Assembly (NCBI RefSeq): GCF_000515255.1
Contig: NZ_KI911559.1
Coordinates: 1,339,548-1,403,547, forward strand
Reading direction: 5' to 3'
Source: Rhodovibrio salinarum DSM 9154
GTDB taxonomy: Bacteria > Pseudomonadota > Alphaproteobacteria > Kiloniellales > Rhodovibrionaceae
Length of the DNA: 64,000 nucleotides
The position numbers and the translations under genes were made by a program. The number at the start of each line of letters is the position of its first letter. The first letter of the stretch is position 1. Below the pieces are notes generated by a model. That model made no database searches. It saw only the letters and a program-made list of their open reading frames with translations, and was not told the origin of the DNA. This document shows positions 1-64,000 of this stretch, piece by piece.

Positions 1-1
1 G

Positions 2-334
2 GGTCAGGACTTCCGTGTGATCGATCGGGAAGGCCGAGCGGTGCAGCCGATCGACCTGTCGCGTGGTACCCGCGAGCAGCTTTATCTCGCCGTCCGGCTC
101 GGCCTGATCGAGGAGTTCGCCCAGCGCGGCACCTCGCTGCCGCTGGTGTTGGACGAGGTTCTGGTCAACTTCGACCCCGAGCGGATGGCCGCGGTCGCCG
201 CCGAACTCGCCCGCTTCGCCGAGGATCACCAGGTGCTGCTGTTCACCTGCCACCCGGAGATCGCCGAGCGCGTGCAGGCCAATGCGCCCGGCGCGGCCAG
301 CATCCCGATGGCGGAGCTAGCCGCTTCTTCTTAG
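2..334 (+). CDS. YhaN/Rad50-like ATPase, C-terminal fragment
   Basis: The 5' end lies outside the window; the open frame runs in from base 2 and stops at TAG 332-334. The visible 110 residues hold the tail of an SMC/Rad50-type ABC ATPase head: the signature-like LSRGTREQLYLAVRL, the Walker B plus D-loop LPLVLDEVLVNFD, and the switch histidine in LLFTCHPE. This arrangement is typical of the YhaN family of SbcC-like proteins, which are thought to act in DNA repair with an SbcD-like nuclease. The partner nuclease gene, usually next to it, would lie to the left and cannot be seen. Family assignment is good; the exact role is inferred. Confidence 0.75.
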   Translation, partial: GQDFRVIDREGRAVQPIDLSRGTREQLYLAVRLGLIEEFAQRGTSLPLVLDEVLVNFDPERMAAVAAELARFAEDHQVLLFTCHPEIAERVQANAPGAASIPMAELAASS

Positions 335-406
335 AAGAACACCGGGTGAGTTGGGGGGCGTGCCGGGTCTAGCTCCGGCTTCAAAGCCTTGCAGCGCAAA
401 TGCGCT

Positions 407-673
407 CTAGACGACCGGCTGATCGTTCCGACGCAGGCGTTCGTAGTGCACGATCAGGGAGCAGATCCGGTCGATCATCATGCCCCCGGCGCCGACGATG
501 AACAGCCAGATGCCGGCCAGCTTGAGGCTTTCCCACAGGAAGAAGACCGAGCCGACGAAGAAGCAGACGTGCCCGAGAATCCCCAGCAGGCGGTGAATCC
601 ACTCGTATTCCCGCAGCAGGGTCGAGACCGCCTGGTACTTGGTTTGCGAAACAGCGTGTTCGAGGTTCGTCAT
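407..673 (-). CDS. YrhK-domain small membrane protein
   Basis: An 88-residue protein with two hydrophobic segments (about residues 32-48 and 53-69) after the motif YEWIHRLLGILG. It matches the YrhK-like domain pattern: aromatic-rich entry, GSVFFLWES, then a second helix with FIVGAGG. ATG 673 is preferred; an in-frame TTG at 742 would add 23 residues that do not resemble the family, and neither start has a clear Shine-Dalgarno sequence. It is convergent with the ATPase on its left and downstream of the oxidoreductase on its right. Its function is unknown beyond membrane location. Confidence 0.65.
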   Translation of the reverse strand: MTNLEHAVSQTKYQAVSTLLREYEWIHRLLGILGHVCFFVGSVFFLWESLKLAGIWLFIVGAGGMMIDRICSLIVHYERLRRNDQPVV

Positions 674-774
674 CGTATAGACAGCCAATCCATGAAGCTC
701 CGATCCAACGCGCCACGTGGTCAGGGCGTCAGACGGGTGCAACAGGCGTCCCCGCAGCGGTCACCGTGTCTTCG

Positions 775-3700
775 CTATTCCGCCGCCTGCCGGGTCGGTT
801 CGCCCGGCGTGCGGAACTGCGCCAGCAGCTCGGCCTCGCGGGCCTTGGCGGTCTCGGCGTTGCGCTGCTTGACCGGGCCGAAGCCGCGGATCTGCTGCGG
901 CAGGGCGGCGAGCTCGACGGCGGTGGGCAGGCGCGCGGGCGTCAGGTCGCGGCACAGCTCCCCGACCAGTTGCTCGAAGTCGTCGCGCCACCGGCGTTCC
1001 TGCTTGCGCTCAGCCAGATAGGCGAACGGGTCGAGGGCGCTGCCGCGCAGGCGCTTGAACCGCTTGAGGACGCGGAAAACCGGGAACACCCAGGGGCCGA
1101 ACTCGGTCTTCTTCGGCTCGCCCGTGGTGGGGTCGGTCTTGGCCAGGATCGGCGGGGCGAGGTGGACCGTGACCTTGGGCGCCTTGGCGAACTGGCGCTT
1201 CAGCTGCGCGTCGAACTGCCCGTCGGTGTAGAGACGGGCGACCTCGTACTCGTCCTTGATCGCCATCAGTTTGAAGGCGCTGTGGGCGACCGCCCAGGCG
1301 AAAGCGTCGCTCTCGGGATCGATCTTCCGTTCCGCCGCGCGGGCCTGCTCGACCAGCGTGCGGTACCGCTCGGCGTAGGTCGTGTCCTGATAGGCACGCA
1401 GGAAGGCGACGCGCCGGTCGATCGCTTCCTCCAGGCTGTCGGACAGCTTGTGCCAGCCCTTGGCCTGCGTGTCGTCGGCGGGCTCGATCAACGCCTCGAC
1501 CGCTTGCAGATCGTGCGCGGCGCGCCGGCCCCATTCGAAGGCGCGGACGTTGCTCTCCACCGCGACGCCGTTCAGGGCGACCGCCTGCAGGATCGACTGC
1601 TTGGCGAGCGGCACCGTCCCGCGCTGCCAGGCGTAGCCCAGCATGAACAGGTTGGTGGCGATCGAATCACCCATCAGCGCCGTGGCGATCCGGGTCGCCT
1701 CCAGCATTTCGGTCGCCTCTTGGCCGGCGGCCTCCGCCACGCGCTGTTGCAGCCGCCGCCCCGGGAAGCTGTAGTCCGGGGTGCGGGTGAAGTCGCCGGT
1801 CACCGTCTCGTGGGTGTTCAGGATCGCGCGCGTCCGTCCGGCCGCGATCTTGCCCAGCGCCTCCTGGCCCGCCGCGACCACGAGGTCGCAGCCGAGCACG
1901 AGATCCGCTCCGCCCGCCGACAGCTTGGTCGACTGGATCGCCTCCGGGCTCTCGCCAAGGCGGACGTGGGACATTACCGCGCCGCCCTTCTGCGCCAGCC
2001 CGGTCATGTCGAGCACGCTCGCGCCCTTGCCCTCGATATGCCCGGCCATGCCGAGCAACTGGCCGATCGTGACCACGCCGGTGCCGCCGACGCCGGTCAC
2101 CAGGATGCCGTAGGGACGTGCGCCTAGGGGCGGCACCTCGGGCTCGGGCAGCGACGCCCAGCTGTCGGCCGCCCCGTCGTCGATGCCGTCGGAGGTCTGC
2201 TTGGCCAGCTCCCCGCCCGTGATCGTCACGAACGAGGGGCAGAAGCCGTTGACGCAGGAAAAGTCCTTGTTGCAGCTCGATTGATCGATCGCCCGCTTGG
2301 TGCCCAGCTCCGTCTCCACCGGCACCACGGAGACGCAGTTCGACTTGGCCGAACAGTCGCCGCAGCCCTCGCAGACCAGCTCGTTGATCAACACCCGCTT
2401 GTCGGGGTCGGGGTAGGTGCCGCGCTTGCGCCGGCGACGCTTCTCCGCCGCGCAGGTCTGGTCGTAGATCAGGACGCTGACACCCTCGGTCTCGCGCAGG
2501 GACCGCTGTACCTGATCCAGGTCGTCGCGGTGGTGGACCGTGACTCCCGATGCCCAGGGCGTCTCGCGCGGGTACTTTTCAGGCTCGTCGGTGACGACCT
2601 CGATCCGCTGTACGCCTTCCGCGGCCATCTGGCGGGAGATCATCGCGGGGTCGAGCGGACCGTCGACCGCCTGGCCGCCGGTCATCGCGACCGCATCGTT
2701 GTAGAGGATCTTGAAGGTGATATTGATGCCCGCGCCGACGCAGGCGCGCACCGCGAGGCTGCCGGAGTGGAAGTAGGTGCCGTCGCCCAGGTTCACGAAC
2801 ACGTGGTTCGTCTTGGAAAAGGGCGCCTGGCCGATCCAGGGTACGCCCTCGGCGCCCATGTGGGTGTAGGTGGCGGTGTTGCGGTCCATCCACTGGACCA
2901 TGTAGTGGCAGCCGATCCCGGCCATCGCGCGGCTGCCTTCGGGCACCTTGGTCGAGGAGTTGTGCGGGCAGCCGGAGCAGAAGTAGGGCAGCCGGGTGAG
3001 CGGCGGCTGCTCCTGGGCAAGCTGCTGTTCCTTGGCCTGCAGGAAGGTCAGCCGCTGTTCGACCCGCGGCGGCACGCCGTGGGCCTGCAAGCGCTTGGCG
3101 AGCACGCGGGCGATCATCGCCGGGGTCAACTCGTGCCAGCTCGGTAGCTGCCAGGCGCCTTCTGCGTCGAACTTGCCGGTGACGCGCGGGCGCTTGTCGG
3201 CCTGCCAGTTGTAGAGTTGTTCCTTCAACTGGTTCTCGATGACCGCGCGCTTCTCCTCGATCACCAGGACCTCATCGAGGCCCTCGCAGAAGGCGCGCGC
3301 GCCAGCGCGCTCCAGCGGCCAGGGCATGGCGACCTTGTAGATCGACAGGCCGAGATCGCGGCAGGCGTCGAGATCGAGGCCCAGGTCTTCCAGTGCCTGC
3401 ATCAGGTCGAGATAGGACTTGCCGCTGGCGATCAGGCCGATCCGCCGGTTCGGTCCGTCGACCACCGTGCGGTCGAGCGCGTTGGCGCGGGCGAAGGCGA
3501 GCGCGGCATAGACCTTGTAGCGGTGCAGCCGCTCTTCCTGCTCCAGCGGGCTGTCCGGCCACCGGATGTTGAGCCCGCCCGCCGGCATCTCGAAGTCGTC
3601 CGGCAGGGCAAGTGCGATGCGCTGGGGGTCGGTGTGCACGCTGGCGGTGGACTCGACCGTCTCCGCGATCGTCTTCAACCCCACCCAGCAGCCGGAATAG

Positions 3701-4329
3701 CGGCTCATCGCCCAGCCGATCAGGCCGTAGTCCAGAATCTCTTGCACGCCCGCCGGGTTTAGCACCGGGATCATCGCGTCCATCAGCGCGTGCTCGCACT
3801 GATGAGCGGTGGTGGAGGATTTCGCCGTATGATCGTCGCCGGCCAGCGCCAGCACGCCGCCGTGGCGGGCCGTGCCGGCCATGTTGGCGTGGCGGAAGGC
3901 ATCGCCCGAGCGGTCGACACCCGGACCCTTGCCGTACCAGATGCCGAACACGCCGTCGCAGTCGAAGTCCTGGAAGATGTCGCCCTGCTGGCTGCCCCAG
4001 ACGGCGGTGGCCGCCAGATCCTCGTTGACCGCCGGGGTGAACTGCACGCGGGCCTTGTCGAGGAAGCGTTTGGCCGCCCACATCTGGCTGTCGAAGCTAC
4101 CCAGCGGCGAGCCGCGATAGCCCGCCACGAAGCAGCCGGTTTCCAGCCCCGCCGCCTGGTCGCGCTGGCGCTGCATCAACGGCAAGCGGACCAGCGCCTG
4201 CGTGCCCGACAGGAAGATCCGCCCGCGCTCCAGCCGGTACTTGTCGTCCAGTCTCACCTCGGGAGCCGGCACGCCCGCGCGGGCGGCAGCCTGGATCAGC
4301 TTGTCGGCTTGGGCAGGTGTATCGGCCAT
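775..4329 (-). CDS. indolepyruvate:ferredoxin oxidoreductase, single-chain fusion
   Basis: A 1184-residue protein fusing the pieces that are separate IorA and IorB subunits in archaea. The family decarboxylates aryl-pyruvates (from Trp, Phe, Tyr) to aryl-acetyl-CoA, reducing ferredoxin. In order: a pyrimidine-type TPP domain with VAGYRGSPLG near residue 70; a CSGCPHNSS cysteine pair near 451; the TPP motif GDGTYFHSG near 516; a ferredoxin-like region with CEGCGDCSAKSNC near 653 and further cysteines in SCNKDFSCVNGFC; a POR-gamma Rossmann-like domain starting GVGGTGVV near 746; and a C-terminal DUF6537-type tail. A strong GGAGG site precedes ATG 4329. It follows the acyl-CoA ligase on the same strand by 232 bp, suggesting one pathway. 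Precise substrate is inferred. Confidence 0.9.
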   Translation of the reverse strand: MADTPAQADKLIQAAARAGVPAPEVRLDDKYRLERGRIFLSGTQALVRLPLMQRQRDQAAGLETGCFVAGYRGSPLGSFDSQMWAAKRFLDKARVQFTPAVNEDLAATAVWGSQQGDIFQDFDCDGVFGIWYGKGPGVDRSGDAFRHANMAGTARHGGVLALAGDDHTAKSSTTAHQCEHALMDAMIPVLNPAGVQEILDYGLIGWAMSRYSGCWVGLKTIAETVESTASVHTDPQRIALALPDDFEMPAGGLNIRWPDSPLEQEERLHRYKVYAALAFARANALDRTVVDGPNRRIGLIASGKSYLDLMQALEDLGLDLDACRDLGLSIYKVAMPWPLERAGARAFCEGLDEVLVIEEKRAVIENQLKEQLYNWQADKRPRVTGKFDAEGAWQLPSWHELTPAMIARVLAKRLQAHGVPPRVEQRLTFLQAKEQQLAQEQPPLTRLPYFCSGCPHNSSTKVPEGSRAMAGIGCHYMVQWMDRNTATYTHMGAEGVPWIGQAPFSKTNHVFVNLGDGTYFHSGSLAVRACVGAGINITFKILYNDAVAMTGGQAVDGPLDPAMISRQMAAEGVQRIEVVTDEPEKYPRETPWASGVTVHHRDDLDQVQRSLRETEGVSVLIYDQTCAAEKRRRRKRGTYPDPDKRVLINELVCEGCGDCSAKSNCVSVVPVETELGTKRAIDQSSCNKDFSCVNGFCPSFVTITGGELAKQTSDGIDDGAADSWASLPEPEVPPLGARPYGILVTGVGGTGVVTIGQLLGMAGHIEGKGASVLDMTGLAQKGGAVMSHVRLGESPEAIQSTKLSAGGADLVLGCDLVVAAGQEALGKIAAGRTRAILNTHETVTGDFTRTPDYSFPGRRLQQRVAEAAGQEATEMLEATRIATALMGDSIATNLFMLGYAWQRGTVPLAKQSILQAVALNGVAVESNVRAFEWGRRAAHDLQAVEALIEPADDTQAKGWHKLSDSLEEAIDRRVAFLRAYQDTTYAERYRTLVEQARAAERKIDPESDAFAWAVAHSAFKLMAIKDEYEVARLYTDGQFDAQLKRQFAKAPKVTVHLAPPILAKTDPTTGEPKKTEFGPWVFPVFRVLKRFKRLRGSALDPFAYLAERKQERRWRDDFEQLVGELCRDLTPARLPTAVELAALPQQIRGFGPVKQRNAETAKAREAELLAQFRTPGEPTRQAAE

Positions 4330-4561
4330 CGCGGCGAAACCTCCATCGGGGTCGGCCTCAGCACCGCAGCCCTGAAACCGCAGCGCTCACCCGTAAAATA
4401 TCGCCGTCCCAACCCCTGCGACAACTCAACGCGGGGTCACGATGTCGAGAAAGCAACGACGTTGGGCATAAGCGCCGGCCATGGCTTCGGTCACTATCCG
4501 GCCGCCAATGGAGGCGCAACATTGTTTCGCGGTGGTTTTTGCTCGGGGCCGCTGCCCGCCA

Positions 4562-6442
4562 CTACCGGCCGTACAGTGCTTCCAGGTTCTCCTGGTAGCG
4601 TTCCTTCACCTTGTGGCGGCGGACCTTGAGGGTCGGGGTCATCATGTCGTTGTCGACGGTGAAGGGGGCGGGAGCGATCACGAAGCGGCGGACCTTCTCG
4701 CTTTGGGATATTTCCTGATTGACCCGATGGACCACCCGGTCCAGCTCGGCGCGCAGGTCCGTGTCCTCGGCGAGGTTGGCCATCAACTGGTCGGCGCCCC
4801 CACTGCCGGTCTTGTCGCCGGTCTTGGCATGGCGCTTGGCCCAGTCGGCCAGCCACTCGCCGTCCGGCACCAGGATCGCGACCAGATGCGGTCGCCGGTC
4901 GCCGTACACCATCGCCTGGGCGATCTCTGGCTGTCGGGTCAGGAAGCCCTCGACGCGGGCGGGTGACAGCGTGTCGCCGCCGGACAGCACGACGATGTCC
5001 TTCTTGCGGTCGGTGATCTGGACATAGCCCTCCTCGTCAATCGCCCCCAGGTCGCCGGTGTGCAGCCAGCCATCCTTGATCGTTGCAGCCGTCTGTTCGG
5101 GCAGTTCCCAGTAGCCCTGCATCACGTTCGGCCCATGCACCAACAGCTCGCCGTCCTCGGCGATGCGGACCGTCACGTCGGGCAGCGGCGGACCCACGGT
5201 GTGGAGCTTGCATTTTCCTGGTGGGTTGCAGGCGACCACGGGCGAAGTCTCGGTCTGGCCGTAGCCTTGCAGCACCCGGACGCCGAGGGCGTGGAAGAAG
5301 ATCCCGACCTCGGGGTCGAGCGCCGCACCGCCGGAAACCATGCCCTTCAGCCGCCCGCCGAAGCGCGCGGCGACCTGGCGGCGCACCAGCCGGTCGAGCA
5401 CGGCGTTCTGCAGCCGCTCGACCAGGGTCAGCGCGCCTGGATCGTGATAGCGCTTGCGGCCCAGCTCCACCGTCTTGTGAAACAGTTTACGCCGGTGTGC
5501 CGGAGCCTTCTCGATCCCGCGCAGGATGCGCTGCTGGAAGGATTCGTAGAGCCGTGGCACCGCCGTCATCACGGTCGGTTGCACCTCCTGCAACTCGGTC
5601 GACAGGTGCTCCACCCCGCGCGAATAGTATATCTGCGCCCCGATCGTGAGCGGGAAGCACTGCCCGGCCGTGTGCTCGTAGGAGTGCGACAACGGCAGGA
5701 AGGACAGGAATACCTCGTCGCCCAGCCCGAAGGACGTGAGCAGATGGTAGGCCATCTTGCAGTTCGACAGGATGTTGCCGTGGCTCAGCACCACGCCTTT
5801 CGGCGCGCCGCCGGTTCCGCTGGTATAGATGAAGCAGGCGGTGGCATCGCGCGCGAGCGCCTGGGCAGCGGTATCCGGGTCGAACGCGCCGTTACCCGCA
5901 GGGGCCTGGATCGCGGCGCTCCAGGGATACACGTCGAGGTGCGCCGGCTGCTGGGTCGGCAACTCGCCCTCGATCTGGATCGCGGTGCGGCAGTGGGTGG
6001 CCCGCGCCGCCGCCGGCAGCACGCGTTGAGCCAGCTCTTTGGTGGAGACGACCGCGAACGCCGCCCCACTGTCCTCCAGAACGTGCAGGTGATCGGCTTC
6101 GGTGTTGGTGGTGTAGGCGGGGACGGTGATGCCGCCAGCGGTCATGATCGCAAGATCGGCAATCACGAATTCCGGTCGGTTTTCCGCCACCAGCACGACC
6201 CGTTCACCCGGCTGCAGGCCCAGTCGGTGCAGCCCCCGAGCCAGGGCCCGCACCCGTTCGGCCACCTCGGCGCGGGTCAGCGGCTGCCACCGGCCGTCGT
6301 GCTTGGCCCACAGCTGCGGCGCGTCAGGCGCGCGTGCGACGACGTCGAAAAAGGCCTGCGGGATACTCTCCCAACGGTCGTAGTCGTCGTGCGCAAAATC
6401 CGGACCCACCGCCTCGCGGCGGGCCGTGGTGGCCAGCGCCAT
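4562..6442 (-). CDS. AMP-dependent acyl-CoA synthetase (long-chain/FadD15-like)
   Basis: A 626-residue ANL-superfamily ligase that would activate a carboxylic acid to its CoA thioester through an acyl-adenylate. The phosphate-binding loop YTSGTGGAPKGV lies near residue 207, YGQTETSP near 394, GWLHTGDLG near 457 and DRKKDIVVLSGG near 480; a C-terminal TLKVRRHKV supplies a candidate catalytic lysine. The layout resembles FadD15/AMP-forming long-chain ligases rather than phenylacetate-CoA ligase. A GGGAGG ribosome site sits just before ATG 6442. Being upstream of the indolepyruvate oxidoreductase on the same strand, it may activate aryl or fatty acids in that pathway; the substrate cannot be read from the sequence. 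Confidence 0.85.
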   Translation of the reverse strand: MALATTARREAVGPDFAHDDYDRWESIPQAFFDVVARAPDAPQLWAKHDGRWQPLTRAEVAERVRALARGLHRLGLQPGERVVLVAENRPEFVIADLAIMTAGGITVPAYTTNTEADHLHVLEDSGAAFAVVSTKELAQRVLPAAARATHCRTAIQIEGELPTQQPAHLDVYPWSAAIQAPAGNGAFDPDTAAQALARDATACFIYTSGTGGAPKGVVLSHGNILSNCKMAYHLLTSFGLGDEVFLSFLPLSHSYEHTAGQCFPLTIGAQIYYSRGVEHLSTELQEVQPTVMTAVPRLYESFQQRILRGIEKAPAHRRKLFHKTVELGRKRYHDPGALTLVERLQNAVLDRLVRRQVAARFGGRLKGMVSGGAALDPEVGIFFHALGVRVLQGYGQTETSPVVACNPPGKCKLHTVGPPLPDVTVRIAEDGELLVHGPNVMQGYWELPEQTAATIKDGWLHTGDLGAIDEEGYVQITDRKKDIVVLSGGDTLSPARVEGFLTRQPEIAQAMVYGDRRPHLVAILVPDGEWLADWAKRHAKTGDKTGSGGADQLMANLAEDTDLRAELDRVVHRVNQEISQSEKVRRFVIAPAPFTVDNDMMTPTLKVRRHKVKERYQENLEALYGR

Positions 6443-6590
6443 GTTACCTCCCTCACCTCGTGCCGGCTTGTGCGCGCAGCCGCTTCACCGGTTCCCGCGT
6501 CGCCAACGCCATTGCCGAACGCCCATCGGTTCCGGTCTTTCCTTGGTCCCTATGTCCCCTTATATCGCTTGGGGATCAAGGAGGAGATGC

Positions 6591-8453
6591 ATGCCCGACA
6601 CCGCCGTTTCGACGCGCCCGAGCCGCCCCTTTGCCGATTTGCACCGCGCCCCTGATGCCGACCAGCGCGGTGGCGCGGCCGGTCGGGAGGACTTGGGGTC
6701 GCTTCCCGAGTGGAACCTGAACGACCTCTATTCCGGTACGCAGTCGCAGGATCTGCAGGACGATCTGGAGCGTGCGCGCGGCCAGGCGCGTCAGCTGCGC
6801 GAGGACTACGAGGGCCGACTCGCCGGGCTGAATGGCGACACGTTGGCCGTGGCGATCGAGCGCTACGAGGCGATCGAGGAAGTGCTGGGCCGGCTGATGA
6901 GCTACGCCCAGCTGGTCTATTCCGGCGACATGTCGAACCCGGAGGTCGGCAAGTTCTACCAGGGCATGCAGGAGTCGGTGACCGAGATCTCCACCGACCT
7001 GGTTTTCTTCACGCTTGAACTGAACAACATTCCCGAGGACGCGCTGGAAGCGAAACTCGAGAGCGAGAAGCTGCGCGTTTATCAACCTTGGTTGCGCGAT
7101 GTCCGCGCCTTCCGCCCGCACCAGCTCTCCGACGAGCTGGAGCGCATGCTGCACGAAAAGCACGTCTCGGGCCGCTCCGCCTGGGTCCGGCTGTTCGACG
7201 AGACGATGGCCGCGCTGCGCTTCCGGCTGCACGGCGAGGAACTGACCTCCTCGGAGGTGCTGAACAAGCTGACCAGCCATGACGAGGCGACCCGCAAGGC
7301 CGCGGCCAAGACCTTTGGCGGCACGCTGGGCGAGCAGGTGCGCACCTTCTCGCTGATCACTAACACGCTCGCCAAGGACAAGCAGATCGAGGACAGCTGG
7401 CGCGCCTTTGCCCGGCCGGTCTCCTCGCGCAACCTGGCGAACTTCGTCGAGGACGAGGTGGTCGACGCGCTGGTCGGCGCGGTGCGCGAGAGCTATCCCA
7501 AGCTTTCGCACCGCTACTACCGCCTCAAGGCCAAGTGGATGGGCAAGGACACGCTGCCCTACTGGGACCGCAACGCGCCGCTGCCGGAAGACGACGACAA
7601 GGTGGTCCCCTGGCAAAACGCGCGCGAGACGGTGCTGAACGCCTATGCCGAGTTCTCGCCCCGGATGGCGGAGGTCGGCCAGCGCTTCTTCGACGATAAC
7701 TGGATCGACGCGCCGACCCGCGCGGGCAAGGCCCCGGGCGCGTTCTCCCACCCGACGGTGCCGAGTGCGCACCCCTACGTGCTGCTGAACTACCAGGGGC
7801 GCACACGGGATGTGATGACGCTCGCCCATGAACTGGGCCACGGCGTGCACCAGGTGCTGGCTGCCCACCAGGGTCACCTGATGGCGGATACGCCGCTGAC
7901 GCTGGCAGAGACCGCGAGCGTGTTCGGCGAGATGCTGACCTTCCAGCGGATGCTGCGCAACGAGACCGATCCCAAGCGCCGCAAGGTCATGCTGGCCGCC
8001 AAGGTGGAGGACATGCTGAACACCGTGGTGCGCCAGGTCGCCTTCCACGAGTTCGAGCGCCGCGTCCACGACGAGCGCAAAAACGGCGAACTGCTACCCG
8101 AACGCCTGGGCGAGATCTGGCTGGAGACGCAGCGCGAGGCGCTGGGCGATGTCTTCCTGTTCGACGAGGAGTACCAGTATTTCTGGTGCTACATCCCGCA
8201 CTTCATCCATGTGCCGTTCTATGTCTATGCCTATGCCTTCGGCGACTGTCTGGTGAACAGCCTGTACGCGGTCTATGAGAACGCGCACGGGGACTTCGCC
8301 GACAAGTACCTGGAGATGCTGCAGGCAGGCGGCACCAAGCGCCATCGCGAACTGCTGGCCCCGTTCGGCCTGGACGCCAGCGACCCCAACTTCTGGCATC
8401 AGGGCCTGGGCCTGATCGAACGCTTCATCGACGAATTGGAGACCTTCGACTAG
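6591..8453 (+). CDS. M3-family oligoendopeptidase (PepF type)
   Basis: A 620-residue zinc metallopeptidase. The HELGH zinc motif (in TLAHELGHGVHQ) is near residue 411 and the third ligand is probably the glutamate of TLAETASVFGE about 25 residues later; the long helical N-terminal half fits the PepF/M3B clade, which cleaves peptides of about 7-20 residues in the cytoplasm. ATG 6591 is chosen because AAGGAGGAG ends 4 bases before it; the frame is open further upstream but that part looks non-coding. It is divergent from the acyl-CoA ligase and convergent with bhcD. No signal peptide is evident. Confidence 0.9.
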   Translation: MPDTAVSTRPSRPFADLHRAPDADQRGGAAGREDLGSLPEWNLNDLYSGTQSQDLQDDLERARGQARQLREDYEGRLAGLNGDTLAVAIERYEAIEEVLGRLMSYAQLVYSGDMSNPEVGKFYQGMQESVTEISTDLVFFTLELNNIPEDALEAKLESEKLRVYQPWLRDVRAFRPHQLSDELERMLHEKHVSGRSAWVRLFDETMAALRFRLHGEELTSSEVLNKLTSHDEATRKAAAKTFGGTLGEQVRTFSLITNTLAKDKQIEDSWRAFARPVSSRNLANFVEDEVVDALVGAVRESYPKLSHRYYRLKAKWMGKDTLPYWDRNAPLPEDDDKVVPWQNARETVLNAYAEFSPRMAEVGQRFFDDNWIDAPTRAGKAPGAFSHPTVPSAHPYVLLNYQGRTRDVMTLAHELGHGVHQVLAAHQGHLMADTPLTLAETASVFGEMLTFQRMLRNETDPKRRKVMLAAKVEDMLNTVVRQVAFHEFERRVHDERKNGELLPERLGEIWLETQREALGDVFLFDEEYQYFWCYIPHFIHVPFYVYAYAFGDCLVNSLYAVYENAHGDFADKYLEMLQAGGTKRHRELLAPFGLDASDPNFWHQGLGLIERFIDELETFD

Positions 8454-8479
8454 CACGCGGGCGGCTAGCACACGGGCGA
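8450..8479. repeat. 15-bp imperfect tandem repeat over the pepF stop codon
   Basis: Two adjacent copies, ctagcacgcgggcgg and ctagcacacgggcga, differ at two positions. The first contains the TAG stop of the peptidase gene, so the second copy looks like a local duplication of the gene end; it supplies a second in-line TAG. Confidence 0.6.
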
Positions 8480-8486
8480 CTGGCGG

Positions 8487-8510
8487 CGCGGCGACCGCTT
8501 GGCCGCCGCG
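8487..8510. terminator. GC-rich stem-loop between convergent pepF and bhcD
   Basis: The arms cgcggcg (8487-8493) and cgccgcg (8504-8510) flank a 10-base loop in the gap between two converging genes. There is no T tract on either side, so a terminator role is inferred from position only. Confidence 0.35.
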
Positions 8511-8532
8511 TGCATCCCGACGTCCGTCAGCG

Positions 8533-9516
8533 CTAGAGCCGCACCGTCTCCGCCTTGCCCTGCTGCTGGGCGAGCTTGGCGGCGGTGGCGGCGACCGCGA
8601 GGTCCTGCAGGCCCACTCCGGTGCCGTCGAACAGCGTGATCTCGTCATCGCTCTGCCGGCCCGGGTGGGTCTTGTTGATCACCTCGCCGATCGGGGTGAT
8701 GTCGCTTTCCGCGAGCAGGCCCTGGGCGACCGCGTGCTGCGTCTCGCCCAACTGAACTGACTGTGCGACCTCGTCGGTGAAGACACGCGCGCCGGCGACC
8801 AGTTCGGGATCGACTTCCTGCTTGCCCTTGGTGTCGGTGCCCATACAGGCGATGTGGGTACCGGGCTTGATCCAATCCCGCATCAACAGCGGCTCGAAGG
8901 CGCTCGTGATAGTGATGATCACGTGCGCCTGCGCGCCCAACTCATGCTGCGACACCGCCTCGAACGGCAGACCGATCTCGCGCGCGACCGCTTCCAGCTT
9001 GGACAGCATGTCCGGGTGCGGGTTCCAGGCGACGACCTTCTCAAACGCCCGCTGCTCGGCGGCCGCGCGCAACTGGAACTGCGCCTGGTGGCCGGCGCCG
9101 ACCATGCCCAGCACCTTGGCGTCGGGCCGGGCCAGGTGACGTATCGAGACGGACGAGGAGGCCGCTGTGCGCACCGCCGTCAGGTAGTTGCCCGCGACCA
9201 GCGCCTGCAGCCGTCCGGTGTCGGGGTCGAACAGGAAGACGGTCGACTGATGATTGGTCAGGCCCTTGTCCGCGTTGCCGGGCCAGAAGCCGCCGGCCTT
9301 CAGACCGAGCGCCATGCCCGCCTTGTCGAAGCCGGACTTGAAGCCGAACAGCGCTTCGGCGTGACCAGTTGCCTCGCGTACCACTGGGAAGTTGCGGGCA
9401 TCGCCGCTGGCCATCGCGGCGAACACCTGCTCCACCGCCTGGAACGCGTCGGCGCGCGAAACCAGCGCCTCGCAGAGGTCTTCCGGCACCACCACTACCT
9501 GATGATTGTCGGTCAT
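8533..9516 (-). CDS. bhcD: iminosuccinate reductase (BhcD), ornithine cyclodeaminase family
   Basis: A 327-residue protein of the ornithine cyclodeaminase/mu-crystallin family. It has the family's N-terminal substrate region (FGFKSGFDKAGMALGLKAGG) and a Rossmann NAD(P)H motif VLGMVGAGHQAQ near residue 137. Alone it would be called an amino-acid dehydrogenase-like protein; as the last gene of a bhcABCD set it is best read as BhcD, which reduces iminosuccinate to L-aspartate and closes the beta-hydroxyaspartate cycle. ATG 9516 is chosen over an in-frame extension that runs through the upstream hairpin. The gap to bhcC is 119 bp, much longer than the 19- and 32-bp gaps earlier in the operon. Confidence 0.88.
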   Translation of the reverse strand: MTDNHQVVVVPEDLCEALVSRADAFQAVEQVFAAMASGDARNFPVVREATGHAEALFGFKSGFDKAGMALGLKAGGFWPGNADKGLTNHQSTVFLFDPDTGRLQALVAGNYLTAVRTAASSSVSIRHLARPDAKVLGMVGAGHQAQFQLRAAAEQRAFEKVVAWNPHPDMLSKLEAVAREIGLPFEAVSQHELGAQAHVIITITSAFEPLLMRDWIKPGTHIACMGTDTKGKQEVDPELVAGARVFTDEVAQSVQLGETQHAVAQGLLAESDITPIGEVINKTHPGRQSDDEITLFDGTGVGLQDLAVAATAAKLAQQQGKAETVRL

Positions 9517-9572
9517 GCGTGTCGTCCTGGCTTGTTGGTCGGGTGTGTTCGTCTGGAAGGCGCGGCTGGAAC

Positions 9573-9607
9573 GAAAGTCCCTCTCCTTCGAAGGGAGAGG
9601 GACTTTC
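9573..9607. repeat. CCCTCTCC palindrome between bhcC and bhcD
   Basis: A near-perfect inverted repeat: gaaagtccctctcc (9573-9586), ttcgaa centre, gggagagggactttc (9593-9607), with one unpaired G. It resembles other intergenic hairpins in this window (19641, 48967, 57520). It lies inside the bhc operon, where it could act as an mRNA processing or stability element. Confidence 0.7.
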
Positions 9608-9635
9608 GGCTTACGGCCGTGTTGCTGTGGAGTCC

Positions 9636-10787
9636 TCAGTAGGCCTTGCCGCGGGCGGTGATCGGCCAGATCTGCTCGACCTTGCCGCCGCGCACGCCGA
9701 CGTACCAGTCGTGCACGTTGCAGGTCGGATCGATGTGGCCGGGGACCAGCTTGACCTTGTCGTTGATCTTCAGGTGGCCCTGCGGGTCCGAGATCACGCC
9801 GTGTTCGTCGGAGCACTTGATGTACTCGACGTCGTCGCGGCCGAACACGTAGGGCAGGCCGCTGTCGACCGACTGCGCCTTCAGGCCGGCGTCGCAGATC
9901 GCCTTGTCGGCCTTGGCGTGGCTCATCACGGTGGAGAGGATGAACAGGGCGTTCTCGAACTCGCTGATGTGGTTGCCCGTTTCATCCAGGACGCGCTGGT
10001 AGTCGGCGTCCATGAAGGCGTAGGAACCGCACTGCAACTCGTTGTAGACCCCGGAGTTGCCCTCGAAGTAGTAGGAGCCGGTGCCGGCCCCGCCGACGAT
10101 GGCGCAGGTCAGGCCGTTCTGCTGCAGGAGGTCGACCGTCCCGCGGACCTGATCGATCGCGGCGTCGATCTTGGCCTTGCGCTCCTGGAAGTCGTGCACG
10201 TGCTGGGCCGCGCCCTGGTAGGCCTGCAGGCCGGCGAACGTGAGACCCGGGGCGGCGTCGATCGCCTTGGCGAGCGCCAGCACCGGCTCCCCGTGTTGCA
10301 CCCCGCAGCGTCCGGCGCCGCAGTCGATCTCGACCAGCACCTCGATCTCGGTGCCATGGCGCTGTGCGGCTTCGGACAGGTGCTGCACGTTGTCCAGGTC
10401 GTCGACGCAGACGAGCGTGCGGGCGATCTTGGGGAGCTGGGCCAGCCGGTCGATCTTCTTGGGATCGGTCACCTGGTTGGAGACCAGCACGTCTTTCACG
10501 CCGTTGCGCGCGAAGCTCTCCGCCTCCGACACCTTTTGGCAGCACACGCCGATCGCGCCCTGCTCGATCTGATAAAGTGCCGCGTCCGCGCTTTTGTGCA
10601 TCTTGCCGTGGACGCGCAGGCGCACGCCCATCTCGTCGGCGAACTTCTGCATCTTCGCGACGTTGCGCTCGAAAGCGTCCAGGTCGACCACCAGGCAGGG
10701 GGTCTGGATCTCGGCTTCCGGCATGCCGATCGCCGCCGGGATGTCGTAGCCGACCTCAAGCTGACTCAGGTTGGTCTGCATGTTCAT
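9636..10787 (-). CDS. bhcC: beta-hydroxyaspartate aldolase (BhcC)
   Basis: A 383-residue PLP- and metal-dependent enzyme of the D-threonine aldolase/D-serine dehydratase (alanine racemase-like) fold. The VHGKMHKS segment (residues 59-66) carries the probable PLP lysine, and the C-terminal GHIDPTCNVHDW supplies the usual His and Cys metal ligands. In the beta-hydroxyaspartate cycle BhcC condenses glycine with glyoxylate to (2R,3S)-beta-hydroxyaspartate. ATG 10787 is used because GGGAGGGG precedes it; a GTG at 10835 would overlap the end of bhcB. Gene order A-B-C-D supports the assignment. Confidence 0.92.
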   Translation of the reverse strand: MNMQTNLSQLEVGYDIPAAIGMPEAEIQTPCLVVDLDAFERNVAKMQKFADEMGVRLRVHGKMHKSADAALYQIEQGAIGVCCQKVSEAESFARNGVKDVLVSNQVTDPKKIDRLAQLPKIARTLVCVDDLDNVQHLSEAAQRHGTEIEVLVEIDCGAGRCGVQHGEPVLALAKAIDAAPGLTFAGLQAYQGAAQHVHDFQERKAKIDAAIDQVRGTVDLLQQNGLTCAIVGGAGTGSYYFEGNSGVYNELQCGSYAFMDADYQRVLDETGNHISEFENALFILSTVMSHAKADKAICDAGLKAQSVDSGLPYVFGRDDVEYIKCSDEHGVISDPQGHLKINDKVKLVPGHIDPTCNVHDWYVGVRGGKVEQIWPITARGKAY

Positions 10788-10819
10788 GGCATTCCCCTCC
10801 CGTGATGGGGTCAACTGGT

Positions 10820-11809
10820 TCAGGCCGTCATCCACGGCAGCTTGTCGAGGTCGACGTTGCCGCCGGTGACGATCACGCCCACGCGCTTGCCCGCGAAGAC
10901 GTCCTTGTTTTTCAGGATGGTAGCGAGCGGCACGGCGCAGCTCGGCTCCATGACGATCTTCATGCGCTGCCAGGTCAGCCGCATGGCATCGACGATCTCC
11001 TGCTCGCTCGCGGTCAGGATGTCGGTCACGTAATTGCGTACGAAGTGCCAGGTGTATTCCTTCATCGGCACCTTCAGGCCGTCCGCGATGGTCTGCGGCG
11101 CGTCGTCCTGGATCAGCGTGCCTGATTTGAATGAGCGGTAGGCATCGTCCGCCGCCTCGGGCTCGGCGGCGTAGATCTCAATGTGCGGGGCGAGTGCTGC
11201 AAGCGTCAGGCAGGTGCCGGAGACCATGCCGCCGCCGCCGATCGGCGCGATCACCGCGTCCAGCCCGTCGATCTGGCTCAGCATCTCCTTGGCGCAGGTG
11301 CCCTGGCCGGCGATGATCCGCGGGTCGTTGTAGGGGTGGACGAAGTCTGCGCCGGTGCGTTCCTGCACGGTCGCGAACACCGCCTCGCGCGAGGAGGTGG
11401 ACGGCTCGCACTCGGTGATCTCGCCGCCGTAGCCGCGCACCGCGTCCTTCTTCGCCTGCGGGGCGGAGTGCGGCATTACCACGTGCACCGGGATGCCGCG
11501 CCGCCCGCCGGCGTAGGACAGCGACAGCGCGTGGTTGCCCGAGGAGTGGGTGGCCACCCCCTTCTCGGCCTGCTTGTCCGACAGCCCGAACACCGCGTTA
11601 CTCGCGCCGCGGACCTTGAAGGCGCCGGCCTTCTGGAAGTTCTCGCACTTGAAGAACAGCTCCGCGCCGGAGAGCTGGTCCATCGTCGTGCAGGTCTGCA
11701 CCGGCGTTTCGTGGATGTACGGCTTGATCCGCTCGTGCGCGCGGGCGACGTCGTCGTAGGTCGGCAGGTCGAGCCCGGCGGCGTCCTTGGCTTTCTCGTC
11801 GACGGTCAT
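10820..11809 (-). CDS. bhcB: beta-hydroxyaspartate dehydratase (BhcB)
   Basis: A 329-residue PLP enzyme of the serine/threonine dehydratase family. The PLP lysine is Lys65 in AGAFKVRGA; the substrate loop SSGNHALS follows, and the phosphate-binding glycine loop is IGGGGMVSG. The family includes threo-3-hydroxyaspartate dehydratases, and in this operon it would convert beta-hydroxyaspartate to iminosuccinate plus water. ATG 11809 has GGGAGG about 8 bases upstream, so the longer frame upstream is not used. It starts 19 bp after bhcA and ends 32 bp before bhcC, consistent with co-transcription. Confidence 0.92.
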   Translation of the reverse strand: MTVDEKAKDAAGLDLPTYDDVARAHERIKPYIHETPVQTCTTMDQLSGAELFFKCENFQKAGAFKVRGASNAVFGLSDKQAEKGVATHSSGNHALSLSYAGGRRGIPVHVVMPHSAPQAKKDAVRGYGGEITECEPSTSSREAVFATVQERTGADFVHPYNDPRIIAGQGTCAKEMLSQIDGLDAVIAPIGGGGMVSGTCLTLAALAPHIEIYAAEPEAADDAYRSFKSGTLIQDDAPQTIADGLKVPMKEYTWHFVRNYVTDILTASEQEIVDAMRLTWQRMKIVMEPSCAVPLATILKNKDVFAGKRVGVIVTGGNVDLDKLPWMTA

Positions 11810-11828
11810 GGCGTTCGCCTCCCTGGCT

Positions 11829-13019
11829 TCAGGCGGCCATCGCGCGCAGCTCGCCGCGCGTCTTGCTGTAGTAGGCCTGCGCGGCCGCCGTGCCGGCGCC
11901 GAGCTGGATCGGGTAGCCAAGCTCGTGCATCGCCATCTCGATCGTGGAGATGCCGGTCAGCGCCATGACGTCGGTCAGGCTGCCCAGGTGGCCGATCCGG
12001 AACACCTTGCCCGCGACCTCGCCCAGGCCGACGCCGTAGGACACGCCATAAGCGGCGTAGGCGTGGTTGATCAGCGCCGTGGCATCGAAGCCGTCCGGTA
12101 CGTGGATCGCGGTCACGCTGTCGGAGTAGAGTTCCGGGCGCTTGGCGCAGAGCGGCAGGCCCCAGGCCTGCGCCGCCTGGCGCACGCCTTCGGCAAGGCG
12201 GTGGTGGCGGGCGAACACGTTTTCCAGCCCTTCTTCCTCGAGCATCTTGATGCTCTCGCTCAGGCCGAAGATCAGTTGCAGCGGCGGGGTGTAAGGGAAG
12301 CTGCCCTGGGCGTTCGCGTTCAGCATGTCGCGGAAGTCGAGGAAGCAGCGGGGCAGGCGGGCGCTCTCCATCGCCTGTAGCGCCTTCTCGCTGACCGCCA
12401 CGATCGCCATGCCGGTATAGAGCATGAAGCCCTTCTGCGAGCCGGTGATGGCGATATCGACGCCCCACTCGTCGAACCGGAAGTCCATCGAGGCGATCGA
12501 ACTGACCCCATCGATGAACAGCAGGGCTGGGTGGCCGGTATCGTCCAGTGCATTGCGCAGGCCAGCGATGTCGCTGACCACGCCAGTCGCGGTCTCGTTA
12601 TGGCAGGCCAGGACGGCCTTGATCTCGTGGTTGCTGTCGGCCTGCAGCGCTTCGGCGTACTGCTCGACCGGTGCGCCTTCGCCCCATTCCACATCGATCA
12701 CCTGCACGTCCAGGCCGTGGTGCTGGCACAGGTCGATCCAGCGGTGGGAGAACATGCCGTAGCGTGCGGCCAGCACCTTGTCGCCTGGCGACAGCGTGTT
12801 GGTGATCGCGGCTTCCCAGCCGCCGGTGCCGCTCGCCGGGAACAGCATCACCTGGGCGCTGCTCGCCTTCAGGATGCGCTTCACACCGGCCAGCACCGGC
12901 TGGAAGGTGTCGGCGAAATCGGGGGCCCGGTGGTCCAGCGTCTGCATATCCATAACCCGGCGCAACCGGTCGGGGACGTTCGTTGGCCCGGGAATGAAGA
13001 CGGGGTTCTGTTGGCTCAT
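11829..13019 (-). CDS. bhcA: aspartate-glyoxylate aminotransferase (BhcA)
   Basis: A 396-residue class V aminotransferase of the serine/alanine-glyoxylate type. It shows the family's N-terminal FIPGPTNVP, the phosphate-binding ASGTGGWE, the FIDGVSS aspartate and the PLP lysine Lys196 in GSQKGFM. In the beta-hydroxyaspartate cycle BhcA transfers the amino group of L-aspartate to glyoxylate, giving glycine and oxaloacetate. A GGGAGG site precedes ATG 13019. It is the first gene of the bhc operon, divergent from bhcR. On sequence alone serine-glyoxylate aminotransferase is an alternative; the three following genes decide the call. Confidence 0.92.
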   Translation of the reverse strand: MSQQNPVFIPGPTNVPDRLRRVMDMQTLDHRAPDFADTFQPVLAGVKRILKASSAQVMLFPASGTGGWEAAITNTLSPGDKVLAARYGMFSHRWIDLCQHHGLDVQVIDVEWGEGAPVEQYAEALQADSNHEIKAVLACHNETATGVVSDIAGLRNALDDTGHPALLFIDGVSSIASMDFRFDEWGVDIAITGSQKGFMLYTGMAIVAVSEKALQAMESARLPRCFLDFRDMLNANAQGSFPYTPPLQLIFGLSESIKMLEEEGLENVFARHHRLAEGVRQAAQAWGLPLCAKRPELYSDSVTAIHVPDGFDATALINHAYAAYGVSYGVGLGEVAGKVFRIGHLGSLTDVMALTGISTIEMAMHELGYPIQLGAGTAAAQAYYSKTRGELRAMAA

Positions 13020-13081
13020 GTGCGTTTAACCTCCCAGGTTCGCTGACCCGGTATGGTACGCCGGCCGGAATTTTCTGCAAT

Positions 13082-13116
13082 TTTTCTAGAAAACTTTTCC
13101 AGTTGCCCCTGGAAAA
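13082..13116. promoter_or_regulatory. candidate BhcR operator: two adjoining inverted repeats
   Basis: In the bhcA-bhcR gap a 12-bp perfect palindrome ttttctagaaaa (13082-13093) is followed after one base by ttttccag (13095-13102), a 6-base spacer and ctggaaaa (13109-13116). Both share a TTTTC half-site. This is the most A+T-rich stretch nearby. IclR-type regulators commonly bind TGGAAA/TTTCCA half-sites, and a further tttcca lies at 13151-13156. Binding by BhcR is inferred. Confidence 0.55.
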
Positions 13117-13178
13117 CGGTTAGAATACTGATTCATTTGAAATATCGATTTTTCCATTCGCACTTGCACAACGGCACG

Positions 13179-13190
13179 CGGAAAATTCCG
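13179..13190. promoter_or_regulatory. short inverted repeat just upstream of bhcR
   Basis: The arms cggaa and ttccg, separated by two bases, lie 32 bp before the bhcR start codon. The spacing suits an autoregulatory site for an IclR-type protein. Support is the repeat alone. Confidence 0.35.
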
Positions 13191-13222
13191 TTGACGCTCA
13201 AGGCCCGTCGGGAGGCAGAGAC

Positions 13223-14041
13223 ATGGCGCAGGGCGGACGACGCGGGCGTGGACGACCGCGCAGCGCGTCCAGTGATACGGCAGCGACGACGGTGCAGGCG
13301 CTGGACCGCGGTATCCAGGTGCTGGCCACCCTGTCGCAATTCGGCCGCGCGACCCTGACCGATCTGGCGGTGACCGCCGAGATGGCGCCGTCGACCGTCC
13401 ATCGCCTGCTGGAGACGCTGCGCCAACACAGCATCGTCGAGTTCGACGAGGTCGATCAGACCTGGGCGGTTGGGGTGGAGGCCTTTCGGATCGGCAGCAC
13501 CTACCTGCTGCGCGCCAACTACATCGATGCCGGCCGGCAGATGATGCGTCGTATGGTCGAACGCACGGGGGAGACGGCGAACCTGGGCGTGCCGGATGCG
13601 GGCGATGTCGTCTTCGTTTCCCAGGTGGAAACGCAGCAGCCGATCCGTGCCTTCTTCCCGCCTGGTACCCGGGGACACATGCACGCTTCCGGCATCGGCA
13701 AGGCACTGCTGGCGGAAATGAGTTCGGAACGCGTCGCCGCGATCACGCGGCAGAGGGGGCTGCCCGCCTTCACCGACAACACGATCACCACGCTAGATCG
13801 CTTGAACGAGGACCTGGCGGCAACCCGGACGCGCGGCTGGGCGATCGACGATCAGGAACGTCAGCTCGGCATGCGCTGCCTGGCCGCGCCGATTTTCAAC
13901 GAGTTTCGGGAGATCGTCGCCGGTATCTCGATCTCCGGCCCGGCCGTGCGTCTGCCCGACGACAAGCTGGCCGAGTTCGGCCCGCTGGTCCGCGAAAGCG
14001 CGGACGAGGTGACCCACCGGATCGGTGGGGCACGGCCGTGA
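13223..14041 (+). CDS. bhcR: IclR-family regulator of the bhc operon (BhcR)
   Basis: A 272-residue IclR-type transcription factor. After a basic N-terminus comes a winged helix-turn-helix (about residues 33-85, with LTDLAVTAEMAPSTVHRLLETL), then the IclR effector domain with GETANLGV, the HASGIGKALLA segment and GMRCLAAPIF. GGAGG lies 6 bases before ATG 13223. It is divergent from bhcA, the arrangement known for BhcR, which controls the bhc genes in response to glyoxylate. The effector here is inferred from that family knowledge. Confidence 0.88.
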   Translation: MAQGGRRGRGRPRSASSDTAATTVQALDRGIQVLATLSQFGRATLTDLAVTAEMAPSTVHRLLETLRQHSIVEFDEVDQTWAVGVEAFRIGSTYLLRANYIDAGRQMMRRMVERTGETANLGVPDAGDVVFVSQVETQQPIRAFFPPGTRGHMHASGIGKALLAEMSSERVAAITRQRGLPAFTDNTITTLDRLNEDLAATRTRGWAIDDQERQLGMRCLAAPIFNEFREIVAGISISGPAVRLPDDKLAEFGPLVRESADEVTHRIGGARP

Positions 14042-14062
14042 CATACGCCTCGGACCGGTCTG

Positions 14063-15046
14063 TCAGTCGTATCCCCGTGGCGCGGCGGCGCGGCGCAGGC
14101 GGTCGTTGATCGCGGCGCCCAGGCCTGTTTCCGGCACCGGCATCGCGGCGATGCCGCGGATGTCCGGGCGGTCCAGGGCGTGCAGCTGGGCGAACAGGTT
14201 CGCCGCTGCTTCCCGCAGATCGCCGGTCGGGCTCAGGTTCAAGGTCGCCTTGGCGCCGCCTGGCACCTCCGGGCCGAAGGCGAGCAGCGCCTCGTCGGCT
14301 GATGGGTCGGTCGCGTTCAGGCGCAGGCGGGCGTTAGGGGCGTAGTGGCTGGCGAGCTGGCCCGGGCTGGTTGGCGCGTCGGGATCGCTTGCGGGGTCGC
14401 GCAGCGGCCCGGCCGCCGCCTCCAACTCCTCGCGCGGCAGGCCGCCGGGGCGTAGCAGGGCGGGGCGGTCGCCGGAGAGATCGATTACGGTGGATTCGAC
14501 CCCGACCGGGCAAGGGCCACCGTCCAGGATCAGGTCGACCGCATTACCCAGGCTGTCGGCGACATGCCGCGCCGTGGTCGGGCTGATCGACCCCGAGCGG
14601 TTGGCGCTGGGCGCGGCGACCGGACGGCCGGTTAGCGTCAGCAGACGCCGGGCGGTCTCGCTGCCCGGCACGCGCAGCGCCAGCGTGTCGAGCCCGGCGG
14701 CGGTCAGGTCCGCGATCCGGCTGTCCGGCGCGCGGCGGACCACCAACGTCAACGGGCCCGGCCAGAAGCGCGTCGCGAGTGCGCGGGCGCGAGCGTCGAA
14801 CCTGCCTTCGGCGAACGCGGCCTCGGCGTCGGCGCAATGGCTGATCAGGGGATTGAAGCTGGGTCGGCCCTTCGCCTCGTAGATCCGGGCGACCGCGCGC
14901 GCGTCGGTCGCATCCGCGCCCAGGCCGTAGACCGTCTCGGTCGGGAAGGCGATAAGGCCGCCGGTGCGCAGCAACTCCGCCGCGTGGGCGAGCGCACGGG
15001 GATCGGTCGCATCGGCGAGTTCGGGGCGGTGGACGGCGTCGGTCAT
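14063..15046 (-). CDS. L-threonylcarbamoyladenylate synthase (TsaC/Sua5)
   Basis: A 327-residue protein that makes threonylcarbamoyl-AMP from threonine, bicarbonate and ATP for the t6A37 modification of ANN-decoding tRNAs. The YrdC domain shows FPTETVYGLGADA (34-46), KGRPSFNPL (59-67) and SANRSGSISPT. The length indicates the long Sua5 form: after the YrdC domain, SPGQLASHYAPN begins the C-terminal Sua5 domain. ATG 15046 starts a normal family N-terminus; the frame continues upstream through the divergent parA region but does not look coding. It is convergent with bhcR with only 21 bp between them. Confidence 0.9.
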   Translation of the reverse strand: MTDAVHRPELADATDPRALAHAAELLRTGGLIAFPTETVYGLGADATDARAVARIYEAKGRPSFNPLISHCADAEAAFAEGRFDARARALATRFWPGPLTLVVRRAPDSRIADLTAAGLDTLALRVPGSETARRLLTLTGRPVAAPSANRSGSISPTTARHVADSLGNAVDLILDGGPCPVGVESTVIDLSGDRPALLRPGGLPREELEAAAGPLRDPASDPDAPTSPGQLASHYAPNARLRLNATDPSADEALLAFGPEVPGGAKATLNLSPTGDLREAAANLFAQLHALDRPDIRGIAAMPVPETGLGAAINDRLRRAAAPRGYD

Positions 15047-15158
15047 GGCGGCGGCGGAGTGTAGGTGGCGCGCGGGCCGGGCGAAACCCCGCGAGGCGTG
15101 CTTGTCGCGCGCGGCGGGTGCAGGCACACTGCACGCAAGATATAGGGGGGACCCACGC

Positions 15159-15800
15159 ATGGGCGCCAAGGTCTTCACGATCGCCCAGCAGAAAGGCGGG
15201 GCGGGCAAGACGACGCTGGCCGCGCACCTGGCCGTTGCCTGGACCGCGCAGGGCTATAGCGTGGCGGTGGTGGACATCGACCCGCAGATGTCGCTGACCG
15301 CCTGGTTCCGGGTGCGCGAGGCCGCACAGGGCGACGCCGGCGCCGGCCTGCTGGTCAATCAGATCAAGGGCTGGCGGGTGCGTGCGGAAGTCGACAAGCT
15401 GGCGGGCGACCATGACATCGTGCTGATCGACAGCCCGCCGCACATGGAGACGGAAGCGCGTGTGGCGATCCGTGCGGCGGACCTGGTGATCGTGCCGGTT
15501 CAGCCTTCGCCGATGGACGTCTGGGCGACCCGGCCGACGATCGAACTGGCGCGCGAGGAAAAGAGCCCGGTCCTGCTGGTGCTCAACCGCGTGCCGCCAC
15601 GCGCCAAGCTGACCGATGCGATGCAGGCGGAACTCGATGCGCTCGGCGGCGAACAGGCCGAGGCGCAGATCGGCAACCGCGTGGTCTTCGCCAGCGCGCT
15701 GTCCGAAGGCCGCTCGGTCGGCGAGGTCTCGCCGACCGGCAAAGCCGCCCGCGAGATCAAGGCGCTGGCCAAGGAACTGCTGGTGCGCGCGGGCGCGTGA
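15159..15800 (+). CDS. ParA-family ATPase
   Basis: A 213-residue P-loop ATPase of the ParA/MinD type. The deviant Walker A KGGAGKTT is at residues 12-19, the switch I region holds VDIDPQMS, and Walker B is IVLIDSPPH. Such proteins position plasmids, chromosomes or other cargo on the nucleoid. No ParB-like gene or parS-like cluster is visible next to it, so it is an orphan whose cargo is unknown. An A/G-rich stretch (atagggggg) lies upstream of ATG 15159. It is divergent from tsaC. Confidence 0.85.
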   Translation: MGAKVFTIAQQKGGAGKTTLAAHLAVAWTAQGYSVAVVDIDPQMSLTAWFRVREAAQGDAGAGLLVNQIKGWRVRAEVDKLAGDHDIVLIDSPPHMETEARVAIRAADLVIVPVQPSPMDVWATRPTIELAREEKSPVLLVLNRVPPRAKLTDAMQAELDALGGEQAEAQIGNRVVFASALSEGRSVGEVSPTGKAAREIKALAKELLVRAGA

Positions 15801-15821
15801 GACGGTGCTGGGACCGGTCGG

Positions 15822-17441
15822 TTAAGTTCGCCCCAAGGACACGAAACTGCCAGGCTGTTCCCCCAACGAGACCCTGCGGTCAATGCGAAGGCGATCCAGA
15901 AACGCCTCGTCGTGGCTTACCAGGAGGAGCGCGCCGTCGTAACTGGTGAGCGCGGCTTCTAAGGCCTCAATCCCGTCGAGATCGAGGTGGTTGGTCGGTT
16001 CGTCGAGGATCAGTAGGGCGGGCGGCTCCGATCGCCCGATGGTGCACGCGAGCCCTGCGCGCAGGCGCTCTCCGCCACTGAGAGAGTTGATCAGCCGAAG
16101 AGCCTCGTCCGAGCGGAACCGGAAGCGCGCCAGCGCAGCTCGACACTCGGTTTCGTTCGCCTCCGGGTTGAGGCGACAGAAACTTTCCCGGAGCGACAGT
16201 TCCGGGACAAGGAACCCAACGTCCTGGTCGAGGTAGGCTGTGGCCACCTCGCGTCGGATGGTGCCGGCATCAGGCGCGCGGCGGCCGGCCACGAGGTTAA
16301 GAAGCGTGGTCTTGCCGCTCCCGTTCGGTCCGGTGACGGCGATCCGCTCGGGACCCGTCATCACCAGTGACCGGTTGCGGATGATGGGCCGGTCCGGATC
16401 GGGGCCGCCACTGACGCCCTCGAGCCGTAGCACGGTGCGCGAGCGTGGTAGGCCGGTCGGCGCGATCTCCATGGTCAGGGGCTCGACGACTTCAACCTTC
16501 TCGCGGGCCTCCGAGACCTTCGCTTCAGCCGCTACGCGCCGGTCATTCCGCAGCCGCGCATGGGTGCCGTCGGAGCCTTCCGCCCGCTCCTTCCGTGCAT
16601 CCATCAGGACCTTCGGTTGGTCGCCCTTTGTCCGGCTTCTGCGGCCGCGGCTGTCCTTGCGGGCTTTGCGCTCGGCTGCTTGCTGCGCGCGTCGTTTCTG
16701 TTCGGCGCGTGCCTTCTCCGCATCGGCAAGGTCTTGGCGTACCGCCGCAAGCTTCTCCTGTTTCTGGGTATGATAAGCGCTGTAGCCGCCGTCGTAGCGT
16801 CTTGCGCCCAGATTCGAGAGCTCCACGATAGCGTCCATTTCCTCGAGCAACTCGCGGTCATGGCTGACAACGATGGCGGCTTGGCGCCAATCACGCAGAA
16901 TATCGATCACCGCGACGCGGCCTGCTCGGTCGAGATCGTTCGTTGGCTCGTCGAGCATCAGGACGTCCGGTTCCGCGAAGAGCAGCGCTGCGAGTCTGGC
17001 GCGAGTCCGCTGTCCGCCGGAAAGTCCAAGCAAGGGGGCCTGAGGGTCGACTGCGAGGCCGCAGCGGTGCAGCGCGCGCTCCATTCGGGCGGGTAGTGTC
17101 CAGTCGGCCTCGGCCAGCTCCTCGACACTGGCCCGCCCCACTTCGGCGCGATTGATCAACTCCAGCGCCGAGCTCACCTCAAAAAAAAGGTCGGCAACTG
17201 TATCGGAGGCCTCTGGTAGGAGGGACTGACGTAACAGGCCTGCGGTTCCGGTGCGTGTCACGTTACCGGTGCTCGGCGCCAAGTCTCCCGTAATCAGTCG
17301 GAGCAGGGTGGTCTTGCCGCTGCCGTTACGGCCCACGAGACCCGTGCGTTCGGCGGCGAAGCTGAAATTGAGGTCGGAGAGGACGGCAGTGCCGTCAGGC
17401 GCGGACCAAGAAAGATTGCAAAGCGTGACAGAGGCAGGCAT
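15822..17441 (-). CDS. ABC-F family ATPase
   Basis: A 539-residue soluble protein with two ABC ATPase domains and no membrane segment. Domain 1 has GRNGSGKTT (about 37-45), signature LSGGQRTR near 150 and MLDEPTNDLD; domain 2 has GPNGSGKTT near 370, LSGGERLRAG near 455 and LILDEPTNHLD. Between them is a long, highly charged linker rich in Lys, Arg, Ala and Glu, like the P-site tRNA interaction motif of ABC-F proteins, which act on the ribosome; some give antibiotic resistance. No good Shine-Dalgarno precedes ATG 17441, but an overlapping upstream ORF has one. Whether this is a housekeeping (Uup-like) or resistance member is not clear. Confidence 0.88.
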   Translation of the reverse strand: MPASVTLCNLSWSAPDGTAVLSDLNFSFAAERTGLVGRNGSGKTTLLRLITGDLAPSTGNVTRTGTAGLLRQSLLPEASDTVADLFFEVSSALELINRAEVGRASVEELAEADWTLPARMERALHRCGLAVDPQAPLLGLSGGQRTRARLAALLFAEPDVLMLDEPTNDLDRAGRVAVIDILRDWRQAAIVVSHDRELLEEMDAIVELSNLGARRYDGGYSAYHTQKQEKLAAVRQDLADAEKARAEQKRRAQQAAERKARKDSRGRRSRTKGDQPKVLMDARKERAEGSDGTHARLRNDRRVAAEAKVSEAREKVEVVEPLTMEIAPTGLPRSRTVLRLEGVSGGPDPDRPIIRNRSLVMTGPERIAVTGPNGSGKTTLLNLVAGRRAPDAGTIRREVATAYLDQDVGFLVPELSLRESFCRLNPEANETECRAALARFRFRSDEALRLINSLSGGERLRAGLACTIGRSEPPALLILDEPTNHLDLDGIEALEAALTSYDGALLLVSHDEAFLDRLRIDRRVSLGEQPGSFVSLGRT

Positions 17442-17499
17442 GGGGCAGAATTTCTCGCAGCAGCATCGGCGGGGCGAAAGCGGCGAGATTCTGATCCAT
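17395..17499 (-). CDS. possible 34-codon leader ORF overlapping the ABC-F start
   Basis: An ORF starting ATG 17499 (MDQNLAAFAPPMLLREIL...) with AGGAG ten bases upstream and ending at TGA 17395-17397, 46 bases inside the ABC-F gene in another frame. The ABC-F start at 17441 has no such site of its own. This is compatible with translational coupling or a regulatory leader peptide, but could be chance. Confidence 0.3.
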   Translation of the reverse strand: MDQNLAAFAPPMLLREILPHACLCHALQSFLVRA

Positions 17500-17678
17500 G
17501 TTGATGCAACTCCTGCCTGCGGTAACGCTCACCAGCATATGGAAAGACGGTTGGCGCGTCGACGCAAAGCTGACGTGGAGCGAAGTCGACACGGCGCTTG
17601 CATGTTATTTGTGGTGACTCGAACGACGCACGTGCGCTCTTGAACCTTGGCGGCGTTCCGGCCACGCTCCGGGCCGTC

Positions 17679-18281
17679 ATGCGCACTTTCCTCGACCGGC
17701 TATACGCTCTCTCCGGCGCGATCGCGGCGGCGTTCATCTGCGCCATCGCGCTCGTCGTGCTGGCGCAGGTGGGGGCGAACCTGCTCGACCAGCTCGCGAG
17801 CCTGGTTCTGGGCGCGCCGTTCGGGCTGGTGGTGCCGTCCTACGCCAACTTCGCGGGCTTTTTCCTGACCGCGGCGACTTTCTTCGCGCTGGCCTACACC
17901 CTCAAGCGCGGCGCGCACATCCGGGTGACGCTGGCGATCCAGTTCCTGGGCCCGAAGGCCCGGCAGGTGGTCGAGGTCTGGTGCATCCTGGTCGGGCTGT
18001 CGATCGCCGGCTTCTTCACCTGGCACACCTTCGGGCTGGTTTCGGACTCCTACCGTTTCGGCGACATGTCGACCGGCATGGTCGCGATCCCGATCTGGAT
18101 CCCGCAGGGGGCGCTGGTGCTGGGCGGCGGGGTCCTGACGATCGCGCTGCTGGACGAGCTCGTGGTCGCGCTCAGCGGCCGCACGCCGGCGCACGAGCGC
18201 GCCAACGTCGGCATCCTGGAACATGTCGGCGAGGCCGAGCGCGAGAGCGACCGCGCGGCGGCGCAGGGGGAGCGCCGCTAG
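17679..18281 (+). CDS. TRAP transporter small membrane subunit (DctQ type)
   Basis: A 200-residue protein with four hydrophobic segments and the DctQ hallmark region FALAYTLKRGAHIRVTL followed by a short loop and helix. TRAP DctQ subunits pair with DctM to import organic acids using an ion gradient. Its TAG stop is immediately followed by the ATG of the DctM gene, so the pair is coupled. ATG 17679 begins a typical short cytoplasmic N-terminus (MRTFLDRLYALSG), though no Shine-Dalgarno is clear. No periplasmic binding protein (DctP) gene is adjacent, which is unusual. Confidence 0.85.
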   Translation: MRTFLDRLYALSGAIAAAFICAIALVVLAQVGANLLDQLASLVLGAPFGLVVPSYANFAGFFLTAATFFALAYTLKRGAHIRVTLAIQFLGPKARQVVEVWCILVGLSIAGFFTWHTFGLVSDSYRFGDMSTGMVAIPIWIPQGALVLGGGVLTIALLDELVVALSGRTPAHERANVGILEHVGEAERESDRAAAQGERR

Positions 18282-19592
18282 ATGGGCGAGGTCTGGCTCG
18301 GTATCCTGCTGGTGGTCGTGCTGTTCGCGCTGCTTGGCAGCGGCGTCTGGGTCGCCTTCTCGCTGTTCGGCGTCGGGCTGGTGGCGATGGAGCTTTTTAC
18401 CAGCTCACCGGTCGGCCGGGTGCTCGCCACCAGCGTCTGGGGCGCCTCCAACTCCTGGGCGTTGGCGGCGCTACCGCTGTTCATCTGGATGGGCGAGATC
18501 CTGTTCCGCTCGCGCCTGTCGGAGGACCTGTTCGGCGGCCTGGCGCCCTGGATGGGGCGGATGCCGGGCCGGCTGATGCACGTGAATATTCTGGGCTGCT
18601 CGATCTTCGCCGCCGTGTCCGGCTCCAGCGCGGCGACCGCCGCCACGATCGGGCGGATGAGCCTGCCCGAACTCACCCGGCGCGGCTATGACGAGACGAT
18701 GTCGATCGGCACGCTGGCGGGCTCCGGCACGCTGGGACTGCTGATTCCGCCGTCGATCATCCTGATCGTCTACGGCGTCGCGATCGAGGAATCGATCGCC
18801 CGTCTGTTCGTCGCCGGCATTCTGCCGGGACTGGTGCTGGTGGTGCTGTTCATGGGCTACGTCGCGCTGTGGTCGACGCTGCATCCCGAGCGCACGCCGC
18901 CACGCGACCCGGCGGTGCCGCTACGACAGCGGATCTGGCAGTCGCGCCGCCTGATTCCGGTGGTACTGCTGATCGTGGGCGTGATCGGCAGCATCTACGT
19001 CGGCATCGCGAGCCCGACCGACGCGGCCGCCGTCGGCGTGTTCCTGGCGCTGCTGCTGTCCTGGCTGTCCGGCACCCTGACCCGCAAGTCCTTCGCCGAC
19101 GGGCTGATGGGGGCGACGCGCACCTCCTGCATGATCGCCTTTATCCTGGCCGGCGCGTCCTTCCTGACCAGCGCGATGGGCTTCACCGGCATCCCGCGTA
19201 TGCTGGCGGAATGGATCGCGACCCAGGGGCTGTCGACCTACGGCCTGCTGGCGGCGCTGACGGTGTTCTTCGTCGTGCTCGGCTGCTTTCTGGACGGCAT
19301 TTCGCTCGTGGTCCTGACCACCGCCGTGATCCTGCCGGTGGTGGAGGCCGCTGGAATCGACCGGATCTGGTTCGGCATCTACCTGGTCGTCGTGGTGGAG
19401 ATGTCGCAGATTACGCCGCCGGTCGGCTTCAACCTGTTCGTCCTGCAGGGGCTCACCGGCCGCAACATTCTGCAGGTCGCCAAGGCCGCCTTGCCGTTTT
19501 TCTGCATCCTGGTGCTGGGCGTCGTGCTGCTGGTTGCCTTCCCGCAATTGGCGCTCTGGCTGCCGGATCTGATGGCCCAGATGCAGAACTGA
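18282..19592 (+). CDS. TRAP transporter large membrane subunit (DctM type)
   Basis: A 436-residue, very hydrophobic protein with about a dozen membrane segments. Typical DctM features are the early FAAVSGSSAATAATIG loop, GTLGLLIPPSIILIVYG and the late ITPPVGFNLFVLQGL. It starts at the base after the DctQ stop. DctM is the ion-coupled transport channel. The next gene is an FAD-linked 2-hydroxyacid dehydrogenase, so the substrate may be lactate or glycolate; this is inferred from position. Confidence 0.9.
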   Translation: MGEVWLGILLVVVLFALLGSGVWVAFSLFGVGLVAMELFTSSPVGRVLATSVWGASNSWALAALPLFIWMGEILFRSRLSEDLFGGLAPWMGRMPGRLMHVNILGCSIFAAVSGSSAATAATIGRMSLPELTRRGYDETMSIGTLAGSGTLGLLIPPSIILIVYGVAIEESIARLFVAGILPGLVLVVLFMGYVALWSTLHPERTPPRDPAVPLRQRIWQSRRLIPVVLLIVGVIGSIYVGIASPTDAAAVGVFLALLLSWLSGTLTRKSFADGLMGATRTSCMIAFILAGASFLTSAMGFTGIPRMLAEWIATQGLSTYGLLAALTVFFVVLGCFLDGISLVVLTTAVILPVVEAAGIDRIWFGIYLVVVVEMSQITPPVGFNLFVLQGLTGRNILQVAKAALPFFCILVLGVVLLVAFPQLALWLPDLMAQMQN

Positions 19593-19640
19593 TGGCCGGC
19601 TGATAAGCTTCCGGCCGGGTGCGATACATTTTTCGCAGAG

Positions 19641-19673
19641 AGGCCCTCCCTTCAAGGAAGAGGGAAGGGGCCT
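19641..19673. repeat. CCCTC-type intergenic hairpin
   Basis: Imperfect inverted repeat: aggccctccctt at the left, gggaaggggcct at the right, in the gap between dctM and the FAD dehydrogenase gene. It belongs to the same look-alike set as 9573, 48967 and 57520. Confidence 0.5.
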
Positions 19674-19735
19674 GCCAGTATCCAAGGCGGCGTGCGACAA
19701 GCCGCCGATCGCGAGCACGAAGGGGAGGCACGGTG

Positions 19736-21127
19736 ATGAACGCGGATGCGGCGCTGAAGCGCGGGTGGCTGGACGAACTGGCGGATGTCCTGGGCGCGCG
19801 GCTGAGCACGGCGACAGCCCATCTGGAACAGCACGGCCAGGACGAGAGCTACCACGATGGGCAACCGCCGGAAGCTGTCGCCTTTCCCGAGACGACGGAG
19901 GAAGTGGCGCAGCTGGTAGCGATCTGCGCACGCTATCGCAAGCCGGTGATCCCGTTCGGCGCCGGCACCTCGCTGGAGGGGCACGTCGCCGCGCTGTCGG
20001 GTGGGGTCTGCCTCGACCTGTCGCGGATGAACGCGGTGCTGGACGTCAATGCCGAGGACATGGACTGCGCCGTCCAGGCCGGGGTGACCCGCAAGCAGCT
20101 CAACGATTACCTGCGTGATACCGGCCTGTTTTTCCCGATCGATCCCGGCGCCAACGCCACTCTCGGCGGGATGGCCGCGACGGGCGCCAGCGGCACCAAC
20201 GCGGTGCGCTATGGCACCATGCGGGAGAACGTGATCGGGCTGACGGTCGTGCTGGCCGACGGCCAAGTGGTGCGCACCGGCGGACGGGCGCGCAAGTCGA
20301 GCGCCGGCTACGACCTGACCCGCCTGATGGTGGGCAGCGAGGGCACGCTGGGGGTGATCACCGAGGTGCGGCTGCGTCTGAGCGGGCAGCCGGAGGCGAT
20401 CTCCTCGGCCGTCTGTTCTTTCCCGACGCTGGAAGGTGCGGTCGAGACGGCGCAGATGGTGATCCAGTCCGGCATCCCGGTGGCGCGCATGGAACTGCTG
20501 GACGAGGTGCAGATGGATGCCTGCAACCGCTACAGCGGTCTTGATTACCCGGTGCAGCCGACGATCTTCTTCGAGTTCCACGGCTCCGAGGCGGGCGTGA
20601 GCGAACAGGCGGAGCGCACCGGCGAGCTGGCGCAGGCGTGCGGGGGCACCGACTTCGCCTGGGCGACCCGGCCGGAGGAACGCTCCAAGCTGTGGGCCGC
20701 GCGGCACGCTGCCTTCTACGCGGCGCTCGGGCTCAAGCCGGGCTCGAAAGGCTGGCCGACCGACGTCGCCGTGCCGATCTCGCGCCTGGCCGAGTGTATC
20801 ACCGAGACCAAGCAGGATATCGCGGAGTCCGGTCTGATTGCGCCGATCGTGGGCCACGTCGGCGACGGTAACTTCCATCTTGTATTTGTCATCGACCCGA
20901 GCGACGACGCGGAGATGGCCTGCGCCCAGGCCCTGAACGAGCGCCTGGTCGCCCGTGCGCTTCGCATGGCGGGCACCTGCACCGGCGAGCACGGCATTGG
21001 TTACGGCAAGATCGACCTGCTAAAGCAGGAGCACCCGGATCTGCTACCCACGATGGCCGCGATCAAGCGCGCCCTCGATCCCGCCAACATCCTGAACCCG
21101 GGCAAGATCGTGCGCCTGGACGGGTAG
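19736..21127 (+). CDS. FAD-linked 2-hydroxyacid dehydrogenase (D-lactate/glycolate type)
   Basis: A 463-residue flavoprotein of the GlcD/Dld2 family. The FAD-binding PCMH domain carries PFGAGTSLEGH (73-83) and the Ala/Gly-rich GGMAATGASGTNAVRYGTM; the C-terminal half has the conserved HVGDGNFH near 385 and GEHGIGYGK near 420. Members oxidise D-lactate, glycolate or similar acids, passing electrons to cytochrome c or quinone. AGGGGAGG lies before GTG 19733/ATG 19736. It follows TRAP transporter genes and lies about 6 kb from bhcABCD-bhcR, so glycolate oxidation to glyoxylate is an attractive but unproven role; there are no GlcE or GlcF genes beside it. Confidence 0.85.
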   Translation: MNADAALKRGWLDELADVLGARLSTATAHLEQHGQDESYHDGQPPEAVAFPETTEEVAQLVAICARYRKPVIPFGAGTSLEGHVAALSGGVCLDLSRMNAVLDVNAEDMDCAVQAGVTRKQLNDYLRDTGLFFPIDPGANATLGGMAATGASGTNAVRYGTMRENVIGLTVVLADGQVVRTGGRARKSSAGYDLTRLMVGSEGTLGVITEVRLRLSGQPEAISSAVCSFPTLEGAVETAQMVIQSGIPVARMELLDEVQMDACNRYSGLDYPVQPTIFFEFHGSEAGVSEQAERTGELAQACGGTDFAWATRPEERSKLWAARHAAFYAALGLKPGSKGWPTDVAVPISRLAECITETKQDIAESGLIAPIVGHVGDGNFHLVFVIDPSDDAEMACAQALNERLVARALRMAGTCTGEHGIGYGKIDLLKQEHPDLLPTMAAIKRALDPANILNPGKIVRLDG

Positions 21128-21209
21128 TCTGGGGCCTGCCTTAGGAGGTGTGCCCCTCGGTATTGCAATCGGAGGTGTGTGGGGTCGCGTCCGCGCGATT
21201 CCCGGGACG

Positions 21210-21389
21210 TTACGCCGGCTCCGGCGGATCAGGATCGTCGGGGGGCTCGGGTAGCTTGGGAAATCTCGGGCGTGGGTTTTCCGCTGGGCGGGGACCGTTG
21301 GCCTTGTCCGGATCGCGGATGGTGGCGAGACGGGGGAGGCCGCGCTGTTTGCGGCGGCGATAGGCATCCAGGTCGATCAACTCACCCAT
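21210..21389 (-). CDS. small protein of unknown function (LDAYRRRK type)
   Basis: A 59-residue protein starting MGELIDLDAYRRRKQRG and ending in a proline- and acid-rich tail (LPEPPDDPDPPEPA). The short N-terminal pattern with LDAYRRR is seen in small uncharacterised alphaproteobacterial proteins. ATG 21389 is preferred; the frame extends upstream to 21473 but that part is unlike the start. It lies alone between two plus-strand genes. No function can be given. Confidence 0.45.
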   Translation of the reverse strand: MGELIDLDAYRRRKQRGLPRLATIRDPDKANGPRPAENPRPRFPKLPEPPDDPDPPEPA

Positions 21390-21705
21390 GGTTCGCCTGC
21401 CCATCCTGTCGCACGTGTCCGGCCCCAATTTCCGGGCCGGCGATCTTCCCAAGACCGGTGTTCTGGCCAGCAAACGCCTGCATCTGCGTGGCAGCGTTTG
21501 CCGTTGCCGCCGTCTTTCATTAGCTTAGCGCGTACGCTGCCGGGTGCAACGGAAACGCCCGCGCCGGGCGGGGTCCCGGGAACGGGAAGACGTCCTGTCG
21601 CGGCCTTGCTCTCGCACGCATGCTTTGCGGCCGGCCGCCGGGCCGGTCGCGCGATGATGCTAACGCCCGCCCAGACGCACGTCGTGCGCGACAGAAGGTC
21701 ACGCG
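21390..21705. other. 316-bp gene-free stretch before the AsmA gene
   Basis: No convincing coding frame or RNA was seen. It probably holds the promoters of the flanking divergent genes. A GC-rich inverted pair (ggccggcc...ggccgg) near 21630-21650 is the only notable structure. Confidence 0.4.
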
Positions 21706-24700
21706 TTGAAGAAGCTGCTCTACGCCCTGCTCGCCGTTGTCCTGCTGTTGGTGGCGGCGGTGCTGCTCCTGCCGAGCCTGATCGACTGGAACGCGTATAA
21801 GGACCAGCTGGCCCAGCAGGTCGAGCGGGCGACCGGACGCAACATCACGGTCGGCGGGTCGGTCAGCCTGTCGCTGCTACCCAGCCCCGCTTTCTCCGCC
21901 CAGCAGGTGACGCTTGCCAACGTCGCGGGTGGGCGTGAACAGGCGATGGCGGAGATTGCCGACTTGCGCGTGCGCGTCGCCCTTGCGCCCTTGCTTCAGG
22001 GGCAGGTCAAGGTCGAGCAGCTGGTGCTGGTCGAGCCACGGGTGTTGCTGGAACGCACCGCCGCCGGCCGGGCCAACTGGCGCTTCCGCGATGGCGATGG
22101 TCCGGCGACAGGCGACGGCGGCCCGCTCGATCGCGGGCTCCTGGGGCAGGTCAGCCTGCAAAGCGTGCGCGTTGTCGATGGCACACTGCGCTTCGTCGAT
22201 GCCGCAGCCGGGATCGACCGGCAGGTCACAGGAATCGACGCGCGACTGTCCGCGCAGTCGCTTTCGGGCCCACTGCAAGCGCAGGGCAGCCTGAGCGCGA
22301 ATGGCGTGCCGTTGAGCTTCGAGGGAGAACTGGGGCAGCTGAACACCGGCGGTCCGGCGCCCTACAGCCTGCGGGTCCAGTTGAACGGGACGGATGCATA
22401 CGCCGAACTCGGCGGCGCGCTGTCGACGGGGGACGCGGTACGGCTTCAGGGCGACCTGGAGGCGCGGGGCAGCAGTCTTGCGGACACGCTGGCCCGCATC
22501 ACCGGGCGTGCGGCCGGGAGCTATCCGCCGCAGCTGGCCCAGACGTTTTCCAGCGAGAGCCAGCTGACGCTCGACGCTGATACGCTGAAGGCGCAAAACC
22601 TCTCGCTACAGCTCGGCGACACGGGCGCGGACGGACGATTGCAGGTCACCCTCCCGACCGCGGACGAGAGCGAGCGTACCGAAGCGGTCGCCGACCTCAC
22701 GATCCAGCGTCTGGACCTCGACCGTCTGCTCGCCATGCAGCGTGACACCGACGCCGGCGTCGATGGCGAGGGCTCACGCGGATCCGACGGCGACGCCTTC
22801 TCCCTGCCGCAGGATGTGCAGGCTGAGCTCAATGTGAACGTCGGCGCGATCTTGTATCATGACCGGGTGATCCGGCAGGGCCGGGCGAACGCTGTCCTGG
22901 CCGACGGTACGGTCACGCTCAATCAGGCGATGGCGCTGCTGCCCGGGTCCAGCGATCTCGCGCTGTTCGGCACGCTTGCCGCGCAGGATGGCCGGCCGGT
23001 GTTCGATGGCCGGCTGGAGACCGCTTCCGACAACCTGCGCGGCATGCTGGACTGGCTGGGCGTACAGGTCGAGCGCGTATCAGAAGATCGCCTGCGCCGG
23101 ATGGAGCTGTTGGCCGATCTGCAGGCGCGTCCCGGGCAGGTAACGCTCACCAACGTCGACTTGGACGTCGACACCGCGCAGGTGCAGGGCGGTGTGGCGA
23201 TCGCGTTGCGCCAGCGTCCGGGATTTGGCATCGGGTTGACTGTCGACAAGCTGAACCTCGACGCCTACTTGCCATCTGGTGACGCGGGCGGGCGCCAAAC
23301 GGGCGAAGATGCTGGCCCGCCGCTCGGCTGGCTGGGCGGTTTCGATGCCAACTTCGACCTGCGCGCGGGTCAGTTGACCTACGCCGGCACCACGGCGCGA
23401 GACGTCAGGCTGGATGCGACCCTGCACAACCAGGCGCTGACGGTGCGCGAGGCTTCGGTCGGCAATCTCGCCGGCGCGGCCGTACGCCTGGATGGCAAAC
23501 TCAGCGAACTGGTGGGGCTCGATCCGCAGCTCGACTTCAACGTCGATCTGGACGTGCAGAACCTGTCGCGCTTTGCCGGGGTGGCCGGCCTGTCGGACTC
23601 GGTTCCAGCCGGGGTCGGTCCGGTCGCGCTGACCGGCACCGCCCAAGGCGGGGTAGCCGACGCCAAGGTCGATGGCACGCTGACCGCGCTGGGCGGCACT
23701 GCGACCTTCCAGGGACAGATCGAACCGCTGGCCGCCCCCATGGCCTTCGACCTCGTGCTCGCCTTGCAGCATGACAGCCTGCGTGCGTTCACCGAGCAGG
23801 CGCCAGGGCTGCCCCGGCTGCGGCAAGAGGCTGGCGCGCTCGACCTGACCGCCCGGCTCGCCGGGACGACGCGCAGCTTCAGCACGGATAACCTGACGGG
23901 GCGGATCGGGCCGGTGACGGTCGAGGGTCCGGTTTCGCTCGACCTCGCCGGTGACCGGCCGCGCCTGACGGCCAATCTGGAGACGGGCGAGCTGCCGCTT
24001 GCGGCTTTCGCGGCCGCGGGGGCCGGCGCGCAAACTCCGGCGTCGGAAGACGTCGGCGAGGACGGTACGGCAACCGGCGCCCGCTGGTCGGCGCAGCCGC
24101 TGCCGTTGGCTGCCCTGACCGGGGTCGATCTGGACCTGACCCTGGCGAGCGACGCGCTCGTTCTGCCCGATGATAGCCGGCTCGAAGACGCCGAGCTGGC
24201 TGCGACCTTGACCGACGGCGTCCTCGATCTGGATCGGCTGCAAGGCACGCTTTTCGGCGGCGATCTGCGCGCCAACGGCACGCTCGATGCGCGCGATACC
24301 GCGGCGCTGTCGCTCGTGATTGAGGCGCAGCAGGTCGCCAGCAGCCCGCTGCTGGCGCATCTGTTCGGGGTCCAGGCCTTGGACGGGCCGATCGACCTGA
24401 ATGCGGATTTGAACGCCAAAGGCGCCAGTCCGAATGCGATGATCGGAAGTCTGACCGGGCAAGGCGAACTGTCTGGCCGCGTGACGGTCGAACCACAACT
24501 GTTCCTGGGGCCGCAGGCCGGCCAATTGCTGGAACAGAATGGCGCGCCTGACGGTCGGATGGGGCAGCGTCTCTCCAATATGCTGGGCGATGCCTTCGGG
24601 GCGGAGGTGAAGATCGGCGGTCTGACCCGGGCCCTGGACTTTGTCGGCATGGCTTTCACCCAGGAACGTGCCAAGCTGGCCGGTACCTTCGCCATCGCCG

Positions 24701-25110
24701 AGGGGATCATGACCACCTCCGATCTGACGCTCGATGGCTTGGAAGGCCGGGCCGAGACGCGTGGGCAGATCAACCTGCCGACCTGGCGCCTGGACCTGAC
24801 GACCGAGTTGTTCCGTGCGAAGGACGCGCCCGATGCCCCCTTCGTCGTGACCCGCCAGACGGGGTCGCTGGATGCGCCCAACGTCGCGATCACCGGCGGC
24901 GCCTTCCGGGACCAGTTGACGCCCGGTAAGAGTCAACAGCAGACCGGGGACGCCGCGCCGGAAGCCGACGATAGCTCGGGGGAACCTGCCGGAGACGAGG
25001 CTGGCGCACAGCCGTCGGACGATACGTCTGCGGCGAACGGCGGCCAGGCGCCCAAGCGCGCGGAGGAAATCATCCGCGGCGTCCTCGACCAATTGCAAAG
25101 CGAGCCCTGA
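21706..25110 (+). CDS. AsmA-family outer-membrane biogenesis protein
   Basis: A 1134-residue protein with one N-terminal membrane anchor (about residues 4-25) followed by IDWNAYKDQLAQQVERATGRNITVGGSVSLSLLPSP, the AsmA N-terminal pattern, then long repetitive beta-rich periplasmic sequence and a C-terminal AsmA_2-like region (GELSGRVTVE, LEGRAETRGQINLPTW). AsmA-like proteins are thought to move lipids toward the outer membrane. The last 90 or so residues are acidic and low in complexity. The start is a TTG at 21706 with AAGG eight bases upstream; no ATG fits. Confidence 0.85.
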   Translation: MKKLLYALLAVVLLLVAAVLLLPSLIDWNAYKDQLAQQVERATGRNITVGGSVSLSLLPSPAFSAQQVTLANVAGGREQAMAEIADLRVRVALAPLLQGQVKVEQLVLVEPRVLLERTAAGRANWRFRDGDGPATGDGGPLDRGLLGQVSLQSVRVVDGTLRFVDAAAGIDRQVTGIDARLSAQSLSGPLQAQGSLSANGVPLSFEGELGQLNTGGPAPYSLRVQLNGTDAYAELGGALSTGDAVRLQGDLEARGSSLADTLARITGRAAGSYPPQLAQTFSSESQLTLDADTLKAQNLSLQLGDTGADGRLQVTLPTADESERTEAVADLTIQRLDLDRLLAMQRDTDAGVDGEGSRGSDGDAFSLPQDVQAELNVNVGAILYHDRVIRQGRANAVLADGTVTLNQAMALLPGSSDLALFGTLAAQDGRPVFDGRLETASDNLRGMLDWLGVQVERVSEDRLRRMELLADLQARPGQVTLTNVDLDVDTAQVQGGVAIALRQRPGFGIGLTVDKLNLDAYLPSGDAGGRQTGEDAGPPLGWLGGFDANFDLRAGQLTYAGTTARDVRLDATLHNQALTVREASVGNLAGAAVRLDGKLSELVGLDPQLDFNVDLDVQNLSRFAGVAGLSDSVPAGVGPVALTGTAQGGVADAKVDGTLTALGGTATFQGQIEPLAAPMAFDLVLALQHDSLRAFTEQAPGLPRLRQEAGALDLTARLAGTTRSFSTDNLTGRIGPVTVEGPVSLDLAGDRPRLTANLETGELPLAAFAAAGAGAQTPASEDVGEDGTATGARWSAQPLPLAALTGVDLDLTLASDALVLPDDSRLEDAELAATLTDGVLDLDRLQGTLFGGDLRANGTLDARDTAALSLVIEAQQVASSPLLAHLFGVQALDGPIDLNADLNAKGASPNAMIGSLTGQGELSGRVTVEPQLFLGPQAGQLLEQNGAPDGRMGQRLSNMLGDAFGAEVKIGGLTRALDFVGMAFTQERAKLAGTFAIAEGIMTTSDLTLDGLEGRAETRGQINLPTWRLDLTTELFRAKDAPDAPFVVTRQTGSLDAPNVAITGGAFRDQLTPGKSQQQTGDAAPEADDSSGEPAGDEAGAQPSDDTSAANGGQAPKRAEEIIRGVLDQLQSEP

Positions 25111-25187
25111 GCCTAGTCTCCAAGTGCTGCTGGTAAATTAGCCCCCAACCGGCGGCCCACCCATCCGCAATCTCAAGGAGTGCGCCT

Positions 25188-25823
25188 ATGACCGCGACTG
25201 CGGCCCGCGCCGTCGTGTTCGCCTTGCTAGCCCTCATGATCGCCGGCTGCACGGACATACGTCGCACCGAGCCCGAACGCGGCGCGAACGAGCAACTGCT
25301 GTTGTCGACGGCCGCGGACGAGGCGATCAAGCGGATGGAGTTCAGCCTTGACGACGGCAGCCGGGTTTACCTGGATGGCCGCTACTTCGACTCCTACGAC
25401 CGCGCCTATGCAGTTGGCGCATTACGTTCCGCATTGCTGGCGCAGGGCGCGCACCTCGTCAGCAACAGGGGCGATGCCGAGGTGATCGTTGAGGTGCGTT
25501 CGGGCGCGCTGTCGACCACGCGCCGGGACTTTCTGGTGGGCTTTCCCGCGATCGAGATTCCGGTTCCGACAACGACCTCGCTGGAAACGCCCGAACTTGC
25601 GTTGTGGAAGGAACTGGACCGTACTGGCATCGCCAAGTTCGCGGCGACCGTCTACCACGCCGACGGCGGGCTGATCCGGGAAGTCGGGCCGGTTTATGGC
25701 CTATCTTGGCTCGACCGGAATCACATCGTCGGTATTGCCTGGGATGTGCGTAACACCCAGCCGGATGATGTGCCCATCGATCCCCCGGTCTCCGGGCCGG
25801 ATCCGGCGCGCAAGACCAAATAA
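25188..25823 (+). CDS. lipoprotein of unknown function
   Basis: A 211-residue predicted lipoprotein: a hydrophobic signal sequence ends in LMIAGC with lipid-attached Cys21. The mature part begins TDIRRTEPERGANEQLL and has a mixed alpha/beta look, with no recognised catalytic motif. AAGGAG precedes ATG 25188. It follows the AsmA-family gene by 77 bp on the same strand, so a cell-envelope role is plausible. Family not recognised with confidence. Confidence 0.75.
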   Translation: MTATAARAVVFALLALMIAGCTDIRRTEPERGANEQLLLSTAADEAIKRMEFSLDDGSRVYLDGRYFDSYDRAYAVGALRSALLAQGAHLVSNRGDAEVIVEVRSGALSTTRRDFLVGFPAIEIPVPTTTSLETPELALWKELDRTGIAKFAATVYHADGGLIREVGPVYGLSWLDRNHIVGIAWDVRNTQPDDVPIDPPVSGPDPARKTK

Positions 25824-25841
25824 CGCGCGTCGCGGGGCCCC

Positions 25842-26402
25842 TTACAACCAGGGTTGCCAGCCGATTTCCTTGCTGTCGGCCGCGATGGGCAGGTCGCCTT
25901 CCGCGTGACGGCTGATTTCGTCCTCCACCAGGCGGGCGATGTCGCGCAGGTTGGCCCGGTCGTCGTTGCTGAACGTCGGGCGTGGTTCTGGCGCCAGCAG
26001 GCACAGCGTGCCGACGTTGGCCCCGTCCGGGCTGCGCACCGGCACACCGGCGTAGAAGCCGATACCGCGGGCGTGTTCGCCCTGAACCATCTCGTCGAAC
26101 CGCCGATCCGCGGCAACGTCGGGGACGATCAAGGGGCTGCCATTGGCGATCGTGAAGGCGCAGAACGCCTGATCGCGCGGCACCTGGGAAACCGGCAAAC
26201 CGATGGAGGATTTGAACCAGTTGCGGTCGCGGTCCAGGAACGCGATCGCCGCCATGGGAACCCCACCGACGCGCGCGGCCAGGCGGGTCAAGCGGTCGAA
26301 CGCAAGCTCGCGCGGCGTATCCAGCATCCGAACACGGCGTAGCGCAGCAAGCCGGTGCGCCTCGTCCGTCGGTAACGGCGGGGCCGTTCGGGTTTCTGGC
26401 AT
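25842..26402 (-). CDS. GAF-domain protein
   Basis: A 186-residue protein that is essentially one GAF domain (about residues 25-165): ALRRVRMLDTP, then AIAFLDRDRNWFKSSIGLP, the DQAFCAFTI segment, and FYAGVPVRSPDGANVGTLCLL. This form is common as a free-standing sensor or at the N-terminus of signalling proteins; no kinase, cyclase or DNA-binding domain is attached. The ligand is unknown. It is convergent with the lipoprotein gene. Confidence 0.8.
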   Translation of the reverse strand: MPETRTAPPLPTDEAHRLAALRRVRMLDTPRELAFDRLTRLAARVGGVPMAAIAFLDRDRNWFKSSIGLPVSQVPRDQAFCAFTIANGSPLIVPDVAADRRFDEMVQGEHARGIGFYAGVPVRSPDGANVGTLCLLAPEPRPTFSNDDRANLRDIARLVEDEISRHAEGDLPIAADSKEIGWQPWL

Positions 26403-26707
26403 ACCTATAGCTCTCCAGTCGTTATCAGCCGAGCTGCATCGAAAACTGTAGGTAGGAAACTACCCCAAAATCTTCAGACGTTCACACGCACTGGGGTATG
26501 TGTTGCCTGTCCGAACGGATAGTGGCTGGGACCTGACCGGCATCCGGTGCGCTGGCAGGTATCGCGAGCCCGGGTGTGCTTGCGGAAAAATTGATGGCTG
26601 GCCGCAGTCCGGTCGTCTACGTGCCGTTTGACGGCGGCGTGGAACGCCCGCCGATCAGGTAGGGACCGTTGGCGTACTCATCTGCACTCATCTGGTCGGG
26701 GCGACGT
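26403..26707. other. 305-bp gene-free stretch
   Basis: No convincing coding frame on either strand. Part of it is more A+T-rich than the surroundings (26430-26480) and probably contains the GAF-gene promoter. A short direct repeat ctcatctg/ctcatctg lies near 26677-26693. Nothing else was recognised. Confidence 0.4.
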
Positions 26708-26971
26708 TCAGCGCCCCGCCGAGATCTGCTGCAACACCCAGACGCGTAAGGCACTCGACAGGTTGCCACTGCGCGCCGCGTCGATCTCGGCGATCAGGGC
26801 GTTCAAGGATTGACCACGTGCCGCCGCCAGCCGGCGCAGGGCCGCCCAGAAGGGCGGTTCCAGGCTGAGCGAGGTGCGGTGCTGGAACAACGTGACCGAA
26901 TGCTTTTCCAGCCGCTGATCGCCGGGATCGAGCGCGATGGTGGGCGCCCCCTCGGCGCGCACCTCGGCCAT
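26708..26971 (-). CDS. ribbon-helix-helix domain protein
   Basis: An 87-residue protein whose residues 22-80 fit the RHH_4 ribbon-helix-helix family: KHSVTLFQHRTSLSLEPPFWAAL forms the beta strand and first helix and GQSLNALIAEIDAAR the second. Such proteins are small DNA-binding dimers. Its ATG at 26971 comes one base after the fumC TGA (tgagatg), so it is translationally coupled to fumC, a linkage often seen in alphaproteobacteria. Target unknown. Confidence 0.8.
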   Translation of the reverse strand: MAEVRAEGAPTIALDPGDQRLEKHSVTLFQHRTSLSLEPPFWAALRRLAAARGQSLNALIAEIDAARSGNLSSALRVWVLQQISAGR

Positions 26972-26972
26972 C

Positions 26973-28379
26973 TCAGTCCGCCTTGCGCGGGCCCAGCATC
27001 TCTTCCGGCCGGACCAGCTGGTCGAACTGCTGCTGGCTCAGCAGGTCCAGCTCGGCGGCGGCCTGCTTCAGCGTCTTGCTTTCGGCGAACGCCTTCTTCG
27101 CGACCTTGGCGGCGTTGTCATAGCCGATGTGCGGGTTGAGTGCGGTCACCAGCATCAGGGAATCGCGCATGAGCTGGTTGATCCGCTCCTCGTTCGCCTC
27201 GATTCCGGCCACGCAGTTGGTGTTGAAGCTCTCTGCCGCATCGCCCAGCAGTTGGCAGGACTGCAGCAGGTTGTAGATCATCACCGGCTTGAAGACGTTG
27301 AGTTCGAAGTGGCCGTTCGAGCCGGCGACCGTGACGGCGGTGTGGTTGCCCATCACCTGCGCGCACACCTGGGTCATCGCTTCGCACTGGGTCGGGTTGA
27401 CCTTGCCGGGCATGATCGAGGAGCCGGGCTCGTTCGCCGGCAGCAGCAGCTCGAAGAAGCCGCACCGCGGGCCGGAGCCCATCAGGCGGATGTCGTTGGC
27501 GATCTTCATCAGCGAGGTCGCCACGGTGTTGGCCGCGCCGGAGGCCTCGACCACCGCGTCGTGTGCGGCCAGCGCCTCGAACTTGTTCTCCGCCGTTTGG
27601 AAGCGCTCTCCAACGATGGCCGAAACCTCCTCGGCGAATGCCTCGGCGAAGCCCTGGGTGCTGTTCAGGCCGGTGCCGACGGCCGTGCCGCCCTGGGCGA
27701 GCTGGCGCAGCCGGGGCAGGCTGCCTTCCAGCCGCGCGACCGCATAGGCCGCCTGGGTGGCGTAGCCGGAGAACTCCTGGCCCAGGGTGAGCGGCGTCGC
27801 GTCCATCAGGTGGGTACGGCCGATCTTGATGATCTGGTCGAACGCCTTCGCCTTCTCCTGCAGGGCGTCGGCCAGACGCTTCAGCTTCGGGATCGTCTCG
27901 GTCGTGATCAGCCGGACGGCGGCGATGTGCATCACGGTGGGGAAGGTGTCGTTGGACGATTGCCCGTAGTTGCAGTGATCGTTCGGGTGCACCGGCGACT
28001 TGCCGCCGCGCGTGCCGGCCAGCATTTCGTTCGCCCGGCCGGCGATCACCTCGTTGGCGTTCATGTTCGACTGCGTGCCGCTGCCGGTTTGCCAGACCAC
28101 CAGCGGGAAGTGATCGTCGAGTTCGCCGTCGATCACTTCCTGCGCGGCTTTGCAAATCGCATCGCCGACCCGCTTGTCGAGCTGACCCAGCTTGATATTC
28201 GCGCGGGCCGCCGCGAGCTTCTGGATGCCGAGCGCGCGAACCACCTGGGTCGGCATCCGTTCCCCGCCGATCTTGAAGTTCTGCAGCGACCGCTGGGTCT
28301 GTGCGCCCCAGTAGGCGCTGGCTGGAACCTCGATCTCGCCGATCGAATCGCTTTCGGTACGGGTGGCTTGCTCGCTCAT
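26973..28379 (-). CDS. fumC: class II fumarate hydratase
   Basis: A 468-residue enzyme converting fumarate to L-malate in the citric acid cycle. The superfamily signature [13 protein letters not shown] lies near residues 317-329, with earlier conserved NVNEVI-like ([12 protein letters not shown]), the [14 protein letters not shown] block and [20 protein letters not shown]. Length and motifs are typical of oxygen-stable FumC. The ribbon-helix-helix gene follows immediately. In this genome its product also feeds oxaloacetate turnover linked to the beta-hydroxyaspartate cycle, by general metabolism. Confidence 0.97.
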
Positions 28380-28497
28380 GACGCTCGCCTTGTCGGTTGT
28401 CGTGGGGCTCGTTTGCCGGCGTTAACCTGGCGGGGTTGTAGCTGCTCGCGGGCGTGGATGCCAGGGGCGACGCCTGACCTGACGGCGCGCAGGCGTT

Positions 28498-28712
28498 TCA
28501 CGTCGCTTGAATCTGCGCGTCTTCGAACGCGAACTTCCAGTCCACCGGTGCTTCGCCCAGGTCGCGTACCGCCTCGTGGTAGAGGCCGGTCGCCTTGCGG
28601 AAGGCCTCTTGTTCGCCAAACGCGGCACGTCGGCAGTAAACGCGAGCGTTCCCGCGGCAAGCGGCTTGGTCAGGGTGACGCGGAACGGGCGCTTGGGCGG
28701 TTCTTCGGCCAT
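28498..28712 (-). pseudogene. small 71-codon gene interrupted by a one-base frameshift
   Basis: From ATG 28712 (GAAGGA about 10 bases upstream) a clean frame encodes MAEEPPKRPFRVTLTKPLAA... up to ADVP at 28623, then turns into Arg/Pro-rich nonsense. From 28620 the next frame continues sensibly with FGEQEAFRKATGLYHEAVRD... to TGA at 28498-28500. The total is 215 bases, one short of 72 codons, so a single missing base near 28621 explains the break. Either the gene is freshly broken, uses a programmed shift, or the base was lost in sequencing. It lies just after the alpha/beta hydrolase gene. Function unknown. Confidence 0.6.
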
Positions 28713-28738
28713 TCCAGAACGTCCTTCTTGCGCTGCAA

Positions 28739-29383
28739 TCAGGTGTGGCCGCGCAGGAAGGCGGCAACCGTGTCGGCGGCTGTCGCCCAGTTTGTCTCTG
28801 CACTGTAGCCGGAGGATTTGCGCGGCTTCAGATCGTGATCGCCGTCCGGTAGACAGGTGAGCTGAACTGCCGCCGACAGCGGGTAGGTCGCGACCTCCTC
28901 GGCCGTGCCGAACGGGTCGCGCTCGCCCTGACAGACCAGCATGGACGTGGCAAGCGCCTGCAGGTGCTCGGTGCGCAGCTTTTCCGGCTTGCCGGGCGGG
29001 TGGAAGGGGTAGCCGAGGGCGACGACGCCAGCCACCGGCTGGTCCGTCTGTTCCTGGTCGGCGGCGAGCAGGCTTGCCATGCGCCCGCCCATTGACTTGC
29101 CGCCGACGACCACCGAACCGGGGCCTCCCAACGCGTCGATGACCGCCCGGAATTCGGCCAGTAGCGTATTCTGCGCCGGTGGCGGACGTTTCTTGCCACC
29201 CGCCCGCCGCTCGGCCATGTAGCCGAACTCGAAGCGCGCTACCCGCACCCCGCGTGCGGCCAGAAGCTCCGCCATCGCCGCCATGAACGGGCTGTCCATA
29301 CCGACCCCGGCGCCGTGGGCGAGAGCCAGAACCGGACCGTCCTGTGGGCCATCGAACGTGATCTGCGGGGGCTCCGCCGTCAT
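28739..29383 (-). CDS. alpha/beta hydrolase, TEX30/KANSL3-like
   Basis: A 214-residue hydrolase of the dienelactone hydrolase-like type found in TEX30/KANSL3 proteins. The oxyanion region is LAHGAG (21-26), the nucleophile elbow GGKSMGG puts the serine at residue 97, CQGERDPFG supplies the acid and LPDGDHDLKPRK the histidine. No signal peptide, so cytoplasmic. Substrate unknown. The frameshifted small gene follows 26 bp downstream. Confidence 0.85.
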   Translation of the reverse strand: MTAEPPQITFDGPQDGPVLALAHGAGVGMDSPFMAAMAELLAARGVRVARFEFGYMAERRAGGKKRPPPAQNTLLAEFRAVIDALGGPGSVVVGGKSMGGRMASLLAADQEQTDQPVAGVVALGYPFHPPGKPEKLRTEHLQALATSMLVCQGERDPFGTAEEVATYPLSAAVQLTCLPDGDHDLKPRKSSGYSAETNWATAADTVAAFLRGHT

Positions 29384-29464
29384 CCGCTGCTCCCTAACGC
29401 GATCTTAACCGCGCGCCCGCGATGCTCGTTCCCGACCCGCCGACAAACCCCGGGAGAGACGGGC

Positions 29465-29677
29465 ATGGACGACATCCACGAGCGCGATCTGTCGCGTAAA
29501 CCCAACCATGCGCTCAGTGACGAGGAAAAGCGTGAACTGAGCCGTCGGTTCAAGGAGTTCTCGCAGATGGTCCAGGCGCGCGGCCCGAAGGCGTGCGGTC
29601 TGCGCGGCGCTGGCAAGGGCGGCGCGGTCGGTGCCAAGAAGCGCATTCGCAAATGGACGCCAGGCCAGAAGGCGTAG
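29465..29677 (+). CDS. small basic protein of unknown function
   Basis: A 70-residue protein, charged throughout: HERDLSRKPNHALSDEEKRELSRRF forms a likely helix, followed by a glycine- and lysine-rich tail (GAGKGGAVGAKKRIRKW). GGGAGAG precedes ATG 29465. It stands alone between a divergent hydrolase gene and a strong terminator. The basic tail suggests nucleic-acid contact, but that is only an inference; no family was recognised. Confidence 0.55.
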   Translation: MDDIHERDLSRKPNHALSDEEKRELSRRFKEFSQMVQARGPKACGLRGAGKGGAVGAKKRIRKWTPGQKA

Positions 29678-29726
29678 CGCCTGCGCCTACCGGCGAGGCA
29701 GTATCGGATCGGCCCCAAAACGCTCA

Positions 29727-29755
29727 GGGCCGGCGCCGTGTCACGGCGCCGGCCC
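29727..29755. terminator. strong bidirectional stem-loop between convergent genes
   Basis: Perfect 14-bp arms gggccggcgccgtg (29727-29740) and cacggcgccggccc (29742-29755) around one central T, followed by TTT on the plus side. It sits between the small basic protein gene and the end of the phoX gene and could serve both. Confidence 0.75.
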
Positions 29756-29780
29756 TTTGCGTATTTAGCCGGACCGTCGT

Positions 29781-31787
29781 TTAGCCGATCTGGCCGCCCT
29801 CGTTCCGCGTGATCGCGACAACCGCCGGACGGACCGGCAGATTGTCGTCGAAGTCGGGCCAGCGGGTCACCGGGTTCTCGAAGGTCGAGCCCTCGGCATC
29901 GCCCGGATGCTGGACCGCAACGAACAGCGTGCCGTCGTCGGGGGTAAAGAACGGTCCACACATCTCAGCCCCGACCGGACAGCGGAAGAAGTGGCGGCTG
30001 GAGCCGCGGAGATCGCCCTTGGTCTCGATCGCCCAGACACCGTCGGCGCGGCCGGAGGTTTCCTGGTCGTTGCCGTCGGTGGAGATCCACAGCCGCCCGC
30101 GGTGGTCGACCACGGCGTTGTCCGGATTGACGAACCAGCCGTGCTGGCTGGTGCCCTTGCCCCATTGGGCGCCGGCGTTCGGGTCGTTCGGATCGCCCGC
30201 CAGCACCAGGATATCCCAGCGGTCCTGCAGACCGGCGAAGTCGCCGTCGGTGACGTCGATCTCCAGCACGTGCCCGGCGGAGTTGCCGGCGCGCGGGTTG
30301 GCCGGGTGGGTGGCATCCGGTTTGCGCTTCTCGTTGGAGGTCAGCATCACGTAGATCTTGCCCTCCTGAGCGTCCGGCGCGACGTCTTCCGGCCGGTCCA
30401 TCGGCGTGGCGCCCAGCAGGTCGGCGGCCCGGCGGGTCTCGATCAGCACGTCCGCCTGGCTGTTGAAGCCGTTCTCCGGGGTCAACGGCCCGGTGCCGTA
30501 GACGATCGGCAGCCAGTCGACCGTGCCGTCCTCGTTGAAGCGGGCGACGTACAGTGTGCCGCTGTCGAGCAGGCCGAAGTTGTTGGTCCGGTTGTTGTGG
30601 TCGACCCGGCCGTAGGACACGAACTTGTAGACATAGTCGAACCGCTGGTCGTCGCCCATCACCGAGACGACGCGACCGTCCTTGTTCTCGATCGTCTCCG
30701 CGCCCTCGTGCTTGAAGCGGCCCATGGCGGTGCGCTTCACCGGCGTGAACGATGGGTCGTAGGGATCGTACTCGACCATCCAGCCGAACCGGTTCGGCTC
30801 GTGCGGCTCCTTGCCGATGTCGAAGCGGTCGTCAAAATCCGCCCAGGCGTACCAGCCGCCCGGGACGCCGTAGCGGGTGTGGTTCTGCGCTTCAGCCGGG
30901 TCGGCGTTCTCGCCCTTGAAGTAGCCGTGGAAGTTCTCCTCGGCGATCAGCACCGTGTTCCACGGCGTCACGCCGCCGGCGCAGTTATTGACGGTGCCGA
31001 TTACCCGCGTGCCGGAAGAATCGTGGGAGGTTTGCAGGCGGGGATGGCCGGCGGCCGGCCCGGAGATGGCCATCTCCGTCGAGCGCAGCGAATAGCGGCG
31101 GTTGTACGGGCTGTCCTTGCGGTAGCTCCACTTGCCGTCGCGCCCGCGCTGCACCTCGATCACCGAGTGGCCATGCGCGGCCATCTCGATCGCCACCGTC
31201 TCCGCCGTCGGCTGCTCGTAGTTGGGGAACATCAACTCTTCGTTGGTGTATTCGTGGTTGATGCACAGCAGTCCGTGGTCGGCGCTGTCGGACCCTGCGG
31301 GCAGCGGGACGAAGCCGATGAAGTCGTTGTTGTAGCCGAACTGCTGTTCCTGCGCCTCGGCGGTCTGGTGCATCGGGTCGAAGGCGGGAGCGCCCGGCGC
31401 GACCGGATCGCCCCAGCGGATCAGGATGTCGGCATCGTAGCCCTCGGCGACGTGGTGGGTCTCGTCGACCGCGGCCTCCAACTCAGGGAACTGGAAGCTC
31501 CAGGCGGATTCGGGGACGCTACCGGCACCGCTGGTCTCCGCCGCCTCGGCCTGGCTACCGACGAGACCGCCGGTCTTGGCGGTCAGGGTCGCCACGGCTG
31601 TCATCGCGAGCGCGCCGCGCAATACGTCCCGCCGGCCGTAGCGCGCGCCGATCACCTCGCCGATGGTCGGTCGGTCGAGCGGGGAGGACGGCGTATCCTC
31701 CGCGAATTCCATCCGCGTCGAGCTGCTGTAGCCCTGGTCGACCGGATCCTGTTCCGGCTCCCGGGAGAGGGGGGTACCATCGCTCAT
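29781..31787 (-). CDS. PhoX-family (DUF839) alkaline phosphatase, Tat-exported
   Basis: A 668-residue protein of the PhoX/DUF839 family, calcium- and iron-dependent phosphomonoesterases that release phosphate outside the cytoplasm. The N-terminus has a twin-arginine signal, GRRDVLRGALAMTAVATL, with the arginines at 52-53, unusually far in because of a 50-residue leader. Family features include LLCINHEYTNEE, FNNCAGGVTPW-like NCAGGVTPWNT, a GGWYAWADFD segment and NPDNAVVDHRGRLWISTDGN. ATG 31787 is chosen from the matching N-terminus. Phosphate-starvation control is usual for the family, but no clear Pho box was found upstream. Confidence 0.88.
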   Translation of the reverse strand: MSDGTPLSREPEQDPVDQGYSSSTRMEFAEDTPSSPLDRPTIGEVIGARYGRRDVLRGALAMTAVATLTAKTGGLVGSQAEAAETSGAGSVPESAWSFQFPELEAAVDETHHVAEGYDADILIRWGDPVAPGAPAFDPMHQTAEAQEQQFGYNNDFIGFVPLPAGSDSADHGLLCINHEYTNEELMFPNYEQPTAETVAIEMAAHGHSVIEVQRGRDGKWSYRKDSPYNRRYSLRSTEMAISGPAAGHPRLQTSHDSSGTRVIGTVNNCAGGVTPWNTVLIAEENFHGYFKGENADPAEAQNHTRYGVPGGWYAWADFDDRFDIGKEPHEPNRFGWMVEYDPYDPSFTPVKRTAMGRFKHEGAETIENKDGRVVSVMGDDQRFDYVYKFVSYGRVDHNNRTNNFGLLDSGTLYVARFNEDGTVDWLPIVYGTGPLTPENGFNSQADVLIETRRAADLLGATPMDRPEDVAPDAQEGKIYVMLTSNEKRKPDATHPANPRAGNSAGHVLEIDVTDGDFAGLQDRWDILVLAGDPNDPNAGAQWGKGTSQHGWFVNPDNAVVDHRGRLWISTDGNDQETSGRADGVWAIETKGDLRGSSRHFFRCPVGAEMCGPFFTPDDGTLFVAVQHPGDAEGSTFENPVTRWPDFDDNLPVRPAVVAITRNEGGQIG

Positions 31788-31929
31788 TGTGCAAATCCCT
31801 GTTTCTGGCCTGTCTGTCCAGGTGGTTAACGGCCAGATTGTGCAGGCGAGTTGTTTGCAGAGCGGTGACACCTGTGCTGCGCATTGATGACGGCGTCTAC
31901 ACCCGGAGGTCACCCCAGGTGTCTTGCTG

Positions 31930-32454
31930 TTATGGCGTGTCACCCGCCGGGTGTGAGCGATGCCGACCGACATGGGCCGCCAGTTCCTGCCAGGGCGCAA
32001 GGTCCCAGCTTCCCCGTGCGGCCCCGGAGGGCGACGGCAGCACGAACACGTCGATGTCAGGGAACGGGCTTTCGGGCTGTCGGCCCGTTACAACTTGGCG
32101 GCTGCCCAGAAAGACCTTGGCCGGGCGCTTACCCACGAAGGCCAGCACACGCGGCGTGTAGCGCCGCATCTTGGCGGCGAGGGCGGCCGGGTCGTCGCCG
32201 CCGGCCGGGAGGGCGGCGTCGGCGCCGCTGGCCGTTTGGCACAGGTCGGTCAGCCCCAGACCGTAGTTTGGCAGCTCGCGGAAACGTTCGGGCGGCAGTT
32301 CAACCGGCGTCAGGCCTACCCGTGTCAGGGTCGGCCAGAAGCGATTCCCGGGTCCCGCGTAATACGCACCAACGCGCGCCGAGACGGCGCCGGCCGCACT
32401 GCCGCAGAATACCACGTCGAGCCCGGGTGCCAGAATGTCGGGCAGGATGCTCAC
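31930..32454 (-). CDS. Mug-like mismatch DNA glycosylase
   Basis: A 174-residue member of the G:T/U mismatch-specific glycosylase (Mug/TDG) family, starting at GTG 32454. It aligns by eye with E. coli Mug over ILAPGLDVVFCG, the AGPGNRFWPTL segment, GLGLTDL and the late VLPSPSGAAR. The catalytic loop differs: where Mug has GINPG with the catalytic Asn, this protein has GSAAG (residues 18-22), and VLPNPSG has become VLPSPSG. It may have altered specificity or activity. It is downstream of no obvious operon partner; the phoX gene follows on the same strand after 142 bp. Confidence 0.8.
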   Translation of the reverse strand: MSILPDILAPGLDVVFCGSAAGAVSARVGAYYAGPGNRFWPTLTRVGLTPVELPPERFRELPNYGLGLTDLCQTASGADAALPAGGDDPAALAAKMRRYTPRVLAFVGKRPAKVFLGSRQVVTGRQPESPFPDIDVFVLPSPSGAARGSWDLAPWQELAAHVGRHRSHPAGDTP

Positions 32455-32534
32455 GCCGAACCCGTCACAGACTGTGGCTGCTGGACGCGCTTATGGTTCG
32501 GAAAAAGTCGCCTGTGGGCGCCTGTTCCGTGGCG

Positions 32535-33065
32535 CTATTGCTTTTTGCGAAAGCGGTCCAGGGTCACGACGTTGTCGTCGCCACCGGTGTCGTCGTCCCC
32601 GCCTTCGGCCTTTTCCGGGGCACCGCCGGCCTCGCTGGCGTTGCCCTGATAGTTCGAGGCCTGTTCGGGGGTCGCGTTTTCGCTGTCGTCGTCCTCGCCC
32701 GCGTCGAACTGCAGGCCAAAGCGCACCGAGGGATCGGCGAAGGCGGCGATCGCCTCGAAGGGGATGTGCAGCTGTTCGGACACGTTGTTGAACGTCAGCG
32801 TGACCTGGAAAGCGTCCTCGCCGACCTGCAGATCCCAGAACTGGTACTGCAGGACGATCGTCATCTCGCGCGGGTAACGCTCCTTTAGCGAATCCGGCAT
32901 GACGACGTCGGGATGGTCGGTGCGGAAGGTCACATAGAAGTGGTGTTCGCCCGGCAGCCCGTGTTCGGCGACCTGGGCGAGCGCCTGACGCACCACGCCC
33001 CTCAGAGCGTTCTCGACCATCACGTCGTAATGCAGGTCGTCCTCGGAGCCGCCGGTTTCGGCCAT
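32535..33065 (-). CDS. sspB: SspB-family ClpXP adaptor
   Basis: A 176-residue protein of the SspB type. The folded tag-binding domain covers about residues 10-115 (ALRQ-like region, HHFYVTFRTDHPDVVMPDSLKERYP, MTIVLQYQFWDL, FEAIAAFADPSVRFGLQF). A long acidic, flexible linker follows, ending in VVTLDRFRKKQ, the short basic C-terminal motif that docks to ClpX. SspB delivers ssrA-tagged proteins to ClpXP. The split ssrA gene lies directly upstream on the same strand, a telling pairing. AGGAAGGA precedes ATG 33065. Confidence 0.93.
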   Translation of the reverse strand: MAETGGSEDDLHYDVMVENALRGVVRQALAQVAEHGLPGEHHFYVTFRTDHPDVVMPDSLKERYPREMTIVLQYQFWDLQVGEDAFQVTLTFNNVSEQLHIPFEAIAAFADPSVRFGLQFDAGEDDDSENATPEQASNYQGNASEAGGAPEKAEGGDDDTGGDDNVVTLDRFRKKQ

Positions 33066-33149
33066 ATCAAATCCTTCCTACGCCTCGTCTGCTTGCGGCG
33101 GAGGCTATTAAAGCGGATGCGTGGGAGCAATGAAAGTGGGGCTTTCTGT

Positions 33150-33500
33150 TGCTAGGTAGCCCCAGACCCCACCTAGCCGGACTCGACCCGACTAGGGATT
33201 TATGCCGTGGTTGCCTTGGCGCTGTTACGCGGCCGCGGCAACCGGAGCGCGATTGTCGTTCGCACTTCTTGGATGGCCCGATAACGGCGGATGCCATGCC
33301 GGGGCAAAGACACGTCTTTTGCCGCGCGTCGATCCTGGTTCGCCCCCATGAGGTGGCAGCCCGACCCGACGTGCAACGCCGAAAGAGGGGAACGGCGATA
33401 CGCGGGTCGGTGATGTTGGTGGAGGCGCCGGGTACTGCCCCCGGGTCCGCTACGGCTAGTGAACGTGCCGTTTATGCCCATAGTCCGGTGCGACCGGACA
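33150..33500 (-). ncRNA. ssrA: split (circularly permuted) tmRNA
   Basis: Read on the minus strand, the acceptor piece comes first. It ends with a T-arm of stem ccggg/cccgg and loop ggcagta, then the acceptor strand cgcctcc and ACCA (33417-33427). After a 69-base intervening segment (33348-33416) the coding piece begins GGGGGCG at 33347, which pairs with the acceptor strand (one G-U), followed by the tRNA-like aaccaggatcgacg. Next comes a tag frame, then helices, one being gctaggt/acctagc (33151-33177). This is the alphaproteobacterial two-piece tmRNA layout. Outer ends are approximate. Confidence 0.92.
33225..33263 (-). other. tmRNA tag-coding frame
   Basis: Starting at resume codon GCG (33263-33261), the frame reads ANDNRAPVAAAA and stops at TAA (33227-33225). 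The ANDN start is the usual SspB-recognised part and the alanine-rich end the ClpX-recognised part. The internal RAPV is not one I recognise from other tags. Confidence 0.9.
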
Positions 33501-33638
33501 TTTATCCATGTGGGGCAGAGGCTTACCTTTTTAAAGGGTGGCCGCGCAGGAGGGCTCTCGCTTCGGCCTCGCGCGGTCGCTGCCGCTCGTCTAGGGTCGT
33601 TTGCGATAGTTCGTTCTGACAGGAAAGACGCCTTGGCC

Positions 33639-34172
33639 ATGGTCGCTCCCGATTCGCCCGTCCGTCCGCGCATGACCCTCGTCGTCGCCGCCGACGCGGC
33701 GGGGGGAATCGGCCAGGAAGGCGGGCTGCCGTGGCGTCTGCCGGATGACCTGAAGTGGTTCAAGCGGGTCACGATGGGGCATCCGCTGGTGATGGGCCGG
33801 AAAACCCACGAGTCGATCGGCCGTAGCCTGCCGGGCCGACTGAACATCGTGGTCACCCGTCAGCCGGACTACGCGCCGTATGCGGACGCCGTGCTGGCGG
33901 ATTCGCTGGAGGCGGCGCTGGATCGCGCCGCGCAGGGCAACGCCGAAGAGGTGGCCGAGGAGGTGATGGTGATCGGCGGGGCGCAGATTTTCCGCAGCGC
34001 GCTGCCCCTCGCGGATCGTGTGCTGCTGACCCGCGTGCACGACACCTTTTCCGCGGACACCTTCCTTGAGGACTTGGACCCGCAGGTCTGGCAGGAAACC
34101 TGGCGGGAGGACCACGCCGCCGACGCCCGCAACCCGCACCCCTACAGCTTTATCGAGTTGGTGCGGGGGTGA
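33639..34172 (+). CDS. dihydrofolate reductase
   Basis: A 177-residue enzyme that reduces dihydrofolate to tetrahydrofolate with NADPH. The hallmarks are MTLVVAADAAGGIGQEGGLPWRLPDDLKWFK (active-site acid in LPDD), MGRKTHESIG and VIGGAQIFRSAL. The start is uncertain: ATG 33639 is used; a TTG at 33633 is better spaced from AGGAA (33621-33625); and the family's core begins at Met 33672. It is divergent from ssrA. No thymidylate synthase gene is adjacent. Confidence 0.93.
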   Translation: MVAPDSPVRPRMTLVVAADAAGGIGQEGGLPWRLPDDLKWFKRVTMGHPLVMGRKTHESIGRSLPGRLNIVVTRQPDYAPYADAVLADSLEAALDRAAQGNAEEVAEEVMVIGGAQIFRSALPLADRVLLTRVHDTFSADTFLEDLDPQVWQETWREDHAADARNPHPYSFIELVRG

Positions 34173-34214
34173 CGGTCTTCTAACACCCGTCGGCGCCGCG
34201 CCCTTATTCGACGC

Positions 34215-34239
34215 GCGTCACGGAGGGTGCCCGTGACGC
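34215..34239. terminator. stem-loop between convergent DHFR and mrp genes
   Basis: The arms gcgtcacgg (34215-34223) and ccgtgacgc (34231-34239) surround a 7-base loop. There is no T tract; the terminator role is inferred from the position between two gene ends. Confidence 0.45.
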
Positions 34240-34257
34240 ACGCAGCTTCGGCGACCG

Positions 34258-35469
34258 TTAGCTCATCTTGATGCTGGGTGCCTTGCGGGCGGTGGCGGGA
34301 TCGCTGTTCGTGATCTTGCCCCAGACCTGCTCGGCGATCGACAGGTAGGCTTGCGCGTGCGCGCTCTCCGGATGGGAGACGACGACCGGCTGGCCGCCGT
34401 CGCTGGTCTCGCGGATCACGATGTCGAGCGGGATCTCGCCCAGCAGTTCGGTGCCCATCTTCTCGGCCTCGCGCCGGCCGCCGCCGGCGGAGAAGATGTC
34501 CGAGCGCTCGCCGCAGTGTGGGCACAGGTAGTAGCTCATGTTCTCGACCATGCCGAACACTGGCACGTCGACCTTACGGAACATGTTGAGGCCCTTCTTG
34601 GCGTCCAGCAGGGAGATGTCCTGCGGGGTGGTGATGATCACCGAGCCGGCGAGCGGGACCTGCTGGGCCAGCGTGAGCTGCGCATCGCCGGTGCCGGGCG
34701 GCATGTCGACCACCAGCACGTCCAACTCGCCCCAGTCGACGTCGCGCAGCATCTGCTGGATGGCGCTCTGCACCATCGGGCCGCGCCAGATCATCGGCGT
34801 GTCCTCGCCGACCAGGAAGCCCATCGACATCACCTTGACGCCGTAGGCTTCCATCGGGCGCAGACGCTTGCCGTCCGGCGATTCGGGACGGCCCGAGACG
34901 CCCATCATACGCGGCTGCGAAGGGCCGTAGATGTCGGCGTCCAGGATGCCGGTCGCATGCCCCTGGCGCTGGAAGGCGAGGGCCAGGTTGGCGGCGGTGG
35001 TGGATTTACCGACTCCGCCCTTGCCGGAAGCCACGGCGACGATCGCCTTCACGCCCGGTACGGCGATCTGCTGCTGGCCGCCCGCGCCGCTGCCGCTGCT
35101 ACGTTGCTGGTGCGAGTCGTTGGGCTGGCCGGCGCCGCCGGATCGGGGGCCGTGCGATGTCTGCGTGCGGGTGCCCTGGCTGGTGGGGCCGCTGCCGGGC
35201 GCTTGCCTACCTGGGGCCTGGGCGTGCGCGGTCAGTACCGCGGTGACCGACTGGACGCCCTTGAGCGCCCGCACCGCACCTTCGGCCTCCTTGCGCAGCG
35301 GCTCCTTCTCCTGGCCCTTGCGCGAATCAACCTCGATCGCGAATCCGACGTTGCCGTCCTTGATGACCAATCCGGAGACCATCTGAAGGCTGACGATATC
35401 CTGACCCGCTTCGGGGTCCTGAACGCTGCGCAGGGCCGTCCAGATGCTCTCCTCGGTGACGCCGCTCAT
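34258..35469 (-). CDS. Mrp/ApbC-type iron-sulfur cluster carrier ATPase
   Basis: A 403-residue protein. Residues 1-90 are a MIP18/DUF59 domain; about 90-135 is a linker rich in Gly, Ser and Gln; the P-loop ATPase begins with the deviant Walker A SGKGGVGKST at 148-157. A CPHC pair near residue 315 provides the cluster-bridging cysteines at the dimer interface. Such proteins assemble and transfer Fe-S clusters in the cytoplasm. The start is ATG 35469; the reading frame continues upstream but loses family resemblance. It is divergent from hflK. Confidence 0.93.
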   Translation of the reverse strand: MSGVTEESIWTALRSVQDPEAGQDIVSLQMVSGLVIKDGNVGFAIEVDSRKGQEKEPLRKEAEGAVRALKGVQSVTAVLTAHAQAPGRQAPGSGPTSQGTRTQTSHGPRSGGAGQPNDSHQQRSSGSGAGGQQQIAVPGVKAIVAVASGKGGVGKSTTAANLALAFQRQGHATGILDADIYGPSQPRMMGVSGRPESPDGKRLRPMEAYGVKVMSMGFLVGEDTPMIWRGPMVQSAIQQMLRDVDWGELDVLVVDMPPGTGDAQLTLAQQVPLAGSVIITTPQDISLLDAKKGLNMFRKVDVPVFGMVENMSYYLCPHCGERSDIFSAGGGRREAEKMGTELLGEIPLDIVIRETSDGGQPVVVSHPESAHAQAYLSIAEQVWGKITNSDPATARKAPSIKMS

Positions 35470-35647
35470 GCTTGAATTCTCCCTTTCGCGCCCGATATTC
35501 CGGTGACCGGTTTTGCGAGGTCGGCTCGACGCGTTACGTATAGGGTTCGATATGGTCAGTCGCGGAGTCCTGTGAAGCCCGATCGGGCCACAACTTCTGC
35601 TGCCCAAACCTCACGCCCGCAATTCGATACACGGAGTACAGCAGAAC

Positions 35648-36898
35648 ATGCCTTGGCAGAATCAAGGTGGCGGCCCCTGGGGCGGCGGTTCCGGCGGCGG
35701 CGGTGGCAACGGTGGCCCGTGGGGCGGCCGTGGCTCCGGCGGCGGTGGCGGCGGCCGCAACAATGGCGGTGGCGGTCCCTTCGGCGGCGGCGGGCAGCGT
35801 CCGCCGGACTTCGACGATCTGGTGCGTAAGGGCCAGGAGCGCCTGAAAAAGATTATCCCCGGCGGCTCGGGCTCCGGCGGCGGCTTGGGCGGCCGCGGCA
35901 TCGTGCTGATCGCAGCCGTCTTGGTCGGTATCTGGTTCCTGAGCGGCTTTTACCGCGTTCAGACGGATCAGCAAGGCGTGGTGTTGCGCTTCGGTGAGTG
36001 GGTGAACACGACGAAGCCGGGTCTGAACTGGCACTTGCCCTATCCGATCGAAACGGTGCTGACCCCGTCGGTCGAGCGGATCAACCAGATCAACATCGGC
36101 TTCCGCCAGATCGGCGGCGGGCAGTCCGCCAGCGAGCGCGATGTCGAGGGCGAAAGCCTGATGCTCACCGGCGACCAGAACATCATCGACATCGATTTTT
36201 CGGTGCAGTGGAAGATCTCGGACGCCGGGCGGTACCTGTTCAATATCCGCGATCCCGAGGGCACGGTGAAGATCGCCGCCGAATCCGCGATGCGCGAGAT
36301 CATCGGCCGGACCGACATTCAACCCGCCCTGACCGAGGCGCGCGCGGAGATCGAGAACAAGACCAAGGACCTGCTGCAGGAAATCCTGAGCAACTACGAG
36401 TCCGGCATTCTGGTCACCGGCCTGAAGTTGCAGAACGTGCAGCCGCCGGGGCAGGTGGTCGACGCGTTCAACGACGTGCAGCGCGCCCTGCAGGACCGTG
36501 ACCGGCTGCGCAACGAGGCGCAGGCCTATCGCAACGACTTGATCCCCAAAGCCCGCGGTGAGGCGCAGAAGATGATCCAGGAGGCCGAGGCCTATCGCGA
36601 GCGGATCATCAACGAGGCCGAGGGTGAGGCCGAGCGCTTCAACCAGGTGCTCAGCGCCTACAAGGTCAACCCGGATGTCACCAAACGCCGGATGTACCTC
36701 GAGACGATGCAGAACGTGTTCGCGCGTACCGACAAAGTCCTGATGGATGCCGGCTCGTCGGGCGGAACGGTCCCTTACTTGCCGCTTGACCAGCTGCGTA
36801 ACCGGATGGCCGGGGACAACCCCTCGGATCAGACGGGCACGTCACGCAATCGTTCGGCGACGGGCGGCGGCATGTCGTCCAACGCCACGACGAACTAA
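35648..36898 (+). CDS. hflK: SPFH-family protease modulator HflK
   Basis: A 416-residue membrane protein that, with HflC, forms a large cage around the FtsH protease. Residues 1-50 are almost all glycine with Trp, Asn and Pro; a single membrane helix lies at about 84-101; the SPFH/band 7 domain begins YRVQTDQQGVVLRFGEW; then comes a long helical coiled coil rich in Glu, Ala and Arg (EAEAYRERIINEAEGEAERF). hflC follows 18 bp downstream. A strong terminator after hflC marks the end of the pair. Confidence 0.95.
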   Translation: MPWQNQGGGPWGGGSGGGGGNGGPWGGRGSGGGGGGRNNGGGGPFGGGGQRPPDFDDLVRKGQERLKKIIPGGSGSGGGLGGRGIVLIAAVLVGIWFLSGFYRVQTDQQGVVLRFGEWVNTTKPGLNWHLPYPIETVLTPSVERINQINIGFRQIGGGQSASERDVEGESLMLTGDQNIIDIDFSVQWKISDAGRYLFNIRDPEGTVKIAAESAMREIIGRTDIQPALTEARAEIENKTKDLLQEILSNYESGILVTGLKLQNVQPPGQVVDAFNDVQRALQDRDRLRNEAQAYRNDLIPKARGEAQKMIQEAEAYRERIINEAEGEAERFNQVLSAYKVNPDVTKRRMYLETMQNVFARTDKVLMDAGSSGGTVPYLPLDQLRNRMAGDNPSDQTGTSRNRSATGGGMSSNATTN

Positions 36899-36916
36899 GC
36901 CAGGAGGGCATCGATT

Positions 36917-37894
36917 ATGAACCGCGTCTTTTTGATTGCGGGCGGCGTACTTGCGATCCTTCTGGCGATCGTGGCGTACAGCGCGCTGTTCACGGTGCAC
37001 CAGACGCAGCAGGCGATCGTCATGCAGTTCGGCGATCCAAAGCGGGTGATCTCCGAACCCGGCTTGAACGCCAAGGTGCCGTTCATCCAGGACGTGCTGT
37101 ACTACGAGAAGCGCATCCTGGACCTGGACCCGCCGGTCGAACGCGTGCTGCTGGCCGACCAGAAGCCGCTCGATGTGGACTCCTTCGCCCGCTACGAGAT
37201 CACCGATCCGCTAAAGTTCTACCAGACGGTGACGTTCGAGCGGAGCCTGCGCGACCGGCTGGGCTCGATCATCAACTCCGCCTTGCGGAGCGAGTTGGGC
37301 ACGGTGAACCTCGCCAGCATCCTGTCGGATCAGCGCGACGACATCATGGCGCAGATCCAAAAGCAGGTGAACACGGAGTCCAACCGCTTCGGCATCAACA
37401 TCGTCGACCTGCGGATCGGCCGGACCGACCTGCCGGAACAGGTGTCCGAGGCCGTCTACGCCCGGATGCGCTCCGAGCGTGAGCGCGAGGCCGCCGAGTT
37501 CCGTGCCCAGGGCCGGGAGGAGGCGCAGCGCATTCGCGCCTCCGCCGATCGCGAGGCGACCGTGATTCGCGCCGAGGCGCAGCGGGAGTCCGACATTATC
37601 CGCGGTCGCGGCGAAGCGAAGCGTACCCGGGTGCTGTCTGAGTCCTATGGCCAGGACGAGAACTTCTTCGCCTTCTATCGTGCGATGCAGGCCTATGAAG
37701 GCTCGATCAACCAGGGTCAGGCGAAGAACTCCTATCTGGTCCTCTCGACTGAGGACAACGCGTTTTTCCGGATGTTCGGGGAGGGCGCGCTGTCTAACGA
37801 ACTGCGCGAAGCGGGCAAGCAGTCCGCCGACCAGCCGGCGTTGGGCCCGCGGGCCGAGCGCTCGCCGGATAACAACGCGAGCAACGCCAACTAA
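36917..37894 (+). CDS. hflC: SPFH-family protease modulator HflC
   Basis: A 325-residue partner of HflK. An N-terminal membrane helix (about 4-22) precedes the band 7 domain (VHQTQQAIVMQFGDPKRVISEPGLNAKVPF), then a charged coiled coil (RMRSEREREAAEFRAQGREEAQRIRASADREA). CAGGAGGG upstream of ATG 36917 gives strong initiation. The C-terminus is longer and more polar than in enterobacteria, ending GPRAERSPDNNASNAN. Confidence 0.95.
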   Translation: MNRVFLIAGGVLAILLAIVAYSALFTVHQTQQAIVMQFGDPKRVISEPGLNAKVPFIQDVLYYEKRILDLDPPVERVLLADQKPLDVDSFARYEITDPLKFYQTVTFERSLRDRLGSIINSALRSELGTVNLASILSDQRDDIMAQIQKQVNTESNRFGINIVDLRIGRTDLPEQVSEAVYARMRSEREREAAEFRAQGREEAQRIRASADREATVIRAEAQRESDIIRGRGEAKRTRVLSESYGQDENFFAFYRAMQAYEGSINQGQAKNSYLVLSTEDNAFFRMFGEGALSNELREAGKQSADQPALGPRAERSPDNNASNAN

Positions 37895-37926
37895 CGTCTG
37901 CGCGTTGGCAGTTTCGTCGAGCCGAT

Positions 37927-37966
37927 ACGGGCCGGGGTCTTGCAAGACCCCGGCCCGTTCTTTTTT
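37927..37966 (+). terminator. intrinsic terminator after hflC
   Basis: A perfect 32-base palindrome (37927-37958; arms of 16 starting acgggccgggg) followed by TC and six T residues. This is the clearest rho-independent terminator in the window and would end the hflKC transcript. Confidence 0.92.
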
Positions 37967-38015
37967 GTGCCCCCGTCGCCCACCGCTCCCGCTCTCGAAG
38001 GCCATTTGAGAGGCC

Positions 38016-38213
38016 ATGCCCGATATCGCTTGGATTGACCTGTGGACTGCGCTCGCCCTCGTACTCGTGATCGAGGGGGTGTCGATGTCGCTGTTTCCCG
38101 GCGTCTTGCGCCGCGCGCTTGAGCAATTGGATCAGCTGCCTGCGGAGGCGCTGCGCTGGGGCGGTCTGCTGTTGGCATTGATCGGCATGTTTTTCCTTTA
38201 CATGCTACGCTAG
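38016..38213 (+). CDS. DUF2065 small membrane protein
   Basis: A 65-residue protein with two hydrophobic segments (about 8-28 and 46-64) around the motif VIEGVSMSLFPGVLRRALEQL, which fits DUF2065 (YjeT-like). In many alphaproteobacteria this gene lies between hflC and a Deg protease gene, as here. Because a strong terminator separates it from hflC, it probably has its own promoter in the 120-bp gap or depends on read-through. Function unknown. Confidence 0.8.
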   Translation: MPDIAWIDLWTALALVLVIEGVSMSLFPGVLRRALEQLDQLPAEALRWGGLLLALIGMFFLYMLR

Positions 38214-38463
38214 AGACCGCCCTAGAATGGCCAAACTCTCAGCCGATCTAGGGATGCGGCAGCTTGACCCGAGCCATCCCTGGCCCACCCTTGAGCGCGT
38301 GGCCTCCTGGCCGCACGACAAAACCCGGGATCGGGGGGACGCCAGACCATCGGGCCCCGGCGCCGGGCGGCTCGCGAAAGCGGCCCCAACTGGGTGTCGC
38401 AGCCACAACCTCGGCTGTGCGGTCTCCCGTCCGTGCGGCCGACAGCTCTCGTGCAACGGAGAC

Positions 38464-39960
38464 ATGACCTTGCAGACATCTGCCATCGTCAATGCGCCGA
38501 TCCGTCGGACGCGCTTCGCCCGGCTGGCCGCTGTGGCGTTGGGCGCGTTTCTGGCCGTGGTGCTCGCGCTGCCGGCCGGCGTACAGGCCAAGAACCGTCC
38601 AGATTCCTTCGCCGACCTGGCGGATGCGTTGCTGCCCACCGTGGTCAACATCTCCACCACCCAGAAGGTCGAGGAAAGCCCGCAGCGTCGTCAGTTCGAG
38701 GAGTTCTTCGAGGACTTCTTCAACCGTCGGCGCGAGGGGCAACCACAGCCGCCGGGCCGACAGGGGCCGCGCCGCGCGCCGTCGTCGCTCGGCTCCGGCT
38801 TCGTCATCGACGAGGACGGGTATATCGTCACCAACAACCATGTGATCGAAGGCGCCGACGAGATCACGGTGCGCTTCCATGACGACACGACGATGTCCGC
38901 CGAACTGGTTGGCCGGGACGACAAGACCGATCTGGCGCTGCTGAAGGTCGACACCGACCGCAAGCTAAAGGCCGCGTCCTGGGGCGACAGCACCGAAACG
39001 CGGATCGGCGATTGGGTCCTGGCGATCGGCAACCCGTTCGGGCTGGGCGGCACGGTGACCGCAGGCATCGTCTCGGCGCGTTCGCGCGACATCAATGCGG
39101 GCCCGTACGATGATTTCATCCAGACCGACGCGTCGATCAACCGCGGCAATTCCGGCGGGCCGATGTTCAACACCGATGGCGACGTGATCGGTGTCAACAC
39201 GGCGATCTTCTCGCCGTCCGGCGGCTCGATCGGCATCGGCTTCGCAATCCCCAGCGAGATCGCGGAGAACGTGGTCCAGCAGCTGCGCGAGTATGGCGAC
39301 GTGCGCCGCGCGTGGCTGGGCGTGCGTATCCAGTCGGTCACGGAGGAGTTGGCCGAGGGGTTGCGGCTCGATCACCCACGCGGGGCCCTGGTCGCCTCCG
39401 TCTCCGAGGGTGGCCCGGCGGAGAATGCCGGAATCCGCCAGGGGGACGTGATCCTGCGGTTCGACGGCAAAGATGTCGGTGACATGCGTGAGTTGCCACG
39501 CATGGTCGCCGAGACACGTATCGGCAAGAAGGTCGATGTCGTGGTCTGGCGCAAGGGCGAGCGGGAGACCGTTGAGGTCGACCTTGGCAAGCTGGACGAG
39601 GATGCGTTGGCCAGCTTCCGCGATCAGGAGAGCCAGCCGAACGGCGGCACGAATGGTGCGGAGACCAGCAGCGTGCTGGGCATGGGCCTGGCCGAATTGA
39701 ACGAGGACGCGCGCCAGCGCTTCGGCCTCGACGAAAACGCCAAGGGCGTGGTTATCACCGAGGTCGACCCGAGCAGCTCCGCCGCCGAGAAGGGGCTTTC
39801 TCCCGGCGATGTGATCGTCGAGGTCGACCAGGAAGAGGTGAACGCCCCGGGCGAGGTCGCGCAGAAGATCGAGCAAGCCCGGAAGGGCGGCTACCGGGTG
39901 GTCACGCTTTTGGTCTACAACCAGGGTGACTTCCGCTGGGTCGCGGTCCGGCTGGGCTGA
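38464..39960 (+). CDS. periplasmic Deg-type serine protease (Do family)
   Basis: A 498-residue protease/chaperone. A signal peptide ends near LPAGVQAK (about residue 40). The trypsin-like domain has the triad: His in VTNNHVIEG near 125, Asp in DDKTDLALL near 155 and Ser in NRGNSGGPMF near 229. Two PDZ domains follow (VRIQSVTEELAEGL..., and VVITEVDPSSSAAEKGLSPGDVIVEV). It would degrade or refold damaged envelope proteins. ATG 38464 follows a weak ACGGAG site. It lies downstream of DUF2065 on the same strand, near hflKC, an association seen in related genomes. Confidence 0.93.
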   Translation: MTLQTSAIVNAPIRRTRFARLAAVALGAFLAVVLALPAGVQAKNRPDSFADLADALLPTVVNISTTQKVEESPQRRQFEEFFEDFFNRRREGQPQPPGRQGPRRAPSSLGSGFVIDEDGYIVTNNHVIEGADEITVRFHDDTTMSAELVGRDDKTDLALLKVDTDRKLKAASWGDSTETRIGDWVLAIGNPFGLGGTVTAGIVSARSRDINAGPYDDFIQTDASINRGNSGGPMFNTDGDVIGVNTAIFSPSGGSIGIGFAIPSEIAENVVQQLREYGDVRRAWLGVRIQSVTEELAEGLRLDHPRGALVASVSEGGPAENAGIRQGDVILRFDGKDVGDMRELPRMVAETRIGKKVDVVVWRKGERETVEVDLGKLDEDALASFRDQESQPNGGTNGAETSSVLGMGLAELNEDARQRFGLDENAKGVVITEVDPSSSAAEKGLSPGDVIVEVDQEEVNAPGEVAQKIEQARKGGYRVVTLLVYNQGDFRWVAVRLG

Positions 39961-39995
39961 TCGCCGACCTTTTTGCAAGACCTGATCGTCTGTTG

Positions 39996-40028
39996 ACGCG
40001 GCGGTCCCGAAGGTCGGGGCCGCCGCGT
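39996..40028 (+). terminator. stem-loop after the Deg protease gene
   Basis: The arms acgcggcggtccc (39996-40008) and ggggccgccgcgt (40016-40028) pair over 13 positions with one G-U, around a 7-base loop. No T run follows, so it may end transcription weakly or protect the 3' end. Confidence 0.55.
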
Positions 40029-40104
40029 TGCATGTCGGGTGCGAAGCGCGCAAGGATGCGGGCGCCGCTGCGTCCCCGACTCACGTCCGCCTGGAGCTTC
40101 CGTC

Positions 40105-41643
40105 TTGACCCGCCTGTCCAATCTGTTGATCGCCGTGGTGGCCTTGGTCGCCATTGGGCTGGCCCTATGGCGTCTCTTGGCACCTTTCGACGGGGTCACG
40201 GTTAATCAAACCACGGTGGGTGCGCATACGCCGGCAACCGTTTATCGACCGGCAGGTGACGACACGGCCCCCGTTGTCCTGATCGCCCACGGTTTCGCCG
40301 GCTCGCAGCAGTTGATGCAGCCCGCGGCCCTGACCCTGGCGCGCAACGGCTATATCGCCGTGACCTTCGATTTCCTGGGCCATGGCCGGAACCCGCTGCC
40401 GCTCACCGGCAACATCACACAGGTCGACGGGGCAACGCAGAACCTGCTGGAGCAAATGAGCGAGGTCGCCGCGTTCGCCCGCGCGCTGCCGCGCAGCGAC
40501 GGCCGCCTGGCGCTGCTCGGCCATTCCATGGCGTCCGATATCGTCGTGCGCTTCGCCCAGCGCGCCGACCAGCCGATCCAGGCCACCGTGGCGATATCGA
40601 TGTTTGCACCCACCGTGTCGGCGCAGACGCCACGGAACCTGCTGGTGATCGTCGGCGGACTGGAGCCGCAACCGCTGCTCGATGCCGCCCGGGATGCGGT
40701 CGCGCTCAAGCCTGGCGTCGACGATCCCAGAGAAGGCGAGGTTTACGGCGACTTCGCCGATGGCAGCGCGCGCGGCTGGCGGATCGCCGACCGGGTCGAG
40801 CACATTGGCGTGCTGTATAGCCAGGAGAGCCTGACAGCCGCGCGCGACTGGCTGAACCGGAGTTTCGGGCGCGAGAGTCTTGCGGGACCGGTGCAGTGGG
40901 GCCCCTGGATCCTGCTGCTCGTGTTGGCCGTGGCGGCGCTGGCGCGCCCTCTGTCCACCTTGTTGCCAGCCGTGCGCGCGCAGCCCGTGGGCGCAGGCCT
41001 GGGCTGGCGACGGGTGTGGCCAGCCGTGGTGATTCCGGCGGTGATGACGCCGCTGGTACTCTGGCTGCTGCCGACCAACTTCCTGTCGCTGCTGGTGGGC
41101 GACTATCTGGCCGCGCATTTCGGCCTATACGGCGTGCTGACGGGCCTGTCGCTTTGGTATATCGGGCGCGGGCGCGATATCGCACAGCAGAAGCCGGCCC
41201 TGCCTTGGGGACGGCTGGCGGTCGCCATAGCCGGTGTCGCCGCCTATGGGGTTCTGGCCGTCGGCCTGCCGATCGATCGCTTCTTCATCAGCTTCTGGCC
41301 GATCCCTGAGCGGCTGCCGCTGATCGCGGCGCTGTTCCTCGGCACGTTGCCGTTTTTCCTGGCGGACGAGTGGCTGACCCGGGGGCCGGGACATGCCCGG
41401 GGCGCCTATCCGGCGACCAAGGCGCTGTTCCTGGTCTCGCTGATGGCCGCGGCGGCGCTCGACATCGAACAGCTGTTCTTCCTGTTCATCATCGTGCCGG
41501 TGATGGTGCTGTTCTTCCTCGTGTTCGGCCTGTTCAGCCGCTGGTCGTACAAGACGACCGGGCACCCAGCCGTGGCCGGTATCGCCAACGCCCTGATCTT
41601 CGCCTGGGCGATCGGGGTGACCTTCCCGATGGTGCAGCCGTAG
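40105..41643 (+). CDS. membrane-anchored alpha/beta hydrolase with multi-pass tail
   Basis: About 512 residues. An N-terminal membrane helix leads into an alpha/beta hydrolase domain: oxyanion region VVLIAHGFAGSQQ, VTFDFLGHGRNP, and a nucleophile elbow LLGHSMASD. The last 230 residues hold about seven membrane helices, an uncommon combination. The substrate is unknown; a lipid- or envelope-related hydrolase is plausible from the topology. The start is uncertain: TTG 40105 (GGAG 8 bases upstream) begins LTRLSNLLIAVVALV; a GTG at 40039 would add 22 residues resembling non-coding sequence. It follows the Deg protease gene. Confidence 0.7.
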   Translation: MTRLSNLLIAVVALVAIGLALWRLLAPFDGVTVNQTTVGAHTPATVYRPAGDDTAPVVLIAHGFAGSQQLMQPAALTLARNGYIAVTFDFLGHGRNPLPLTGNITQVDGATQNLLEQMSEVAAFARALPRSDGRLALLGHSMASDIVVRFAQRADQPIQATVAISMFAPTVSAQTPRNLLVIVGGLEPQPLLDAARDAVALKPGVDDPREGEVYGDFADGSARGWRIADRVEHIGVLYSQESLTAARDWLNRSFGRESLAGPVQWGPWILLLVLAVAALARPLSTLLPAVRAQPVGAGLGWRRVWPAVVIPAVMTPLVLWLLPTNFLSLLVGDYLAAHFGLYGVLTGLSLWYIGRGRDIAQQKPALPWGRLAVAIAGVAAYGVLAVGLPIDRFFISFWPIPERLPLIAALFLGTLPFFLADEWLTRGPGHARGAYPATKALFLVSLMAAAALDIEQLFFLFIIVPVMVLFFLVFGLFSRWSYKTTGHPAVAGIANALIFAWAIGVTFPMVQP

Positions 41644-41653
41644 GCGGGTGCGT

Positions 41654-42037
41654 TCAGCTGCCGCTGCTGCGCCGGCTTTCCAGGGCGTTTACGCGGGTTT
41701 GCAACGCATCCAGGTTGGTCGAGAGCTGGTGTACCAGTTCGCGCGCCTGGCCGAGCTGCTCGCGCAGCGCGGCGATTTCGCCGTCCGGATCCGTTTGCGG
41801 GCTGCATTCGCCATGGCCTTCCAGCAGCCAGCCGATGTTGGTTTCCATGACCCCGGCCAGGGTCAGCAGGCGGTTCGACCGCGGCGCGGTCCCATCGCGT
41901 TCCCACTCCGAGAGGGTGTCCCGGGTAACGCCGGCGCGTCGGGCCAGTTCGGTGACGGATAGGCCGAGGCGCTTGCGCTGCGTGCGGATGCGCTGACCCA
42001 GGGTCTGTGGTTGGGCGTCCTGAAGTAGGGTCGTCAT
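41654..42037 (-). CDS. XRE-family helix-turn-helix regulator
   Basis: A 127-residue protein. Residues 15-70 form a Cro/C1-type helix-turn-helix: LGQRIRTQRKRLGLSVTELARRAGVTRDTLSEWERDG. The C-terminal third (EIAALREQLGQARELVHQLSTNLDALQTRVNALE) is a leucine-zipper-like coiled coil, probably for dimerisation. No peptidase or cupin domain is attached. ATG 42037 is preferred to an in-frame TTG at 42055. It is convergent with the hydrolase, only 10 bp away. Targets unknown. Confidence 0.8.
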   Translation of the reverse strand: MTTLLQDAQPQTLGQRIRTQRKRLGLSVTELARRAGVTRDTLSEWERDGTAPRSNRLLTLAGVMETNIGWLLEGHGECSPQTDPDGEIAALREQLGQARELVHQLSTNLDALQTRVNALESRRSSGS

Positions 42038-42143
42038 GGCGATGCGGGCCCTCAAAACGTGCAGCGGAACAGAAAGACCCTATTATCACCTCGGGGAAGG
42101 GGATCGACCAACAGATTGCGCCACATTTCCTTCGTGGAGCGAA

Positions 42144-43073
42144 CTACGCCACCTGCGCGATCTCGTCGTCGCTGTAGCCCTGCAGGTACAGCAGGCCGGT
42201 CAGGTCGCCGTGCTCCAGGGCGAAGCGGGCCTCGGCCTTGACGCTCGGCTTGGCGCGGTAGGCGACACCCAGGCCGGCGGCGAGCAGCATGGGTAGGTCG
42301 TTGGCGCCGTCGCCGATGCTGGCGACCGCGCTTTCGTGCACGCCGCGCTGGCCCGCCATCTCGCGCAGGGTGGCGAGCTTGGCTTCCTTGCCCACGATCG
42401 GCTCGGCCACCTCGCCGGTCAGGGCACCGTCCTCGATGATCAGGCGGTTGGCGACCACGCGGTCGAACCCGCACCATTCGGCCACCGGCTCCGCGATCGC
42501 GGTGAACCCGCCGGAGACCAGCGCACAAGTGACCCCATGGCGCTTCAGGGTGGCGATGGCGGTCTTGGCGCCCTTCGACAGCGCGACCCGGTCCAGGGTG
42601 GCCTTGACGTCCGCTTCCTTGAGGCCGGTCAGCATGCCGACCCGTTCGCGCAGGGCTTCCTCGAAGTTCAGCTCGCCGTTCATCGCCCGGCGGGTGATTT
42701 CCGCGATCTTGTCCTTCAGGCCGACCGCTTCCGACATCTCGTCCAGCGTCTCGCCGGTCACGATGGTGGAGTCCATATCGGCGATCAGCACTGCCTTGCG
42801 TCGGCCGGTTTCCGGCTGGGCGGCGGTGTCGAGCGGGCGGTCGGCGACCGCTTTCCGGGCCGCAGTCCCGGCTGCGCTGGGGGTGATGCCACGGTAGGGC
42901 AGGTCGGCCGCGACGTGCTCACTCAGCCAGCGGTGGTCGCTCACCTCTGCGCCAGCCGCGCGCAGCGCCTCCCGCACGTCCTGGATGCCCGTGAGGTCGA
43001 GGTCCCTGGACGCCGGATCGGCGATCAGGGTACAGACTTGCCGTTCGTCGGCACGCTCGGATTGGTCCGTCAT
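42144..43073 (-). CDS. serB: phosphoserine phosphatase
   Basis: A 309-residue HAD-family enzyme for the last step of serine synthesis. The nucleophile motif is IADMDSTIVTGET with Asp99 and Asp101; motif II is ALVSGGFT; motif IV is SIGDGANDLPML. An N-terminal region of about 85 residues precedes the HAD domain, as in SerB proteins with an ACT-like domain. ATG 43073 is used; the longer frame upstream overlaps the divergent miaA region. Confidence 0.93.
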   Translation of the reverse strand: MTDQSERADERQVCTLIADPASRDLDLTGIQDVREALRAAGAEVSDHRWLSEHVAADLPYRGITPSAAGTAARKAVADRPLDTAAQPETGRRKAVLIADMDSTIVTGETLDEMSEAVGLKDKIAEITRRAMNGELNFEEALRERVGMLTGLKEADVKATLDRVALSKGAKTAIATLKRHGVTCALVSGGFTAIAEPVAEWCGFDRVVANRLIIEDGALTGEVAEPIVGKEAKLATLREMAGQRGVHESAVASIGDGANDLPMLLAAGLGVAYRAKPSVKAEARFALEHGDLTGLLYLQGYSDDEIAQVA

Positions 43074-43164
43074 ACCTACGGTGATAAGCGGGCCGCCGCC
43101 TGAGGGCAAGCGGCCTGCCATCGTGTGCGCCGATTGCCCCGTGGACTCCAAGGACGCCTTCACC

Positions 43165-44145
43165 GTGACGCCTCACCGCTTCGCCGACAGGTCCCGGCCG
43201 CCCGTGCTGCTCGTCACCGGCCCGACAGCCAGTGGCAAGTCCGGCTTCGCCCTGAATGTCGCGCGGGCCTACAGGGGCACGGTGATCAATGCGGATTCCA
43301 TGCAGGTTTATCGCGAGCTGCGCGTGCTCTCCGACCGCCCGACGCCGGCGGACGAGGCCGCCGTGCCGCACCGCTTGTACGGCGTGTTGCCGGCCAGCGA
43401 TCCCTGCACGGCGGAACGCTGGCGCAGTTGGGCGTTGGACGCCGTGGCAGAAGCGCATGAGGCGGGCCGCTTACCGATCCTGGTCGGTGGGACGGGACTC
43501 TACCTGCGCGCCTTTCTGCGCGGCCTGGCGCCCGTGCCGGATATTCCGGCGGACGTCCGCCAGCGCGTTCGCGGGCTACAGCACGCGGCGGGGCCGGCGG
43601 GCCTGCGCCGGGCGCTTCTGAGCGAGGATCCGACGATGGCCGCGCATCTGGCCCCCGACGATGGTCAGCGCCAGGCTCGCGCGCTGGAGGTGGTGCGCGC
43701 CACCGGCCGATCGCTGGCCGCCTGGCAGGCGGATGCGCACCCGGCGTGCCGCGACTACGACGTTTTGACGCTGGCCACGTTGCCTCCGCGCGGGCCGCTG
43801 TATCGTAAAATCGACGACCGACTGGCCTGGATGGTCGAGCATGGCGGACTGGAGGAGGTGCAAGAGCTGCTCGATCAGGGCCTGTCCGCCGATTTGCCGG
43901 CGCTGAAGGCGGTTGGGGTGCCGCAGCTTGCCCGCTACCTGCGCGGCGAAATGTCTTATTCGGATGCGCTCGCGAAGGCCCAGCAGGCGACCCGCCAGTT
44001 CGCCAAGCGCCAACTGACCTGGCTGCGTACCCAGACGCCGAAGGATGCGGACAAGGCAGCGATCGCGTATGCGCAATTTTCGAAAAGCGCACAGGCCTTC
44101 TTCTTTAATGAAATTCGCGAGTGCATATTGACCGCGCAACCTTGA
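43165..44145 (+). CDS. miaA: tRNA dimethylallyltransferase
   Basis: A 326-residue enzyme that adds the dimethylallyl group to A37 of tRNAs reading UNN codons. The P-loop GPTASGKS is at 19-26, followed by INADSMQVYRELRVLSDRPT, LVGGTGLYLRAFL and a C-terminal QATRQFAKRQLTWLR, all typical of MiaA. The start is a GTG: 43165 is preferred because AAGGA lies 10 bases upstream; GTG 43141 would add eight residues. It is divergent from serB and upstream of ilvB. Confidence 0.93.
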   Translation: MTPHRFADRSRPPVLLVTGPTASGKSGFALNVARAYRGTVINADSMQVYRELRVLSDRPTPADEAAVPHRLYGVLPASDPCTAERWRSWALDAVAEAHEAGRLPILVGGTGLYLRAFLRGLAPVPDIPADVRQRVRGLQHAAGPAGLRRALLSEDPTMAAHLAPDDGQRQARALEVVRATGRSLAAWQADAHPACRDYDVLTLATLPPRGPLYRKIDDRLAWMVEHGGLEEVQELLDQGLSADLPALKAVGVPQLARYLRGEMSYSDALAKAQQATRQFAKRQLTWLRTQTPKDADKAAIAYAQFSKSAQAFFFNEIRECILTAQP

Positions 44146-44304
44146 GGCCCTAGCTTCCCTTGCGCGCCGCGCCTGACGGGGCATGACAGGCCGGGTGTGT
44201 CCATTTCGCTAGAGACCATGCCGGCCGTTCGCGGCAGGTCCGGTGCGGTGCGTGCACGCACGGACGCGAGAACGAGAAGAAGTGAAGAAGTAAGGAAGGA
44301 CAGC

Positions 44305-46101
<1,797 letters not shown>

Positions 46102-46114
46102 CCGACCGGCGAAA

Positions 46115-46145
46115 AGCCCCGCGGGCAGACCCCGCGGGGCTTTTT
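46115..46145 (+). terminator. intrinsic terminator-like hairpin between ilvB and ilvH
   Basis: The arms agccccgcggg (46115-46125) and cccgcggggct (46131-46141) enclose the loop cagac and run into a T tract (46141-46145). It meets the criteria for a rho-independent terminator although the next pathway gene follows. Confidence 0.88.
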
Positions 46146-46268
46146 CCGCGCACGCCGTTGCTTTAGACCTCGGTGCGGCGCGCTTTTAGCCGATCGCCGC
46201 GCCCTTCCAATGCCGCCGCCCCGCGCAGTCGTCCAAGATGCGCTCATAAGATTACGGCCCAGAACCTC

Positions 46269-46817
46269 ATGGCCCCGACAACCATGGCTCAAACACCGGA
46301 AGAACTCCGCGCCTCCACCCACACCGAAAAGCGCACGATCGCCGTCCTGGTCGACAACGAGCCGGGCGTGCTCGCCCGCGTGATCGGCCTGTTTTCCGGG
46401 CGCGGCTACAACATCGAAAGCCTGACCGTGACCGAGGTCGATCCGGAGAACGCGCTCTCCCGGATCACCGTCGTCACCTCCGGCACGCCGATGATCCTGG
46501 AGCAGATCAAGGCGCAGCTCGGCCGGCTGGTGCCGGTGCACAAGGTTTCCGACCTGACCATGGCCGGGCCGTATGTCGAGCGCGAGCTGGCGCTGATCAA
46601 GGTCAACGGCGCCGGCGAGAAGCGGGTCGAGGCGCTGCGCATCGCCGACATCTTCAAGGCCCGCGTCGTCGACGCCAGCCACGAGCACTTCGTCTTCGAG
46701 ATGACCGGCAAGACCGACAAGCTCGACGCTTTCGTCGAGCTGATGAGCCCGCTCGGTTTGATCGACGTCTCCCGCACCGGCGTCGTCGCGATCCAGCGCG
46801 GGCCCGAAGGGTTATAG
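46269..46817 (+). CDS. ilvH: acetolactate synthase, regulatory small subunit
   Basis: A 182-residue subunit that binds the large subunit and gives feedback control by valine. The N-terminal ACT domain begins KRTIAVLVDNEPGVLARVIGLFSGRGYNIESLTV; the second half (ELALIKVNGAGEKRVEALRIADIFKARVVD) is the C-terminal domain. Two possible starts, ATG 46269 and ATG 46284, differ by five residues. It lies 167 bp after ilvB, past a terminator-like hairpin, and 119 bp before ilvC. Confidence 0.95.
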   Translation: MAPTTMAQTPEELRASTHTEKRTIAVLVDNEPGVLARVIGLFSGRGYNIESLTVTEVDPENALSRITVVTSGTPMILEQIKAQLGRLVPVHKVSDLTMAGPYVERELALIKVNGAGEKRVEALRIADIFKARVVDASHEHFVFEMTGKTDKLDAFVELMSPLGLIDVSRTGVVAIQRGPEGL

Positions 46818-46936
46818 CGGCGCCCACCTGGACTGGACGGCGCTGGCCGGGCGCCTTAAGCACGGGCCAGCGTTAAAGGCCGCTCACGGGTACACCAAAA
46901 CGCACATCCACAAGCGAGTAGGGGAAACACCGCGCC

Positions 46937-47956
46937 ATGCGTGTCTATTACGATCGCGACGCCGACGTGAACCTGATCAAGGGCAAGAAGATCCTGATCG
47001 TCGGCTACGGCAGCCAGGGCCACGCCCATGCCAACAACCTGCACGAAAGCGGCTGCAGCCAGGTCAAGGTCGCGCTGCGTCCGGGCTCGAAGACGGCCGA
47101 GAAAGTCAAGAACGCCGGCCTGGAGGTCACCACCCCGGCCGAGGGCGCGCAGTGGGCCGACGTCATCATGGTGCTCACGCCCGATGAGTTGCAGGCCGAC
47201 CTCTACACCGAGCACCTTGGGCCGAACATGAAGCCGAACGCCGCGATCGCCTTCGCGCACGGCTTCAACATCCACTTCAACCTGATCGAGCCGCGTGATG
47301 ACATCGACGTCTTCATGGTCGCGCCGAAGGGCCCCGGTCACCTGGTGCGCAGCGAGTATGTCCGCGGCGCCGGCGTGCCCTGCCTGATCGCGGTCGAGCA
47401 GGACGCCAGCGGCAACGCCCACGACGTCGGCCTGTCCTACGCCTGCGCGATCGGCGGCGGTCGCTCCGGCGTGATCGAGACGACCTTCCGCGAGGAGTGC
47501 GAGACCGACCTGTTCGGCGAGCAGGCGGTGCTGTGCGGCGGCCTGTCCAAGCTGGTCGCCACCGGCTACGAGGTCCTGGTCGAGGCCGGCTATCAGCCGG
47601 AGATGGCCTACTTCGAGTGCCTGCACGAGGTGAAGCTGATTGTCGACCTGATGTACGAGGGCGGTCTCGCCAACGTACGCTACTCGATCTCCAACACCGC
47701 CGAGTACGGCGACTACTGCATCGGCAAGCGGATCGTTGACGATTACACCAAGGATGAGATGCGGCAGGTCCTGGAGGAGATCCAGTCCGGCGAGTTCGCC
47801 CGCAACTGGGTGCTGGAGAACAAGGCCGGCCAGCCGCACTTCAAGGCGGAGCGTCGCCGCTGGGCCAACCACGACATCGAGCAGGTCGGCGAGAAGCTGC
47901 GCGCGATGATGCCTTGGCTGGGCGAAGGCGCGCTGGTCGACAAGTCCAAGAACTAG
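46937..47956 (+). CDS. ilvC: ketol-acid reductoisomerase
   Basis: A 339-residue class I enzyme, second step of branched-chain amino acid synthesis. The Rossmann motif is [22 protein letters not shown] preference is suggested by LRPGSKT. The metal-binding acids lie in [19 protein letters not shown] and the later [19 protein letters not shown]. Length and motifs are standard. A terminator follows at 48051. Confidence 0.97.
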
Positions 47957-48050
47957 CGGTCGCTGGCTCTTAAGGCGGGACCCTGCCGCGCCTCCTTGCG
48001 CGCTTAAAGCGAGAGGGGTAGCCGAGCGGGCCGCGAGAGACTGATAAAGG

Positions 48051-48083
48051 GGGGATTGGCTTTGTGCGGCCAATCCCCTTTTT
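48051..48083 (+). terminator. intrinsic terminator after ilvC
   Basis: The arms ggggattggc (48051-48060) and gccaatcccc (48069-48078) enclose an 8-base loop and run into five T residues (48079-48083). It lies 95 bp after the ilvC stop. Confidence 0.9.
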
Positions 48084-48216
48084 CGTGTTCGGTTAATCGT
48101 TTCCCATGACGAAACGCACTGGCGACGCCGGGGGCGCCCCGGCGCCCGGTTGATCGTCTCGCGCAGCCACTTAGCTGCGGGGACAGGAGACAGATCAACG
48201 CGAAAGGAGGCGTCTC

Positions 48217-48924
48217 ATGGCGCGCAAGGTGCTGTTCGTTGTCACCTCCAACCAGAAGCTCGGCGACACCGGCCGGAAGACCGGCGTGCACTTCGATGAG
48301 TTGGCGACCCCCTATTACGTCCTGCAGGACGCGGGCATCGAGGTGGAGATCGCCTCGCCCCAGGGCGGCGCGGCGCCGATCGACAATCAGGCGGAGCGCG
48401 GCGAGAACCCGGCCAACGTCGAGCGCTTCCTCGACGACCAGTACGCCATGGACAAGCTGAAGCTGACCAAGCGCCTGGATCAGGTGCTGGCGGAAGGCTA
48501 CCTCGGCGTGTTCCTGCCAGGCGGCCACGGCACGATGTGGGATCTGCCGCATGACGCGCGGCTCGGCCCGCTGCTCGCCAAAGTCTACGAGGCGGGCAAA
48601 CCGGTCGCCGCCGTCTGTCATGGCCCGGCTGGCTTCGTCGGCGCGACCCGCTCGGACGGTCGGCCGCTGATCCAGGGCAAAAAGGTCAACTGCTTCTCCG
48701 ACGACGAGGAGAAGGCGGTCGAGCTCGAGAACGTCGTGCCCTTCCTCCTGGAGAGCAAGCTGCGCGAGCTGGGCGCCGAGGTCGAAACGGCCGATAAGTT
48801 CACCGAGAAGGTCGTCGAGGACGGCAATCTGATCACCGGTCAGAACCCGATGAGTGCCCAGGCCCTGGCGGAGCGCCTGCTTGAGCAGCTCAAGAACGCG
48901 GACACGACCGAGCAGGCGGCCTAA
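48217..48924 (+). CDS. DJ-1/PfpI-family protein (class I glutamine amidotransferase-like)
   Basis: A 235-residue protein with the DJ-1/PfpI fold. The nucleophile elbow AVCHGPAG puts the reactive Cys at 134; FLPGGHGTMWDLP holds the conserved GGHG turn. The insert and length fit the Hsp31-like group, whose members are glyoxalases, deglycases or chaperones. AAAGGAGG upstream of ATG 48217 gives strong translation, in keeping with a stress protein. It stands alone between two hairpins. The precise reaction is not decidable from sequence. Confidence 0.85.
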   Translation: MARKVLFVVTSNQKLGDTGRKTGVHFDELATPYYVLQDAGIEVEIASPQGGAAPIDNQAERGENPANVERFLDDQYAMDKLKLTKRLDQVLAEGYLGVFLPGGHGTMWDLPHDARLGPLLAKVYEAGKPVAAVCHGPAGFVGATRSDGRPLIQGKKVNCFSDDEEKAVELENVVPFLLESKLRELGAEVETADKFTEKVVEDGNLITGQNPMSAQALAERLLEQLKNADTTEQAA

Positions 48925-48966
48925 CCCCGCGCGTCTCTTTTCCGCTGTGGCGGGCTGCAACTGAAA

Positions 48967-48995
48967 GGCCCCTCTCCCTTGAAGGGCGAGGGGCC
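48967..48995. repeat. CCCCTCTCCC intergenic hairpin
   Basis: Inverted repeat ggcccctctccctt / gaagggcgaggggcc between the DJ-1-like gene and a convergent methyltransferase gene. A further gggagaggg lies at 49012-49020. Same family of look-alikes as 9573, 19641 and 57520; may act as terminator for both genes. Confidence 0.6.
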
Positions 48996-49022
48996 ATGTC
49001 TGCCAGTACGTGGGAGAGGGCG

Positions 49023-49895
49023 TTACACTGCCTTCTCGAACACCGCGCGGATCACGCCAACGCGACCTTCTTCCAGGTTGCGGGCGAGGTTGCGGCGCAT
49101 GCTCTGGAAGTCGTCGCCCTGCAGCAGGTGCGGGCCGAGGCCTTCCGGCTCGCCGGCGCGCAAACGGGCGCGGGCGCGCTGGATGCGCTGCACGGCGGCC
49201 TGGCTCAGATCCTCCCAGGCACGCTCCCGCAGCCCGGCCTGGCGCAGCAGCTCATGCACCCCGCGCGCGGGCAGCAGGAAGGAGGCGTCCGGCGTGCTCG
49301 CCCAGGGGACGGGGAAGTACGGCTCCCGCCCTGGTCCGGCGACGATGTCGTGCAGCACGAACCGTCCGCCCGGTTGCAGCACGCGGGTGACCTCGGCGTA
49401 CATCGCGCGCTTGTCGGGGATGTTCATCGCCGCGTGTTGGGTCCAGACCCAGGGAAAGCTGCCGGACGGGAAGGGGATGTCGTGGGCGCTGGCGCAGGCG
49501 AAGCGGGTGCGTGCGCCCAGGCCCACTTGGTCGCTGAGCACGGCCGCGTCGCGGCAGTAGCTGGGGGTGATGTCGATGCCGGTGACGTCGCAGCCCCGCG
49601 CGTGTGCCAGCATGCGTGCCGGCCCGCCGAGCCCGCAGCCGACGTCGAGCAGCTGTGTCCCTGAAATTCCGGCCCAGTCGGCAAGCGCCTGCGTCGCGTC
49701 TTCCCCGCCCAAATGCAGTTGATCCAGCCGCGCCACCGCCTCGGGATCGTGCGGGTCCAACCCGTGCTCGCGCAGCAACGCTGTGATCCGGGGCGCCCAA
49801 TCGCCGTTGCGGCTGTAGTGCTGGACGATCGGCTCGGGGCTGGGCTGACGGTCACCACGGTCGCGGGTCGGGGCGGGGGACGGACTGTCGGTCAT
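49023..49895 (-). CDS. SAM-dependent methyltransferase, class I
   Basis: A 290-residue methyltransferase. Motif I LDVGCGLGGPARMLA starts at residue 83, preceded by the HLGGEDATQALADWAGI pattern found in small-molecule methyltransferases such as sarcosine/dimethylglycine and tocopherol-type enzymes; VLQPGGRFVLHDIV is the post-I region. The acceptor is unknown. ATG 49895 is preferred to an upstream TTG-type extension. It is divergent from meaB. Confidence 0.82.
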   Translation of the reverse strand: MTDSPSPAPTRDRGDRQPSPEPIVQHYSRNGDWAPRITALLREHGLDPHDPEAVARLDQLHLGGEDATQALADWAGISGTQLLDVGCGLGGPARMLAHARGCDVTGIDITPSYCRDAAVLSDQVGLGARTRFACASAHDIPFPSGSFPWVWTQHAAMNIPDKRAMYAEVTRVLQPGGRFVLHDIVAGPGREPYFPVPWASTPDASFLLPARGVHELLRQAGLRERAWEDLSQAAVQRIQRARARLRAGEPEGLGPHLLQGDDFQSMRRNLARNLEEGRVGVIRAVFEKAV

Positions 49896-50061
49896 CGGGC
49901 CTGCGCGCATCTGGACGGACGGCAACTTTTGCACGCCGCGAATACGCCCGTCCAGATGACTTGTTCCGATCGGGAAGGTTTGGCCGTGTGGCGGCTTGAC
50001 CGGTAGTGTGCGGCGCGGCTAGCTGGCCGCTGCGCGTTCAAGCCGGAGGAGACATAACGAG

Positions 50062-51003
50062 GTGGCCGAAACCGCGACCCGCGACGATCCGCAAGACCGC
50101 CTGGGCACCATGGCGCACGGCGACAAGGCTGCGCTGGCGCGCGCGCTGGCCCGCCTGGAACGCGCGCCGGAAGCGGCGGATACGTTGGCCCTGCTTGACG
50201 CCGCCTACCAGGCGTCCAAGGGGCAGGTGGTCGGTGTCACCGGCCCGCCCGGGGTGGGCAAGTCGACGCTGATGGGCGCGCTGATCCGATCCCTGCGCGC
50301 CAAGGGTCGGACGGTCGGCGTAATCGCGGTCGACCCCTCCTCCAAGCGCTCCGGTGGCGCTTTGCTGGGCGACCGCGTGCGGCTTTTGAGCGACCCCGAC
50401 GACCGCGGCATCTTCGTGCGTTCCATGGCCGCGCGCGACCGGCTGGGCGGTCTGGCCGAACTCACGGTCGCCGGCATGGTGCTGATGCGCGCGGTCTACG
50501 ATGTCGTATTGATCGAGACGGTCGGGGTGGGACAGTCGGAGACCGACGTCGCGGGCGTGGCCGACACGGTGCTGTTCTGCGTCCAGCCCGGTTCCGGCGA
50601 CAGCCTGCAGTTCATGAAGGCCGGCATCGTCGAGATCCCGGACGTGGCCGCGATCACCAAGGCCGATACCGGGGCGCCGGCCGAGCGCGCGCTGTCCGAT
50701 CTCAAGGGCGCGCTCAGCCTGAACGAGGAAGAGGACGACACCTGGCAGGCCCGCTGCCTCAAGCTGTCGGCGGAGACGGGCGAGGGCCTGGACGATCTGA
50801 TCGCCGCGCTGGATGCCCACCGTGCCTGGCTCGGCCAGCACGACCGTCTGGCCGCGCACCGCGCCCGGCAGGCAGAGCAGTGGCTGATCGAGGCCCTGCG
50901 CGATCGCCATGGCCGGGAGGGCTTGAAGCGTCTTGGTAAGGTTACTTTGGATGCCGGCACGTCGCCCTTCTCGCGGCTGAGCGAGCTGGCGGCGCGGTTG
51001 TAG
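50062..51003 (+). CDS. meaB: MeaB/ArgK-type G3E GTPase, B12-enzyme chaperone
   Basis: A 313-residue GTPase that protects and reloads methylmalonyl-CoA (or ethylmalonyl-CoA) mutase with adenosylcobalamin. The P-loop GPPGVGKST is at 61-69; switch regions include VDPSSKRSGGALLGDRVRL and VIIETVGVGQSE-like VLIETVGVGQSE; the base-recognition motif TKAD follows. The start is GTG 50062, with GGAGGAG about 10 bases upstream. No mutase gene is in the window, so its client is encoded elsewhere. Confidence 0.92.
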   Translation: MAETATRDDPQDRLGTMAHGDKAALARALARLERAPEAADTLALLDAAYQASKGQVVGVTGPPGVGKSTLMGALIRSLRAKGRTVGVIAVDPSSKRSGGALLGDRVRLLSDPDDRGIFVRSMAARDRLGGLAELTVAGMVLMRAVYDVVLIETVGVGQSETDVAGVADTVLFCVQPGSGDSLQFMKAGIVEIPDVAAITKADTGAPAERALSDLKGALSLNEEEDDTWQARCLKLSAETGEGLDDLIAALDAHRAWLGQHDRLAAHRARQAEQWLIEALRDRHGREGLKRLGKVTLDAGTSPFSRLSELAARL

Positions 51004-51027
51004 GGGCGCTGCGGGCGCCCTAGCGCC

Positions 51028-52146
51028 TCAGTTCTCGTCGAACGCCGGGGTCACCGGGCCATGCGCGCCGGTCTGGGCGCGGTGGCGGAGCAGGTGGTCG
51101 CACAGCACCAGCGCCATCATCGCCTCGCCCACCGGGACCGCGCGGATGCCGACGCAGGGGTCGTGGCGGCCCTTGGTTTGGACCTCGACCTCGTTCCCGA
51201 AACGGTCGACCGTCTGCCGCGCCACGGTGATCGAGCTGGTCGGCTTGACCGCGAAGCGGCAGACCAGCGGCTGGCCGGTGGTGATGCCGCCCAGCGCGCC
51301 GCCGTTGTTGTTGGTCAGGAAGGTAGGCGTCTCGCCCGCCATGCGCATCTCGTCGGCGTTGTCCTCGCCGCTTGTTGCGGCGGCGGCGAAGCCGTTGCCG
51401 ATCTCCACGCCCTTGACCGCGTTGATTGACATCATCGCCTTGGCGAGGTCGCTGTCGATCTTGTCGTAGACCGGTTCGCCCAGGCCGGCGGGGACGTTGT
51501 CGGCGACCACCTCGACCACCGCGCCGATGCTGCTGCCGGCCTTGCGCACCTCGTCCAGATAGCCGGCCCAGGTGGTGGCCGCCGTGGCGTCGGGCGCGAA
51601 GAAGGGGTTGGCGCCAACCTGCGCCCAGTCCCAGTTCGCACGGTCGACCTCGTGCGGGCCCATCTGAACCAGCGCGCCGCGGATCAGCGGGGCGGGAGCG
51701 AGCAGGTGTTCCAGCACCCGGCGGGCCACCCCACCGGCGGCGACGCGCGCGGCTGTCTCGCGCGCGCTGGAGCGGCCGCCGCCGCGATAGTCGCGGATGC
51801 CGTACTTGGCGAGGTAGGTGTAGTCCGCGTGTCCGGGGCGGAACTTGTCCTTGATCTCCGAGTAGTCCTTGGACCGCTGGTCCTCGTTCTCGATCATCAG
51901 GCAGACCGGCGTGCCGGTGGTCAGCCCCTCGAACACCCCGGAGAGGATGCGCACCGTATCCGACTCGCGCCGCTGGGTGGTGTAGCGCGATTGCCCCGGC
52001 TTGCGCGCGTCCAACCAGCCCTGCAGGTCCGCCTCCGACAGCGGCACCTGCGGCGGCACGCCATCGATCACGCAGCCGAGCGCAGGCCCGTGGCTTTCGC
52101 CCCAGGTGGTGAACGTAAAAGCTTGGCCGAAGGCGTTGCCCGGCAT
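51028..52146 (-). CDS. aroC: chorismate synthase
   Basis: A 372-residue FMN-dependent enzyme, last step of the shikimate pathway to chorismate. The N-terminus [24 protein letters not shown], the internal [20 protein letters not shown] and the [10 protein letters not shown] region are family signatures. It starts 42 bp after the fabI stop on the same strand, so the two may be co-transcribed. ATG 52146 is chosen over a TTG nine bases upstream. Confidence 0.97.
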
Positions 52147-52188
52147 GACGATCAAAGCCCTGAATCTGAACGGCGGGGAAGCGGCGGC

Positions 52189-53037
52189 CTACTGCGGCGG
52201 CGGCTCGCGGCGCAGGCTCTCCAGCAGGTCGGCGAGCTGCGGGGCGTTGTCGACGGCCATCATTCCAACGGTGTGATAACCGCTATCGACGTGGTGCACC
52301 TCGCCGGTGACCCCGCTCGACATGTCGGACAGCAGGTACATGCCCGCCTTGCCGACCTGGTCGATGGTGACGTTCTGGCGCAGCGGCGAGTTCAGCTCGT
52401 TCCACTTCAGGATGTAGCGGAAATCCCCGATGCCCGAGGCCGCCAGCGTGCGGATCGGCCCGGCGGAGATCGCGTTCACCCGGATGCCGGTGTTGCCCAG
52501 GTCGGCGGCCAGGTAGCGCACGCTGTTCTCCAACGCGGCCTTGGCGACGCCCATGACGTTGTAGTGCGGCATCACCCGCTCGGCGCCGTAGTAGGTCAGG
52601 GTCAGCAGGCTGCCGCCCTCGCTCATCAACGGCACGGCGCGCTGTGCAACGGCCGTGAAGGAGTAGCAGGAAATCTCCAACGAGCGCAGGAAGCCCTCGC
52701 GGCTTGTCCGCACGTAGGTGTCCTTGAGCTCGTCCCGGTCGGCATAAGCGATCGCATGAACGATAAAGTCGATCTGGCCCCAGGTCTCCTCGACCTTGTC
52801 GAACACCGCCTGGATGCTGTCATCGTCCGAGACGTCGCAGGGCTCCAGGACTTCGGCATCGACCTGCTGGGCGAGCGGACGGATGCGCTTCAACAGCGCG
52901 TCGTTCTGATAGGTGAAGCCGAGCCGGGCGCCCGCGGCGTGCGCGGCCTTGGCGATGCCCCAGGCGATCGATCGGTCGTTCGCCACGCCCATGATCAGGC
53001 CGCGCTTGCCCTGCATCAGCCCTTTTTCCTCGGCCAT
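52189..53037 (-). CDS. fabI: enoyl-[acyl-carrier-protein] reductase (NADH)
   Basis: A 282-residue short-chain dehydrogenase-like enzyme for the last reduction of the fatty-acid elongation cycle. Near the start is LIMGVANDRSIAWGIAKA, the FabI form of the cofactor loop; the catalytic Tyr and Lys are in LTYYGAERVMPHYNVMGVAKAALE; SAGPIRTLAASGI follows. The long C-terminal tail ends RREPPPQ. ATG 53037 starts the recognised family sequence. aroC follows. Confidence 0.95.
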   Translation of the reverse strand: MAEEKGLMQGKRGLIMGVANDRSIAWGIAKAAHAAGARLGFTYQNDALLKRIRPLAQQVDAEVLEPCDVSDDDSIQAVFDKVEETWGQIDFIVHAIAYADRDELKDTYVRTSREGFLRSLEISCYSFTAVAQRAVPLMSEGGSLLTLTYYGAERVMPHYNVMGVAKAALENSVRYLAADLGNTGIRVNAISAGPIRTLAASGIGDFRYILKWNELNSPLRQNVTIDQVGKAGMYLLSDMSSGVTGEVHHVDSGYHTVGMMAVDNAPQLADLLESLRREPPPQ

Positions 53038-53316
53038 GCGTCTCCTCGCTCTCACGCGTGTTTTTAACTCGGATGGCGGTTGCGCCGGAACTCGCCCTGG
53101 CGCCGGTGGCGCGGGGGCGGCCTCTGGCAAGTGGCGGCGCACCGATCTCGATGGCTCGGGCGGCGGGCTCCTTATGAGAGACGGCGCCACCCTGGCTTCG
53201 AGGTGGGCGCATCCTACACCAACGCTTCCAGCGCGCAAACGCCAGTAACCCAACGTTAAGGGCCGCGAATCGCAGGGATTTCCCTCCACCGGACCAGTGC
53301 GGCTATACTCCGAAGC

Positions 53317-54648
53317 ATGAATCTGCGCCAAGCCCTTTTGCACGCGGGCAACAGCGGGACGGCGCGTACCCTGCGCCGGCTCTGGGTGCGTCTACGGTTC
53401 GCCGCACGCGGCAGTCGGCTCGCAGCTTTCACCAGCTATGTGGTCAAGCGCTTCGTCGGCGACGATGGGCTGCGGCTGGCCTCGGGCCTCAGCTATGCCT
53501 CGCTGCTGGCGTTGGTGCCGCTGCTGGCGATCGCGCTGGCGATTCTGACCGCCTTCCCGGTGTTCGACGGTGTCGAGAAGCGGGTGGTTGCCACGCTGCT
53601 CGACGAGTTCCTGCCGCAAACCGATGCCGAAATGGCCGTGCGGTTCGAGACTTTCCTCGATAACGCGAACAGGCTGACGGCGCCGGGTCTCCTCGGGTTA
53701 GCGGCGACTGCGCTGTTGCTGCTGTCGAACATCAACGGGGCGTTCAACACGATCTGGCGGGTGCACGAACCCCGTCCCCTGGCCACGCGCGTGCTGGTTT
53801 ACTGGACGCTGTTGACCCTGGGGCCGCTGCTGCTGGGCGGCTCGATCTCGGTGACCAGTTACTTCTTCGCCTCGATCCGGCAGAGCGGGCTGGATAGCTG
53901 GGGCGGCTTGGACATTCTGTTGACGCGTGGCTTTGCGATTGCGCTGGCGGCCGTGGGCTTCGGGATCATCTTCTACGTCGCGCCCAACCGGCGGGTGCAC
54001 GCCTGGCACGCCGCCTTGGGGGGGCTGGTCGCGGCGGTCCTGTTCGAACTGCTGAAGGGCGCCTTTGCGCTCTATCTGTCATTGGTGCCTGGCTACCAGG
54101 CGGTTTACGGCGCGCTCGCCAGCATCCCGATTTTCCTGGTCTGGCTGTTCCTGGTGTGGTGCGTCGTCCTGTTGGGGGCGGAGGTCGTCGCGGGGCTGCC
54201 CGAATGGCGCGCGGCGCGCGCCCGCGGCCATGCGCGCGTTGGACCTGGCGGCAAGCTGGCGCTGGCGCTTGCGATCCTGGACCGGCTGCATGCGGGCGCG
54301 CTGGAGGGCCGGCAGCTGAAACGCGCCGAGGCGATCCGTGGCTTGCCCGTCACCCCGGCCGAGATCGACGAGATCGCGAACGCCTTGCGGGAGGCCGGTT
54401 TCATCGCCCGAAGTCCGGGGCTGCGCTGGGTGCTGTCCTATGACCTGTCGGCCGCGACGCTGGGCGAACTGCTGCAGGCGATCGGTCTGTCGCTCGAGGT
54501 GGGGATGGGGTGGCCGGGCCCGGTCCGCAGTGCGATCGAGGAACTTCGCGACTCGCACGCACCGCTGACCGATCTGACGATCGCCGAGGTCCTGAAGCGC
54601 AGCGGCCAGCCGCTGCCGCGCGTTGTGGCGCGCGGGGAGGGGACGTAA
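53317..54648 (+). CDS. YihY/BrkB-family membrane protein
   Basis: A 443-residue protein with about six membrane helices. The family pattern is visible in GLRLASGLSYASLLALVPLLAIALAI, the NINGAFNTIWRV segment and FYVAPNRRVHAWHAALGGLVAAVLFELLKGAFALYLS. The C-terminal 130 residues are soluble with a winged-helix-like look (KRAEAIRGLPVTPAEIDEIANALREAGFI). Once called ribonuclease BN by mistake; the true function is unknown. Divergent from fabI. Confidence 0.88.
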   Translation: MNLRQALLHAGNSGTARTLRRLWVRLRFAARGSRLAAFTSYVVKRFVGDDGLRLASGLSYASLLALVPLLAIALAILTAFPVFDGVEKRVVATLLDEFLPQTDAEMAVRFETFLDNANRLTAPGLLGLAATALLLLSNINGAFNTIWRVHEPRPLATRVLVYWTLLTLGPLLLGGSISVTSYFFASIRQSGLDSWGGLDILLTRGFAIALAAVGFGIIFYVAPNRRVHAWHAALGGLVAAVLFELLKGAFALYLSLVPGYQAVYGALASIPIFLVWLFLVWCVVLLGAEVVAGLPEWRAARARGHARVGPGGKLALALAILDRLHAGALEGRQLKRAEAIRGLPVTPAEIDEIANALREAGFIARSPGLRWVLSYDLSAATLGELLQAIGLSLEVGMGWPGPVRSAIEELRDSHAPLTDLTIAEVLKRSGQPLPRVVARGEGT

Positions 54649-54655
54649 CGCCGCG

Positions 54656-54997
54656 TTACCCCTGCCCGTGCCGGCGCAGGACATCCTGTACGCGGTCCTG
54701 CAGGGCTTGGCGGTGCTCCTCGGGCAGACTCTGCACCGCTTCCTGCATCTCCTGCAGCGCCGCGCGCAGACCGTAGACTTGATCCAGCAACTTGAGCACC
54801 ACCGGCATGGCGTCGTCGTTGACGTCCATGTCCTCGCGTAGTTCCTGGATCAGGGAGACGCGGGCGACATCGGCGTCGTCGAACAGCCACTGGTCGTCCT
54901 GTTCGCTGGGCAGGACCCAGCGCTGCTCGACCCAGGCGACGACGTCGTTCTCGGCGACTTCGGTGGTTGCGACCACTTCCGCCAGCGTGCGCGCCAT
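54656..54997 (-). CDS. CbpM-like chaperone modulator
   Basis: A 113-residue MerR-like small protein: a short helix-turn-helix region (TEVAENDVVAWVEQRWVLP) and helical remainder with VSLIQELREDMDVNDDAMPVVLKLLDQVYGLR, the CbpM pattern. CbpM binds the J domain of CbpA and holds it inactive. It lies 35 bp after the CbpA-type dnaJ gene on the same strand, which supports the pairing. Confidence 0.85.
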   Translation of the reverse strand: MARTLAEVVATTEVAENDVVAWVEQRWVLPSEQDDQWLFDDADVARVSLIQELREDMDVNDDAMPVVLKLLDQVYGLRAALQEMQEAVQSLPEEHRQALQDRVQDVLRRHGQG

Positions 54998-55032
54998 AGC
55001 GTGTCAGCCTCCCTCAAACGCGGTCTCGTGGG

Positions 55033-56052
55033 TTAGACCAGACCCGCCTTCTCGCGCGGGTTATAGGGGTGCTTCTGCCCCCACTTCTGGACGAACTTCT
55101 TGAGTTCGTCGTCCGGTTGGTCGGGCAGAACGACCTGCAGCTTGACCAACTGGTCGCCGCGTTCGCTGCTGCCTTTGGGCTGGATGCCGCGCCCGCGCAG
55201 CCGCAGCGTCTTGCCTGAGTTGCTGCCGGCCGGGATCTTCATTTGCACCGTGCCGTCGACCGTGGGGACGGTGACGATCGCGCCTTCGACGGCTTCCTGC
55301 AGGGTGATCGGCAAGGTCAGGTGGACGTCCGCGCCGTCGCGCGCGAAATAGGGGTGCGGCTCGACGTTGATCCGGACGTAGGCATCGCCGGCTGCGCCCC
55401 GGCCCGGCCCGGGTTTGCCCTTGCCCTTCAGGCGCAGTTGCTTGCCGTCCTCCGTGCCGGCCGGGATGTTGACGTCGACCGTCTGCCCGTCGGCCAGACG
55501 CACGCGTTTGCGCGCGCCGTTCGCGGCCTCCAGGAAGCCGACCTTGATGGCATAGGTGACGTCTTCGCCCTTGCGCTTGGTACCGCCGGCACCGGCGCCC
55601 ATGCCCGCTCCGGGCCCGCCGGCGCCGGGACCGGCACCCCTGGGGCCGCCACCGGCCGCGCCGCGCGGGCCGCCGCCCATGCCGCCGAAACCGCCGCCGA
55701 ACAGGTCGGCGAAGATGTCCTCGGCCGTGAACTGCTCGCCGCCGAAGTCGAACCCGGTGTACTTCGCGCCGCGTCCGCCGCTGGTGTAGCTGCGGTAGAA
55801 GCCGCCGCCCGGATTGGCGCGCGCTTGCTCCTGGCCGGTTTCGTCGATCTCGCCGGCGTCGTAGCGCTTGCGCTTATCCGCATCCGCCAGGATGTCGTAG
55901 GCCTGGGAGATATCCTTGAATTTCTGCTCGGCTTCCTTGTTCCCGGGGTTCAGGTCCGGGTGGTACTGCTTCGCGAGCTTGCGGTAGGCCTTCTTGATCT
56001 CGTCCTGGCTCGCGCTTTCGGAGATGCCGAGGACTTTGTAGAGGTCTTTCAT
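55033..56052 (-). CDS. cbpA: CbpA-type DnaJ co-chaperone
   Basis: A 339-residue Hsp40 without zinc finger. The J domain (1-65) has the HPD motif in [12 protein letters not shown]; a Gly/Phe region follows, including a very glycine-rich stretch (about residues 115-165); then the two C-terminal substrate-binding domains ([18 protein letters not shown], and [21 protein letters not shown]). It stimulates DnaK. ATG 56052 is the family start. cbpM follows directly. An A+T-rich inverted repeat lies 100 bp upstream. Confidence 0.92.
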
Positions 56053-56152
56053 GGGGCCGTTGTTCGTCCCGTCGTCCTTTGGGTGCGTGTGGCGCCTGCA
56101 ACTTGCGTCCGCGGGAATGCCCCCGGGCGTCGAGGGCATTCCGCGCGTGAGC

Positions 56153-56169
56153 TGATTAATTTTTAATCA
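56153..56169. promoter_or_regulatory. A+T-rich inverted repeat upstream of cbpA
   Basis: The perfect 7-bp arms tgattaa and ttaatca flank TTT in otherwise GC-rich DNA. It lies between the end of the lipoprotein gene and cbpA on the minus strand. It could be an operator or promoter part; there is also a GC-rich hairpin at about 56110-56144. Role inferred. Confidence 0.35.
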
Positions 56170-56197
56170 ATCGCGTCCGGACTTTAGGTAGGTCGGG

Positions 56198-56683
56198 TTA
56201 CTGCACCTTCCAAGTCCCATCAGGCTGTCGGCAGGCGGTGCCGTAGGCCTGTTCGGTTTCCCCGCCGATCGTGACGGTCTGCTGGAACTCCCGGCAATAG
56301 CTCCCGTTCTGTTGATACGTGCGCGTCGGCGTCACGCTGCCGGAGTGGCCGCTGTCCGGGTTATTCCAGGTCGACGTCTCGCCCGAGCGGGTGTGCTCGA
56401 GCGTGGCTTGCGTGGTCTGGGCCATATAAGCCTTGTCCGCACGGTCGAGCGATTTGCCAACTTCGGAGCCGGCGAGCGCGCCCAGTACCGCGCCCGCGCC
56501 GGTTGCCCACAGCTGACCGGAGCCGCCACCGACCTGGCTGCCCAGAAAGCCGCCCAACACGGCGCCGCCGAGCGCGCCCACGGTCTGCTTGGGGCCGACG
56601 TTGTTGCCTTCGCAGGCGCCCAGACCGAAGGCGGCGATCACAAGGACGATGGCGGTCTTCAGGCGAATGGCTTGGATGGTCAT
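56198..56683 (-). CDS. glycine-zipper outer-membrane lipoprotein (17 kDa antigen-like)
   Basis: A 161-residue lipoprotein: the signal sequence ends LGAC with Cys24. Residues 30-75 form a glycine zipper (GALGGAVLGGFLGSQVGGG..., GAGAVLGALAGSEVG) as in rickettsial 17 kDa surface antigens and SlyB-like proteins. The C-terminal half has RTYQQNGSYCREFQQTVTIGG, conserved in that family. AGGAG precedes ATG 56683. It probably supports outer-membrane integrity. Confidence 0.85.
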   Translation of the reverse strand: MTIQAIRLKTAIVLVIAAFGLGACEGNNVGPKQTVGALGGAVLGGFLGSQVGGGSGQLWATGAGAVLGALAGSEVGKSLDRADKAYMAQTTQATLEHTRSGETSTWNNPDSGHSGSVTPTRTYQQNGSYCREFQQTVTIGGETEQAYGTACRQPDGTWKVQ

Positions 56684-56899
56684 GGGAGGCACTCCTGAGT
56701 TTTTGAACGCGCCGCCCGGGGCGGCTGGAAGAGGCGTCGTCGCCGGCTTGGCGGCGCACGCGCGCATCTCTAGTTTAGCGTCCACAAGCTTAGCGCTGCT
56801 GTGCGAAAAATCGGACACCGCTTTCATCCAGCGCAAGGCACGCGCGCCCGGAACAGCCGGCGCGCGTGTCCCGCGCCTTGATACCGACCAAGGACTGGC

Positions 56900-57496
56900 A
56901 TGTTTCCCGACCATCTGCCTGCCGACCCGATCGAGCTACTTTCCACTTGGTATGAAGACGCCAAGCAGAGCGAACCGACCGATCCCAACGCCATCGCGCT
57001 TGCCACCGTGGCGCCGGACGGGACGCCTTCGGTACGCATGGTGCTGCTGAAGGAGTTCGACCAGCGCGGGTTCGTCTTCTACACCAACCTGGAAAGCCGC
57101 AAAGGTCAGCAACTGACCGAGACGCCCAAGGCAGGCTTTGTGATGCACTGGAAAACGCTGCGCCGGCAGGTGCGCGTTGAGGGACCGGTTGCACAGGTCG
57201 ACGACGCGGAAGCGGATGCCTATTTCGCCAGCCGCGCGCGTGGCAGTCAGATCGGCGCCTGGGCCAGCAAGCAGTCGCAGCCGCTGGAATCCCGGCATGC
57301 CCTGGAAAAACGCGTGGCGCAATACGGCGCCAAGTTCCATATCGCCAAGGTACCGCGCCCGCCGCACTGGTCGGGGCTGCGCATCGAGCCGCAGCGTATC
57401 GAGTTCTGGGCGGAAGGACGCTTCCGCCTGCACGACCGGGTCGTGTACCTCCCAGATGGCCAGGGCGGTTGGACGACCGAGCGCCTGTATCCTTAG
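56900..57496 (+). CDS. pdxH: pyridoxamine 5'-phosphate oxidase
   Basis: A 198-residue FMN enzyme that oxidises pyridoxine or pyridoxamine phosphate to pyridoxal phosphate, the cofactor of several enzymes in this window (BhcA, BhcB, BhcC). FMN-contact sequences include [21 protein letters not shown] and ESRKGQQL; the C-terminus [14 protein letters not shown]...RLHDR...LYP is the family ending. Divergent from the lipoprotein gene. Confidence 0.95.
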
Positions 57497-57519
57497 GGGT
57501 AAACGGGCACGATCCAATT

Positions 57520-57554
57520 CCCTCTCGCTCCTCTTCTGCCACGCGCGAGAGGGG
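57520..57554. repeat. CCCTCTCGC intergenic hairpin
   Basis: The arms ccctctcgc (57520-57528) and gcgagaggg (57544-57552), with a 15-base loop, lie between pdxH and the cation efflux gene. Similar in sequence and setting to 9573, 19641 and 48967. Confidence 0.55.
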
Positions 57555-57595
57555 ACGAGGTGGTTCACGCGGACCGGGGCAGGGCGCATCGGCGG

Positions 57596-58588
57596 ATGAC
57601 GCAGACAGACGCGACCAACAGCCAGCAGCGGGTAACCGGCACGCAGCAGCACAGACTGATGCGTCGGGCGACCTATGCCTCCGTCTCGGTTGCCAGCGGT
57701 TTGGTCCTGCTCAAGACCGGCGCCTGGCTGATCACCGATTCGATCAGCCTGCTGTCCACCCTGGTCGACTCGCTGCTCGACGTCGCTGCGTCGCTGGTGA
57801 ACCTGCTGGCGGTGCGCCAGGCGCTCAGCCCGGCTGACCGGGAGCACCGTTTCGGCCACGGCAAGCTGGAACCGTTGGCCGCGCTGGGGCAGGCGGCTTT
57901 CATTACCGGGTCGGCGCTGTTCCTGGCGATCACGGCCGGCCAGCGGTTCATCGCCCCGCGACCGGTGCAGCAGGAGGAGGTCGGTATCCTGGTCATGCTG
58001 GCCTCGATCATCGCCACCCTGCTGCTGGTCAGCTACCAGCGGCGGGTCGTCCGGCGCACGGGCTCGCTGGCGATCCAGGCGGACAGCCTGCACTATACCG
58101 GCGACCTGCTGGTCAACGCGGCGGTGATCCTGGCGCTGGTCCTATGGCTGCAGACCGGCTGGACCTGGCTCGACCCGGCCTTCGCCATCGCGATTGCCGT
58201 CTATATCCTGATCACCGCCGTGCGGATCGTCCGCGGCGCCTACGACATGCTGATGGACCGCGAGCTTCCGGAGGAGGAGCGCCAGCGGATCGTCGAAATC
58301 GTGCGCCAGCACCCGCAGGTGATCGGCATGCACGACCTGCGCACCCGCGCGAGCGGACCGCACAGCTTCATCCAGCTGCATCTGGAACTGGACGGCCGGA
58401 TGAACCTGTATCAGGCGAACGTGATTGCCGACACGGTGGAAACCGATGTCGCCAACGCCTTCCCGGATGCGGAGGTGATCATCCACCAGGACCCGCACGG
58501 GGTGGACGACGACTCCATGCCTTTTGCGAAGCAGCAGGCCGAGGGGGAAAGCGAAGAGGCGCCGTCCGTCGGGGATGCGCGCGATTGA
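57596..58588 (+). CDS. cation diffusion facilitator (FieF-like)
   Basis: A 330-residue metal/proton antiporter with six membrane helices. The transport-site motifs are DSLLDVAAS on helix 2 and HYTGD on helix 5; the segment DREHRFGHGKLEPL between helices 2 and 3 is characteristic. The cytoplasmic C-terminal domain (about 210-300) carries HDLRTRASG and HLELD. Probably exports Zn2+ or Fe2+; the metal is not determined. ATG 57596 is used. Confidence 0.92.
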   Translation: MTQTDATNSQQRVTGTQQHRLMRRATYASVSVASGLVLLKTGAWLITDSISLLSTLVDSLLDVAASLVNLLAVRQALSPADREHRFGHGKLEPLAALGQAAFITGSALFLAITAGQRFIAPRPVQQEEVGILVMLASIIATLLLVSYQRRVVRRTGSLAIQADSLHYTGDLLVNAAVILALVLWLQTGWTWLDPAFAIAIAVYILITAVRIVRGAYDMLMDRELPEEERQRIVEIVRQHPQVIGMHDLRTRASGPHSFIQLHLELDGRMNLYQANVIADTVETDVANAFPDAEVIIHQDPHGVDDDSMPFAKQQAEGESEEAPSVGDARD

Positions 58589-58706
58589 CGCCCATCAAGG
58601 CGTTGACGCCCCGGCGGGCCTAGCCTGATCCTACCTGTCGGTTCGGCGGCGAGCCGCGGGGCCACTTGTGAGATTCGCGGGGATAACCGCGAGAAAGGAA
58701 TGCGTC

Positions 58707-59576
58707 ATGGCAATCCGATCTATTCTGTGTCTGGTCGACGGCGGTGAGGACAGCGTGGCCACGGTCCGCAGCGCCCTCCAGATTGCGCAGGCGCAGGACG
58801 CCTACCTTGAAGTGCTGCACGTCGAACTTGATCCGCAATACGCCGTTCCGATCGCTGCCGACGGCATGACCGCGACGATGATCGAGGATATCGTCGAGAC
58901 GGTTGCCAAGGAGAGCGAGAAGCGCGCCAAGGCGGCGGAACAGGCGGTGCGCGAGGCAGTCGAGGCTGCCGGTCTCAGCCTTTCGGACCCGCAGGCAGAG
59001 GCCAAGCCAGGCTTCGCCGTTGTCTTCCACAAGTTGCGGGGGCGCGAGCATGACTTGGTCGCCCGCCGCGGCATGCTGTTCGATCTGGTCGTGCTCACGC
59101 GGCGCCACGCCGAGGGGGAAGCGCCGGCGACGCCAACGCTGGAAATCGCGTTGATGGAGAGTGGGCGACCGGTCCTGGTGGCCGCTCCCACCGTCCCGCC
59201 CAAGATCGGTCATCGCGTCGCGATCGCCTGGCGTGCCACCGCGCCGGGCGTTCACGCCCTGCAAGGCGCATTGCCCTTGCTTGCGGGGGCCGAGGCGGTC
59301 ACGGTGATCACCGTCGACGACGGGCACAGCGAGGACGCCCAGCCGGAGCAGGTCACAGCTTATCTGGCGCGCCATGGCATCCGCGCGGAAAGCCGCCATG
59401 TGGCTGCGCGCGGGCGCGATGCCGGCGATGCGATCCTGCAGCAGGCGGGGGAGATGGACGCCGACATGCTGGTGATGGGGGCCTACGCGCATAGCCGGCT
59501 GCGTCAGCTGATCCTGGGCGGCGTGACCTCGACCGTGCTGCGCCGGGCGAACCTGCCGTTGCTGCTGGCCCACTGA
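58707..59576 (+). CDS. tandem universal stress protein
   Basis: A 289-residue protein with two UspA-like domains. The second ends with MGAYAHSRLRQLILGGVTSTVLRRANLPLLL, the ATP-binding glycine motif of the family; the first, beginning RSILCLVDGGEDS, lacks that motif and looks degenerate. Such proteins help survival under stress. AAAGGA precedes ATG 58707. Regulation is not visible. Confidence 0.88.
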   Translation: MAIRSILCLVDGGEDSVATVRSALQIAQAQDAYLEVLHVELDPQYAVPIAADGMTATMIEDIVETVAKESEKRAKAAEQAVREAVEAAGLSLSDPQAEAKPGFAVVFHKLRGREHDLVARRGMLFDLVVLTRRHAEGEAPATPTLEIALMESGRPVLVAAPTVPPKIGHRVAIAWRATAPGVHALQGALPLLAGAEAVTVITVDDGHSEDAQPEQVTAYLARHGIRAESRHVAARGRDAGDAILQQAGEMDADMLVMGAYAHSRLRQLILGGVTSTVLRRANLPLLLAH

Positions 59577-59633
59577 CCCGCGGCGCACCGCTGAGGGTGC
59601 ATTGCCGCCGATCCGGAACCGAAAAGACCCGCG

Positions 59634-60377
59634 ATGAGCGAGGATACCCGTAAGACGATCATCCTGACCGGCGCCAGCCGCGGCATCGGTCACGCCACCG
59701 TCCGCCGTTTCTCCAACGAAGGCTGGCGCGTGATCACCTGCTCGCGCGAGGAGGTGCCGGAGGACTGTCGGCGCGACCCGAACTGGACGCACCACGTCAC
59801 CGCAGATCTGCGCAACCAGGAAGGTCTCGACGCCTTTATCAAGCGCGGGACCGAGATTCTGGATGGCGGGCCGGTGCATGCCCTGGTCAATAATGCCGCC
59901 GTGTCGCCGAAGACGCCGTTCAAGGAGCGCTTGGGCGTGCTCAACGGCGACATGAGCGAGTGGCGTACGGTGTTCGAGTTGAACCTGTTCGCCCCGCTGG
60001 CGCTGGCGCGCGGTTTCGCGGTGCCGCTGCGCAAGGGCAAGGGATGTATCGTCAACATCACCTCGATCGCGGGCCACGCGATCCACCCCTTCGCCGGCAG
60101 CGCCTACTCGACCTCCAAGGCCGCATTGTCCGCGCTGACGCGCGAACTGGCGGTGGAGTTCGCCGCGCTTGGCGTGCGGGTCAACGCGGTCGCGCCGGGG
60201 GAGATCGAGACCTCGATGGTGGGGCCGGAGTACGAGACCCTGATCCCGCGCATCCCGATGCATCGCATGGGCACGCCGGAAGAGGTCGCTGGCGCGGTGT
60301 TCCAGCTGACCTCCCCCGACTTCGGCTATGTGACCGGAACCGAAGTGTTCGTTACCGGCGGCCAGCACCTGTACTGA
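59634..60377 (+). CDS. short-chain dehydrogenase/reductase
   Basis: A 247-residue classical SDR. The cofactor motif TGASRGIG is at 12-19, NNAA in LVNNAAVSP, the catalytic Ser in NITSI, and Tyr/Lys in AYSTSKAAL. Closing sequence YVTGTEVFVTGGQHLY is typical. The substrate is unknown. It is 57 bp downstream of the universal stress protein gene on the same strand. Confidence 0.9.
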   Translation: MSEDTRKTIILTGASRGIGHATVRRFSNEGWRVITCSREEVPEDCRRDPNWTHHVTADLRNQEGLDAFIKRGTEILDGGPVHALVNNAAVSPKTPFKERLGVLNGDMSEWRTVFELNLFAPLALARGFAVPLRKGKGCIVNITSIAGHAIHPFAGSAYSTSKAALSALTRELAVEFAALGVRVNAVAPGEIETSMVGPEYETLIPRIPMHRMGTPEEVAGAVFQLTSPDFGYVTGTEVFVTGGQHLY

Positions 60378-60705
60378 CGCCCGTCTGGTTGTGGGGAGGG
60401 GCACCACAAAGGGCACGACGGGACAAAGAGGTTGCGCCGTCGTCAGGCGCTGCGTGCCTTGGAATAAATCGGTAAGATACAGATGATGTTCCGCAAGCCC
60501 GCTGGGTCAGCGGGAAGTCAGGGAATAGTTAGACGCGCGCCGCGTGGAAAAGCTTACGGCACTGATTAAGCGATACAGTCAGAACCGTCACCGAATCTCT
60601 GTGCTGACCGTGGCCAGGCTGCCCTCAAACGAGGGGGAGACTTCTGTACAGCGCCTTGTTCTCCTGTGTGCCTTTTGGGGCACGCCCTGACTGGCCGCAG
60701 CGGGA
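60378..60705. other. 328-bp gene-free stretch between convergent genes
   Basis: No convincing gene. It contains a small hairpin cccgctg/cagcggg (60498-60514) and a 28-codon ORF from 60484 that has no ribosome site. It is somewhat A+T-richer near 60460-60600. A small RNA cannot be excluded. Confidence 0.4.
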
Positions 60706-61248
60706 TTATCCCACCCGAGCCTGTAGGTCCTTGAACCAGTTCAGGCGTTCCTTGGTGGCGGCGATGTCCTGGTCGAGCCAGTCGAGGAAGAAGCCCGCGT
60801 CCTGGTCGTAATGCGCACGCAGGTCGGTCAGGCGGGCGAGTTCACGTTCGATCATCTCGACCAGCGTATCCACCTGCTCCTGGCGATCCTCGCCCTCCAG
60901 CAGGTGCAGGAAGCGCATCTTGAGCGCGATGATCAGCTTGTTGATGTCGTTGATCGGCGCGCGTACCGAGGAGGTCATCAAGCGGTGCAGGTCGCTTTGC
61001 CCGGCGTCGGTGATGCGCAGCAGGGCGTTGTCTTCCATGCCCTTGCCGGAAACCGGCTCGATCAGGCCCTCAACGATCAGCAACTCGACCGGCGTGCCGA
61101 CCAGGTCCAGCGACGGACCGACGATGCGCTGGGTGAAGTGGCGCACGTCTTCCGCGAGCTCGGCGTAGTGCAGGTTCCGGCCAGCCAGCGCCCCGAGCGC
61201 GGCGAGGCGGATCGCTTCCGTCGGGATCAGGGTGTTGTCGCGGTACAT
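60706..61248 (-). CDS. PadR-like winged-helix regulator
   Basis: A 180-residue protein. The N-terminal 90 residues form a winged helix-like region (IPTEAIRLAALGALAG, HYAELAEDVRHF, LLIVEGLIEPVSGKG, LLRITDAGQSDL) and the rest is a helical domain (KLIIALKMRFLHLLEGEDRQEQVDTLVEMIERELARL) like the C-terminus of PadR proteins. GGGAGG precedes ATG 61248. It lies downstream of polyamine-type ABC transporter genes and probably controls them or responds to their substrate. Confidence 0.7.
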   Translation of the reverse strand: MYRDNTLIPTEAIRLAALGALAGRNLHYAELAEDVRHFTQRIVGPSLDLVGTPVELLIVEGLIEPVSGKGMEDNALLRITDAGQSDLHRLMTSSVRAPINDINKLIIALKMRFLHLLEGEDRQEQVDTLVEMIERELARLTDLRAHYDQDAGFFLDWLDQDIAATKERLNWFKDLQARVG

Positions 61249-61323
61249 CGCCAAACCTCCCAGCCGTCGGCCCGAAGGCGGCGCCGGTCCCGGCGCGGCA
61301 ATCCGGACCATATCACTCTTGAT

Positions 61324-61352
61324 TAGATACTGGATTGTGCGAACGCTGTCCA
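61324..61352 (-). promoter_or_regulatory. candidate promoter of the winged-helix regulator gene
   Basis: On the minus strand TGGACA (61352-61347) is followed after 17 bases by TATCTA (61329-61324), about 75 bp before the start codon. The -35 match is good, the -10 match weak. The surrounding DNA is clearly A+T-rich for this genome. Confidence 0.3.
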
Positions 61353-61372
61353 GTTGCACTTTTAACCATCGA

Positions 61373-61390
61373 TATCTCTGTCTTGAGATA
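61373..61390. promoter_or_regulatory. inverted repeat, possible operator
   Basis: The arms tatctc (61373-61378) and gagata (61385-61390) with a 6-base spacer lie just upstream of the candidate promoter. A partial copy (agata) recurs at 61325-61329. Autoregulation by the winged-helix protein is a possible explanation. Confidence 0.3.
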
Positions 61391-61485
61391 CGTGGTCCGA
61401 GGCCGATCGGATCACATCCATCGCGCGTCCGCGACGGATTGCCGCTGGTTATGGCGTTCCGTGCGCGACGGGTGAGGCAGAAACC

Positions 61486-61509
61486 GCCGTTCGGGCGGTC
61501 CCGAACGGC
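61486..61509 (-). terminator. stem-loop after the ABC permease genes
   Basis: Perfect 10-bp arms gccgttcggg and cccgaacggc with a 4-base loop, 35 bp downstream of the second permease gene in the minus direction, followed by ggttt. It likely ends the transporter operon before the regulator gene. Confidence 0.65.
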
Positions 61510-61543
61510 AGTTTGGCACGGCTCCACGCGTGCGTCGCGTTTT

Positions 61544-62398
61544 CTACGACGGCGCCATACCGCGCTGCGCCTCGCTGCGCCGGCGCAGGATTTCCAGCGT
61601 GGCCAACAGGATCACCGACAGCGTGACCAGCATGGTCGCGACCGCCAGGATCGTCGGGCTGATCTGCTCGCGGATGCCGGACCACATCTCCAGCGGGATG
61701 GTCCGCTGCTCGTAGCCGGCCAGGAACAGAACGATCACCACCTCGTCGAACGAGGTGATGAAGGCGAACAGCGCGCCCGAGATCACGCCGGGCGCGATCA
61801 ACGGCAGGATGATTCGGAAGAATACAATCCGTTCGTTGGCGCCCAGGTTGTTCGCCGCCCGGATCAGCGAGCGGTCGAAGCCGACCAGGGTCGCGGTCAC
61901 GGTAATCACCACGAACGGCGTGCCGAGCGCGGCGTGGGCCAGGATCACGCCCAGGTGCGTCTGCGCCAGGTTGATCTGGGAGTAGAAGAAGAACATCGCC
62001 GCGCCCGAGATGATCAGCGGCACGATCATCGGCGAGATCAGGATCGACATGATCGCCTCGCGCGCTGGCATGTGCGGGCGCGACAGGCCGAGGGCGGCGA
62101 GCGTGCCGAGCGCGGTCGCGATGAAGGTGGCGGCGATCGCGATCAGAAAGCTGTTCTTGATCGAATGCAGCCAGCTCTCGGAGGTGAAGAAGTCCTGATA
62201 CCAGCGCGTCGAGTAGGCCTCCGGATCCAGGTCGAGCATGCCTTCCGTGAAGGTGAAGTAGGGTTCCGCGTTGAACGACAGCGGCACGATCATGATGATC
62301 GGCAGGATCAGGTAGAGGAACACCAGCCCGCAGATCGTCAGGTAGGTGTAGTGCCAGGTCCGCTCGAGGCGGCCGACGTAGGGTGCGAACTTCGCCAT
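61544..62398 (-). CDS. ABC transporter permease, PotC-like
   Basis: A 284-residue inner-membrane permease with about six helices. The ABC-contact EAA loop is GANERIVFFRIILPLIAPGVISG. It resembles spermidine/putrescine system PotC. It starts 5 bp after the PotB-like gene stop, so the two are coupled. The ATPase is not in the window; the binding protein is at the right edge. The substrate (polyamine or other small cation) is inferred. Confidence 0.9.
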   Translation of the reverse strand: MAKFAPYVGRLERTWHYTYLTICGLVFLYLILPIIMIVPLSFNAEPYFTFTEGMLDLDPEAYSTRWYQDFFTSESWLHSIKNSFLIAIAATFIATALGTLAALGLSRPHMPAREAIMSILISPMIVPLIISGAAMFFFYSQINLAQTHLGVILAHAALGTPFVVITVTATLVGFDRSLIRAANNLGANERIVFFRIILPLIAPGVISGALFAFITSFDEVVIVLFLAGYEQRTIPLEMWSGIREQISPTILAVATMLVTLSVILLATLEILRRRSEAQRGMAPS

Positions 62399-62403
62399 CG
62401 GGC

Positions 62404-63687
62404 TTACCCCAGCTTCATGTTGTCGATGCCGACGATGCGGTTGTAGCCGGCATAGAGGAGCAGCACGCCGAACAGCAGGATCGTGCCGATCGCGGCCGCC
62501 AGGCCCCAGTTCAGGGACTGCTGCATGTGATAGGCGATGTAGTTGGAGATCAGCTGGCCGGATTGGCCGCCAACCAGGGCGGGGGTGATGTAGTAGCCGA
62601 TCGCCAGGATGAAGACGAGGATACCACCCGCCCCCATGCCGGGGATCGTCTGCGGCACGTAGACCCGCCAGAAGGCGACCGGCGGCCGGGCGCCGAGCGA
62701 TTTCGCCGCGCGCATGTAGGAGGGCGAGATGCCCTTCATCACCGAATACAGCGGCAGGATCATGAACGGCAGCAGGATCTGCGTCATCGCCACGATCGTG
62801 CCGGTCTGGTTGTAGATCATCTGTAATCGGCCTTCATCGGAGAGAATGCCGAGCCAGACCATCATGTCGTTCAGCACGCCTTCGGTCTGCAGCACCACGA
62901 TCCAGGTCGTCGTGCGCACCAGCAGCGAGGTCCAGAACGGCAGCAACACCAGGATCATCAGCAGGTTGGCGTGACGCGCGGGCAGGGTGGCCAGCAGGTG
63001 CGCGACCGGGAAGCCCAGCAGCAGTGCGAGACCGGTGATCAGCGCCGACATCCAAAGCGTGCGGATGAACAGCATGACGTAGATCTGCCGGTATTCCGGC
63101 TGGGCGACGATTTCGCCCGTATCGGAGTAGGTCAGATCGATCGCGTTGAGGTAGTAGCTGGTGGTGTAGTAGCCGCTTTCCCGCTCGATCAGGCGCCAGA
63201 CATCCAAGTCGCCCCAGTCGTCGTTGATCTCGATCAGGGCTTCCTTGTAGGGCGGTTCAAGCTGATCGGACCGGCGTGCGGTGCCCATGATCAGCGAGCG
63301 CATGCCGGCGTCTTGGTAGTTCAGCCGGGTCGCCGCCTGGCCGATGGTACGGGAGCGTTGGCCTTCCTGGATATCGAGCGCGAGCGCCTCGAAGGCGGCT
63401 TCGCCGGGCACGCTTTCGCCGTCCCAGGTCTCCAGCGCGGCCACCGTGCGCGGCAGTGCCTCGGGGATCTGGTGGTTCTCGACCGACCGGCTGGCCATGT
63501 CGAAGATCGGCATCAGGAAAGAAAAGAAAATGAAGAACAGCAACGGTGCGGCGAGCCCGAAGGCGATCAGCTTGTTGCGCCGCATCGCCCGGCGGATCGA
63601 CGCCTTGAGCGGCGTGCCGTCGGCCGTGGTCAGCTTGTCGAGGCGGGTGTCGCCGTCCCCGCTCTGTGTGATGTCGGCCTGAGCCAT
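62404..63687 (-). CDS. ABC transporter permease, PotB-like
   Basis: A 427-residue permease. The EAA loop is GARPPVAFWRVYVPQTIPGM. It is longer than the usual PotB (about 280-300) because some 150 residues separate the first helix (about 40-62) from the second; that segment (ALETWDGESVPGEAAFEAL... to ...QPEYRQIYV) would be periplasmic. It is followed by the PotC-like gene and preceded by the binding-protein gene on the same strand. Confidence 0.88.
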   Translation of the reverse strand: MAQADITQSGDGDTRLDKLTTADGTPLKASIRRAMRRNKLIAFGLAAPLLFFIFFSFLMPIFDMASRSVENHQIPEALPRTVAALETWDGESVPGEAAFEALALDIQEGQRSRTIGQAATRLNYQDAGMRSLIMGTARRSDQLEPPYKEALIEINDDWGDLDVWRLIERESGYYTTSYYLNAIDLTYSDTGEIVAQPEYRQIYVMLFIRTLWMSALITGLALLLGFPVAHLLATLPARHANLLMILVLLPFWTSLLVRTTTWIVVLQTEGVLNDMMVWLGILSDEGRLQMIYNQTGTIVAMTQILLPFMILPLYSVMKGISPSYMRAAKSLGARPPVAFWRVYVPQTIPGMGAGGILVFILAIGYYITPALVGGQSGQLISNYIAYHMQQSLNWGLAAAIGTILLFGVLLLYAGYNRIVGIDNMKLG

Positions 63688-63864
63688 CCCTGTCCCCGCT
63701 GCGGCTGGTCCGGTGGCCGGGTTGCCGCGGCGGTTCGGCCGCGGGTCGGCACGTCCGGCTCTTTCTCGGGAGTCGTTGTCTTTTTTCGTCGCCTAAGGCG
63801 GCAGCCCTGGGACATCTGCCGGGTCATCTACGTGTCGCCGGGTGTCGCCGGGGCTTGGCCGGAT

Positions 63865-63903
63865 GCGGGCGGGGCTGGGACGGTGTCCCGTGGCCCCGCC
63901 CGC
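63865..63903 (-). repeat. long hairpin between binding-protein and permease genes
   Basis: Outer arms gcgggcggggc (63865-63875) and gccccgcccgc (63893-63903), inner arms gggac/gtccc. On the minus strand it follows the binding-protein stop by about 43 bp. Such hairpins often protect the binding-protein mRNA from decay or partly terminate transcription. Confidence 0.65.
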
Positions 63904-63945
63904 TGGCTTCCGGTGTGCCCCGTCAGCCAGGCTGTGCGCTGTTAG

Positions 63946-64000
63946 TTAGCGGGCCAGCCAGGCGTTGAAGCGTTCCGACATGGCGTCGCCGTTATCGGCC
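63946..64000 (-). CDS. ABC transporter substrate-binding protein, C-terminal end
   Basis: Only the last 17 codons are in the window: ADNGDAMSERFNAWLAR followed by TAA. The sequence, with its near-terminal Trp, and its place upstream of PotB- and PotC-like genes indicate a PotD/solute-binding protein. The rest of the gene is beyond the right edge. Confidence 0.6.
   Translation of the reverse strand, partial: ADNGDAMSERFNAWLAR

Follow-up and report, generated by a model that had tools for sequence, protein, structure and literature searches.

Does the permuted tmRNA gene found in this stretch of Rhodovibrio salinarum DSM 9154, with its RAPV-type tag, represent an unusual ssrA, and is it the only tmRNA gene of its genome? 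Permuted alphaproteobacterial tmRNAs are well known, and tmRNA in general, cleaved to two pieces, alanylated and bound by SmpB, rescues ribosomes on non-stop mRNA and tags their products for proteolysis. The accessible parts of PMC11633108 and PMC9004378 agree with that tmRNA pathway. The gene lies in a stretch of 64,000 nucleotides, the whole of which is called the window here, within a genome (G000) that consists of a single 4,176,524-bp contig (99.01% complete, 0.19% contamination). The evidence set out below shows that the window gene, copy 1, is ordinary and that its tag is already used by relatives. The same genome carries a second full-length ssrA, copy 2, and this second tmRNA is a more interesting fact than the window gene; two divergent, apparently intact genes in one genome are rare.

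The window gene is a complete permuted ssrA

A sequence-only reading of this DNA had proposed a two-piece tmRNA on the minus strand and had named the Rfam alpha_tmRNA model as the means of checking it. That model, RF01849, gave a full-length match on the minus strand (33539-33135, 228 bits, E 8.6e-65, model positions 1-355 of 355; cmscan), well above the family's gathering score of 50. ARAGORN independently called one permuted tmRNA at the same place (Table 1), and the two results together bear the proposal out. RF04321 (tmRNA_permuted) also matched (33479-33225, 127.9 bits; cmscan), and the ssrA gene is the only place in the 64-kb window with gathering-level Rfam matches by cmscan, to these two families.

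The strand and the permuted gene order given in that reading are likewise confirmed by cmscan and ARAGORN, and the pairing of the acceptor strands is visible in the sequence itself. All seven positions of the acceptor stem pair (33347-33341, GGGGGCG, with 33427-33421, CGCCUCC), and the stem contains the G3-U70 wobble, a U-G pair at model positions 113-150. An A at 33420 is followed by the encoded CCA at 33419-33417, so that copy 1 has both the wobble and the CCA associated with alanine identity. The tag frame extends from a GCG resume codon (33263-33261) to a TAA stop (33227-33225) and has the expected hydrophobic, alanine-type end; ARAGORN's tag, ANDNRAPVAAAA followed by TAA, is the one given in the sequence-only reading. 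Aligned to the covariance model, copy 1 has a standard base pair at every one of the 35 consensus pairs used, and it retains 107 of 107 near-invariant columns (those with conservation of 95% or more among the other sequences). A sigma-70 scan of copy 1 revealed no promoter-like site, and no terminator was found directly after copy 1 or copy 2.

Table 1. Features at the window locus (positions within the window)
Feature	Position	Strand	Basis
sspB, ssrA-tag adaptor of ClpXP	32535..33065	-	Pfam PF04386, E 9.6e-49; PDB relatives 2nys, 2qas, 2qaz
ssrA copy 1, permuted two-piece tmRNA gene, acceptor piece before coding piece	33134..33512	-	RF01849, 228 bits; ARAGORN; model extends upstream to 33539
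Coding (5') piece: D-arm, tag frame, downstream helices	33134..33347	-	sequence, cmscan, ARAGORN
Tag reading frame, 12 codons + TAA, ANDNRAPVAAAA	33225..33263	-	ARAGORN coding part 250-288 and translation
Internal transcribed spacer, 69 nt (inferred)	33348..33416	-	CCA at 33417, first acceptor-stem G at 33347
Acceptor (3') piece: T-arm, encoded CCA	33417..33512	-	sequence reading; 5' limit is ARAGORN's, putative
Dihydrofolate reductase gene, divergent from ssrA	33591..34172	+	Pfam PF00186, E 4e-54; start codon putative (domain match from residue 28)

By analogy with general tmRNA biology, the copy-1 transcript would be cut into acceptor and coding pieces by tRNA-processing enzymes, which would be expected to remove the 69-nt spacer. 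Once charged with alanine, the resulting tmRNA would be taken by SmpB to ribosomes that have stalled on broken mRNAs. It would append A-ANDNRAPVAAAA, with the charged alanine preceding the encoded tag, and the tagged product would be recognised by SspB and ClpXP. The genome contains one match to the SmpB family (PF01668, C1:2134996-2135421).

The tag and the neighbourhood are shared with relatives

The sequence-only reading had picked out the RAPV middle of the tag as unusual, a view that comparison with other genomes does not support. The identical tag, ANDNRAPVAAAA, occurs in a member of the same family (G059) and in Rhodovibrio sodomensis DSM 9895 (L281); another member of the family (G060) has ANDNRTPVAAAA, which differs by one change, and G140, from another family, has ANDNRAPVAVAA. 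A search of named genomes with an RAPV-type tag pattern returned at least 117 stretches, a number that gives no estimate of frequency because the pattern pre-selects such tags, and 92 of those listed carry an ARAGORN tmRNA call. Among these 92 in the matches listed, ARAGORN read ANDNRAPVAVAA in 89, ANDNSAPVAVAA in two and ANDNRAPVAAAA in one, that of R. sodomensis. The RAPV middle is common in Rhodobacterales. Given that ANDNRAPVAAAA is present in relatives and ANDNRAPVAVAA is common in Rhodobacterales, the idea of a novel tag was rejected. Two other loci, L093 (G174) and L094 (G388), have long ARAGORN tags that resemble two tag starts in tandem (ANQNNAFVVACNDNAPIAIAA and ADNDNAFGVEAMNDNAPAVAAAA, respectively).

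The gene order around copy 1 is also conserved. In the window, sspB starts 68 nt downstream of ssrA. An RF01849 search of 61 genomes of the host order, run with stricter filters, found an alpha tmRNA in 56: one copy in each of 55, two in the R. salinarum genome and none in the remaining five genomes. Of the 56 loci, the window locus included, 51 have an sspB match next to ssrA; each of the other five is cut off by the end of its contig within the tmRNA match. In the 48 loci where ARAGORN called the tmRNA and sspB was matched, sspB without exception follows on the strand of ssrA, at a distance of 14-224 nt downstream. A dihydrofolate reductase match is within reach in 16 of the 56. The R. sodomensis ssrA is 91.5% identical to copy 1 over the trimmed alignment, and its SspB is 88% identical to the window SspB. 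The 228 bits of copy 1 fall in the lower part of the host order, where the other genes score from 184 to 282. The presence of sspB beside ssrA across the order shows that copy 1 is an ordinary ssrA inherited vertically; it is the standard, conserved and syntenic copy of the host lineage. A PhoX-type alkaline phosphatase gene (PF05787) lies in the region 29781-32000 of the window, near the group formed by ssrA, sspB and a gene of the uracil-DNA-glycosylase superfamily.

A second, divergent ssrA in the same genome

The R. salinarum genome contains two full-length RF01849 matches. The second, copy 2, is a permuted tmRNA gene on the plus strand at C1:3088722-3089102 (L002:1501-1881). Its score, structure, tRNA-like ends and tag frame all place it in alpha_tmRNA; the tag given by ARAGORN is ANDNAAPEMAVAA, followed by TAA, and CCA is encoded. 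The sequence-only reading had named a superior ssrA at another place in the genome as an observation that would count against the window gene. In part, such a gene exists: copy 2 is full-length and outscores copy 1 with RF04321 (135.2 versus 127.9 bits), but it scores lower with RF01849 (209.6 versus 228 bits), and copy 1 remains the conserved, syntenic copy.

The two copies are 68% identical over trimmed columns (67% over 260 query bases by BLAST), and in the BLAST comparison several other genomes score better. On these two grounds, a recent duplication of copy 1 was rejected as the source of copy 2. Its structure is well preserved. In alignments fitted to the covariance model, on which all of the pair counts rest, copy 2 keeps 34 of 35 model pairs, including the G-U wobble of the acceptor stem; relative to copy 1, 22 pairs are unchanged, one differs at a single base, 11 differ at both bases without loss of pairing, and one is broken in copy 2. 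It retains 105 of the 107 near-invariant columns, a share equal to that of the R. sodomensis gene, while divergent second copies in other genomes (G140, G351 and L100 of G330) keep 76-79%. Twelve of 113 sequences score below copy 2. These retained pairs and columns indicate that selection has maintained copy 2 as a tmRNA, either here or in a donor. The compensatory changes may all predate its arrival, so they speak for function until recently rather than for function at present.

An alternative is that copy 2 is a passive recent arrival, silent or decaying. We regard this as unlikely. It would fit the restriction of copy 2 to one genome among the 61 of the order, and the absence of the copy-2 tag pattern from a named-genome collection that includes R. 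sodomensis. The 5' part of copy 2 is where it departs most from the family, yet model positions 1-40, which correspond to the copy-1-like promoter region, are aligned in copy 2 too. A sigma-70 scan found no promoter-like consensus site at copy 2, but the scan was equally blank at copy 1. Moreover, copy 2 shows no disabling change: the frame, the acceptor stem and CCA are intact, alongside the pairs and columns counted above.

The reading that we prefer is that copy 1 is the normal ssrA, and that copy 2, intact in structure, is probably expressed and working through the single SmpB, having arisen as a paralogue or by transfer rather than as a recent duplicate; this judgement is drawn from sequence comparison. 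With one smpB match in the genome, both RNAs would share SmpB, and copy 2, with tag A-ANDNAAPEMAVAA, would operate in parallel with copy 1. The tails expected on tagged proteins are AANDNRAPVAAAA and AANDNAAPEMAVAA. Since both tags begin with ANDN and have an alanine-rich end, SspB and ClpXP should handle both.

Chromosomal site and origin of copy 2

The genes on either side of copy 2, a DUF6505 gene and an agmatine-deiminase-type gene (PF04371), are convergent and lie 561 bp apart. A DUF6505 homologue was matched in 42 of the 61 genomes of the order; 30 loci were examined, and 12 relatives have both flanking genes. In 10 of these 12, the two genes are separated by at most 49 bp or overlap by 4 bp. 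The gap is 631 and 1216 bp in the other two, G001 and G005, but in these genomes RF01849 matches other contigs only. The neighbours of copy 2 within 10 kb include response regulators, a Y-family DNA polymerase, an aspartyl-type tRNA synthetase, an RNase D-like exonuclease and an exopolyphosphatase, and no mobile-element genes were found among the Pfam-scanned neighbours over the same distance. Flanking repeats at the junction amount to matches of 7 bases at most, so the mechanism of insertion has left no trace there. The tight gap in 10 of 12 relatives, together with the housekeeping and regulatory neighbours, favours insertion of a short segment in the host lineage. Copy 2 is most likely an old paralogue, or a gene from a related alphaproteobacterium, placed between convergent housekeeping genes.

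Phylogenetic analysis places copy 2 near the copy-1 clade, with poor support in both FastTree and IQ-TREE. Support in IQ-TREE was 23.2/92 for a seven-member group containing copy 2, and FastTree with viral sequences gave 0.509 and 0.955 for groups of six and seven, respectively. In the first FastTree, which still included three divergent sequences, copy 2 paired with the long-branched phage copy of G140 (0.889). A plasmid search with copy 2 returned 11 records with 60-80% identity, from Paracoccus, Sinorhizobium, Methylobacterium and Rhizobium, and none of them covered 80% of the query.

A phage-type tag on a cellular backbone

The tag of copy 2 raises the possibility of a viral source. Viral contigs of IMG/VR hold at least 120 stretches with the pattern ANDNxxPEMA.AA; among 385 alphaproteobacterial genomes the pattern occurs in one, that of R. 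salinarum, and is absent from the 384 others. ARAGORN called a PEM tag at 87 viral loci, with tags of the ANDNxxPEMA[LMI]AA type at, for example, L413, L430, L470 and L481. At four viral loci with PEM tags, five of ten proteins match PHROGs families, including a tail fibre and an exonuclease. In a viral sample drawn without regard to the tag, by means of a tRNA-domain pattern, PEM is present in 9 of 72 complete permuted tmRNAs.

These data are consistent with copy 2 being a captured and retained tmRNA, phage-derived or phage-recombined, that rescues ribosomes with a virus-like PEMA tag. One of the two changed near-invariant positions in copy 2 also carries the viral state, a G that is present in 99% of viral PEM sequences. 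However, the backbone points the other way. At eight positions diagnostic of cellular versus viral sequences, copy 2 has the cellular state at six, the viral state at one and another base at one, and its mean identity is 0.66 (66%) to 109 cellular tmRNAs versus 0.547 (55%) to 71 viral PEM tmRNAs, although the viral PEM loci are AT-rich (at most 41% G+C), which may distort both comparisons. The tree places copy 2 among cellular sequences of its own clade, and the flanking genes are housekeeping genes. A search of 50,697 phage records with copy 2 returned no match, and a tighter version of the copy-2 tag pattern was not found in viral contigs. It should also be noted that the PEMA motif was noticed post hoc. 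We therefore consider a phage-derived or phage-recombined copy 2 decidedly unlikely. A plain phage gene in particular is not supported, given the cellular backbone, the chromosomal flanks and the absence of a match in the phage collection, although the tag is nonetheless of viral type; its likeness to viral tags may reflect either convergence or recombination confined to the tag region.

Second tmRNA copies elsewhere in the class

An RF01849 match was found in 370 of 387 genomes sampled across the Alphaproteobacteria, and nine genomes have two or more (E up to 0.001). This search scored three candidates per genome under stricter filters, so weak second copies may have been missed. On recheck, the second matches of five genomes are above the family cut-off: those of R. 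salinarum, G434, G330, G351 and G140. The second matches of G174, G388, G233 and G152 are short and fall below it, and no second copy was found in G059 or G060, the relatives of the same family.

The second ssrA of G434 lies at a contig end and shares 87.9% identity with the first along 1814 bp that include dfr; this duplicate looks like the product of a mixed bin. That precedent might suggest that copy 2 of R. salinarum is itself an assembly or binning artefact, a notion that is scarcely credible given that the two copies, 68% identical, share a single 4.18-Mb contig but not a gene neighbourhood, and that the genes flanking copy 2 on both sides keep their order in relatives.

The second tmRNA of G140 (L165:8510-8850) is divergent and permuted, with 72.8 bits and the tag ANDNSPVAMAA; it lies next to tRNA-Pro, tRNA-Met and tRNA-Trp genes, and the same part of the contig carries genes for a terminase, a major head protein and a GIY-YIG homing endonuclease. 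It is a phage or prophage tmRNA within a bacterial assembly. G330 has permuted tmRNAs on AT-rich contigs at L167:8776-9129 (110 bits) and L168:7904-8252 (108 bits), and the former has tail-spike, ribonucleotide-reductase small-subunit and PAAR genes as neighbours. G351, a one-contig genome, has a second divergent permuted tmRNA (L101; L166:8874-9264) with 83.2 bits and the ARAGORN tag DNHNAQDLRVAA. It lies a few kb from a transketolase gene, and there is a Guanidine-I riboswitch 7 kb further on. Of the other second copies, that of G434 is a contig-end near-duplicate, those of G140 and one of the G330 pair lie among phage genes, and that of G351 is divergent; with three candidates scored per genome, only that of R. 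salinarum is both high-scoring and clearly chromosomal.

Implications and relation to known systems

Two intact, divergent permuted tmRNAs and one SmpB in the same genome provide a natural setting in which to probe whether the tag sequence has any role beyond degradation, and in which to ask whether spare tmRNAs guard against loss or viral interference. Within the searches described here, PEMA-type tags are limited to viral contigs and copy 2, which offers a lead on the movement of tags between phages and hosts. The fullest version of this picture, in which two trans-translation RNAs run in parallel with different degradation tags and one SmpB, and a lineage-restricted copy 2 combines a PEMA tag of phage type with a cellular backbone, is put forward tentatively, as a proposal that is quite unlikely to hold in its entirety. 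If it were true, proteins tagged by copy 1 and copy 2 may differ in their handling by SspB and ClpXP, and copy 2 may remain active when phage or stress disables copy 1.

Literature searches with partial coverage returned no paper on a second ssrA or on two tmRNA genes per genome, and none on phage-encoded proteolysis tags or on SspB with the Caulobacter ssrA tag. Copy 1 matches the two-piece tmRNA of Caulobacter and other alphaproteobacteria (RF01849/RF04321) in its gene order, the G-U pair of the acceptor stem, the T-loop, the ANDN start and alanine-rich end of the tag, and the neighbouring sspB, with no difference of substance. The order dfr-ssrA-sspB is common to the window, R. sodomensis and G060, and ssrA-sspB is found in G059. 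Copy 2 resembles the phage-borne permuted tmRNAs of IMG/VR contigs in its permuted form and PEMA-type tag; it differs from them in its cellular-type backbone and chromosomal flanks. Methylophage Melnitz provides an example of a phage-borne permuted tmRNA, as described in the accessible part of PMC9004378. According to the accessible part of PMC4131195, most bacterial genomes have one ssrA, but additional alleles, a second or a third, occur in some and are sometimes borne on a plasmid. Such genomes are like that of R. salinarum in having more than one full tmRNA gene, and, as far as that text goes, a second ssrA is therefore no new kind of thing.
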